Shown here piece by piece: positions 1 to 42,538 of a DNA stretch of 42,538 nt. The notes beneath the pieces were generated by a model that saw nothing but the letters and a program-made list of their open reading frames with translations, did not search any database and was not told the DNA's origin. How positions within the stretch are numbered: the first letter of the stretch is position 1; the number at the start of each line of letters is the position of its first letter. The stretch is from positions 1-42,538 of IMG/VR virus record IMGVR_UViG_3300005526_000005; one strand, written 5' to 3'. The DNA comes from a virus. The position numbers and the translations under genes were made by a program.

Positions 1-100
1 GCGCCGCCGGGAGATGTCTGCGAGTAAGCCTGGAGCTGCTGCATGACCGGGTTGCCGGTCATGTCCCCGCCCATCAATGGCGGAATACCGAGCCGATCGG
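1..100. repeat. 100-bp terminal direct repeat, left copy
   Basis: These 100 bases are identical to 42439-42538. Joining the two copies makes one reading frame run continuously across the junction. The repeat is therefore either the overlap left by assembling a circular molecule or a true terminal redundancy. An exact round length of 100 favours an assembly overlap. Confidence 0.97.
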
Positions 101-866
101 CCGCGGCGATCACCGGGCCACTGACGCCTCTGGCGGCGTTGAGAGCCGTGCCGCCGGCAGACAACAGGCCGCCAGCGCCTACTGCGCCGAGCAACCCGCC
201 GCCGGCGCGCGCCCATGGGTTATTGCTATACTCAGAAGCCAGCTCACCACCAGCACCGGCCGCCGCGCCTTGCGTTGCAATGCGGATTGCGTTCGGCACG
301 CCGCCACCCAGCGCAAGAAACGGCAAGGCACCACCAACGCCTTCGCCGACCGCTGCGGTATATCGCTCGCCCGCATTCTGCGGTTGAAGATCAAGACGAT
401 TGACGCCTCCGAGTTGTTCCCCCAGTGCCACCAAGTTTGGACTGTCCAAGCGGGTCGTCGGGTCTGGCGCCCGGCCGAGCGCGGCGCGGTTGGCTTGCAA
501 GTAATCCGGTAATTGCTCCGGGGCCGCGCCGGGAAAGAGCTTTTGCAGCGATTGCCCTGCCGCACCCGGATAAAATTGTTCCTTCCCGGTCAGGGTTCGC
601 GGCGTCACGGGGTCTTGCAAACCGAGCACGCGCCGGGTTGGGTCGATGACCCACTTGTCTGCTTGGCCTTGCAGGAAGTCCTGCAGATCGCCGATCATGC
701 CGGCAGCACCTAACCCGCCCTTGGCGGCGGCGCTGCCGAAGATCGCCGGGCCGCGATACCAGCCCTGTAATTGCGGCGCGTCTAATTGCGCACCCGCAGG
801 AAGGTCGCGCAGCTTGCCGGCGGGCGCATCGAGCACGGCATCGGCGGGGAGATCGACAAGGGGCAT
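1..866 (-). CDS. Ejection/internal virion-type protein, N-terminal part (continues at 42438-41280)
   Basis: The gene starts at ATG 866, whose A is shared with the TAA of the upstream gene (TAATG). The frame stays open to base 1 and continues, after joining the terminal repeats, from 42438 down to TAA at 41280. That is 2025 nt, 674 aa in total. This part is rich in Ala and Gly and opens with MPLVDLPADAV. It includes a Gly/Ala-rich hydrophobic stretch around residues 175-245 that could insert in a membrane. Position after the M15-domain protein, at the end of the late operon, fits a podoviral ejection (pilot) protein that enters the cell with the DNA. I recognise no catalytic motif. The function is inferred from position and composition. 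Confidence 0.8.
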   Translation of the reverse strand, partial: MPLVDLPADAVLDAPAGKLRDLPAGAQLDAPQLQGWYRGPAIFGSAAAKGGLGAAGMIGDLQDFLQGQADKWVIDPTRRVLGLQDPVTPRTLTGKEQFYPGAAGQSLQKLFPGAAPEQLPDYLQANRAALGRAPDPTTRLDSPNLVALGEQLGGVNRLDLQPQNAGERYTAAVGEGVGGALPFLALGGGVPNAIRIATQGAAAGAGGELASEYSNNPWARAGGGLLGAVGAGGLLSAGGTALNAARGVSGPVIAAADRLGIPPLMGGDMTGNPVMQQLQAYSQTSPGG

Positions 867-3811
867 TACTGCTGAACCTTTCGACTGCCATCTGGCATCT
901 CAAAGACCGGCTTACCCTGGAACGTCCCAACTTGTCTTGCCCCCGGCGGCGCTGCGGGGGACGGTGGGGCTGTGGCTGCCGGCACCTGCTGCCCCGGCGT
1001 TACCCCGCCGGGAACGGTTCCCCCGCGTGTCCTGATCGTCTCGTCGATCGCCGCTCGCTGCTCGTCAGAGAACAGCGGCTTATTGTGGATCGCCATCAGT
1101 TTTTGCGAGAGATCGGGTGCACCGAGATTATCGCGGTAGACCTTGGCAATTTCACTATTGCGATCGATCAGCGCCTTGGTCATCTCGGCCAGCTTGACGC
1201 GTCCGTCGCCGGTCGACATCAAGCCAGGTGAGGCCGCCAGATACCGGGTGACATCACGATCAGAGCTTGTCCCAGGCTCACGTATCGGGCCAATCAACCG
1301 TTGCTGTATTGCGCCTAGTAGTTCCGCGTTGGACATCCGATCGGTTGGGGCAAAGCCAAACCCAGCCAGCACTTTACCCATTGTTGCGCCGCTCTCACCG
1401 GCAATGCCCTCCGGCGTCTGGTAAGCCAAACGCACCACTTCATCGAGAAGCGGCCTCGTCTGCTGACCGGCTATCGCTTGTTGCATGATCGGTTCGGCCG
1501 TCTTCACGTCGAAGGCGATCCGGGCGGCGTTGACGGGATCTGGCTGCGTTTTGGTCCGTGCCCAATCATACCGGGACAGAACCGGCAGATTGCGCATCTG
1601 CTGGTCCTTTGCATATTCGTCGTAAGTTTGGCCTTCAGGCGTACCAACCGGCTGCGGAGAAATTTGCCCGGGCCGCACCGCCTCCCCTGTAGCTTGAGGG
1701 GTTCCAACCTGCTGGTTCTTGCCCAGATTTTCCCGCAGTTCCTTCAGGTACTCGACGACCGGGATCGTTACCGTGTAGTCGCGCCCGTCCGTTCCGCGCA
1801 CGATCTTTGTCGTTGTATCCTGGCTCTTTGCCCCCTCGGCCTTAGCAATCTCTTGATCCAGCACGGTCTTGGCGTAGCCGGGCGCCGAGATGAACTGACC
1901 GGTCTTTTCATCAAAGACCCGGCCCTCGCCGAGCATCTTCAACTGGTTCTTGTATAGCTCTTCCTGCAGGATGTACGGCTGTTGCGCCCCACGCGTCGCG
2001 GCTGCAGCCGGGCCAACGTAAGGCAGTTTCCCGGCTTCGCCGGCTCCGGCTGCTTCTCTCAGATACTCCGGCGATTTGTAATAACTTTCGAGAATGCTCT
2101 TGAACGGATTTCCGAGACCGGCGATCTCGGCGAGCGCATCAGCCTGGGCCGCCTCGGCCGGCGTGAGGTTGAAGCCGGGGATTTTACCCTGCGGCGTCAG
2201 CAGCCCCGGCCCGCCGGGCGCAGCGGGAGCCGCCAGAAGCCCGCCTGGTGCCGGCGCGTATTGCGTCCGCATCATCGGCAATGCCGGCCCACCTCCAGTC
2301 CGCACCACCGTATCCGCCCCCCCCGTCACCGTGCCCGCGGGCGCAGCGGCGACCTGATTGATCAGATCGGCAGGAACCGGCAGTTTCCCACCCTGCTCGT
2401 TGCGGATGGTGGCCTCGATCAGCTTCGCCTTCACGGCCGGATTGCTGACATCGAGCGGCGTGTCGGGATCGACGCCGACCACCTGCGAGGCGCGGCGGAT
2501 CAGGGTCGGTGTATCGTTCTCGCTCGGCGGCGCCCAGGTCGAGACAATCTCCCGGATCGTTGACAGCGGCTTGCCGGTCGTTGCGCCCGAGGCGTAGCGG
2601 TCGAGTTGCCGGGAGATGGCCGAGATCCCTTCCTCGGGCGAGCCGAACGACTGAAAGCCGCCCTGGCTCGGGCCGGCAACGACGCCCGGCCGGCGCAGAC
2701 CGCCGAAATTGTTGTTGGCGAGTTCCCAGGCCGACCCGCTGAGTGGCCCGCCGGTTTGGAGGGCTGCCGTCTGGATCGGCGCACGGCCGCCGCCCGCTCC
2801 CAGCATCTCCAGATGGTTCGCCTCGCCCGGCAGGTTGGCGAGGGTGTAGCCGACGCCGTATTGCGGGCCGTTCTGCCGTACCCAATCCAGCACAGCCGGG
2901 TCGGTGGTGGTGTCAACCGCAGTGCCGGCGGTATGCCGCGAGTTGGTTACGCCTGGATTGACCTCGGCCTGCCGTTCGGGGCTGCGGTATCCGGAGAGGA
3001 CATTGAACTTTTGCAGGATATCCGGCGGCATGCCGGCAAGCATGGCCTCGACCCGGTTGCTCATTTCAGGCGCGACACCGGTGATCGGGGAAGCCCCGCC
3101 CGCGACGGCATTGCCGACAGCATAATTCGCCAGTTGCGGCAACTCGGCCGGCTGCGGCGCCAGCAGCCGGCCGGTTTGATACGGCGCGAGATTCGCACTG
3201 AGAGCGGGTGTCGCTGCTGTTTGCGGTCGTCTTAGAACGCCGCCGGCCGCAAGCCCGCTATCGGCTGCGGGATAGTCGATGCTCGCTCTCGCATCGGGAA
3301 ACTTGGAAGTGCCGCCGTCCCCCGCATCGCTGAGATCCGTAGATTTGATTTCCGGCAGCAGCAGGCCAGGCAACCCGCGCGCTGCACCGCCGGCCGGTGC
3401 GGCCACAGCCCCACCACCCGGAGCGGCAGGCACGGCAAGCGGGCCGCCCGTGCCGACAGCAGCAGGAGTAGAGGCATCACCGCCGCCGGCACGCGCACGG
3501 GAAAGGATCTCCGTAAACAGATCCCGCGCCTTCGCCTTCGATTTCAGATCGGTAACCTGCTGCTGACGCAGCAGCCCCTCAAACAGCGTCTTCACCGCCT
3601 CGTCGTTGCCGGCGCCGTAGGCCCCGAAGCCCTGCCCGAGAATAGCCCCCAGCGGGATCGGGGCGCGTTGCGGCATGGCGAGCTGCCCGAACTTCTCGGC
3701 CATCGCGGCGAGGCTGCGCCCGGCGAGGCCGCTGCGCTGCTGCGGCGACAGCAGCCCGCCGTAGAGATCCTCGTCGGTGGACGTGTTGAAGAAGTCGAGC
3801 AGGCCCGCCAT
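866..3811 (-). CDS. Large virion protein with M15-type peptidase domain and a second wall-hydrolase-like domain
   Basis: This 981-aa protein starts at ATG 3811, preceded by an AAGGAA ribosome site. A longer in-frame extension upstream is Arg/Pro-rich and antisense-like, so I left it out. Residues about 255-340 look like a zinc D-Ala-D-Ala carboxypeptidase of the M15 family: SGYRSPERQ, then SRHTAGTAVD, then a late NHLEM. These supply the usual His/Asp metal ligands. Residues about 355-470 (NNNFGGLR, then SPEEGISAI, then WAPPSEND) resemble a domain seen in other phage structural proteins and may also act on peptidoglycan. The C-terminal half is Gln/Pro-rich and helical. It is probably carried in the virion and opens the cell wall during DNA entry. 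The peptidase call is good; the exact virion role is inferred. Confidence 0.85.
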   Translation of the reverse strand: MAGLLDFFNTSTDEDLYGGLLSPQQRSGLAGRSLAAMAEKFGQLAMPQRAPIPLGAILGQGFGAYGAGNDEAVKTLFEGLLRQQQVTDLKSKAKARDLFTEILSRARAGGGDASTPAAVGTGGPLAVPAAPGGGAVAAPAGGAARGLPGLLLPEIKSTDLSDAGDGGTSKFPDARASIDYPAADSGLAAGGVLRRPQTAATPALSANLAPYQTGRLLAPQPAELPQLANYAVGNAVAGGASPITGVAPEMSNRVEAMLAGMPPDILQKFNVLSGYRSPERQAEVNPGVTNSRHTAGTAVDTTTDPAVLDWVRQNGPQYGVGYTLANLPGEANHLEMLGAGGGRAPIQTAALQTGGPLSGSAWELANNNFGGLRRPGVVAGPSQGGFQSFGSPEEGISAISRQLDRYASGATTGKPLSTIREIVSTWAPPSENDTPTLIRRASQVVGVDPDTPLDVSNPAVKAKLIEATIRNEQGGKLPVPADLINQVAAAPAGTVTGGADTVVRTGGGPALPMMRTQYAPAPGGLLAAPAAPGGPGLLTPQGKIPGFNLTPAEAAQADALAEIAGLGNPFKSILESYYKSPEYLREAAGAGEAGKLPYVGPAAAATRGAQQPYILQEELYKNQLKMLGEGRVFDEKTGQFISAPGYAKTVLDQEIAKAEGAKSQDTTTKIVRGTDGRDYTVTIPVVEYLKELRENLGKNQQVGTPQATGEAVRPGQISPQPVGTPEGQTYDEYAKDQQMRNLPVLSRYDWARTKTQPDPVNAARIAFDVKTAEPIMQQAIAGQQTRPLLDEVVRLAYQTPEGIAGESGATMGKVLAGFGFAPTDRMSNAELLGAIQQRLIGPIREPGTSSDRDVTRYLAASPGLMSTGDGRVKLAEMTKALIDRNSEIAKVYRDNLGAPDLSQKLMAIHNKPLFSDEQRAAIDETIRTRGGTVPGGVTPGQQVPAATAPPSPAAPPGARQVGTFQGKPVFEMPDGSRKVQQ

Positions 3812-3821
3812 GGCAGGTTCC

Positions 3822-4247
3822 TTATTTCTTGTCGCGTGCGCTCGCCGCGTGCGTCTCGTGCGGGGTCGCCGCCCTGGCTGCATCGGCATGCGCCGATGGC
3901 GCGGACGCTGCCGTGGCAGTGGTGCCGGCGGCGGCGGGGATTGCCACCGCATTCGACGGCGGCGCCGCCAATGTGCCGTGCGGGTTGGTCGCGGTCACGG
4001 TGCAGGTGACCGAGGTGCCGGCATCGGCCGCCGCGACCTCGTAGGTGGTGCCGTCGGGACCGACCGTGCCGCCGCCGCTCCAGGCGTAGGCATAGGTCGG
4101 GCTGTCGCTCCAGCTTCCTGGGCTGCAGGTCAAGGTCGAGCCGATTTCACCGTTGCCTGAGACGTAAGGCCCGTCGCCGCGCAGTTCGGGCGGCAGGCGG
4201 CCTTCCAGCTCGTGGACCCGGCTGGCGAGTTCACCGAAATCAGACAT
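3822..4247 (-). CDS. Small virion-type protein with one Ig-like domain
   Basis: This protein has 141 aa. It begins MSDFGELASRVHELEG, a short helix, followed by one Ig-like beta domain with the pattern GSTLTCSPGSW, YAYAW, VTCTVTATNPHGT. The last 45 residues are Ala/His-rich and disordered. It is a paralogue of the next protein upstream (4266-4592), which shares the MSD-helix-Ig layout. Ig-like domains on phage virions commonly give weak attachment to cell-surface sugars. The location among tail genes suggests a decoration or tail accessory protein, but which surface it sits on cannot be told from sequence. Confidence 0.75.
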   Translation of the reverse strand: MSDFGELASRVHELEGRLPPELRGDGPYVSGNGEIGSTLTCSPGSWSDSPTYAYAWSGGGTVGPDGTTYEVAAADAGTSVTCTVTATNPHGTLAAPPSNAVAIPAAAGTTATAASAPSAHADAARAATPHETHAASARDKK

Positions 4248-4265
4248 AATCGTTTCCTCCTTTGG

Positions 4266-4592
4266 TTAAGGTATGGCGATACCGTTGGACGCCGGCGCCG
4301 CGGTGGTGCCGTTGGCATTGGTCGCGCTAACGACGCAGGTAATGGTATTGGCGGCGTCGCCGGCAACGACGGTGTAGGTGTTGACGCTGGTCCCGACATT
4401 GGTGACGCCGCGCTTCCACTGGTAGGCATAGCTGGTGGGCACCCCGAACCAATTGCCCAGCGTGCAATTCAGCACCGAGCCGACCACGGCCGGCGGGGTT
4501 GTCGGGTAAATCGCCGGCACGTCAATGTATTGCGGCGCGATGCGCCCGGCGGCGGTGCGCACCTGCTCGCGCAGCATTCCATAATCGCTCAT
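4266..4592 (-). CDS. Small virion-type protein with one Ig-like domain (paralogue of the downstream gene)
   Basis: This 108-aa protein starts at ATG 4592 after a clear GGAGG ribosome site. A longer in-frame start at 4811 would run back over the membrane-protein gene, so I rejected it. The N-terminus is a short helix (MSDYGMLREQVRTAAG). The rest is one Ig-like domain with VGSVLNCTLGNWF, YAYQWKRG and TITCVVSATNANGT. The two Ig-like genes are adjacent and probably arose by duplication. Confidence 0.75.
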   Translation of the reverse strand: MSDYGMLREQVRTAAGRIAPQYIDVPAIYPTTPPAVVGSVLNCTLGNWFGVPTSYAYQWKRGVTNVGTSVNTYTVVAGDAANTITCVVSATNANGTTAAPASNGIAIP

Positions 4593-4597
4593 TGAAT

Positions 4598-4762
4598 TCA
4601 GCCTCCTCGCAGACCGGGTGCGAACAGAAACAGTGTGATAAGCAGCACGCAGATAAAGGCCAGCCAGTTGCTGGCCCAGACATACGGCGTGATCTGCGGC
4701 ACCGGCAGGATTGAGAGAAACCAAAGGAAGAGGGTCATTATCAGCAAGATTTGGATGATCAT
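4598..4762 (-). CDS. Small two-helix membrane protein (holin candidate)
   Basis: This 54-aa protein starts at ATG 4762 and overlaps the stop of the S74 fibre gene as ATGA, so the two are probably translated together. It has two hydrophobic segments, about residues 2-19 and 29-48, a short polar turn, and a charged LRRG tail. Size and topology fit a class II holin or pinholin, but small membrane proteins of other roles look alike. The endolysin candidate is far away, at 19243-19872, so there is no classical lysis cassette to support the call. Confidence 0.6.
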   Translation of the reverse strand: MIIQILLIMTLFLWFLSILPVPQITPYVWASNWLAFICVLLITLFLFAPGLRGG

Positions 4763-5301
4763 CGCCGCCCCTCCAGAGCCTCAACGCGAGCCGCCAATTC
4801 CTTGCAGGCATTGATCAGCAGATAGTTTGTGTGTGTCGGCGAGAGCGTCATGAAACCATCGACCTCGCCCACCATCTCCGGCACCACCGGCGCTACGTCC
4901 TGCGCCATCAGGCCGAAGCGCGGGTCGGCGCTGCCACGGTACTTGAAACGCACCGGCTTCAGCGCCAGCACGGCCTGCAATCCTTTATCGTACCGCTGCA
5001 CCGAATGCTTCAGCCGCGCATCGCTCATGACAATCCACGAGCCGGACTGGTTGTAGGTGCCTGTGGTATCGAATTTCGCAATATCGAAACCGTCGCGGAT
5101 GGTGCCGCCGGTCAGCTTCAGATAGGTGAAGGGCAACTGAGCCATCGCCGCGGTGATAGTGTCATACCAGCGGCGGATCGCGCCCATCATCGCGCGGGCG
5201 CAGTTATTGACGCTCGCCGGGCTCTGACCCTCCGGCCACCCCGCTGGTGGTGCGGCGGTGTTGTTGTCGTCGACCGGGTCCCAGGTAGAAACTTCAGACA
5301 T
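4759..5301 (-). CDS. Tail fibre protein with C-terminal S74 intramolecular chaperone domain
   Basis: This protein has 180 aa. The N-terminal part (WDPVDDNNTAAPPAGWPEG and following) resembles the virion-attachment region of short fibres. From residue 92 it matches the peptidase S74 self-cleaving chaperone: SDARLK (S93, K98, the Ser-Lys dyad), then FKYRG, FGLMAQDV and a C-terminal helix with ELAARVEALE. Such domains help trimerise a beta-helical fibre and then cut themselves off. The body here is very short, so this may be a small fibre, or a chaperone that folds partner proteins. The 3' end overlaps the small membrane-protein gene by 4 nt. Confidence 0.82.
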   Translation of the reverse strand: MSEVSTWDPVDDNNTAAPPAGWPEGQSPASVNNCARAMMGAIRRWYDTITAAMAQLPFTYLKLTGGTIRDGFDIAKFDTTGTYNQSGSWIVMSDARLKHSVQRYDKGLQAVLALKPVRFKYRGSADPRFGLMAQDVAPVVPEMVGEVDGFMTLSPTHTNYLLINACKELAARVEALEGRR

Positions 5302-5788
5302 CCAGCCACCTCATTGCAATGCGGCGCGCGATGGCGCTGATTGAGCCCAGGATCACCAGCTCGCCGCCGGGCGGGACATGCCTGGCCATCTCGGCGCAGG
5401 CATCGAGTAGCCCGATCGGACTGGCGAACGTCTCGGTGACAACATGCCCGACAGCGTCGCGGGCCTGCACCGCTCGCGCATTGGCGGCCGGCGCTCCACG
5501 GCAGCGTGAGACGACAAGCGCCTTGTCTTCGGGATAGCCGAGGATATCGGCCATGATACGATCGAACGCGGAAGGCTCTTCTGGCGCGCATCTGAACGCA
5601 TTCGCCAGATCCTCGTTGGTCGTCACCAACGTGCCCTCAGACCGGGTTTCGATAAAGGCATTCAGTACCAAGGGTACGAGGTACTTATCTTCGGGCACCA
5701 CAAAGCACGCCAGCTTGGGATGCTGGGGGTCCATTACCGCGGCCAGTTGCGCGCGGATATCGCCAGCGGGTTCAGCTACTGGCTGCAT
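5294..5788 (-). CDS. Hypothetical tail-region protein
   Basis: This 164-aa protein starts at ATG 5788, overlaps the end of the upstream 603-aa protein by 13 nt and runs 8 nt into the fibre gene. No transmembrane segment, signal peptide or known motif is visible. The sequence mixes charged helices with a Gly-rich strand near the C-terminus (PPGGELVILGS). The tight overlaps on both sides support it as a real late gene. I cannot assign a function. Confidence 0.7.
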   Translation of the reverse strand: MQPVAEPAGDIRAQLAAVMDPQHPKLACFVVPEDKYLVPLVLNAFIETRSEGTLVTTNEDLANAFRCAPEEPSAFDRIMADILGYPEDKALVVSRCRGAPAANARAVQARDAVGHVVTETFASPIGLLDACAEMARHVPPGGELVILGSISAIARRIAMRWLDV

Positions 5789-7587
5789 GCGATCTGCTCC
5801 TCACGGTACACGGCGGCCCAATCCTGCGGCGCGACAAACCAGCCGAGCGCGGCACACAGCGGATAAAGGACTGCGGTAACAGCCCGGCCGCGCCACAGCT
5901 TGCGGGCGCCCTTGACCCCGGCACGGGCGGCGATGTCCTCGGCGCGCCAGCGGAAGACAGCCCCGGTGGCGCGCGAAAGCAGGCTGTCGGGCTTGTGGCG
6001 GAGGTGGCGCACCAGCGGGATCGCCCAGATGTAGTAGCCGTTTTTGCCGCGCTCGGGGTAGGCGGCGAAAACCGGCCAACCAGCGAGATAGTGCGCCTTT
6101 TTCATTCGTCCCTGGCGCATCAACTCGGTGCAGACAATCCAAAACCCAGCAGTCGCTGCCGCTGCGGGAATACCCTCCAGTCCGGCCGTTGTTGCCAACT
6201 CCGCGGCCAGTGGCGGGCCACCGGCGGCAATCGAAGCGTCGGCCAGCGAGCCAAACAGCGGCCCCTGGCTGCCGAGCGTGCCACCGGCACCGAACAAGCC
6301 GCCAGTGCCACCCCCGATCCCGAGCTGCTTGCCGAGGTTGAGGGCGCCGCTGCCGGCGCTGAGCGCGCTGGCGACGTCGTTGGTGTAATACGGCGTGGTG
6401 CTGCTGGTGCTGCTGCCGGGCGAGCCGCCGCCGCTGATCGCCTTGAGATAGGCGTTCACCTTATCGTACGGCTCCGACAACAGCGACTGATCAAGCGCGC
6501 GCAAAGCGGTGCCGGCCCCCGCCGTCGCCGTGCCAGGGGCGAACAGCGATTGGATAAAACTCGGGAAATCCCGCAATGCGGCTTCCTGCGTCGTCAAGCC
6601 GGTGCGGAAACCGGTGTCGAGCCCGGCGAGGCCGGTAGTCTGCCCGCGCTGAGTTAGGTCCGCCGCGTTGAGCGCGGTGCGCTCGCCCTGGTCGACGAGG
6701 TTGCCGGCGTATTGGTTGCCGGTGATGCCGGTGCCGTAACCCAAGCGCGCCGCCTCGGCGGCGGCCTGGTTGCCGGTGATGCCGAGACTGAGATCAGCTC
6801 TTCTGCCGGCGGCGGCATTCTGCGCCGCGGCGTCCATTGCCGCTCGCTCGGACTTGTATTGATCGAAGCCGAATTGCTCGGTAGTTTGGCCGAGCTGATT
6901 GCCGAGTGTGGTTTGGGCGTTGCCGTATAACCCCGCCGGTCCCAACTGCGCCCCGCTGCCGTAGCGGCCGCTTTTTGCTGCCGCCGCGTCGATCGACGGC
7001 ATCACCGATGTCTGGAAATTGCGCGTGATCGGATCGAGTATGTTCTGCAACACACTGGCGGAATAGGGATTGGTCCCCAGATACTTGCCGCTCGCCACGT
7101 CCTCCAGTTCCGCCGTGCCGGGACTGCCGCCAATGGCGCGGTTGGCGTAATCGGCAATGGTGCTGCCATATCCTTGGCCGGACGCCGCCGCTTTGTTGCC
7201 GTAATCGGCAATGGTGTTACCGTAGCCGTAAGCGGCGTTGACGGCATTGTTAACAACCCGATCCGAGGTCTGCTGCGGCCCGCTGCCGCCGGCAGCCATC
7301 TGTGCATACCCGCCATAGGCCGGGCTAGTGCCGCCGCCGGTGATCAGGTTGCCATAGGCGTCGTAACTGCGAGCGGTCGGCCACCCTTGGACGTTGCCGG
7401 CGGTATTGGCGATGTCATTGTAGCCGGCCGTCTGGTACGGATTTATCGGCGCCGTGTAGGGTCGGTTCGGATCTTGCGCATAGGGCGTCAGATAATCGGC
7501 CGCGCCCTGGACATACTTCGCCAGCGGGTTGGTCTGCGTCGCCGTGCTCGTCACCGGCGTGCTGCTGGAGCCCTTGCCACCGCTCAT
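5776..7587 (-). CDS. Large Gly/Ala-rich virion protein (internal or ejection type)
   Basis: This 603-aa protein starts at ATG 7587, overlapping the previous stop as ATGA. The N-terminus (MSGGKGSSSTPVTSTATQT) is polar and disordered. Residues about 110-180 contain near-repeats of the type GYGNTIADYGN and GYGSTIADYAN. The middle is a low-complexity Gly/Ala/Gln/Thr region. The last 120 residues are different: a compact Trp/Arg-rich domain beginning WIVCTELMRQG that resembles the C-terminal domain of injection-type proteins in other podoviruses. A role in DNA delivery is inferred. Confidence 0.75.
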   Translation of the reverse strand: MSGGKGSSSTPVTSTATQTNPLAKYVQGAADYLTPYAQDPNRPYTAPINPYQTAGYNDIANTAGNVQGWPTARSYDAYGNLITGGGTSPAYGGYAQMAAGGSGPQQTSDRVVNNAVNAAYGYGNTIADYGNKAAASGQGYGSTIADYANRAIGGSPGTAELEDVASGKYLGTNPYSASVLQNILDPITRNFQTSVMPSIDAAAAKSGRYGSGAQLGPAGLYGNAQTTLGNQLGQTTEQFGFDQYKSERAAMDAAAQNAAAGRRADLSLGITGNQAAAEAARLGYGTGITGNQYAGNLVDQGERTALNAADLTQRGQTTGLAGLDTGFRTGLTTQEAALRDFPSFIQSLFAPGTATAGAGTALRALDQSLLSEPYDKVNAYLKAISGGGSPGSSTSSTTPYYTNDVASALSAGSGALNLGKQLGIGGGTGGLFGAGGTLGSQGPLFGSLADASIAAGGPPLAAELATTAGLEGIPAAAATAGFWIVCTELMRQGRMKKAHYLAGWPVFAAYPERGKNGYYIWAIPLVRHLRHKPDSLLSRATGAVFRWRAEDIAARAGVKGARKLWRGRAVTAVLYPLCAALGWFVAPQDWAAVYREEQIACSQ

Positions 7588-8069
7588 CTGTTGCCTTTCA
7601 GCTCGCGCACCAGGACGACATCGCCGGTACGCCGCGCACCCAGAACCCGCGCCCAGCCGGGCCGCCCCAGTGTCGCCAGGTGGGCGCACCCGGCGTCTTT
7701 GGCGTGCGCGGTCAAGACATCCATGGCATCTTCCAGCCACTCGGGCAGATTGCCGCCACCGAGAAACATCACCTCAAGGACGCGCTTGCGCGGGTACTGC
7801 TTGATCTCGGTGACGATCGCCGCCTGCACCGCGCCCTCGACTTCGCAGACCCAGATGCCGACCTGGCCGCGCATCGACATCTGCAGCAGATCGATCGGCT
7901 CGTAGCAGCCGGTGCGGGTCGTCGCCCGGCGGAGCATCGGCGCGATCTCGTGCCACTTCTCGGCAACTTCCTCGATCGGCGGCAATCGCACCTCGACCCG
8001 CGGCAGGCACAGCTTCACCCGCCGCGCCTCGATCACCGGCTGCGGCTCGTCCCATTCCGTCAAGGTCAT
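7584..8069 (-). CDS. Hypothetical protein, possible GNAT-like fold
   Basis: This 161-aa protein starts at ATG 8069, which overlaps the upstream stop as TGATG. The pattern VGIWVCEVEGAVQAAIVTEI followed by VLEVMFLGGGN and a helix ending in AHAKDAGCAHLA resembles the acetyltransferase-like proteins found next to tail-tube genes in many podoviruses. No acetyl-CoA loop of the canonical Q/RxxGxG/A form is obvious, so it may keep only the fold. A helper or virion role is inferred from synteny. Confidence 0.65.
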   Translation of the reverse strand: MTLTEWDEPQPVIEARRVKLCLPRVEVRLPPIEEVAEKWHEIAPMLRRATTRTGCYEPIDLLQMSMRGQVGIWVCEVEGAVQAAIVTEIKQYPRKRVLEVMFLGGGNLPEWLEDAMDVLTAHAKDAGCAHLATLGRPGWARVLGARRTGDVVLVRELKGNR

Positions 8070-8371
8070 CAGGCGCCGATGACTTTCCAGGCGGTGCCGT
8101 TGTACCAGACGAGCACCTTGTTGGTGCCGCCGCCCGCGACAACGCCGCCCCAGGCCGCGACAGTGCTGTCGCTGACATGAGCCAGCATTCCCGCAGTCGG
8201 CGCGGTCGGCAATGCCGCGAAGGTCGTTGCCGCCAGCGTCGGGCGATTGGCCCATGACGCCAGCCCGTTCAGAGTGCCGGCAATCTCGCGCAGCCATGCG
8301 CCCCAGCCGGTCTGCGGCTGATCGGGCAGAACGGCGGCGACCACCGGTGATCCCGAGCTGTGCGCGGCCAT
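8069..8371 (-). CDS. Small tail-fibre-like protein
   Basis: This 100-aa protein starts at ATG 8371, overlapping the upstream stop as TGATG. A longer open frame upstream is Arg-rich antisense and is rejected. The C-terminal 45 residues (GMLAHVSDSTVAAWGG, then VLVWYNGTAWKVIG) match the short beta repeat seen at the ends of many fibre and spike proteins, where the Trp-containing strand closes the domain. It is probably a minor tail or fibre component. Confidence 0.7.
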   Translation of the reverse strand: MAAHSSGSPVVAAVLPDQPQTGWGAWLREIAGTLNGLASWANRPTLAATTFAALPTAPTAGMLAHVSDSTVAAWGGVVAGGGTNKVLVWYNGTAWKVIGA

Positions 8372-16239: not shown

Positions 16240-16577
16240 TGCCGCTCGTCCAGCCGGGCCTTGGCCTCGATCCCGCGCGCGTTGCCGACCATCCGCTGCA
16301 GCTCCTCGCGGAACTTATCCGCCGCCCAGTGCAGCCGATAGGCCGCCTCGCGCGCCTCGACCTGGTCGATCTCCGTCGCCTTCCACGTCTCGATCAGCTT
16401 CGCCTGCACCCGCGTCAGCGCCAGGTGCAGCGTCGGGTCGTCGAGCAATCGCTTCGCCGCCTCGCCGAGCTGCATCGGATCGCTCGGCGCCGGCTCTGAC
16501 GAGCGCCACGTCGGCCGCAGCGGGTTGCCGTGGAGGCGGAAGCCCAGATACTGCTCGGCGAAGCGGGCGAAGATCAT
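16236..16577 (-). CDS. Hypothetical helical protein downstream of the portal gene
   Basis: This 113-aa protein starts at ATG 16577, 3 nt after the portal stop. It begins MIFARFAEQYLGFRLHGNP. From residue 30 on it is almost all helix with regular charge spacing (KATEIDQVEAREAAYRLHW). It is soluble. The tight spacing suggests coupled translation with the portal. I do not recognise the family. Confidence 0.7.
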   Translation of the reverse strand: MIFARFAEQYLGFRLHGNPLRPTWRSSEPAPSDPMQLGEAAKRLLDDPTLHLALTRVQAKLIETWKATEIDQVEAREAAYRLHWAADKFREELQRMVGNARGIEAKARLDERQ

Positions 16578-16580
16578 TCG

Positions 16581-18911
16581 CTACAGCGGCGCCCCGCCAT
16601 TGCCCAGCGCCGGCGCTACGGTCCCCGGCCCGCCCTGGCCCGCGGCATAAGCCCCGGCGGCGAATTTCAGCTCGACCTCGCGCTGCTTCACCGCCGCCTC
16701 GGCCTCCACCTTGGCCCGCGCAATGATCAGATCGTGCTGCGCCTGCTGCTGCTCGAGCTGCTGCTGGTGCTGCGCCTTCTGCGCCTCCAGCATCATGTCG
16801 TGCTGCTGCTTCTGCTGCGCCAATTGCGCCTCCAGCTCCGCCTTCTGCTGCTGGATCGCCGCCGCCGCCTGCGCCTTCATCTGACCCGCCTGCAACGCCG
16901 CCTGCGCTTTCATCTGCGTCGCCTGCACCTGCGCCTGCGCCACGATCAATGCCGGGTTCGGCGGCGGCGCCTCGGGTTGCTGCGGCATCGCCCCGGGCGG
17001 CGGCGGCCGGCTCGGATCGGTGAAAAACGACTGCTTGAACCCGGCATTGTCCTGCATCGCCTTCAGCGCGTCGTAGACATTCTGCGGATACACCAGCGGC
17101 CCCTTCGGCCCGCCCTGCTGCTGCACGATCTGCCCCTGCAACTGCACGATGGTGCCCAGATGCTGCAATATCTGATCGCGGTTGCCGGTGCCGAGGCCGA
17201 CCGACACCGATACCGGCATGTCCTCGCCCCATTCGCGCGGGTCGACCCGCAGCCAGTCCCCGGTCACCCGGATGATCCGCTCCTGCTGCTGGTGCTTGCG
17301 CACCAACCGCATGATCCCGCGCATCAACGCCTCGACCGCGTGGGCGAAGATCCGCGCAAACAATTCAACCCGCTGCGCCTGCGCCTGCTGCACCATGGCG
17401 ATGCCGCTCGCCGTGGTGTTGGCCAACGCATCCGCCCCGATCATCTGGTTGCTGCGGGCAACCCCGGTGCGGATCTCCTGCGTACTGTCGATGTATTCCA
17501 GCAGCGGAAAGCTCTTGTCGGCGGTGTACGGGATCATCATCGGCCCGATCCCGCCGCTGCGCCGGGTGCGGACAATGCCGCCGGGGCGCAGAGTCAGCAG
17601 ATCGTCGTAGGTGTTCTCGTTGACGCTGTCATCCGCCACCTCGATCCGCGGCCAGTTGGTCAAATAGGCGTTGTCGATCATCTGCCGCAGGATCGCCGAT
17701 TTGATCCGCTGCAGATCGCTGGTCAGATCCGCCAGGCTGAGCCCGACCAGCCGGTGCGGCAGCGGGATCGGCGTGGCGCAGACAAACGGCACCTCGTCGA
17801 CGCACTCGATGCACGGCTCGCCCTCTTTGGTCAGGATGATCAGCCCCTTCCCCGCCGTCATCACCTGATAAAGCTCGGTGGTGCGGTCGTCCCGCGACAG
17901 CCGGACGTAATTCTCCTCGACCCAGATCACCCGCGCCGGATCGTCATTGCGCGTGTCGCTGTACGGCGGCAGATCGTCGCCGCCGAACCGCTCGACCCGC
18001 TCGATGTTCATCTCCATCGAATCGTGCGACGGGATCAGGTCGAGCGTGTCCTCGTCATAACCCTGCTGCACCAGATCGCTGTACGTCCAGCGCCGCCGGT
18101 GCGCCAAAAACGGGATGTCGCCCCGCTTCGCCCGCCGCGAGAACAGCACCTCCTCCGGCGCCACATTCTCGATCCGCACCAACCCGTTCTGCCGCGTCAC
18201 CCGCAAGGTGACGTCGATCAGCTCGACGGGCACCCCAGGCGGCGCCGGCAATGGCCGATCGCCGTAAAAATCCCCCGCCGGCTGCGGATAGCGCCGCTCC
18301 TTCACGATCTCCACATTCGGATCGTGCACCGTCGCGTCGTAATCCGCCTGCGTCCACCCGGTGTAGCTCTTGGTCTCGACACTCTCCTGCTCGTCCCACC
18401 AGTATTTGATCCAGCCAAGCTTCTCGAGCAGGCAATCCTTCAAGAAATCGTGGAGTATAAGGAAGCCGGAATTGTCCTTATAAAATATGTGGTTGATGTA
18501 CGTCGTCGCCTGTTGCGCCAGCACCTCCGGCGGCTTTGGCGGCGGCCCCATCATAGCCCCCATGCCCATCGGCATCGGCGGCGGCGCCGGCCGGCCCGGC
18601 TCGACCAGGCAAATCTGGTCGCTCGCGGTGAAAATCCGCATCAAGGCCGGCAGCACCCACTCCACCGCCTCCAGCACCGACAGCGCCACCACCTGGCTGC
18701 GCCCCTCGACCTCGTCGCCGAACGGCTCGCCCTGGTAATACTTCAGCGCATTCAGCCGCTCGCTCGACAGCGTGCCGCCATCCTGGCCCAGCGCATCGTC
18801 CAGCTCGCGCTGCACGATCGACTTGACCTCGTCCTCGTCCCAATCGCCGCCCAGATCCAGCCCCTGCGGCACCCCGCTCGGCCGGTCATTGCCGAAATCA
18901 GCGTAGCTCAT
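16581..18911 (-). CDS. Portal protein, P22 type
   Basis: This 776-aa protein starts at ATG 18911 (MSYADFGNDRPSG). The 63-nt upstream extension is Arg-rich and rejected. Length and motifs (LDDALGQ, LKYYQGEPFGDE, GRSQVV, then a long wing region, LTSDLQRIKSAILRQM and ANTTASGIAMVQQA) match large podoviral portals that form the dodecameric DNA channel and dock TerL. The C-terminal 150 residues are an extended Gln/Ala/Lys coiled coil (residues about 610-740), like the barrel helix of P22 portal that projects into the head. The first bases overlap the end of the preceding Pro/Gly-rich gene. Confidence 0.9.
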   Translation of the reverse strand: MSYADFGNDRPSGVPQGLDLGGDWDEDEVKSIVQRELDDALGQDGGTLSSERLNALKYYQGEPFGDEVEGRSQVVALSVLEAVEWVLPALMRIFTASDQICLVEPGRPAPPPMPMGMGAMMGPPPKPPEVLAQQATTYINHIFYKDNSGFLILHDFLKDCLLEKLGWIKYWWDEQESVETKSYTGWTQADYDATVHDPNVEIVKERRYPQPAGDFYGDRPLPAPPGVPVELIDVTLRVTRQNGLVRIENVAPEEVLFSRRAKRGDIPFLAHRRRWTYSDLVQQGYDEDTLDLIPSHDSMEMNIERVERFGGDDLPPYSDTRNDDPARVIWVEENYVRLSRDDRTTELYQVMTAGKGLIILTKEGEPCIECVDEVPFVCATPIPLPHRLVGLSLADLTSDLQRIKSAILRQMIDNAYLTNWPRIEVADDSVNENTYDDLLTLRPGGIVRTRRSGGIGPMMIPYTADKSFPLLEYIDSTQEIRTGVARSNQMIGADALANTTASGIAMVQQAQAQRVELFARIFAHAVEALMRGIMRLVRKHQQQERIIRVTGDWLRVDPREWGEDMPVSVSVGLGTGNRDQILQHLGTIVQLQGQIVQQQGGPKGPLVYPQNVYDALKAMQDNAGFKQSFFTDPSRPPPPGAMPQQPEAPPPNPALIVAQAQVQATQMKAQAALQAGQMKAQAAAAIQQQKAELEAQLAQQKQQHDMMLEAQKAQHQQQLEQQQAQHDLIIARAKVEAEAAVKQREVELKFAAGAYAAGQGGPGTVAPALGNGGAPL

Positions 18912-19239
18912 GGCCCAACCCGCTAAGCGGCGGAATCGGCAACGGCGCCGCGCCGGCCGGCCCAATCCCCGCATCGCGCAGCAGCTTGATCAACTGCTGC
19001 AAATCCACCGCCCCTGCAGATTGCTGCGGCATCGGCTGCATCCAACCAGCCCCAGGCTGCGGCTGCGCCATCCCCGGCGGCCCCGCCTGCGCCAATCCCG
19101 GCAACCCGGCAAACGCATTGCCCGCCGCCAGCCCGCCTGGCGCTGGCATCAGCCCCGGATACGGCCGCGGCGTGAAGGACCCCGCGAGGGGACCCGCCGC
19201 ATCCAACAGACCCTGCAGCATCTCCAGCGCACCCGCCAT
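18898..19239 (-). CDS. Pro/Gly/Ala-rich hypothetical protein
   Basis: This 113-aa protein starts at ATG 19239, 3 nt after the muramidase stop. It is a low-complexity sequence of Pro, Gly, Ala, Met and Gln with one predicted helix near the end (VDLQQLIKLLRDAG). It overlaps the portal start by 14 nt. No enzyme motif is present, and it may be a flexible virion linker. Confidence 0.6.
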   Translation of the reverse strand: MAGALEMLQGLLDAAGPLAGSFTPRPYPGLMPAPGGLAAGNAFAGLPGLAQAGPPGMAQPQPGAGWMQPMPQQSAGAVDLQQLIKLLRDAGIGPAGAAPLPIPPLSGLGHELR

Positions 19240-19242
19240 GGC

Positions 19243-19872
19243 TCAGCGCCCACCCGCTGTCGGCGGGTACAAATTGCTCAGCGTCGACACAAACCTCCGC
19301 GGATCGCGCGCGATGCTGGCCCACTCCGACGACAAGCCCCGCGCCACGTCGGCGTGCTTGCCGGCCTGCAAATCCGCCAACAAATCGCCACCCCTGGTGG
19401 CCCGGCCATACGCATCGTTGGCCAGCCGCCACGCCACCACATCCTGGCTCTCCGGCGAAAAATCCGGCACCCCGTATTTCTTCGCGTACCGGTCCCAGGT
19501 CGTGCTGATCATCTGATATTTGCCAGCCGCATCCGAGAACTGCCCGCGATACGGCCCCGCCGTGATCCGCTCCAACTGCCGCGGATGATCGTCAAAACTG
19601 TCAAACGTCGTCCCCCGGCCGCCGTCGTAGCGGATGTTGTAGCTCGGCGACTCCCCGGACGAGATCGCCGCCAGAAACGGCTGCGCCACCTCCGGCACCG
19701 CAGGCAGCGGCTCCGGCTTCGCCATCGCCGCCGGCGACAGCAGCTGATTGAGCGGGCTGCCATAAGGCGGCGCTTGGCCCGCCTCCGGCGCCATCGCCGC
19801 CTCCGGCGAGCCAAAATCCCCAGAGCCGGGCCGCTGCAAATACCGCTGCAGCAGGCTCAGCACGTCCGCCAT
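19243..19872 (-). CDS. Muramidase, GH104/lambda endolysin-like
   Basis: This protein has 209 aa. Residues 1-62 are an Ala/Pro-rich leader. The lysozyme-like domain spans about residues 63-205. It contains ISSGESPSYNIRY with the likely catalytic Glu74, then FDDHPRQ, SDAAGKYQMISTTWDRY and FSPESQDVVAWRLA, the standard signature of lambda-type lytic transglycosylases. There is no signal peptide or membrane anchor, so a holin would be needed if it serves in lysis. Its position among head genes and the disordered leader leave open that it is packaged in the virion. Confidence 0.88.
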   Translation of the reverse strand: MADVLSLLQRYLQRPGSGDFGSPEAAMAPEAGQAPPYGSPLNQLLSPAAMAKPEPLPAVPEVAQPFLAAISSGESPSYNIRYDGGRGTTFDSFDDHPRQLERITAGPYRGQFSDAAGKYQMISTTWDRYAKKYGVPDFSPESQDVVAWRLANDAYGRATRGGDLLADLQAGKHADVARGLSSEWASIARDPRRFVSTLSNLYPPTAGGR

Positions 19873-19875
19873 CGC

Positions 19876-20073
19876 TCAGCCCCCGCGCGGACCCCGACGC
19901 GGCGTGTAGGTCAGCGTCCCCTGGCCGCTCTTCGCCTTCGCGACAATCTCCCGAGTGATCCGGTCCGCCGCCCGCCCCGTCGTCACCGCCGGCTTCGCAT
20001 ACAACCCGCCCGCGCTCGCCTTCTGCGGCTTGCCGCCCGGCTTGGCCGCCGATTTGCCGGCAAACATGTCCAT
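19876..20073 (-). CDS. Small basic protein, unknown
   Basis: This 65-aa protein starts at ATG 20073, overlapping the upstream stop as TGATG. It has many Lys, Gly and Ala residues (FAGKSAAKPGGKPQKAS), is strongly basic and probably mostly unstructured. It lies 3 nt before the muramidase gene. Confidence 0.6.
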   Translation of the reverse strand: MDMFAGKSAAKPGGKPQKASAGGLYAKPAVTTGRAADRITREIVAKAKSGQGTLTYTPRRGPRGG

Positions 20074-20312
20074 CACCGCTCCTCCCGCCGCCCCGGCTCC
20101 AGCCCGTAAATCAAAGCCGACAGATCCTCGCGCAAACCGCGCATGCTCGGCCCATCATCCGGCCCCGCCGGAGTCGGCCACAACCACTCGCGCAACCCAT
20201 ACCAAGGCCGCAACGCAACCCAAAACCACGCCTCGCGCAGCCAAAACGCCGGGTCAAACTCCGTCTCCCCACCCCACCGCTCAGCCGGGTAGATCAGCCA
20301 GCGCAGCTTCAT
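20073..20312 (-). CDS. Small Trp-rich protein, unknown
   Basis: This 79-aa protein starts at ATG 20312, sharing a base with the upstream stop (TGATG). It is unusually rich in Trp and Arg (MKLRWLIYPAERWGG, FWLREAWFWVALRPW). It may have a membrane-associated amphipathic part rather than a true spanning helix. No family is recognised. Confidence 0.6.
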   Translation of the reverse strand: MKLRWLIYPAERWGGETEFDPAFWLREAWFWVALRPWYGLREWLWPTPAGPDDGPSMRGLREDLSALIYGLEPGRREER

Positions 20313-20566
20313 CACGCCCCCCGCGGCGGCCGCCGCACCAAACCCGCCCGAGCCTCCCGATCCGCCGCGTGATCCGGCTGCGCCCCGTACAATTCGCCCG
20401 ACACATCCTTCGGCAATAACGCCGCCAGATCCAACAGCCGCGCCCCCTGCTCGCCATACGCCGCCGTCAACCGCGCCTGCCCCGCCTCCAGCTCCGATAC
20501 CCGATCCGCCAGCGCCGCTACCCGCGCCCGCAACTCCTCGAACTCCCGCACGTCGCTGCTGCTCAT
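20312..20566 (-). CDS. Small coiled-coil protein
   Basis: This 84-aa protein starts at ATG 20566, overlapping the upstream stop as ATGA. Residues 5-50 are a clear coiled coil (FEELRARVAALADRVSELE). The C-terminus is basic and polar. It may be an oligomeric accessory protein of the packaging block. Confidence 0.62.
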   Translation of the reverse strand: MSSSDVREFEELRARVAALADRVSELEAGQARLTAAYGEQGARLLDLAALLPKDVSGELYGAQPDHAADREARAGLVRRPPRGA

Positions 20567-20997
20567 CCCGCCTCTCCACCCTGCAACGCCGCGACGTCCT
20601 CGCGCCGCTCCCGCCCGTCCAGCGCCCGATGCACAACCACACCGTCGCCGTCGCACACCGGACCGCACCAGCACGCCAAACTCGCCTCGTGCTCCCGCAC
20701 ATCCCCCAGCGGCACCACATGCCGCCGCCACAACGCCGGATCGGCCATCATCGCCGACCCTCCTTCACTGTCGTAAAGCTCGCGCATGATCGGTTGCCCG
20801 CGATAGGCCGCAAGCTGTTGATCCATCCGGTATTGTCTATCAGTCAGGGGGCTATCCCAGACCGAGTTGGCCGATCCGGTAATCGTGTCACACAACGCTT
20901 TTGCCATCGCCTCGAGCACCTCGGCCGGCGGCTCCCACGGCAGCGCGGCGCGCAGCGCAGCGATGATGGCGGCGTCGATAATCGGCACCTCGGTCAT
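20563..20997 (-). CDS. Hypothetical protein after TerL
   Basis: This 144-aa protein starts at ATG 20997, 6 nt after the TerL stop. The N-terminal half is helical (IDAAIIAALRAALPW), then comes a polar segment. The C-terminal part holds Cys residues in ASLACWCGPVCDGDG that could bind a metal. No family is recognised. Confidence 0.65.
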   Translation of the reverse strand: MTEVPIIDAAIIAALRAALPWEPPAEVLEAMAKALCDTITGSANSVWDSPLTDRQYRMDQQLAAYRGQPIMRELYDSEGGSAMMADPALWRRHVVPLGDVREHEASLACWCGPVCDGDGVVVHRALDGRERREDVAALQGGEAG

Positions 20998-21003
20998 CGC
21001 CGC

Positions 21004-22302
21004 CTAAACGATCCCCAACTGCGCATACTTTAGCGGCTTCGCCCGACCCCGCGGCGCCTCGTACGCCACGCACATGAGTCCAAAGGCGTCGGCGCAATGC
21101 GACGCCCAATCATGCTCCGGACCGAGACCGACGTCCCGCACATCCTCCGACTTGCGCTCGTGATACCACGCCAGCGCCTCGCGCCCAGCAGTGGTGGTGT
21201 CTTCATTGAACCATACGCTCGGGAAAAGCCGCCTCGCCGCCTCTATCCGCGCCCGCGCCGCACCGCGACCCTGGTTCGGTATCACCTCGACACTAAACCC
21301 CGCCTCCCGAAACGCGCTCTCGAAACTCACCTCGTAAACCCGATCGTGCGTCGCCCCGTCATGCGGCAAATATATCCCGGCCTTGCCCCAGCCCTTCTCC
21401 CGCAGCCACGCAACATGCACGCTCAAGGGCTCGCCGACGCTCTCGTAATAATCCAGCACCCGGATCTCACCCCGCCCGACAAACTGACACACCCACTGCG
21501 CATAAGCGTCCGACCGGGCCCCCGTGCCGCCTATGTCGACATACACCCGCACAGGCAGAAGCGGGTCCTTCGATACGTGCCCGATCCGGCCCTCCTCCTT
21601 CGCCTCGTTCAGCAGCTTCGCGTAGTAAGCACCGATGGCGCCGGTGGCAAACTCACCCAGCCACACATGCCCATACTGCTCCGGACGCTTCGCCTCATCC
21701 TCCGCCCGGATCGCCTCCAACACACTCGGAAACCACGGATTGTCCCGATAGTTGACCGAGACGATCCTCGCCCCCTCCGGCGGATGCTCGCGAAACCGCT
21801 GATTGGTGGCGCTGGCTCTCCGCTCCGGGTTCCACGTCACCCAAATCTCCGCACCCTCCTCCCGCACCGTCGGAATCGCCTTCTGCCAAGCGGTTTCGGA
21901 CACCGGCTCCGCCTCATCCACCCACAACAGCCGTATCCGCGCCGTGCTCTTCACGCTCTCAATGTTCCGCCGCAGCCCGACAAAGGTAAAATCAATCCGC
22001 CCGTCCCGCGTCCGCACATACTTCTCGCCAACCTCGTAATGCGCCGCCAACCAAGGCTCCGAGGCGATCGCCGCCTTGATCTCGGCAAGGGAGGATTCAT
22101 CCAGGCTGTTCTGAAACTCCCGACCGCACACAATCACGCCGCTCTGGCCCGCCAGACTGCACCGCAACCCATGCACCGCCGCCATCTTCGCAAAGCTGCG
22201 GCTCTTCGCACTGCCCCTACCGCCATACGCGCCCCGAAACAAAGCCTCCCCCGAAAAGACGGGTATCAGCTTCTCCGGAAGCTCAATCGACTGATTGCTC
22301 AT
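21004..22302 (-). CDS. terL: Terminase large subunit
   Basis: This 432-aa protein starts at ATG 22302 (MSNQSIELPEKLIPVFSG). The ATPase domain has Walker A GGRGSAKS at residues 27-34 and Walker B LLWVDEAE with D129/E130. The coupling segment EIWVTWNPE follows. The nuclease domain starts about residue 245 with YVDIGGTGARSDAYA and ends near GPEHDWASHCADAF, supplying the acidic metal ligands. It belongs to the PBSX/Terminase_3 group. It drives DNA into the head through the portal and cuts the concatemer. It is unusually far (464 nt) from the TerS gene. Confidence 0.94.
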   Translation of the reverse strand: MSNQSIELPEKLIPVFSGEALFRGAYGGRGSAKSRSFAKMAAVHGLRCSLAGQSGVIVCGREFQNSLDESSLAEIKAAIASEPWLAAHYEVGEKYVRTRDGRIDFTFVGLRRNIESVKSTARIRLLWVDEAEPVSETAWQKAIPTVREEGAEIWVTWNPERRASATNQRFREHPPEGARIVSVNYRDNPWFPSVLEAIRAEDEAKRPEQYGHVWLGEFATGAIGAYYAKLLNEAKEEGRIGHVSKDPLLPVRVYVDIGGTGARSDAYAQWVCQFVGRGEIRVLDYYESVGEPLSVHVAWLREKGWGKAGIYLPHDGATHDRVYEVSFESAFREAGFSVEVIPNQGRGAARARIEAARRLFPSVWFNEDTTTAGREALAWYHERKSEDVRDVGLGPEHDWASHCADAFGLMCVAYEAPRGRAKPLKYAQLGIV

Positions 22303-22766
22303 CGAACCGTCACCGCTTCCGCTGACACTGACTGCCAATAAACCACCACAGCACCGCATTCACCACCACAAACTCCACCACCAGACAGATCACGGCTTCA
22401 CCAACAGCGAAGATGCCATCAATGATACCGCTAAGTGACGCTGGTACACTCCCATGTGGCCGCCGTCACTGGTGACAGAAACTCGGGCGGAATTTGCAAA
22501 AAAAATATTCGAGGGGTATACCGAAAACACCTATACGGAATGGGGCCGTCAGCCGCCGATATGGAACCATCCGTTTCCGGGGGTGGCCCGGCCGGGCCAG
22601 GCCCCGTCTATGCCGGCTTGCCTTTTAGGCTACGCGCGCAGAGGGGCATTCAATGCTGTTGCGGAGATGGACCATAGTATGGACCACATCAGGCCGCCTG
22701 GTTAAATCGCCAATGTTTCTGCGGGTTTTGGCCCGATAGGGGCGGATAGAATGTCCGCACCGCGGC
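22303..22766 (-). other. 464-nt gap between terminase genes; candidate packaging site or regulatory region
   Basis: No convincing minus-strand gene was found. Visible features include a perfect 16-bp palindrome TGGCCCGGCCGGGCCA near 22588, GGTATACC, an eight-base A run near 22498 (Ts on the minus strand), and ATGGACCA repeated twice with a 3-nt spacer near 22668. Small hairpins lie just after the TerS stop. A GTG-initiated 27-aa hydrophobic frame just before terL and an 83-aa plus-strand frame (22454-22705) are possible but weak. Position beside the terminase genes suits a cos or pac site. Confidence 0.45.
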
Positions 22767-23312
22767 TCAATCCTCGCTCTCGTCCGGCTTGGGCAGCCGC
22801 TTCGGCGCCACCGGGACAAGTTGGATCATGGTGATCAATGGCCGATCGGGGTCCGAGGTCAGCTCCTGCGTGACCTTGTCGCCGAATTGGCGCGGCAACA
22901 TCTTCGACAGAAACCATTTTCTGTTGTCGGACATCAATCTTGCCTTTTGTACCAAGGCGTTATCAGGAATGCCGTTCACCGTAATGTCGGCGTCACTGAT
23001 CTCAATGATCTCCTCGGCCATGCTCTCAAAGCCCATTTCCCGGGCTTGTGCGTATTGCGGACCAAAGGTGTCGCCCAACTTTCGCACCCATTTGCGCACT
23101 GCCTTTTCGTCCGGCATGGCTGGGTCTCGGCAGATGCTTCTCAAGCTTTCGCCTGTTGCGAGGCGGTCGAGGATCTGCTCCGCGATTTCGTCGGAATAGA
23201 CGGGTTGGCCGTTGTGGCCGCCGCGCTTACGGACTGCGCCGCTCTGTGAGACGCCAGATTTAGCGTCATTCTGCATAGGATACCGCAATTGGTTGGGTAA
23301 GTTCGGAGCCAT
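22767..23312 (-). CDS. terS: Terminase small subunit
   Basis: This protein has about 181 aa from ATG 23312. A second ATG at 23276 is equally possible, and neither has a good ribosome site. Residues about 45-85 form an HTH-type DNA-binding region (QILDRLATGESLRSICRD, then EKAVRKWVRKLG). Next comes FGPQYAQAREMGFESMAEEI, a pattern typical of the terminase small-subunit-like family, then a helical oligomerisation core and an acidic tail. It recognises the packaging site and loads TerL. Confidence 0.85.
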   Translation of the reverse strand: MAPNLPNQLRYPMQNDAKSGVSQSGAVRKRGGHNGQPVYSDEIAEQILDRLATGESLRSICRDPAMPDEKAVRKWVRKLGDTFGPQYAQAREMGFESMAEEIIEISDADITVNGIPDNALVQKARLMSDNRKWFLSKMLPRQFGDKVTQELTSDPDRPLITMIQLVPVAPKRLPKPDESED

Positions 23313-23324
23313 TGTCAAGACCAA

Positions 23325-23822
23325 TCACATCCGGAAGTGGTGTTGGAGCGTGCCCAGCGTGCTCAAGAGCACGCCTTTAGCGACCTCGTTTCGGATAGGT
23401 TTTCCGGTCCAGGCTTGTCGCCGGGCGAAGCTTTGGACCGAGCAGTCATTGCCGAGGACGTGCCAGGCGCAGCTTCCGGCGGGAGAAGCCAGCCCACCCA
23501 GCGCATCCAGTGCGCGGTCGAGCGCGGTTTTGGCCCAGAGGCTCCCCATTGGCTGAGCGAGCCCGTGGGCGCCGCTGACGTGGGTTTTGGCGGGGTCTGT
23601 GGCCTTGATCGGATCGCGAGCGGCGGCTCGGAAGATGGCGTGGAATTGCTCGCCGGCGGCGCGTTGAGCGGCGGTGATATCGCCGGCCCTCTCCAACCGG
23701 GCCAGCAGGGTTTCGGCGCGCCAGGGGTTGCCGATGCGGCCGAGGCTATCGGCGAGCTGGGAGCGATCGCGGGTAACGCGGTTGTGCTGTCGGCGCTCGG
23801 CCGATGGGGCGAGGGGGTTCAT
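23325..23822 (-). CDS. Hypothetical protein, possible late regulator
   Basis: This 165-aa protein starts at ATG 23822, overlapping the upstream stop as ATGA. A longer Arg-rich extension is rejected. It has a helical N-terminus, then GEQFHAIFRAAARDP, a variable middle, and a conserved-looking end (DRALDALGGLASPAG, then CAWHVLGNDCSV and GVLLSTLGTLQHHF). The pattern recalls DUF6456-like proteins of alphaproteobacteria, but I cannot confirm this. Location between the replication and terminase genes is where many phages keep late-gene activators. Confidence 0.6.
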   Translation of the reverse strand: MNPLAPSAERRQHNRVTRDRSQLADSLGRIGNPWRAETLLARLERAGDITAAQRAAGEQFHAIFRAAARDPIKATDPAKTHVSGAHGLAQPMGSLWAKTALDRALDALGGLASPAGSCAWHVLGNDCSVQSFARRQAWTGKPIRNEVAKGVLLSTLGTLQHHFRM

Positions 23823-24286
23823 GCGGCGGTGTTTCGGGCTATGGCTTCGGCGGCGAGGCGGGCTTCGGTTTCGGCTTTTTTGCGCTGCGCCTCGGCGATG
23901 GCGGTCATGCGCTCGGCATTGCTGCGCCATCCGAGGCTGCGGGCGTAGGCGTCGAGGTTGGTGGGAGGCGGCATGGGCTGTTGGGCTTCGCGGCAGAGGT
24001 TGCGGATTTCGGCGATCGAGGGTCGTTTGGCATGGGCTCGGCGCCATTCCCGGCAGGCGGCGGCGACGTCGTGGTATGGGAATTCGTGGAGGTCTTCGAT
24101 CCAGTCTGCGATTTGGGCTTGGCGAGTTGCGGGGGGGTCAGCCGCGGTCCAGAAGTGGCTCAGCAGGTTTGCAATCAGCGCAGCGAGCGGTCTCGCGCTG
24201 GCGGCGGTCGAAGGCGTCTGCGGCTCTCGCAGCGCCGAGATAGAGGCTTTCGACGGGGGAAAGTCGTTGATTTCTGCCACTTCCAT
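23819..24286 (-). CDS. Hypothetical protein downstream of the replication initiator
   Basis: This 155-aa protein starts at ATG 24286, inside the end of the DUF1376 gene (149-nt overlap in another frame). Residues 30-105 look like a small helical domain (LAALIANLLSHFW, ADWIEDLHEFPYHDVAAACREW, KRPSIAEIRNLCRE). The rest is a charged helix. Position after the DUF1376 protein suggests a helicase-loader or replication partner, which is inference. The long overlap means the true start may be further in, at a non-ATG codon. Confidence 0.6.
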   Translation of the reverse strand: MEVAEINDFPPSKASISALREPQTPSTAASARPLAALIANLLSHFWTAADPPATRQAQIADWIEDLHEFPYHDVAAACREWRRAHAKRPSIAEIRNLCREAQQPMPPPTNLDAYARSLGWRSNAERMTAIAEAQRKKAETEARLAAEAIARNTAA

Positions 24287-25025
24287 TGCTCCGCGGGGTT
24301 TCGTCCGGTTGATCGAGCCAGCGGTCCTGGCTGAGCCAGGTAGCGGGGTTGCACCAGGGTCGGTCCGGGGGTTTGTCTCGGATGTAGTTTTCGAGGCCGG
24401 CGCTGATCTTTTCGGGCGGAGCGCGGGCTACGGCTCTGCGGTATTGGGCCTCCGCGGCGCGCTTTGCCACTTTATGGGGATATAAATCCCAGAAGTTCGC
24501 CCAACCAACGAGGCCCCCCTCCAAGGGGGGCTTATGGGGGGTTACTCTTTCTTTCTTATCTTTCTTACTTTGTGAAGGTGAAGGTAAGACGCGCGCGCGC
24601 GAAGCTACGCTTGAGCTATGGGGGGAGCTATGGGTTGAGCTACCAGCAGTGCTACTAGCTGAGCTACTAGCTGAGCTACCGTTAGCCCAGCGTTTGGCGG
24701 CGGTCATATTTCCGCCGGAGCGGCGCGCGTTTGCTAGGGTTTCGGCCTTTTCAAGTTCGGCGTCGATGCGTTTGTGGCGCCATTCCTGGCCGTCAGAAAT
24801 TTCAAAGAAATGTTCCATGGTTGGGCGCATTTTTTTCCACTCAGAACGAGACATTTTTGTGATCATTCTGAGTGAATTATTTTCATCGGGCAGGGGGCCG
24901 CCGTTGCGCCAGTAGGCCATGATCAACAGAAAATAGACGCCGTGCTGAAGCGGGGTCAGATGCTGGGTATCGGCGAGGTAGTCGCCGATATAGAGGGGCA
25001 TCCAAGTATCGCTTGGCTTGGGCAT
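24138..25025 (-). CDS. DUF1376 replication initiation protein
   Basis: This 295-aa protein starts at ATG 25025 (MPKPSDTWMPLYIGDYLADT); the 76-residue upstream extension is antisense-like. Residues 5-95 are the DUF1376/YdaU winged-helix domain (LTPLQHGVYFLLIMAYW, LRMITKMSRSEWKKM). Residues 110-165 are a Ser-rich linker encoded by tandem repeats. Residues 180-245 resemble the DnaT/DnaD-type C-terminal domain (FWDLYPHKVAKRAAEAQYRRA, PWCNPATWLSQDRWLD) that contacts ssDNA and the helicase. The layout parallels lambda O: an origin-binding N-domain, a linker whose DNA is the origin, and a helicase-contact C-domain. Confidence 0.82.
   Translation of the reverse strand: MPKPSDTWMPLYIGDYLADTQHLTPLQHGVYFLLIMAYWRNGGPLPDENNSLRMITKMSRSEWKKMRPTMEHFFEISDGQEWRHKRIDAELEKAETLANARRSGGNMTAAKRWANGSSASSSASSTAGSSTHSSPHSSSVASRARVLPSPSQSKKDKKERVTPHKPPLEGGLVGWANFWDLYPHKVAKRAAEAQYRRAVARAPPEKISAGLENYIRDKPPDRPWCNPATWLSQDRWLDQPDETPRSNGSGRNQRLSPVESLYLGAARAADAFDRRQRETARCADCKPAEPLLDRG
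24510..24681. other. Candidate replication origin inside the DUF1376 gene
   Basis: On the plus strand about seven 12-bp units carrying GAGCTA/GTGCTA lie at 24600-24681 (cores at 24603, 24614, 24626, 24638, 24651, 24662 and 24674). Next come a (CG)5 run at about 24590-24599 and an AT-rich one-strand purine tract at 24541-24578. A perfect hairpin GCCCCCC-TCCAA-GGGGGGC ends the series near 24512. Iterons followed by a purine tract within the initiator gene is the lambda ori plan. No experiment or homology backs this. Confidence 0.5.
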
Positions 25026-25030
25026 CGCAC

Positions 25031-25231
25031 CTATCCGGCACGTTGGAGGGAGCTCTGCTCGCGAGCGGCGAGCCATTCGAGCATGAAGGTGCGGACCTGG
25101 CCCCAGGTCGCGGAGCCGCGATACTTTCCGGTGAGGGCTTCCCAAGCCGCCCAAGGCCGCACCCGATCGTCGGCGGCGCGCCAGTAGCGGATGGTGGCGT
25201 CGACGTCGGCGCGCAACGCAGCGGTGGTCAT
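25031..25231 (-). CDS. Small hypothetical protein
   Basis: This 66-aa protein starts at ATG 25231, overlapping the previous stop as ATGA, and ends 5 nt before the DUF1376 start. It begins MTTAALRADVDATIRYW and is helical and charged, with three Trp. The overlap chain from the HNH gene supports it as real. No family is recognised. Confidence 0.65.
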   Translation of the reverse strand: MTTAALRADVDATIRYWRAADDRVRPWAAWEALTGKYRGSATWGQVRTFMLEWLAAREQSSLQRAG

Positions 25232-25356
25232 GGCTCGCACCATTCGATGGCAAACACTCGCCCTTGCTTGTCGAGCAGCAGCCAGCACCACATCCATTCC
25301 TGGTATGTTGTGATCGGCGACGGGCGCTGTCGCCAGATGGGGCCGATCCTGCTCAT
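25228..25356 (-). CDS. Small Trp-rich 42-aa protein
   Basis: The gene starts at ATG 25356 (ATGA overlap with the HNH gene) and ends in TGA overlapping the next ATG. It contains TTYQEWMWCWLLLDKQGRVF and looks like one short beta hairpin. The two 4-nt overlaps are the main support for its being a gene. Confidence 0.6.
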   Translation of the reverse strand: MSRIGPIWRQRPSPITTYQEWMWCWLLLDKQGRVFAIEWCEP

Positions 25357-25835
25357 GGCCGGCACTCCATCACCGCTGCGACGAACTCGGCGGCGGCTTG
25401 CGGCGTGATGGCGCGAAGATAGTTAGCGGCCGCCTCTAATCGAGCGGCGCTATCTCCGGCGTGGCCGACCATTCGGTTGCAGTTAGTGCAAAGAAGACCG
25501 CGGACACGACTAGTGCTGTGGTCGTGATCAACATCAAAGGCTCGCTCTTGCGTCTTTTGGCATATGGCGCATCGGCCATTTTGGCGTACAAACAACGCAT
25601 CGTACCCGGCCTGATCAATGCCGTATTTTCGTATTAAATGCCGCTCGCGCTCTCGTTCAGGATTAGCCCAGTAGCGGCGTTTGTCTCCATCTGTCCTGCG
25701 CATGTATTCGCGAGTCGCGGCCATCTTGCAGACTTTGCAACGCGCCTGTAGGCCATGTTTCTTGCGGCGATCCGCGAAGAAATCCGTCCTTGGCTTTGTT
25801 TGCCCACATGCGGTGCAGGTTCTCACGGAGCGCAC
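25353..25835 (-). CDS. Endonuclease VII-like HNH nuclease
   Basis: This protein has 160 aa. Residues 7-40 hold two CxxC pairs (CTACGQTKPRTDFFADRRKK, then CKVC), a zinc-binding treble clef common in this family. Residues 65-125 carry the recombination endonuclease VII core: YDALFVRQNGRCAICQ, then FDVDHDHSTSRVRGLLCTNC. The DHDH and the two CxxC pairs supply metal binding and catalysis. Family members resolve branched DNA or act as free-standing homing nucleases. It overlaps the C5 methyltransferase gene by 13 nt. Confidence 0.85.
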   Translation of the reverse strand: MRSVRTCTACGQTKPRTDFFADRRKKHGLQARCKVCKMAATREYMRRTDGDKRRYWANPERERERHLIRKYGIDQAGYDALFVRQNGRCAICQKTQERAFDVDHDHSTSRVRGLLCTNCNRMVGHAGDSAARLEAAANYLRAITPQAAAEFVAAVMECRP

Positions 25836-26509
25836 TCCATGAAAGCCTTTATGAACTCGGTAGCGAGCGGGGCGACAATCGCATTGCCGTAGGCGCGCAG
25901 TCGTCCCACTCGGGCGGAAACCCCATGCGCTGGCGCCATGTTTCCGGCGTCACTTCGATGCCGGCGCAACCCGGCCATTTTGCCATCGATGGGCACGATT
26001 GGTTGGCTGTTGCCGTTGGTGTTGCCGACAAAGTAAATCCGAGGGCGCGCATGGTCTTTGCCGACAGCGACAGCCGGAAGAACTGCCGCCCCGATTTCGT
26101 AACCCAGAACTTCCAAATCATCGCAGACGCGATCGAGCCAGCTTCCCTTCTGGGGAATCTGTTCACCAAAGAGCGTTCGAGGGCGAGTTGCAGCGATGAG
26201 ACGGCACCATTGCGGCCAGAGGTCTTGTGCAATGGTCCGACCTCGCGCCGCTCCTGAGAGCGGCTGACAGGGGCACGAACCTGTCCAAACAGGTCGAGCG
26301 TCATCCCATCCGGCCAGTCTGAGGGCGACTGACCAGCCTGCGATTCCGGCGAAGAAGTGGCACTGGCTGTAGCCGCGAAGATCGTCGGCTCGAACATCGA
26401 CAATTGAGCGTTCGTCGACATCGCCGCCCGCGATATGGCCTTCAGCGACGAGGTTTCGGAGCCACTGTGCGGCATAGGGATCGACCTCGTTGTAGTAGGC
26501 GGTGCTCAT
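25823..26509 (-). CDS. C5-cytosine DNA methyltransferase
   Basis: This protein has 228 aa, shorter than typical Dcm enzymes. Motif I is FFAGIAGWSVAL (residues about 52-63), motif IV GSCPCQPLSGA with the catalytic Cys in PCQ, and motif VI FGEQ in place of ENV. A motif VIII-like stretch is KDHARPRIYFVG, and motif X is RLRAYGNAIVAPLATEFI. The target-recognition region is very small. It probably protects phage DNA from host restriction, and it is one of three methyltransferases in this operon. Confidence 0.88.
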   Translation of the reverse strand: MSTAYYNEVDPYAAQWLRNLVAEGHIAGGDVDERSIVDVRADDLRGYSQCHFFAGIAGWSVALRLAGWDDARPVWTGSCPCQPLSGAARGRTIAQDLWPQWCRLIAATRPRTLFGEQIPQKGSWLDRVCDDLEVLGYEIGAAVLPAVAVGKDHARPRIYFVGNTNGNSQPIVPIDGKMAGLRRHRSDAGNMAPAHGVSARVGRLRAYGNAIVAPLATEFIKAFMECAP

Positions 26510-26970
26510 GCGGCGGCCTCCAGGGGGAGTTCACCAGCGCGCGGCAATGGTGCCACTGTCACCACCAGTTTTGGCTGCAGGCCGTAACGCTTGGTCATGT
26601 GCACGTCGACAACGAGCGCGTCGTTGGTGACAACGATACCATTTAGCATGGCATCGGCGGCCAATTTATAGACATTGTCGATGTCGGGTCGGGTGCCGGG
26701 CCTTATAATGCCTAAGATTGCGAGATTGCGGCGTTTTTTACTCCAACTGGCAGGAATTGGCAGTTCTGCCAGAAGGGTGACCGACACCGGCTCGTCGAGG
26801 ACTGCCGCACCCATTTCGCGCATGGTGTTGGCGGCTTCGATGCGGAGCGCGGCCATGGCGTTACGCTGCGGCGCCGGGACAAAGTGGGCCCCGGTGCGGG
26901 CAGCGATGCGCATGCGGGCGAAGGGGGTGGGCTCGCCCAACAACACCACTGTCACCGGCTGCGCGGTCAT
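26506..26970 (-). CDS. rusA: RusA-family Holliday junction resolvase
   Basis: This 154-aa protein starts at ATG 26970 and overlaps the previous stop as ATGA. The signature RPDIDNVYKLAADAMLNGIVVTNDALVVDV at residues about 92-121 has the Asp residues (DxDN, then ND) that bind metal in RusA. The N-terminal strand TVVLLGEPTPFARMR is also typical. It cuts four-way junctions before packaging. Confidence 0.88.
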   Translation of the reverse strand: MTAQPVTVVLLGEPTPFARMRIAARTGAHFVPAPQRNAMAALRIEAANTMREMGAAVLDEPVSVTLLAELPIPASWSKKRRNLAILGIIRPGTRPDIDNVYKLAADAMLNGIVVTNDALVVDVHMTKRYGLQPKLVVTVAPLPRAGELPLEAAA

Positions 26971-27614
26971 GTCTTTTTCACCGCGTCAAACAGTGACAAC
27001 TGCCCTGGCAGATCTTTGGGCCGGCGCATTTTGGGCGGCTTATCCCAAGGGTAGATTTTGACTTTCGCCGCAGCGGCGGCATTAAGAATGTGGTCCGGCA
27101 CCTTGATCCAGCCGAGGAATTGGAAGGGGCCGTTGCCATCGGTGACATCCCAGACGACGCCGCCGCTGGGGAAGCGCCAACTCGGGGGAATCTCCATCGG
27201 GACAGGGAGCGCGCTGATCGGCGCCCACAGCAGATGCGGCTTAAAGTCCACGTCTTCCTTACGCGGCTTTAAGTGGATGAAAGCCAAGTCGACCGGGACG
27301 CCGCCCGCATTGATTTTCTTGTAGGCTAACCACTTGTGGCGGTCGGTGCCGGTGCACCAGATGCCGAGCTTCTGGAATTTGTAGGCGCCGTTTGGTTTGG
27401 CTTTGACCTCCACCAGGCGTGAGTGGCGGATGCCGGCAAGGTCGAACAGTTGCAGGTCGGGCATGATGACTTTGCCGGCTCGGCCTTCGGCCATCGAGGC
27501 GCCGCGGCCGAGGTCGGCGACGTGCAGGACGTGCCAGCCATTATCGATAGCCCACCGGGCGGCTTGGCCTTCCGACCATTCGGTTAACTGTCTGAGCCAA
27601 TCGTTGGTCAGCAT
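26967..27614 (-). CDS. PD-(D/E)XK nuclease-like protein
   Basis: This protein has 215 aa. Residues about 48-75 show MPDLQLFDLAG followed by LVEVKAK, the PD...ExK arrangement of restriction-like nucleases. A helix with GQAARWAIDNGWHV precedes it, as the fold requires. The C-terminal half has Trp-rich strands and ends LPGQLSLFDAV, which resembles a sliding-clamp-binding motif (QLSLF). It sits between the Dam-type methyltransferase and RusA. The nuclease call rests on motif spacing only. Confidence 0.7.
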   Translation of the reverse strand: MLTNDWLRQLTEWSEGQAARWAIDNGWHVLHVADLGRGASMAEGRAGKVIMPDLQLFDLAGIRHSRLVEVKAKPNGAYKFQKLGIWCTGTDRHKWLAYKKINAGGVPVDLAFIHLKPRKEDVDFKPHLLWAPISALPVPMEIPPSWRFPSGGVVWDVTDGNGPFQFLGWIKVPDHILNAAAAAKVKIYPWDKPPKMRRPKDLPGQLSLFDAVKKT

Positions 27615-28645
27615 AGGGGTGCGCCCAGGTAAATTGGCTCGACGCAGAAGCCGATTTCGCTAAACACCTTGACGAATTGATTGAGGTTGCGGCCGTAATA
27701 GAAGAAGGCCTGTCCTTGGGTCGGCAGCACGGGTTGCGCATTGGGCACGGTGAAGTGAATGCGGCCGGTGGTGAAGCAGATGCCGTAGCAGGCGGCGGCG
27801 GCTCTAAAAAACCACTGCGTGTCGGTGGAATTGTTGGTGAGGACGATCGCCTGGTGGGTGCGCCCGGCGGCGATTTCATCGATCAGCTTATCGATAAACA
27901 GCGGCGCCAGCTCGCGGTGATAGGGCGGGTTGAGCCACACGTTGCCGTCCCAGGGTTGTTCCAGGCCGTTATCGGTTTCGGTGAAGAAGCGGGTGGCGCG
28001 GACGGTTTGCTGGGCAATTGGCGAGGAGGCCGGGTCGAGGTCGATGGTGCCGAGGACACGGCGGGCGCGCTCGATGTATTCGGCGGGCGTGTACCGCTCG
28101 AACTCGCCGGTGCCTTCAGTGCCGCGGATGGTGTTGGCGTTTTCCTGCTCGCAGATGCGGACGCTACGCCGACCGGCCTCTTCGAGAGCGGCACCTAGCT
28201 TGTCATCCGATACCACCCACCGCTTGCCTTCTTTCTCGCAGAGGCGCTGGCGCCAGCGGTGGACGATACGCTTGCCCGGGTCGGCGTCTGGCAAAACGGG
28301 TCTTGGAACTGCGACCCGTTTTCCTCGGCCGGGAGCACCGATCGCTTGCGACGGCACGGCAACATCCTGGCGGTAAACCACATAGCCCGCCTGCTTCGTC
28401 AGCTTCAGCTTGACTGCCTCGAATAGCTTCTCAGGGTCCTTGGCGGCCTTCCAGTGCTTCTCGGCGGCTTCCGCGACGACGATCTGTTTGAGCGAGGTTT
28501 CGGCGTCGGCGAGGGTCGCGGGAACATGGACGACCGGCAGCACCGCCGGCACTTTGGCGGCTTCACGCTGCTGCCGCAGCTCGGCGACGGCGGCGTAGTA
28601 CGAGTCGTGGAGGTCGACGCTGGCGTTGTATTCGCGCTCGGTCAC
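27608..28645 (-). CDS. Phage N6-adenine methyltransferase (Dam-type)
   Basis: This 345-aa protein starts at GTG 28645, overlapping the upstream stop as GTGA. Residues 1-165 are a charged helical region of unknown role. The methyltransferase domain starts at about 185 with GEFERYTPAEYIERAR, then IDLDPASSPIAQ, then VWLNPPYHRELAPLF with the catalytic NPPY. The last part is IVLTNNSTDTQWFF, then FTVPNAQPVLPTQGQAFFYYG. This matches the phage DNA N-6-adenine methyltransferase family. It probably guards against restriction or times replication and packaging. Confidence 0.86.
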   Translation of the reverse strand: MTEREYNASVDLHDSYYAAVAELRQQREAAKVPAVLPVVHVPATLADAETSLKQIVVAEAAEKHWKAAKDPEKLFEAVKLKLTKQAGYVVYRQDVAVPSQAIGAPGRGKRVAVPRPVLPDADPGKRIVHRWRQRLCEKEGKRWVVSDDKLGAALEEAGRRSVRICEQENANTIRGTEGTGEFERYTPAEYIERARRVLGTIDLDPASSPIAQQTVRATRFFTETDNGLEQPWDGNVWLNPPYHRELAPLFIDKLIDEIAAGRTHQAIVLTNNSTDTQWFFRAAAACYGICFTTGRIHFTVPNAQPVLPTQGQAFFYYGRNLNQFVKVFSEIGFCVEPIYLGAPLC

Positions 28646-28794
28646 GGCAGCGCCTCCGGCGATAAGTGCCGGCAGCCGCCGCTAGGGGGTAGCGCCGCGC
28701 GGAGGTTGTGCGCGGTGAGCGGCTGCCGGCAGCCGGCGTGCGGGCTGTCCCGAAGCGCCCGCGGGCCGGGTGGGGATGGGGTTGCGGCGCTCAT
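28642..28794 (-). CDS. Small 50-aa hypothetical protein
   Basis: The gene starts at ATG 28794 (ATGA overlap with the zinc-ribbon gene) and ends in TGA overlapping the GTG of the methyltransferase. It is rich in Pro, Ala and Arg with three Cys. Its support is the exact 4-nt overlap on both sides. The composition is weak evidence for a folded protein. Confidence 0.45.
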   Translation of the reverse strand: MSAATPSPPGPRALRDSPHAGCRQPLTAHNLRAALPPSGGCRHLSPEALP

Positions 28795-29045
28795 GCGGCG
28801 GCCTCGGTCGGCGGCACCAGGCGGGGCACCGGCGCCCGCACCGTCTGCGGCTGCTCCATCTCGTCGGCAACAGCGCGCAATCTGGCGGCGGCGGCGGCGA
28901 TGGCGTCGGGGTGCAGGGTGCTTTCCCAGGTGACCATGCGGTGGCCGCAGCGGCGGCAGCGGCGGATGCGGCGGACATAGCCGGACTGCGGCTGCAGCCG
29001 GCTATCGGTGACGCGGGTGGCGGCCTGGCAGTGCGGGCAGGGCAT
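28791..29045 (-). CDS. Zinc-ribbon protein (NrdR/Ogr-like)
   Basis: This 84-aa protein starts at ATG 29045, sharing a base with the upstream stop (TGATG). MPCPHC, then a DSR and Arg-rich hairpin, then CRRCGHRMVTWE form a zinc ribbon nearly identical in plan to the N-terminal domain of NrdR and similar to Ogr/Delta activators. A helical tail follows instead of the NrdR ATP-cone. It is probably a small DNA-binding regulator. Confidence 0.75.
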   Translation of the reverse strand: MPCPHCQAATRVTDSRLQPQSGYVRRIRRCRRCGHRMVTWESTLHPDAIAAAAARLRAVADEMEQPQTVRAPVPRLVPPTEAAA

Positions 29046-29206
29046 CAGCGGCTCCGCCCGGTCGCTGGAGGCGCTGCGCGGCGGGTGTCGGGGCGCCATT
29101 CCGGGGGGATATATTCACCCGCGAGCCAGCGGCGGCGCAGCTCGGCGATCACCGCCATATAGCTTTCGTAGAAGTCGCGCTCGGGATCGAAGATGCGATT
29201 AGTCAC
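29045..29206 (-). CDS. Small 53-aa protein, GTG start
   Basis: The gene starts at GTG 29206, overlapping the beta-class methyltransferase stop as GTGA, and ends sharing a base with the next ATG. It begins with TNRIFDPERDFYESYM and is a charged amphipathic helix followed by a Pro/Arg tail. The N-terminal part resembles that of the Dam-type protein further on (EYNASVDLHDSYYAAVAELR), so the two may share a small helical module. Confidence 0.6.
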   Translation of the reverse strand: MTNRIFDPERDFYESYMAVIAELRRRWLAGEYIPPEWRPDTRRAAPPATGRSR

Positions 29207-30042
29207 AGCGTCGCCTCAATTTGGCATGCCGTGGCGTGTGGCCGCCGGTAATCGCGGAACAGATCAAGTTGGCGGTAGGCGGCCTTTACGCGCTTACAGG
29301 CAAGGGCAAACCATTTCGGGTCGCTTTCGCAGCCGAGAAAGCGGCGGCCGAGTTGCGCGGCGGCGACGGCGGTGCTGCCGGCCCCCATAAAGGGGTCGAG
29401 GACCAGGTGGCTGGGCTCGGTGTGCAGACGGATAAACAACCCGGCCAGTGCTTCGGGTTTAGCCGTGGGGTGGTCACCAGCGCCGGGGATTATTTTCTTG
29501 ATCCCGTGCGCGCCAGGCCGGAGCACGTTTTCGATGGCATTTGTTGTGTCGTACCAACGGCAGGGGCCGCCGCGTTTTTGCCCAACGAGGACTGTTTCGT
29601 AAGAGCGGCGATAGTGCCAGCCCATGCCCATCGGGCCTTTGTCGAACACCACCATTTGCTTAAAGCCGAGGGCCTCGTCGAGCCAGAGCGACCAGCGGGC
29701 GAATTGGGGATCGGGGCCGCCGCCGCCACAGCAGCAGCAGCAGCAGCAGCAGCCGCCGGCGGCTAGGAGCCGGTTAGCTTCGGCAAACAGCCACCGCGCA
29801 ATTTCGTTTGCTTCCGGGCCATCGTTGTCGATGGGGCGTGGCGTAGCCGCCTCTATTTCATTAGCTGGTCGGCCTAAGGCTTTCTCCCACCGCTCGATAA
29901 GGTCGCCGTTGTTGTTGTTGTGGCCATAGGGCGGGTCGGTGAATATGAAGTCGATGCTGGCGCTTGCCAGTGTCGGCAATATCTCGCGGCAGTCGCCGAG
30001 ATAGAGTGTGGCGGCCCCGATATGTTCAACGCGCGTGGCCAT
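29203..30042 (-). CDS. Beta-class DNA methyltransferase (N4/N6) with an eight-cysteine run
   Basis: This protein has 279 aa. Motif IV is DFIFTDPPYG (DPPY at residues 36-39). Motif I, LVLDPFMGAGSTAVAA, comes near the C-terminus, which gives the beta-class order. Between them, after RLLAAGG, lies a run of eight Cys (98-105) then four Gly, encoded by a TGC repeat, where other enzymes have a hydrophobic strand. TAKPEALAGLFI is the usual lead-in to motif I. It methylates phage DNA; the target base and site cannot be read from sequence. It starts at ATG 30042, overlapping the upstream stop as TGATG. Confidence 0.87.
   Translation of the reverse strand: MATRVEHIGAATLYLGDCREILPTLASASIDFIFTDPPYGHNNNNGDLIERWEKALGRPANEIEAATPRPIDNDGPEANEIARWLFAEANRLLAAGGCCCCCCCCGGGGPDPQFARWSLWLDEALGFKQMVVFDKGPMGMGWHYRRSYETVLVGQKRGGPCRWYDTTNAIENVLRPGAHGIKKIIPGAGDHPTAKPEALAGLFIRLHTEPSHLVLDPFMGAGSTAVAAAQLGRRFLGCESDPKWFALACKRVKAAYRQLDLFRDYRRPHATACQIEATL
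29728..29751 (-). repeat. TGC trinucleotide repeat encoding polycysteine
   Basis: Seven TGC codons plus one TGT lie in a row on the minus strand, inside the beta-class methyltransferase gene. They are flanked by GGC repeats on both sides. Changes in unit number would keep the frame. Confidence 0.9.
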
Positions 30043-30305
30043 CAGCGGGCCCGGGGGAAGGAGACTGGCGCGAGGCCAGCCTCCCTCCCTGCTACCAGAC
30101 GATGGTGAGGTTGACGGAAACCCGCCAGATCACCATAGTCAGGTGCAGGAGCCGCCGATGGGTACGAGCCATCATTCGCTCCTTCGAAGCGCCGGCCGGG
30201 GCATTCCGACCGGCGTTTCACGTTAGCAGACGAAGTCAGCCGCTTCACAATCTCCCGCGAGATCACGTTTCTGATGAAGGCGACTTGATCGCTGGTCATT
30301 GCCAT
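30042..30305 (-). CDS. Hypothetical 87-aa protein
   Basis: The gene starts at ATG 30305, sharing a base with the upstream stop (TGATG), and ends the same way into the methyltransferase gene. Residues 4-30 are protein-like (TSDQVAFIRNVISREIVKRL); the rest is basic and irregular. A nested frame at 30175-30092 (27 aa, starting MMARTHRRLLHL) has a perfect AAGGAG ribosome site and may also be translated as a small hydrophobic peptide. Confidence 0.5.
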   Translation of the reverse strand: MAMTSDQVAFIRNVISREIVKRLTSSANVKRRSECPGRRFEGANDGSYPSAAPAPDYGDLAGFRQPHHRLVAGREAGLAPVSFPRAR

Positions 30306-30400
30306 CACCGCGCCCAGCGTTTTAGGGCGAGGCAGAGCAGCACGGCCGCGGGCATGGTGATGACGAGGTAGAAGGCGACGATGAGGGCGAAGGTGGTCAT
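30305..30400 (-). CDS. 31-aa single-span membrane protein
   Basis: The gene starts at ATG 30400 (ATGA overlap with the HTH gene). It begins MTTFALIVAFYLVITMP and is hydrophobic through residue 26, then ends KRWAR, so it would insert with its C-terminus inside. It is too short for most gene finders, but both ends overlap neighbours exactly. Confidence 0.6.
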   Translation of the reverse strand: MTTFALIVAFYLVITMPAAVLLCLALKRWAR

Positions 30401-30657
30401 TCGGCGGCGCAATCGGCGCGCTTTGCCGCCTTGGGACGCGCGATACCGCGAGGCCAAGGCACTCCTGATGGCCAATTTTCGTAAAAGAATGCCTCTATCG
30501 TGGCGAGCGTGTAGCTGTTGGCACCCCGCCCTTCAATTAGGCGATTGAAGATTTTGTGATTTCCGGGACAAGCTCGCAAAGCGACCGTACTGAGCGCGAC
30601 ATCCTCTGCGGCTGCATAGCGGCGGGCCAGATGCAGGATCTCGTTTGGACTCAGCAT
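30397..30657 (-). CDS. Small HTH regulator, first gene of the leftward operon
   Basis: This protein has 86 aa. The N-terminal 60 residues look like an HTH domain (EILHLARRYAAAEDVALS, then GNHKIFNRLIEGRG). It shares the IEGR turn with the divergent repressor-like protein. The C-terminus is basic. Its position divergent to the repressor suggests a Cro-like role. There is no ribosome site. The -10 TATTCT ends 7 nt before the ATG, so transcription probably starts at the A of the start codon (leaderless). Confidence 0.7.
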   Translation of the reverse strand: MLSPNEILHLARRYAAAEDVALSTVALRACPGNHKIFNRLIEGRGANSYTLATIEAFFYENWPSGVPWPRGIARPKAAKRADCAAE

Positions 30658-30694
30658 AGGCGTCAGAATACGCGGAATTTATTCCGTCAGACAA
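30657..30694 (-). promoter_or_regulatory. Leftward early promoter PL with operator
   Basis: On the minus strand -35 TTGTCT (30694-30689), an 18-nt spacer and -10 TATTCT (30670-30665) are visible. The spacer contains the perfect palindrome CGGAAT-AA-ATTCCG (30686-30673). The start point falls at about 30657, the first base of the gene. The same 14-mer sits in the same place in the rightward promoter at 31581. Confidence 0.82.
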
Positions 30695-30772
30695 GGCCAA
30701 AACCCATCTTGCTCGACAGGAGCGGCCTGATAGCGGGAATGATTTGGGTGGAATATTAGAATATTTTCCAAT

Positions 30773-31297
30773 ATGAGTAGCGTGATTGGAATCGTGCAAT
30801 TGCCCCTTTTGGAAGATTTAGACCGTGCCCTCTGGGCCGATCAGAGGATGTGGGGAGACGTGGAAGACCAGTTGTGGGATGACCCCGCGTTTAAGGCGCG
30901 TCTTCGCATCGCGGCGAAACGCAAGGGGACGAGTGTTGCCAAGGCTCTGCTCGCGGTTGGCGCGTCTCGCAATTATCTGGACAAACCGATCGAAGGACGA
31001 TCGACGAACACGATCCTAAAGCTTGCGCGGCATCTCGAAATCTCGCCCGCGCTCTTAATGGGGATTGCACCTTTTGACCTCGGTATGGAGGTCCCCAAGG
31101 TCAGCAAAATGACAGAGAGTGAACGATTGCAGCAGCTTAAGATTGTAGCAAAGACGATCGCGCTCCAGCTCGCTGCGTTAGTCTATTGCACGAGCGATAG
31201 ATCGGATGCCGACCCCGCAGTGCTGATGAAATTTGTGCTGCAGGAGATCAATGGCAATCACTCGGTGAGTGAGGATATCGGCGGCAAGGGGATGTAA
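30773..31297 (+). CDS. Repressor-like HTH (XRE-type) protein
   Basis: This protein has 174 aa from ATG 30773. Another ATG at 30848 with an AGAGG site is possible. Residues about 40-100 form the DNA-binding domain (ARLRIAAKRKGTSVAKALLAVG, YLDKPIEGRSTNTILKLARHLE). The C-terminal 70 residues are helical and probably dimerise; there is no Ser/Lys autoprotease site, so it would not be a LexA-type SOS-cleaved repressor. It lies between the two outward promoters that share an operator, the place of a lambda CI. The ATG at 30773 lacks a ribosome site. Confidence 0.78.
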   Translation: MSSVIGIVQLPLLEDLDRALWADQRMWGDVEDQLWDDPAFKARLRIAAKRKGTSVAKALLAVGASRNYLDKPIEGRSTNTILKLARHLEISPALLMGIAPFDLGMEVPKVSKMTESERLQQLKIVAKTIALQLAALVYCTSDRSDADPAVLMKFVLQEINGNHSVSEDIGGKGM

Positions 31298-31476
31298 AAG
31301 CAAGGCTTTAGGCGGCACTCGCCATCAAGGGTAAACCAGTCGCTACCATCCCATTCGCTGAGCGCCCAGTCACTGCCATTGACGCCTGGGGAGACCAAGC
31401 ACGGGCCATAAATTTCGTTTGGTTTGGTGGGAGCCTTAGCAATCGGTAGCAGAGGCCCCAAAGACGGTTTTGCCAT
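31258..31476 (-). CDS. Small protein convergent with the repressor gene
   Basis: This 72-aa protein starts at ATG 31476. The pattern YGPCLVSPGVNGSDWALSEW, then GSDWFTLDGE, then CFYIPLPP resembles small phage proteins with a final W/Y-x-PLP motif (DUF551-like). The last 40 nt overlap the end of the repressor gene on the opposite strand. A separate promoter lies upstream (31513-31542), so it may be expressed in the lysogen. Confidence 0.62.
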   Translation of the reverse strand: MAKPSLGPLLPIAKAPTKPNEIYGPCLVSPGVNGSDWALSEWDGSDWFTLDGECRLKPCFYIPLPPISSLTE

Positions 31477-31512
31477 TGTGCCTGCTCAGCAGTGTTTATT
31501 GCCCTTTCCGGT

Positions 31513-31542
31513 AGCATACGTACCCCGTACTGGACAACGCAA
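31513..31542 (-). promoter_or_regulatory. Possible promoter for the 72-aa gene
   Basis: On the minus strand -35 TTGCGT (31542-31537), an 18-nt spacer and -10 TATGCT (31518-31513) precede the 72-aa gene. A variant operator lies just upstream, at 31550-31564. Confidence 0.45.
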
Positions 31543-31549
31543 CTGCCTG

Positions 31550-31564
31550 CCGGAATAAATCCGG
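31550..31564. promoter_or_regulatory. Variant operator
   Basis: CCGGAATAAATCCGG is a 15-bp palindrome with 5-bp arms. It resembles the two perfect 14-bp operators, differing in the right arm. It lies between the leftward promoter of the 72-aa gene and the rightward PR, so a weaker third repressor site is likely. Confidence 0.5.
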
Positions 31565-31580
31565 AAATTTTTCAAACTGG

Positions 31581-31610
31581 CTGGACGACGGAATTTATTC
31601 CGCTTAGGAT
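31581..31610 (+). promoter_or_regulatory. Rightward early promoter PR with operator
   Basis: -35 CTGGAC (31581-31586), an 18-nt spacer and -10 TAGGAT (31605-31610) are visible. The spacer holds CGGAAT-TT-ATTCCG at 31589-31602, placed two bases after the -35, exactly as in PL. It drives the rightward operon that begins at 31643. Confidence 0.78.
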
Positions 31611-31642
31611 AACGGAGGCTCACTGAAGAGGCCTTCGTCAAA

Positions 31643-31858
31643 ATGCACCCCCGCCCGCACCTCGACACCCTTCTCTGGCGCGTCTTTACCGAGGCGCAGA
31701 CCTTGCTGCGCGAGGCGGAGCGGGTCGAGATCGGGCAATACCAGCACCTGGCGGCGCACCTGCTGCCGCTGAGCCGGGCGGTGGAGGCGGTGGAGGATCA
31801 CGAGCAGCGCGCGGCCGAGGCCGAGGACCGGGCGGCACAGCGGATGGGCTGGCTTTGA
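31643..31858 (+). CDS. Small helical protein, first gene of the rightward operon
   Basis: This 71-aa protein starts at ATG 31643, about 25 nt after the expected start of the PR transcript. It is strongly helical with Glu/Arg/Ala heptads (LLREAERVEIGQYQ, then AVEAVEDHEQRAAEAEDRAA). The stop shares a base with the next ATG (TGATG). No family is recognised. Confidence 0.65.
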   Translation: MHPRPHLDTLLWRVFTEAQTLLREAERVEIGQYQHLAAHLLPLSRAVEAVEDHEQRAAEAEDRAAQRMGWL

Positions 31859-32037
31859 TGGACAGCCTGCAGCGGATCGACGACTTGCTTGCAGACGTTA
31901 AGTCGGTGCTCGACGAGATAGCGCGCGTCCGCAGCGGGGGCGGATCGCCGGACGATCTGGATCTGATCGCCCGCTATCGTCGGTTGCTCGTTAAGCTCGA
32001 GTGGGCGCAGGCTTATCTCTCGGAGCCACCCGAATGA
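31858..32037 (+). CDS. Small coiled-coil protein
   Basis: This 59-aa protein starts at ATG 31858. It has two amphipathic helices (MDSLQRIDDLLADVKSVLDE and DLIARYRRLLVKLEWAQ) around a Gly/Ser/Asp turn, a helical hairpin. It ends in an ATGA overlap with the next gene. Confidence 0.65.
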   Translation: MDSLQRIDDLLADVKSVLDEIARVRSGGGSPDDLDLIARYRRLLVKLEWAQAYLSEPPE

Positions 32038-32258
32038 TCACCGACCGGGACATGCCCTCGATGTCGCCGCCGCGGCACGAGCTGGCGGCGCTGGCCGACG
32101 AGATCATCACGGACGTGCGCCATTATTACGGTGCCGATATCGACGACAAACTGGTGCGGGCGTTGCGCCGCGACTTGATCCGCACGCTGCTCTATGTCCG
32201 CGACGAGGCGGCCCGCGGCTGGCTCGGCAGTGCGATACGGCGCAGCGCCGATGACTAG
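32034..32258 (+). CDS. Small acidic/basic helical protein, unknown
   Basis: This 74-aa protein starts at ATG 32034 (ATGA overlap). It has a Pro/Met-rich start, then ALADEIITDVRHYYGADIDD and a basic helix (VRALRRDLIRTLLYV). It overlaps the next gene by 8 nt. No motif is recognised. Confidence 0.62.
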   Translation: MITDRDMPSMSPPRHELAALADEIITDVRHYYGADIDDKLVRALRRDLIRTLLYVRDEAARGWLGSAIRRSADD

Positions 32259-32529
32259 CGCCCTCGCCGGGCTGCTGCTGCTCGCCGCCGCGGACATGGA
32301 CACGGTGGCGCCGCAGGTGCTGACCGTGGAGTGGCCGGACGGGCGGACAGAGGTGGTTGCGGCGACCAACGCGGCGATCTGCGCGCTGGCGGTGACGGCG
32401 CTGATGACGGGGCTGTGGCGGCCGGTCGGCGAGCCCGATCCGCCGCTGAGCGCGAGCTGCGCCACCGGCAATGCGTTTGCGGCGGATGCGTTTTGCATAC
32501 ACGGGCTTAGCTGCGAGCGGAGACGATGA
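32251..32529 (+). CDS. Small hydrophobic protein, possibly exported
   Basis: This 92-aa protein starts at ATG 32251. The first 15 residues are hydrophobic (MTSALAGLLLLAAAD), like a weak signal or anchor. A second hydrophobic stretch lies near residues 42-57. Three Cys in the C-terminal third could form disulphides outside. No family is recognised. Confidence 0.58.
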   Translation: MTSALAGLLLLAAADMDTVAPQVLTVEWPDGRTEVVAATNAAICALAVTALMTGLWRPVGEPDPPLSASCATGNAFAADAFCIHGLSCERRR

Positions 32530-32714
32530 ACCACTGCATAGGGTGCCCGCATCCAGATGATTGTGAGTGCGCTCTCGGTACAGCGCAGGGATTGCATGAA
32601 GGTTGCGGTGGATATCTGCGGCTAGGCTATGGGTTTGCTGGTGGAGGGATTGGTTCCTACACCTACTGCGACAAGTGCAACACGATCTCCAACAAACGGG
32701 CGGACGAGGAGTAG
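32526..32714 (+). CDS. Small Cys-rich (zinc-binding) protein
   Basis: This 62-aa protein starts at ATG 32526 (ATGA overlap). Cys residues fall as CIGCPHPDDCEC, then EGCGG, then YCDKC, and two His are present. This suggests one or two small zinc sites, such as a treble-clef mini-protein. Such proteins often bind nucleic acid or host enzymes. The function is unknown. Confidence 0.65.
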   Translation: MNHCIGCPHPDDCECALGTAQGLHEGCGGYLRLGYGFAGGGIGSYTYCDKCNTISNKRADEE

Positions 32715-32719
32715 CCACA

Positions 32720-32860
32720 ATGGGCGCCATCTCGTTCTCGAATGTCGTGTTTGAGCAGCCGATCCGCCGCCGCCGCATGCTGGCGCGCCTCGCCATCCCG
32801 ACCGGCGTCGCGCTGTGGGCGGCGGCGATCGTCTGGCTGCTGGTGCGGGTGGCGTCGTGA
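32720..32860 (+). CDS. Small single-span membrane protein
   Basis: This 46-aa protein starts at ATG 32720 after GAGGAG. It has a basic cluster ([10 protein letters not shown]) before one hydrophobic helix of about 20 residues, so the N-terminus stays inside. Its TGA overlaps the GTG of the next gene. Confidence 0.62.
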
Positions 32861-33357
32861 CCGGGCCGGTGCGCGAAGCCCACGAGAAGGTCTGCCTCTC
32901 ATGCGGGCGGGTGTTCTACAAAAAGCCAGGAAACAAATGGGGCAGACAAACAACATGTTCTAAATCATGCGCAACACGCCTGCGCCATTCCAATGGCGAA
33001 CGGCTTGGCACAAAGCCAAAACCGATTAGCGTTAGGTTTTGGGAGAAGGTTAAAAAGACTGAGAATTGCTGGTTATGGACGGCATCATTAGATGCCGCCG
33101 GATACGGTCAATTATCAGCCCGTCGCAGCCAAGGGCGGCCGATGCGAGCATCTCGCGTCTCGTGGGAGTTGCACTTCGGGGAAATCCCGAGCGGGATAGA
33201 GGTTTGTCACGAATGCGATAACCCTCGCTGCGTGAACCCGTCCCACCTGTTCCTTGGAACACATGCGGTTAACATGCGAGACGCCTTCCATAAGGGGCGA
33301 ATAACGAGGAATGAAATATCTGGCCGGTTCATGAGCGGGGGTCGCAATGAACCGTGA
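32857..33357 (+). CDS. HNH endonuclease, free-standing homing type
   Basis: This 166-aa protein starts at GTG 32857 (GTGA overlap). An N-terminal zinc finger ([23 protein letters not shown]) is followed by [17 protein letters not shown] and [20 protein letters not shown], then [21 protein letters not shown], the HNH_3 core with the catalytic His/Asn. Base composition is lower in GC than its neighbours, which suits a recent mobile arrival. It could assist spread of the capsid intron, but nothing shows that directly. Confidence 0.85.
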
Positions 33358-34264
33358 AGTGCGCGAAATTACGTCTACTGGGGATTGGCTCGACTGGCGG
33401 CGTGCCGACATAACAGCGAGCCGGCTACCGGCATTGTTCGGATTGCATCCATATTTGTCACTTGAGCAACTCGCCGAAATCATGCGCGGCGCGGTATCGA
33501 GCGGCGCCGGGGCGATCCCTGCCGATAGTCCCGCAATGCGGGCTGGCCGTATTCTAGAGCCTGCCGTTGCCGCTGCTATCCGCGAAGAAAAACCCGAATG
33601 GACGCTGCGGAAGGCATCGACATATCACCGGCTGCCGGAACACCGGCTTGGATGCACGCCTGACTATTGGTGTGCAGCAGAAGAGGATGACGGGCTCATT
33701 CAGATTAAGACTGTCGGACCGCATCAGTTTGAGAAGTGGCACGGCCGTCCGCCGACCGGGTACTTGATCCAGACGCTTGCAGAATTGATTGTCACCGGGC
33801 GCACGTGGGGTTGTTTGGCGGTAATGGTGCGCTCGCCTAGCTATCCGGTCTTTTATTATTCAGTCCCGCGTCACGAAGCGGCTGAGGCCAAGATCCTCGA
33901 TGCTGTCGCAGCGTGGTGGCGCGACTTCGATGCCGGCCTGCTTCCTGGCGCTGCACCAAGCGAGGCGCTAGCGGCCGACTTGGATGATGGTTCGTATCGA
34001 GACTTATCGAGCGACAATTTCCTCTGCGCCTCGCTGCCGGAGCGCGAGCAACTGAAATCCGAGATTTCGGCAGCCGAGAAGCGTGTCGCCGAGATTGACG
34101 CGGCGCTGAAGGCGGCGCTGGGGCCGGCGAGCAGCGGCTGGCTACCGGGCTACAACATCACCTGGCGCACCCAGCACCGACGCGAGACTGTCATCCCCGA
34201 GCGCGATATCCGCGTGCTGCGCGTGCGGGCCGCCGCCGAGGAGGAGGGAGCCGATGTCCAATGA
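33347..34264 (+). CDS. YqaJ-type viral exonuclease
   Basis: This protein has 305 aa. The N-terminal two thirds match the lambda-exonuclease-like YqaJ domain: [39 protein letters not shown], then [13 protein letters not shown], giving the E, D and ExK-like (QIK) metal site. The C-terminal part is a helical region. It is followed directly by the RecT-like gene (11-nt overlap). The pair forms a phage recombination system that chews ends and anneals strands. Confidence 0.88.
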
Positions 34265-35330
34265 GTTAGCGCCGCTGCCGTTTGAACAGATGCAGGCGTT
34301 GGCGCAGTCGATCGCGCGCAGCGGCATGTTCGGGATCAAGACACCGGATCAAGCGATGGTGTTGATGGCGATCGCCGCCGCTGAAGGGCGACCGGCGGTT
34401 CTGGCCGCACGCGATTATCATGTGATAAACGGCAGCCCGTCGAAGAAATCGGAAGCAATGCTGCGGGACTTCCTCGGGGCCGGTGGCCGGGTGCAGTGGC
34501 ACGAGCTGAGCGACCAGGCTGCCGAGGCGACGTTCTCGCACCCGCAGGGCGGCGAAGCGAAGATCCGCTGGGACGCGGCCCGCGTAGCGCAGGCGCAACT
34601 GTCGAACCCGATGCACCGCAAGTTTCCCAGGCAGATGCTGCGCTCGCGGGTGGTGTCGGAAGGTGTCCGCACGATCTGGCCGATGGCTACGGGGGGCCTT
34701 TACGCGCCCGAGGAGGCGGCCGAGATGCGGGCGGAGCCGATCGACGTGACGCCGCCGCCCGCGCCGGTCGACACGGCGGCCGATCTCGATGCCTTCGCCG
34801 GCATGACGGCGTCGATCGATGAAGTGGCGCTGCAAAACGAGGCCAACAGCGCAGCAATGCTGGGTGCCGAGGCGTTTCGCGCCTTCTGGGCGGCTTTAGA
34901 CCCTGCCATGCGCAATTCGCTGCGCCCCGCGCTTTCCGCCTATCAAGCTACCGCCGCAACTGCCGACGAGCGTGCGCGCGATGAAGACCCCTTCGGCCTG
35001 CCGCCGCTGCCCGAGGCGGCAAAGCCCCGCTTGAGGTACGCCGACGACGAGATGCCGGGGGAAGTAGTGATTGTCGAGGCGCCGGCGGTGCCGTTTGCGG
35101 CGGCGGTGCGGGCGCTGATGCCAGTTGCCAACGAGGGCGGCGAGCTGAACTGGCAGGCGTGGAGCGATGCGTTTGTCGAGCTGATCGCCAGCGCCAGCCC
35201 GGGGGATTGCGAGAAATTGCGGATATCGTCGCTGGCGCAGTTCGGCCGGTGCCGGACCCAGAACGGCGATGCGGCGCGCGCCATCCTTGATGCGCTGGCG
35301 GCAAGAACGAAGGAGGTGACAAATGGCTGA
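34254..35330 (+). CDS. RecT-like single-strand annealing protein
   Basis: This protein has 358 aa. Residues 10-160 fit the RecT core: MQALAQSIARSGMFGIKTPDQ, AAEGRPAVLAARDYHVINGSP, KKSEAMLRDFL, then PRQMLRSRVVSEGVRTIWP and GGLYAPEEAAEM. The rest is a Pro/Ala/Asp linker and a helical C-terminal domain probably contacting partners. It binds ssDNA made by the adjacent exonuclease. Confidence 0.85.
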   Translation: MSNELAPLPFEQMQALAQSIARSGMFGIKTPDQAMVLMAIAAAEGRPAVLAARDYHVINGSPSKKSEAMLRDFLGAGGRVQWHELSDQAAEATFSHPQGGEAKIRWDAARVAQAQLSNPMHRKFPRQMLRSRVVSEGVRTIWPMATGGLYAPEEAAEMRAEPIDVTPPPAPVDTAADLDAFAGMTASIDEVALQNEANSAAMLGAEAFRAFWAALDPAMRNSLRPALSAYQATAATADERARDEDPFGLPPLPEAAKPRLRYADDEMPGEVVIVEAPAVPFAAAVRALMPVANEGGELNWQAWSDAFVELIASASPGDCEKLRISSLAQFGRCRTQNGDAARAILDALAARTKEVTNG

Positions 35331-35913
35331 ATTTGTATTGCATATCGTGGGCTTATCGCCGCTGTTGACACACAACCCGGCATCGATGGCGATCCCTAAA
35401 GCGGTGGGCACGAGAGGCTCCAACATTCCGCTGCCGGAAGTCGAGGCCGAGGCTGCGGCTTATCGGTTGGCTGATGGGCAATGCGCGCTCCCGGCCATCG
35501 CACTGCGCTCGGCGATCATCGAGGCGGCGGGCGCCTGGAAGGCGGCGGGCCGGCGCAGTTCCATGAAATCCGTTCTAGCCCACATCGAGGTCCAAGACGA
35601 GCTGCTGCCGCTGTGGAACCCCGACGATGGCTCGCCGCTAACGTCATATGTCATCGACCGGCGCCGTGTCCGGGTGCAGCGTGCCGGCGTTATGCGGGCT
35701 CGACCGAGGTTCGAGCGATGGGGTACCAGCATAATCTTGGGGTTTGATGAGGTGCTGTTAACGCAACCGTCCATTATTAAGGAGATCGCCAACGACGCCG
35801 GCCGGCGGTTTGGTGTCGGTGACTATCGGCCGCAAACAAAGGGTTGGTTTGGAAAATTTGCTACCTCTGATCAAGCTGCCTGGACGGCGGCGCTGCCGCT
35901 CGCGGCGGAATGA
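35323..35913 (+). CDS. Recombination-operon protein, possible RAMP/Cas7-like fold
   Basis: This protein has 196 aa, with an 8-nt overlap with the RecT-like gene. It begins with a strand FVLHIVGLSPLLTHNP, then ALPAIALRSAIIEAAG, SYVIDRRRVRV, RPRFERWG, and a final glycine-rich loop RFGVGDYRPQTKGWFGKF. A repeated strand-helix plan with a G-x-G near the end is seen in RAMP-type RNA/ssDNA-binding proteins. Position beside exonuclease and annealase suggests ssDNA binding. The fold assignment is inference and needs a structural test. Confidence 0.55.
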   Translation: MAEFVLHIVGLSPLLTHNPASMAIPKAVGTRGSNIPLPEVEAEAAAYRLADGQCALPAIALRSAIIEAAGAWKAAGRRSSMKSVLAHIEVQDELLPLWNPDDGSPLTSYVIDRRRVRVQRAGVMRARPRFERWGTSIILGFDEVLLTQPSIIKEIANDAGRRFGVGDYRPQTKGWFGKFATSDQAAWTAALPLAAE

Positions 35914-35918
35914 AAGTG

Positions 35919-36251
35919 GCGGGGCAGGCCTGGCGCGGCGGGGCGTGGCTCGGCGGGGCGGGGCGAGGCGGGGTGAGGCAGGGCAGGGCAGGGATTTTGT
36001 TTGTTGGTTTTGTGGCGAGGCCAGGCTTGGCGTGGTCGGGCGAGGTCTGGATTGGCCCGGCGGGGCAAGGCATGGCAGGGATTTGTTTGCAGGATTTGCG
36101 GCACGGCAGGGTGTGGCTTGGTCCGGCCGGGTATGGCTTGGCAAGGCAGGGCGAGGCAGGGCATGGCAGGGATTTGTTGAGTGAGTTTCAGGCGCGGCTG
36201 GGCGGGGCACGGCTCGGTACGGCTGGGCTGGGCGAGGCATGGCGAGGATTT
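35919..36251 (+). repeat. GGCNN pentanucleotide array in four blocks
   Basis: Four blocks of consecutive GGYNN pentamers (mostly GGC; 14 in a row in block 3, 36100 to about 36169) are present. Each ends in GATTT: at 35993, 36080, 36171 and 36247, spaced 87, 91 and 76 nt. The first three GATTT tails continue GTTTG or GTTGA. The plus-strand transcript would be G-rich, the minus strand C-rich. No open frame here has protein-like composition, so I treat it as noncoding between the RAMP-like and ParB-like genes. Confidence 0.9.
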
Positions 36252-36257
36252 AGACCG

Positions 36258-36923
36258 ATGCAATTAGAGATCAGCAAAATCGTGCGGGACGAGACCATCT
36301 ACCCGCGCAACAACGCGAACGAGTTCACGATCGCGCGCATGCTGGCGAATTTTGATGCCGGCGCCAAGTTTCCGCCGGTGACGGTGACGGCGGAAACCTA
36401 TCGCCTGGTCGATGGCTGGCACCGGGTCGAGGTTTATCGGCGTCGTAGTGTCGACAAGGTGTCGGTGACGGTAAAGCAGTATGCGAGCGAAGCCGACATT
36501 TTCGCCGATGCGGTACGTCTCAACATCCAGCATGGCCAGCCGCTCAGCTCGTTCGATGTCCGCGCCTCCATCGCACGCCTGATGCAGCTCGGGTATCAAC
36601 GAGACGAGATTGCGGAGGTGGTTCGCATGCCCGCGGCGAATATCGAAGAAATTACCCGCGGCTTTGCCGTGGGACCGGCCGGCAATGCACCGGTCGCCCT
36701 AAAAGGCGGGCTGCAGCATCTGCGCGGGCAAAACCTTACAGAGCGCCAGCAAAAAGCGCAGCGACATTATGGCGGCGGCGCGGCGCTGTTTTATGTCCGA
36801 CAGATTGCCCTGCTGCTCAACAATGATTTGTGGCCGACGCGATCGAATCTGTTCGCCGAGGAGATGGACGCGTTGGCGGCAGCCTGGCTGGAACTACGCA
36901 AGCCGCATCAACGCGCAGGCTAA
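36258..36923 (+). CDS. ParB/sulfiredoxin-fold protein
   Basis: This protein has 221 aa from ATG 36258. The frame is open further back to 35910, but only through the GGCNN repeats. Residues 1-75 are a ParB-like N-domain (MQLEISKIVRDETIYPRNN, FPPVTVTAETYRLVDGWHRVE). HTH-like helices follow (FDVRASIARLMQLGYQRDEIAEVV). The last 60 residues are helical. Phage ParB-like proteins may be nucleases, partition or transcription factors. A role linked to the repeats just upstream is possible. Confidence 0.78.
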   Translation: MQLEISKIVRDETIYPRNNANEFTIARMLANFDAGAKFPPVTVTAETYRLVDGWHRVEVYRRRSVDKVSVTVKQYASEADIFADAVRLNIQHGQPLSSFDVRASIARLMQLGYQRDEIAEVVRMPAANIEEITRGFAVGPAGNAPVALKGGLQHLRGQNLTERQQKAQRHYGGGAALFYVRQIALLLNNDLWPTRSNLFAEEMDALAAAWLELRKPHQRAG

Positions 36924-36935
36924 AGGAGAGCGCCG

Positions 36936-37349
36936 ATGGCTGCCCCCACAGCCGCCCCCAACCGGCCGCAGGTTGAACCGCTGTATTACGAAGTCGAGGC
37001 TGCGAGAATACTGGGCGTGCCGCCGCGTGCGCTGCGCTCGGAGCGCACCGCCGGCCGGATCACCTATCGCAAAGTGGCCGGCCGGATCATGTACCGCGCC
37101 GACGATCTAACCGCCTGGCAGGAGAACATTGCATGCCCCGTCCTTCCACAGGACCGAAGCTTAGAGCGAATCCGAAACGCGACGGCATATACTACATCTA
37201 CTGGACCGATGAGCGAGGACGGGGCCGCGAGCGTTCGACGGGCACTAGAGACCACCGCAAGGCTGCGGCAATCTTTGCGGAGTGGCTCGACACAAGAGCC
37301 CGCCCCCTCGAATGGACCGGGCCAAATCGTGCCTCTGAGACAAGAATAG
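36936..37349 (+). CDS. Excisionase-like HTH protein
   Basis: This 137-aa protein starts at ATG 36936 after a strong AAAGGAGAG site. Residues 17-65 are a MerR-like winged HTH (LYYEVEAARILGVPPRALR, ITYRKVAGRIMYRADDLTAW), as in phage excisionases and helix-turn-helix 17 proteins. The remaining 70 residues run out of frame over the integrase start (217-nt overlap) and look less ordered. It probably directs excision with the integrase. Confidence 0.75.
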   Translation: MAAPTAAPNRPQVEPLYYEVEAARILGVPPRALRSERTAGRITYRKVAGRIMYRADDLTAWQENIACPVLPQDRSLERIRNATAYTTSTGPMSEDGAASVRRALETTARLRQSLRSGSTQEPAPSNGPGQIVPLRQE

Positions 37350-38179
37350 CCGACGTTCTCAAGGTCTATGCCGACCAGAATATCGACCGTGTCGCGGCAA
37401 AGGCGACGGTACTTTTCTCGATTGATGCGTTGCTTCGCTGGTGGGGCGACCGGACCTGTGACTTCATCAAGCGCGAGACATGCCGCGCCTATGTCCGCGA
37501 CCGGGTCGCAGAGGGGCGGCAGGAAAGCACCGCCGCTCGCGAGTTGACGGTGTTGCGCGCGGCGCTCGGGCATGCTCATGCCGATGGCAAATTGCTTGAG
37601 CGCCCGTTTGTGGAGGTGCCGGCACGCCCACCGGGGCGGGACCGCTGGCTAACGCGATCGGAAGTCGCTCGCTTGCTCTGGGAGAGCCGGCGCGACCCGC
37701 AGGCCCGCGGGCATCTCCCGCTGTTCATCCTGCTGGCGCTGGCAACCGGGGCGCGTTCCGGGGCGCTGTTCGATCTGCGCTGGCATCAGATCGACTTCGC
37801 CCGCAACCGCATCAACTTCAACCTACCGGGCCGGCAACAAACGGCAAAGCATCGCCCGATCATTGCATTGCCGCGCCGACTGCGCTGGTTTCTGCTGCAG
37901 GCGCAGGCGCGCGCCTCGTCGACGTATGTGCTGGCGTACAACGGGAAACAGATCAAAAGCGTGAAGAAGTCATTCCGCCGGGCACGAGAGCGTGCCGGGC
38001 TCGGGCCGGATGTTGTGCCGTATACGCTGAGGCACACCGCAGGTACCTGGCTAGCACAGGCAGGCGTCGATCTTTGGACGATCGCCGGTTGGCTTGGACA
38101 CAGCCAGCAGAAGACGACCGAATTGTATGCGCACCACAGCCCCGACTTCCTGCTGGCGGCGCGTAAGGTGATGGATTGA
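37133..38179 (+). CDS. int: Tyrosine integrase
   Basis: This protein has 348 aa. A SAM-like core-binding domain spans residues 70-155. The catalytic domain starts about 170 (DRWLTRSEVARLLW). The first Arg is in LATGARSGALFDLRW, the box II Arg in PYTLRHTAGTW, the His in WLGHSQQKTTELY and the nucleophile Tyr in TTELYAHHSP. The usual HxxR begins with Tyr here (YTLR). It integrates and excises the prophage. The attachment site is probably downstream, near the repeat region and tRNA. Confidence 0.92.
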   Translation: MPRPSTGPKLRANPKRDGIYYIYWTDERGRGRERSTGTRDHRKAAAIFAEWLDTRARPLEWTGPNRASETRIADVLKVYADQNIDRVAAKATVLFSIDALLRWWGDRTCDFIKRETCRAYVRDRVAEGRQESTAARELTVLRAALGHAHADGKLLERPFVEVPARPPGRDRWLTRSEVARLLWESRRDPQARGHLPLFILLALATGARSGALFDLRWHQIDFARNRINFNLPGRQQTAKHRPIIALPRRLRWFLLQAQARASSTYVLAYNGKQIKSVKKSFRRARERAGLGPDVVPYTLRHTAGTWLAQAGVDLWTIAGWLGHSQQKTTELYAHHSPDFLLAARKVMD

Positions 38180-38556
38180 TGCGCGTAATTATCTGCGGGG
38201 GGCGCGATTACATCGGTGTCCGAGCTTTATGGCGCCGGCTAGATGCGTTGGATAAACAATGGGAACCGAAGGGCGGCATCCGGGTCGTCATCGACGGTGC
38301 ATCCGACGACGTAACCGGTCCCTATATCGGTGCCGATTACTGGGCGCATCAATGGGCACTCGCCAGAGGCAAATCGACTATTAGGGTTTCGGCAGAATGG
38401 AAAAGAATGGGTCGAGCTGCAGGAGTGCGCCGCAACCAACGAATGATCGATGAATATGAAGCGACGGCGTGTGTCGCGTTTCCGGGCGGGCGCGGGACCG
38501 ACGACATGGTTCAACGGGCGTTGCGTGCCGGATTGATAGTCGAAGACTATCGATAA
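38179..38556 (+). CDS. SLOG-family (DUF2493/YspA-like) protein
   Basis: This 125-aa protein starts at ATG 38179, sharing a base with the integrase stop. Rossmann-like signature: MRVIICGGRDY, VVIDGASDDVTG, ADYWAHQWALARG, then MGRAAGVRRNQRMIDEY and AFPGGRGTDDMVQRAL. This family binds nucleotides or nucleic acid and occurs often in phages and defence islands. Its role in phages is not settled. Confidence 0.85.
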   Translation: MRVIICGGRDYIGVRALWRRLDALDKQWEPKGGIRVVIDGASDDVTGPYIGADYWAHQWALARGKSTIRVSAEWKRMGRAAGVRRNQRMIDEYEATACVAFPGGRGTDDMVQRALRAGLIVEDYR

Positions 38557-38558
38557 AC

Positions 38559-38800
38559 GGCCGAAGAATGTCTGAAGAGCACGCAGCGCCGGAGCCCCGC
38601 TCCCTCAGACGGAAGTGATCTCCTTCAGCGTCCGAAGAATGTCCCAATAATCCCCGGATTTGTCCGAAAAACGCTGTCAAACACCGCCGCCAGCGTCAAA
38701 CAAATCAATGACTTATGGGGGAAGTCCCTCCCTTCACACGGGAGATCCCACGGGTATTTTTGTGAATGAAACCAATAGCGTGCCGAGGGATGTCCGAATA
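38559..38800. repeat. Short direct repeats after int; candidate integrase arm sites/attP region
   Basis: A CCGAAGAATGTC repeat occurs at about 38561 and 38632. Related TGTCCGAA units with A/T-rich tails are at 38661 and 38791. GTCAAACA occurs twice near 38676 and 38695. Repeats of this size just beyond an integrase gene fit arm-type binding sites. Confidence 0.45.

Positions 38801-42538: not shown

Follow-up and report, generated by a model that had tools for sequence, protein, structure and literature searches.

A paired operator-like palindrome in the spacers of two predicted early promoters of an uncultured phage: a putative immunity region with a Cro-position gene of family phrog_7669

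Introduction

Two copies of one short palindrome, each placed within a putative promoter and together enclosing a repressor-like gene, raise the question of whether this locus is a phage immunity region and, if so, which protein would act at the two sites. The locus lies in an uncultured virus record of 42,538 bases, termed the window below. The two genes of main concern are the repressor-position gene P0001 (30773-31297, plus strand) and the divergent Cro-position gene P0002 (30397-30657, minus strand). The reading favoured here, to which a probability of about 0.85 is given, is that the locus is the immunity region of a temperate tailed phage in which a CI-position repressor occludes both early promoters by way of operators in their spacers.

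The paired palindrome and its promoter context

The repeated sequence, CGGAATTTATTCCG, is a palindrome of 6-2-6 form with a TT centre. Two exact copies are present, both on the plus strand, at 30673-30686 (putative operator 1) and 31589-31602 (putative operator 2), and these flank the repressor-like gene at 30773-31297. The initial annotation had proposed a genome search for more copies; this was carried out and detected no third copy in the 42,538 bases. When read along the direction of transcription, the left promoter displays CGGAATAAATTCCG and the right promoter CGGAATTTATTCCG. An identical 6-2-6 palindrome pair no more than 1.5 kb apart was observed once in the window, versus a mean of 0.0067 per simulated window (300 windows, matched to the real sequence in dinucleotide make-up).

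As had been described, both copies are located in predicted outward promoters. Each fills the spacer between a -35-like and a -10-like box, and the putative operators thus overlap the core promoters. The leftward (Cro) promoter, on the minus strand, has the -35-like box TTGTCT (30689-30694), of which the pattern TTG-N5-CGG is kept in three related phages (L052, L058 and L010, see below), and the -10-like box TATTCT (30665-30670), which matches the consensus at four of six positions. The order is TTGTCT, ga, operator, cg, TATTCT, giving a spacer of 18 bp. The rightward promoter, on the plus strand, has the -10-like box TAGGAT (31605-31610; TAGAAT in L052) and can be read in two registers. In the earlier register the order is CTGGAC (31581-31586), ga, operator, ct, TAGGAT; by direct count, CTGGAC has only two of six matches to TTGACA, and the box TGGACG (31582-31587) fits the consensus better, TGGACG-17-TAGGAT scoring 4 + 4 of 12. 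The proposal that the operator is set identically in both promoters is therefore upheld on the -10 side and depends on the register on the -35 side, and the 18-bp spacer described for both is found at the left promoter but becomes 17 bp at the right one in the better-fitting register.

The boxes of the left and right promoters score 8/12 each, and as 2.6% of random 42-bp windows score as well, promoter-likeness alone is weak evidence. The support for the two putative promoters comes from conservation rather than from the box scores. A 40-bp block that is identical in L052 (31568-31607, plus strand) takes in operator 2 along with the right core promoter, so conservation of the right site cannot separate operator from promoter.

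Conservation and co-variation in related phages

Three relatives were found. Viral contigs were scanned with the operator pattern GACGGAATWWATTCCG alone, using no protein information, and 52 stretches were returned; in two of these, L052 and L010, the site adjoins genes for relatives of both P0001 and P0002. The repressor and Cro-position proteins are 68% and 69% identical to those of the window in L052, and 36% and 38% identical in L010. The third relative, L058, was found by protein search alone and has a repressor that is 42% identical.

In L052 both palindromes are 100% identical to those of the window and have the same spacing, within a region (30640-31660) that is 68% identical overall. 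Identity is 47% just downstream of the left site, 57% over the remaining intergenic sequence and 57% in the leader after the right site. L058 has four sites at two or fewer mismatches, all in its immunity region; the expected number is 0.34, and none of 200 shuffles reached four. Its right promoter also carries a palindrome in the spacer, with TAGACA followed by GTGGATTTGAATCCGCG and TACCGT. In L010 the operators at both early promoters are of the form GGAAA..TTTCC, again within promoter spacers; the right promoter is TTGGCA-17-GATAGT, and the Cro-side boxes are poor (6/12). As L010 has switched at both early promoters, the matching operators of one phage change together. The four contigs together span about 127.5 kb and contain 11 GGAAN4TTCC sites, every one of them in an immunity region; for the backward control pattern, the same contigs give a total of three matches on each strand.

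L010 also retains one CGGAATTTATTCCG at 4752-4765, in the repressor-proximal part of the intergenic region, and this copy does not fit the promoter position of the other sites. A scan with a second operator pattern, CGGAATNNATTCCGCGTA, returned L052 and seven contigs that encode no relatives, and the seven were taken as chance matches. Contig L047 has seven copies of an 18-bp palindrome, GACGGAATWWATTCCGTC, at 791, 1696, 1857, 2095, 2528, 3468 and 9532. It encodes no repressor relative, looks like a dispersed repeat family and was rejected as a relative.

Weaker operator-like sites

A third, weaker palindrome, CCGGAATAAATCCGG, is found at 31550-31564, its centre lying about 38 bp upstream of that of operator 2. 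It had been pointed out in the initial annotation and is real, being 87% conserved in L052. With an operator matrix built from the relatives only, it ranks third in the whole window, at 14.9 versus 23.8 for the main sites. A different role, which is considered unlikely though far from negligible, would be that of an intrinsic terminator ending repressor transcription ahead of the right promoter: the palindrome has a stem of 5 and a T-rich tail and folds at -7.3 kcal/mol. The L052 copy, however, folds at only -3.2 kcal/mol while keeping the operator-like half-sites, and at 27-38 bp upstream of the main sites in L010 and L058 the palindromes resemble operators rather than terminators. The element is best described as a putative secondary operator that in this phage may double as a weak terminator. 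The terminator alternative concerns this one site and is compatible with the repressor reading of the main sites.

A further weaker site is present at about 31562, upstream of the right promoter. In addition, an AT-rich degenerate operator-like repeat, TGGAATATTAGAATATTTTCCA, is found at 30749-30770, over the repressor start and just upstream of it. Near the corresponding place, its counterparts are clear palindromes, TGGAAAGTTTTCCA in L052 and CGGAAAATATTCCG in L058, and the repeat is a possible candidate for an autoregulatory site. A search for a sigma70 promoter of the repressor gene showed no clear one, the best scoring 8/12 at 30713 and 30727. Given the weaker sites at 31551, about 31562 and 30749-30770, the earlier description of one operator per promoter falls short, fitting the strong sites only.

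The repressor-position gene

P0001 encodes a putative protein of 174 amino acids with a helix-turn-helix (HTH) motif at about residues 39-96. Residues 39-96 align with CI repressors (profile match, E = 8e-5, probability 61%). P0001 by itself gives weak family matches (phrog_2967, E = 0.003), and members of its family match phrog_8 and phrog_2328 at 2.8e-6; by the phrog and CI-profile matches together, a Cro/C1-type HTH is present in the family. The assignment of the gene at 30773 as a CI-position repressor between two promoters, made in the initial annotation, is supported.

A peptidase S24 domain was detected by Pfam neither in P0001 nor in the L052, L058 and L010 repressors; in a positive control, four of five CIs beside P0002 relatives in other phages did match. 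Relatives of P0001 were absent from the genome-contig scans made with P0001 or alignment A1 and from phage and plasmid protein searches, and a search for published literature on this repressor family found none. One match, L001, was discarded as chance, the matched stretch being inside an unrelated protein among structural genes. In the L058 repressor, the HTH and the C-terminal part are separated by a long Arg-Glu repeat (about 4220-4300).

The Cro-position gene and the phrog_7669 family

P0002, of 86 amino acids, would open the leftward early transcript. It clearly belongs to phrog_7669 (E = 2.7e-14), a family annotated as of unknown function. Synteny was compared at the window locus (30397-30657) and at L061-L067, L069, L070, L002 and L003. 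P0002 relatives are divergent to an annotated CI or phage repressor in Rivra and RC1, and in most loci examined they are divergent to CI-like genes, including S24-type repressors. On account of this arrangement P0002 holds the Cro position, and phrog_7669 is likely to be a Cro-position family. An HTH in P0002 was sought in Pfam, in PDB sequences and with the CI profile, with no match.

Measured from the operator centre, the A of the ATG of the Cro-position gene is 22.5, 22.5, 20.5, 23.5 and 20.5 nt away in the window, L052, L058, L010 and L065, respectively. With the -10 box two bases from the operator, almost no leader is left, and P0002 is therefore probably translated from a leaderless mRNA. 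Leaderless mRNAs have been mapped for cI and cro of phage PY54 (PMC4488713). The L010 Cro-position gene (4846-5024) seems to be without residues 46-66 of P0002, perhaps by an internal deletion.

Which protein would bind the paired sites may be asked from this gene as well. The palindromes might be primarily P0002 sites, the 30773 protein acting elsewhere or sharing the sites at a different affinity. A spacer palindrome likewise occurs in the Cro promoter of distant phages that encode P0002-family proteins (near AGTGGGATGCATCCCACT, Rivra-type), and lambda CI and Cro use the same operators (PMC4488713). But the distant Rivra-type phages encode CI-type repressors too, so that the palindrome goes with the repressor as much as with P0002; moreover, P0002 gives no HTH match by profile, and it is the repressor gene that the paired sites flank. 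This alternative is regarded as improbable. Much less probable still is a host regulator whose sites are exploited by the phage. The window being an uncultured virus record, there is room for such a regulator, yet the half-sites vary from one relative to another (L010 has GGAAA in place of GGAAT) and match at the two promoters within each phage, as expected for a phage-encoded regulator. A chance or unrelated repeat, suggested by the multi-copy recurrence of the core with other centres in the unrelated contig L047 and by the seven further contigs with the extended pattern but no encoded relatives, is effectively refuted by the comparative data, position and sequence being conserved in the relatives and the simulated expectation being 0.0067.

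Early operons and orientation

The rightward early operon opens with a gene for 71 amino acids (31643-31858, plus strand), a homologue of which also stands first in L052 and L010, as seen from the translations. The operon continues at 32815-38179 on the plus strand with an HNH endonuclease, RecE-like exonuclease, RecT-like, ParB-like and excisionase-like proteins and a tyrosine integrase. On the minus strand, genes downstream of P0002 (24138-30042) encode DNA methyltransferases, a RusA-like resolvase and a primosomal/replication protein; packaging and structural genes (terminase, portal) come after these leftward replication-type genes. The presence of genes for integrase and excisionase supports a temperate lifestyle. 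A tRNA-Val(cac) is present at 39344-39418, downstream of the integrase gene, and is a possible attachment site; a repeat of its 3′ end was sought elsewhere in the window and none was found.

A lambda-like immunity region had been proposed for this locus, and the arrangement agrees with it: a repressor gene is flanked by predicted outward promoters with related operators and lies beside a divergent Cro-position gene. The PL and PR labels of the initial annotation, however, are reversed. Its 'PL' is on the Cro and replication side and is the counterpart of lambda PR; its 'PR', predicted to drive the operon of RecE/RecT-like, excisionase and integrase genes, is the counterpart of lambda PL. As judged from gene order, the layout is that of lambda with left and right exchanged.

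A proposed switch

Under the repressor reading, each of the palindromes at 30673-30686 and 31589-31602 would most likely be occupied by a P0001 dimer. Because each palindrome fills the spacer between the -35 and -10 boxes, the bound dimer would block RNA polymerase, excluding it from both early promoters at once. When free, the leftward promoter would yield a leaderless mRNA for the Cro-position protein, followed by the replication and late genes, and the rightward promoter would express the recombination, excision and integration operon. The weaker sites, those preceding the right promoter and the one at the repressor start, would probably serve cooperative binding and autoregulation.

A more far-reaching hypothesis may be offered tentatively. 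The locus could represent a minimal switch of two promoters, each with one identical spacer site for which a repressor devoid of an autocleavage domain and the phrog_7669 protein compete. phrog_7669 would then be a widespread, unrecognised Cro family in phages of Alphaproteobacteria, and induction would proceed free of RecA cleavage. This extended form is doubtful.

The analysis provides a sequence-based model of the immunity region for a group of uncultured temperate phages. Its most useful by-product is the assignment of phrog_7669, annotated as unknown, to the Cro position. Since both early promoters change operator together between relatives, immunity specificity should be predictable and testable.

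Comparison with known immunity systems

As in lambda, a repressor gene is found between two outward early promoters whose related operators overlap the core promoters, with a Cro-position gene first on one arm and recombination and integration genes on the other. Lambda CI carries an autocleavage domain; in P0001, by contrast, no S24 domain was found. Lambda also has a tripartite operator at each promoter (PMC4557955), whereas this phage displays one strong site per promoter and weaker ones.

The divergent repressor and cro genes, the few operators and the leaderless mRNAs are shared with the immB regions of the telomere phages PY54 and N15 (PMC4488713), the leaderless state being predicted for the present phage. 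PY54 Cro has a single site near the repressor gene (PMC4488713), whereas here each of the two early promoters holds a strong site. Agrobacterium phage Rivra and its relatives (L061-L067) have a P0002-family gene divergent to an annotated CI and, likewise, a spacer palindrome: near AGTGGGATGCATCCCACT, it fills a 17-bp spacer from TTGCAA to TATAAG (L061, L063, L064, L065, L067 and L002). They differ in operator sequence and in having a repressor with an S24 peptidase domain. Mycobacteriophage L5-like stoperators are repressor sites dispersed over the genome, unlike the GGAAN4TTCC sites, which in each contig are confined to the immunity region.

A published parallel in operator placement comes from mycobacteriophage BPs, in which an operator (OR) is located between the -10 and -35 of an early promoter; the small repressor, gp33, and a second operator adjoining the repressor gene are further likenesses (PMC4557955). 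BPs differs in that a 12-bp palindrome forms half of a larger site and in that repressor control is integration-dependent, and family libraries showed no sign of sequence relatedness between the two systems. Since spacer operators have already been published for BPs, the locus described here would represent a new example of a familiar type of switch.

Follow-up and report, generated by a model that had tools for sequence, protein, structure and literature searches.

Viral Interference Programmable Repeat (VIPR) systems, described in a 2026 preprint (PMC13142463), occur mostly in phages and comprise a small single-RRM RAMP protein (Vipr) and vrRNAs, usually together with one accessory gene (vap). 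Each vrRNA consists of 9 to 16 tandem YNNGG repeats with a fixed GGY and a hypervariable NN, followed by an invariable 3' tail (PMC13142463). The NN letters address double-stranded DNA, with one base skipped between pairs, and binding of the complex silences transcription; in other VIPRs the guides match competing mobile elements, and the vrRNAs are expressed and bound by Vipr (PMC13142463). This non-contiguous guide code has been proposed to be older than CRISPR (PMC13142463). Here, we describe a locus within a 42,538-nt stretch of viral DNA (IMG/VR record IMGVR_UViG_3300005526_000005, positions 1 to 42,538; hereafter the window) whose pentamer array is very probably the vrRNA guide array of a phage-borne VIPR system, working as proposed below.

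Positions 35918 to 36250 of the window are made up of GGY-NN units in strict 5-nt phase, arranged in four blocks of 13, 13, 14, and 11 units, the first full-phase units of which start at 35927, 36014, 36100, and 36191 (spacings of 87, 86, and 91 bp). All four blocks lie on the + strand. Block 1 (35918 to 36013) is preceded by two extra units and a 4-nt slip (GGCGG GGCA) and continues with NN = CT GC GG GT TC GG GG GA GG GA AG AG AG before a U-rich tail, GGATTTTGTTTG..., from 35992. Block 2 (36014 to 36099; NN = GA CA TT GT CG GA CT TT CC GG AA AT AG) carries a single A in place of Y, in the unit GGATT at 36049, and its tail, GGATTTGTTTGC..., runs from 36079. Block 3 (36100 to 36190; NN = AC AG GT TT CC CG AT TT AA AG GA AG AT AG) has the tail GGATTTGTTGAG... 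from 36170, and block 4 (36191 to 36257; NN = GC TG GG AC TC AC TG TG GA AT GA) ends in a short tail, GGATTTAGACCG, touching the start codon of the next gene. GGATTT closes every block and GGATTTKTT is common to three, a conservation judged on four short copies, too few for a covariation test. GGY units follow one another without a break up to 14 times, compared to at most 4 in 100 Markov shuffles of the window, and a GGCNN pattern of six units with up to two mismatches gave 31 matches against 0.10 expected. A first-pass annotation had described a nonrandom GGYNN array in strict 5-base phase, with a 14-unit run and four closed blocks, which these counts confirm; the real feature reaches past its coordinates (35919 to 36251) and takes in both flanking genes (35323 to 36923). 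Its further suggestion that the G-rich runs could form quadruplexes was not borne out, as allowing G-quadruplexes changed the fold predicted for block 1 but for none of the other three. A search of the array against Rfam found neither a hammerhead nor any other RNA. The array grammar is that published for vrRNAs, with 9 to 16 YNNGG units and a 3' tail.

The gene ending five bases ahead of block 1 (vipr, 35323 to 35913, + strand) encodes a 196-aa RAMP-family protein, the small RAMP homologue by which a VIPR is recognized. It was assigned to phrog_4652 (6.3e-19), which also takes the protein of Escherichia phage SUSP1 encoded at 28474 to 29061 of KT454805 (1.4e-96), itself located among GGT-NN arrays. 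BLASTP aligned the window Vipr directly with SUSP1 Vipr (7e-11), a protein already characterized by experiment. A family profile of 68 relatives, from which SUSP1 was excluded, matched PDB entry 36pp ("SUSP1 Vipr protein") at 9.1e-46, and the window protein as sole query matched the same entry at 8.7e-6. The AlphaFold2 model (pLDDT 87) returned only Csm3/Cas7-type RAMPs as leading Foldseek matches, and VIA-align comparison with Csm3/Cas7 gave Z scores of up to 11.7 over 161 residues. Residues G160, G164, G166, R169, and G177 are near-invariant and, judged by position, fit the RAMP glycine-rich loop.

Like the type II VIPR of SUSP1 (PMC13142463; PDB 36pp), the locus is phage-borne and combines a small RAMP protein with an adjacent same-strand vrRNA array of GGY/NN pentamers, several guides with a tail, and an accessory gene with a predicted DNA-binding role. 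The two differ in that the window guides sit between vipr and the accessory gene, C predominates over T at the pyrimidine position, the tails are U-rich and short where the SUSP1 tail is structured, and the accessory protein is ParB-like where SUSP1 has Vap1 (phrog_5926). In the Vipr tree, the window protein is separated from SUSP1 Vipr by a well-supported split and is sister to the Vipr of locus L104 (support 100/95). Class 1 CRISPR-Cas systems share the RAMP fold of Csm3/Cas7 and, by implication, RNA-guided recognition; in contrast, the window has a single RAMP gene and no CRISPR repeats or spacers, and the neighboring genes scanned gave no match to Cas1, Cas2, Cas10, or any other Cas protein.

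Close Vipr relatives were found neither by a single-protein search of viral contigs nor by tblastn in INPHARED; it took the arrays together with an iterated profile to recover relatives. Scanning viral contigs for eight GGC pentamers returned at least 120 stretches. We then looked for Vipr in these with an iterated profile that started from the SUSP1 and window proteins. Among the matches listed, a Vipr gene is present in 85 of 120 loci, an association that is not circular because the scan selected arrays and not Vipr. The other 35 listed loci gave no Vipr match in the stretch covered, some being incomplete or possibly chance GC-rich coding repeats. Within the listed Vipr loci, runs of at least six GGY units are overwhelmingly on the vipr strand (356, versus 7 on the opposite strand), at a median distance of 238 bp from vipr. 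Over 4059 units from the matches listed, GGY is fixed and NN nearly random (3.88 of 4 bits), and NN variability drops in the final two units ahead of a break (3.28 and 3.58 bits). This reduced variability suggests proximity to the fixed tail, where the last two units would hold less target information.

Among the matches listed, the closest Vipr (43%) is that of L104, a phage fragment in which vrRNA-like arrays are scattered between several genes (1340 to 5000, - strand); one of these arrays ends AAGGAGAACTGAAATG, so that its last repeats adjoin the ribosome site and start codon. In Mycobacterium phage Quico (L238; NC_028751, 37290 to 38285), a Vipr homologue (2e-54), annotated as the hypothetical protein QUICO_57, is encoded directly downstream of several abutting GGCNN guide arrays, with CATGGCA|GGC slips between them, and Florinda gave the same array match. 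As a cultured phage of M. smegmatis, Quico would offer a tractable VIPR host.

Comparison with relatives places vipr, the array, and the downstream ParB-like gene in a single 1.6-kb cassette (35317 to 36923, + strand) of vipr, four vrRNA genes, and a putative vap. The related locus L133 carries YqaJ, RecT, HTH, and integrase genes in the window's order but lacks the cassette; its DNA homology to the window ends at 35316, the end of RecT, and restarts at 36924, the base after the ParB-like stop codon. Thus vipr, the array, and the ParB-like gene were gained or lost together. Both neighbors lie outside the cassette: to the left, a RecT-like annealase gene (34254 to 35330, + strand; phrog_561, 9.3e-9) kept in L133 and L231, and to the right, an HTH/excisionase-like gene (36936 to 37349, + strand; HTH_17, 3.8e-7) kept in L133 at 73% identity. 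Where the window has the cassette, L133 has a small, unrelated open frame (8835 to 9026) some 60 codons long, so the spot may be a site of cargo exchange. Both vipr and the array were absent from all 37 relatives searched, some of whose records are fragments, and the ParB-like gene from all 19 vipr-less relatives searched, with four positive controls detected. Absence of the array from close relatives with the same gene order, which the first-pass annotation would have counted against a functional array, was indeed observed, yet the array was lost jointly with vipr and the ParB-like gene, a pattern that indicates a mobile cassette rather than an artefact. The phage is temperate, and its TerL has relatives in Pseudolabrys (68% identity) and Bradyrhizobium (63 to 64%); its host is probably a member of the Xanthobacteraceae.

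The same comparison bears on the proposal that the array works for the YqaJ/RecT pair, either by stimulating recombination or as a replication origin. Although the array lies 0.6 kb from RecT, YqaJ and RecT are retained in L133 and L231 without any array, and elsewhere arrays go with vipr, so we give this explanation almost no weight. The proposal came from the first-pass annotation, but relatives keep YqaJ, RecT, HTH, and integrase with no array, and arrays track vipr rather than the RecT or exonuclease genes with which an association had been suggested. Taken with the Vipr homology and linkage, the joint absence of the cassette argues that the array is not an origin or recombination stimulator, nor a ParB site or coding repeat.

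The accessory gene linked to vipr is the ParB-like gene, a candidate vap (36258 to 36923, + strand; 221 aa). Its product has a PHROG ParB-like assignment (2.4e-10), and its AlphaFold2 model matches ParB, Noc, and KorB (Foldseek E value, 2e-6). The canonical ParB box is GxRRxxA. While the window protein shares the fold of the ParB, Noc, and KorB CTPase clamps, it carries the conserved box DG(F/W)HR instead, and neither a ParA gene nor parS was seen. Homologues lie beside vipr in L048, L074, L041, and L104 and beside an array in L111; the array precedes the ParB-like gene in the window and follows it in L041 and L074. On the Vipr tree the ParB label requires at least three changes, implying repeated exchange or loss of this accessory gene; a ParB-fold accessory gene is tied to vipr in at least three places of that tree. 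The main text of the preprint makes no mention of ParB (PMC13142463).

Given that this gene begins 12 bases past the last pentamers and that its product has a ParB/KorB fold with an HTH, the array could instead be a parS-like partition or nucleation site for the ParB-like protein, as had initially been suggested. We consider this very unlikely. No inverted repeats of at least 12 nt, and hence nothing resembling a palindromic parS, were found between 35800 and 36400, and the nearly random NN is a variation that a protein binding site would not need. Moreover, about 80 of the 85 Vipr-plus-array loci among the matches listed have no detected ParB-like homologue, and the order of array and ParB-like gene differs between the window and L041 and L074. 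What did stand of the earlier suggestion is a functional tie between the array and its RAMP-like and ParB-like neighbors, seen in the vipr linkage and the joint cassette.

A coding role, in which the array would lengthen the ParB-like protein at its N terminus by a low-complexity segment starting at 35910, is scarcely credible. The frame from 35910 to 36923 does cross the array and enter the ParB-like gene without a stop codon, with an ATGA overlap, but an open frame is expected by chance because GGYNN yields few stop codons: on the same scaffold, 33% of random-NN trials left it open (P = 0.33). Furthermore, a 5-nt period imposes no codon-level constraint, the ParB frame does not continue across the upstream array in L104 and L111, and no array lies ahead of the ParB-like gene in L041 and L074. 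The first-pass view that the array is not coding was thus right in substance, this chance-level open frame notwithstanding.

We therefore return to the array as a set of vrRNA guides. Most likely, each block is transcribed and bound by Vipr, steering it to competitor DNA through the NN letters. By analogy with other VIPRs, vipr, the array, and the ParB-like gene would be transcribed as a single unit, and the transcript would be cut or ended at the GGATTT tails to give about four RNAs. Along each RNA, every GGY-NN pentamer could then be occupied by one Vipr protomer, which grips GGY and displays the NN pairs. The resulting ribonucleoprotein would bind double-stranded DNA matching the NN pairs with one base skipped (NNxNNx...) and block transcription at the target, which most likely lies in a phage or prophage competing in the same host. 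As an accessory factor, the ParB-like protein may make binding at the site stronger or extend it. RNA production, Vipr binding, the skip rule, and silencing were shown for other VIPRs (PMC13142463), from which we infer them for this phage; our own analysis establishes the array grammar, the homology and RAMP fold of Vipr, the ParB fold, the linkage among vipr, array, and ParB-like gene, and the cassette borders. More speculatively, the RNA-guided Vipr complex might be a programmable site at which a ParB/KorB-like clamp is loaded, making this a distinct VIPR variant, an idea we regard as improbable. Were it true, an RNA address would replace parS and silencing would spread along the target DNA.

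Target searches spanned a small share of the phage world. Exact 10-unit one-base-skip patterns of all four guides had no match in IMG/VR viral contigs, and 13-unit patterns of guides 2 and 3, allowing 3 mismatches, had none in 228 genomes of the Bradyrhizobium family, to which the host probably belongs. For all guides, no one-base-skip score exceeded those of shuffled unit orders in 2.0 Mb of viral loci (skips 0 to 3) or 1.1 Mb of related phages (skips 0 to 2), and no self-target was found within the window. It is likely that the victim of these guides is either unsequenced or diverged. With no target found for the four guides, an antagonistic role in this phage is drawn from other VIPRs. The locus would represent a complete minimal VIPR cassette in a temperate phage, with borders set by comparison to an empty site, and such arrays are recognizable from sequence alone though easily taken for low-complexity junk or coding repeats.

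Elsewhere in the window, a group I intron (14184 to 14427, - strand; Rfam, 91.6 bits) sits immediately upstream of a reading frame for an SU10-type major capsid protein (13255 to 14145) that lacks the start of its domain, suggesting that the intron probably interrupts the capsid gene. On the same strand (25353 to 26509), a gene (25353 to 25835) whose product has a recombination endonuclease VII domain runs into the end of a C5 DNA methylase gene (25823 to 26509) that spans only part of its domain, possibly a homing-type insertion. The integrase gene is followed, 1.2 kb downstream, by a complete tRNA-Val gene (39344 to 39418), a possible attachment site.
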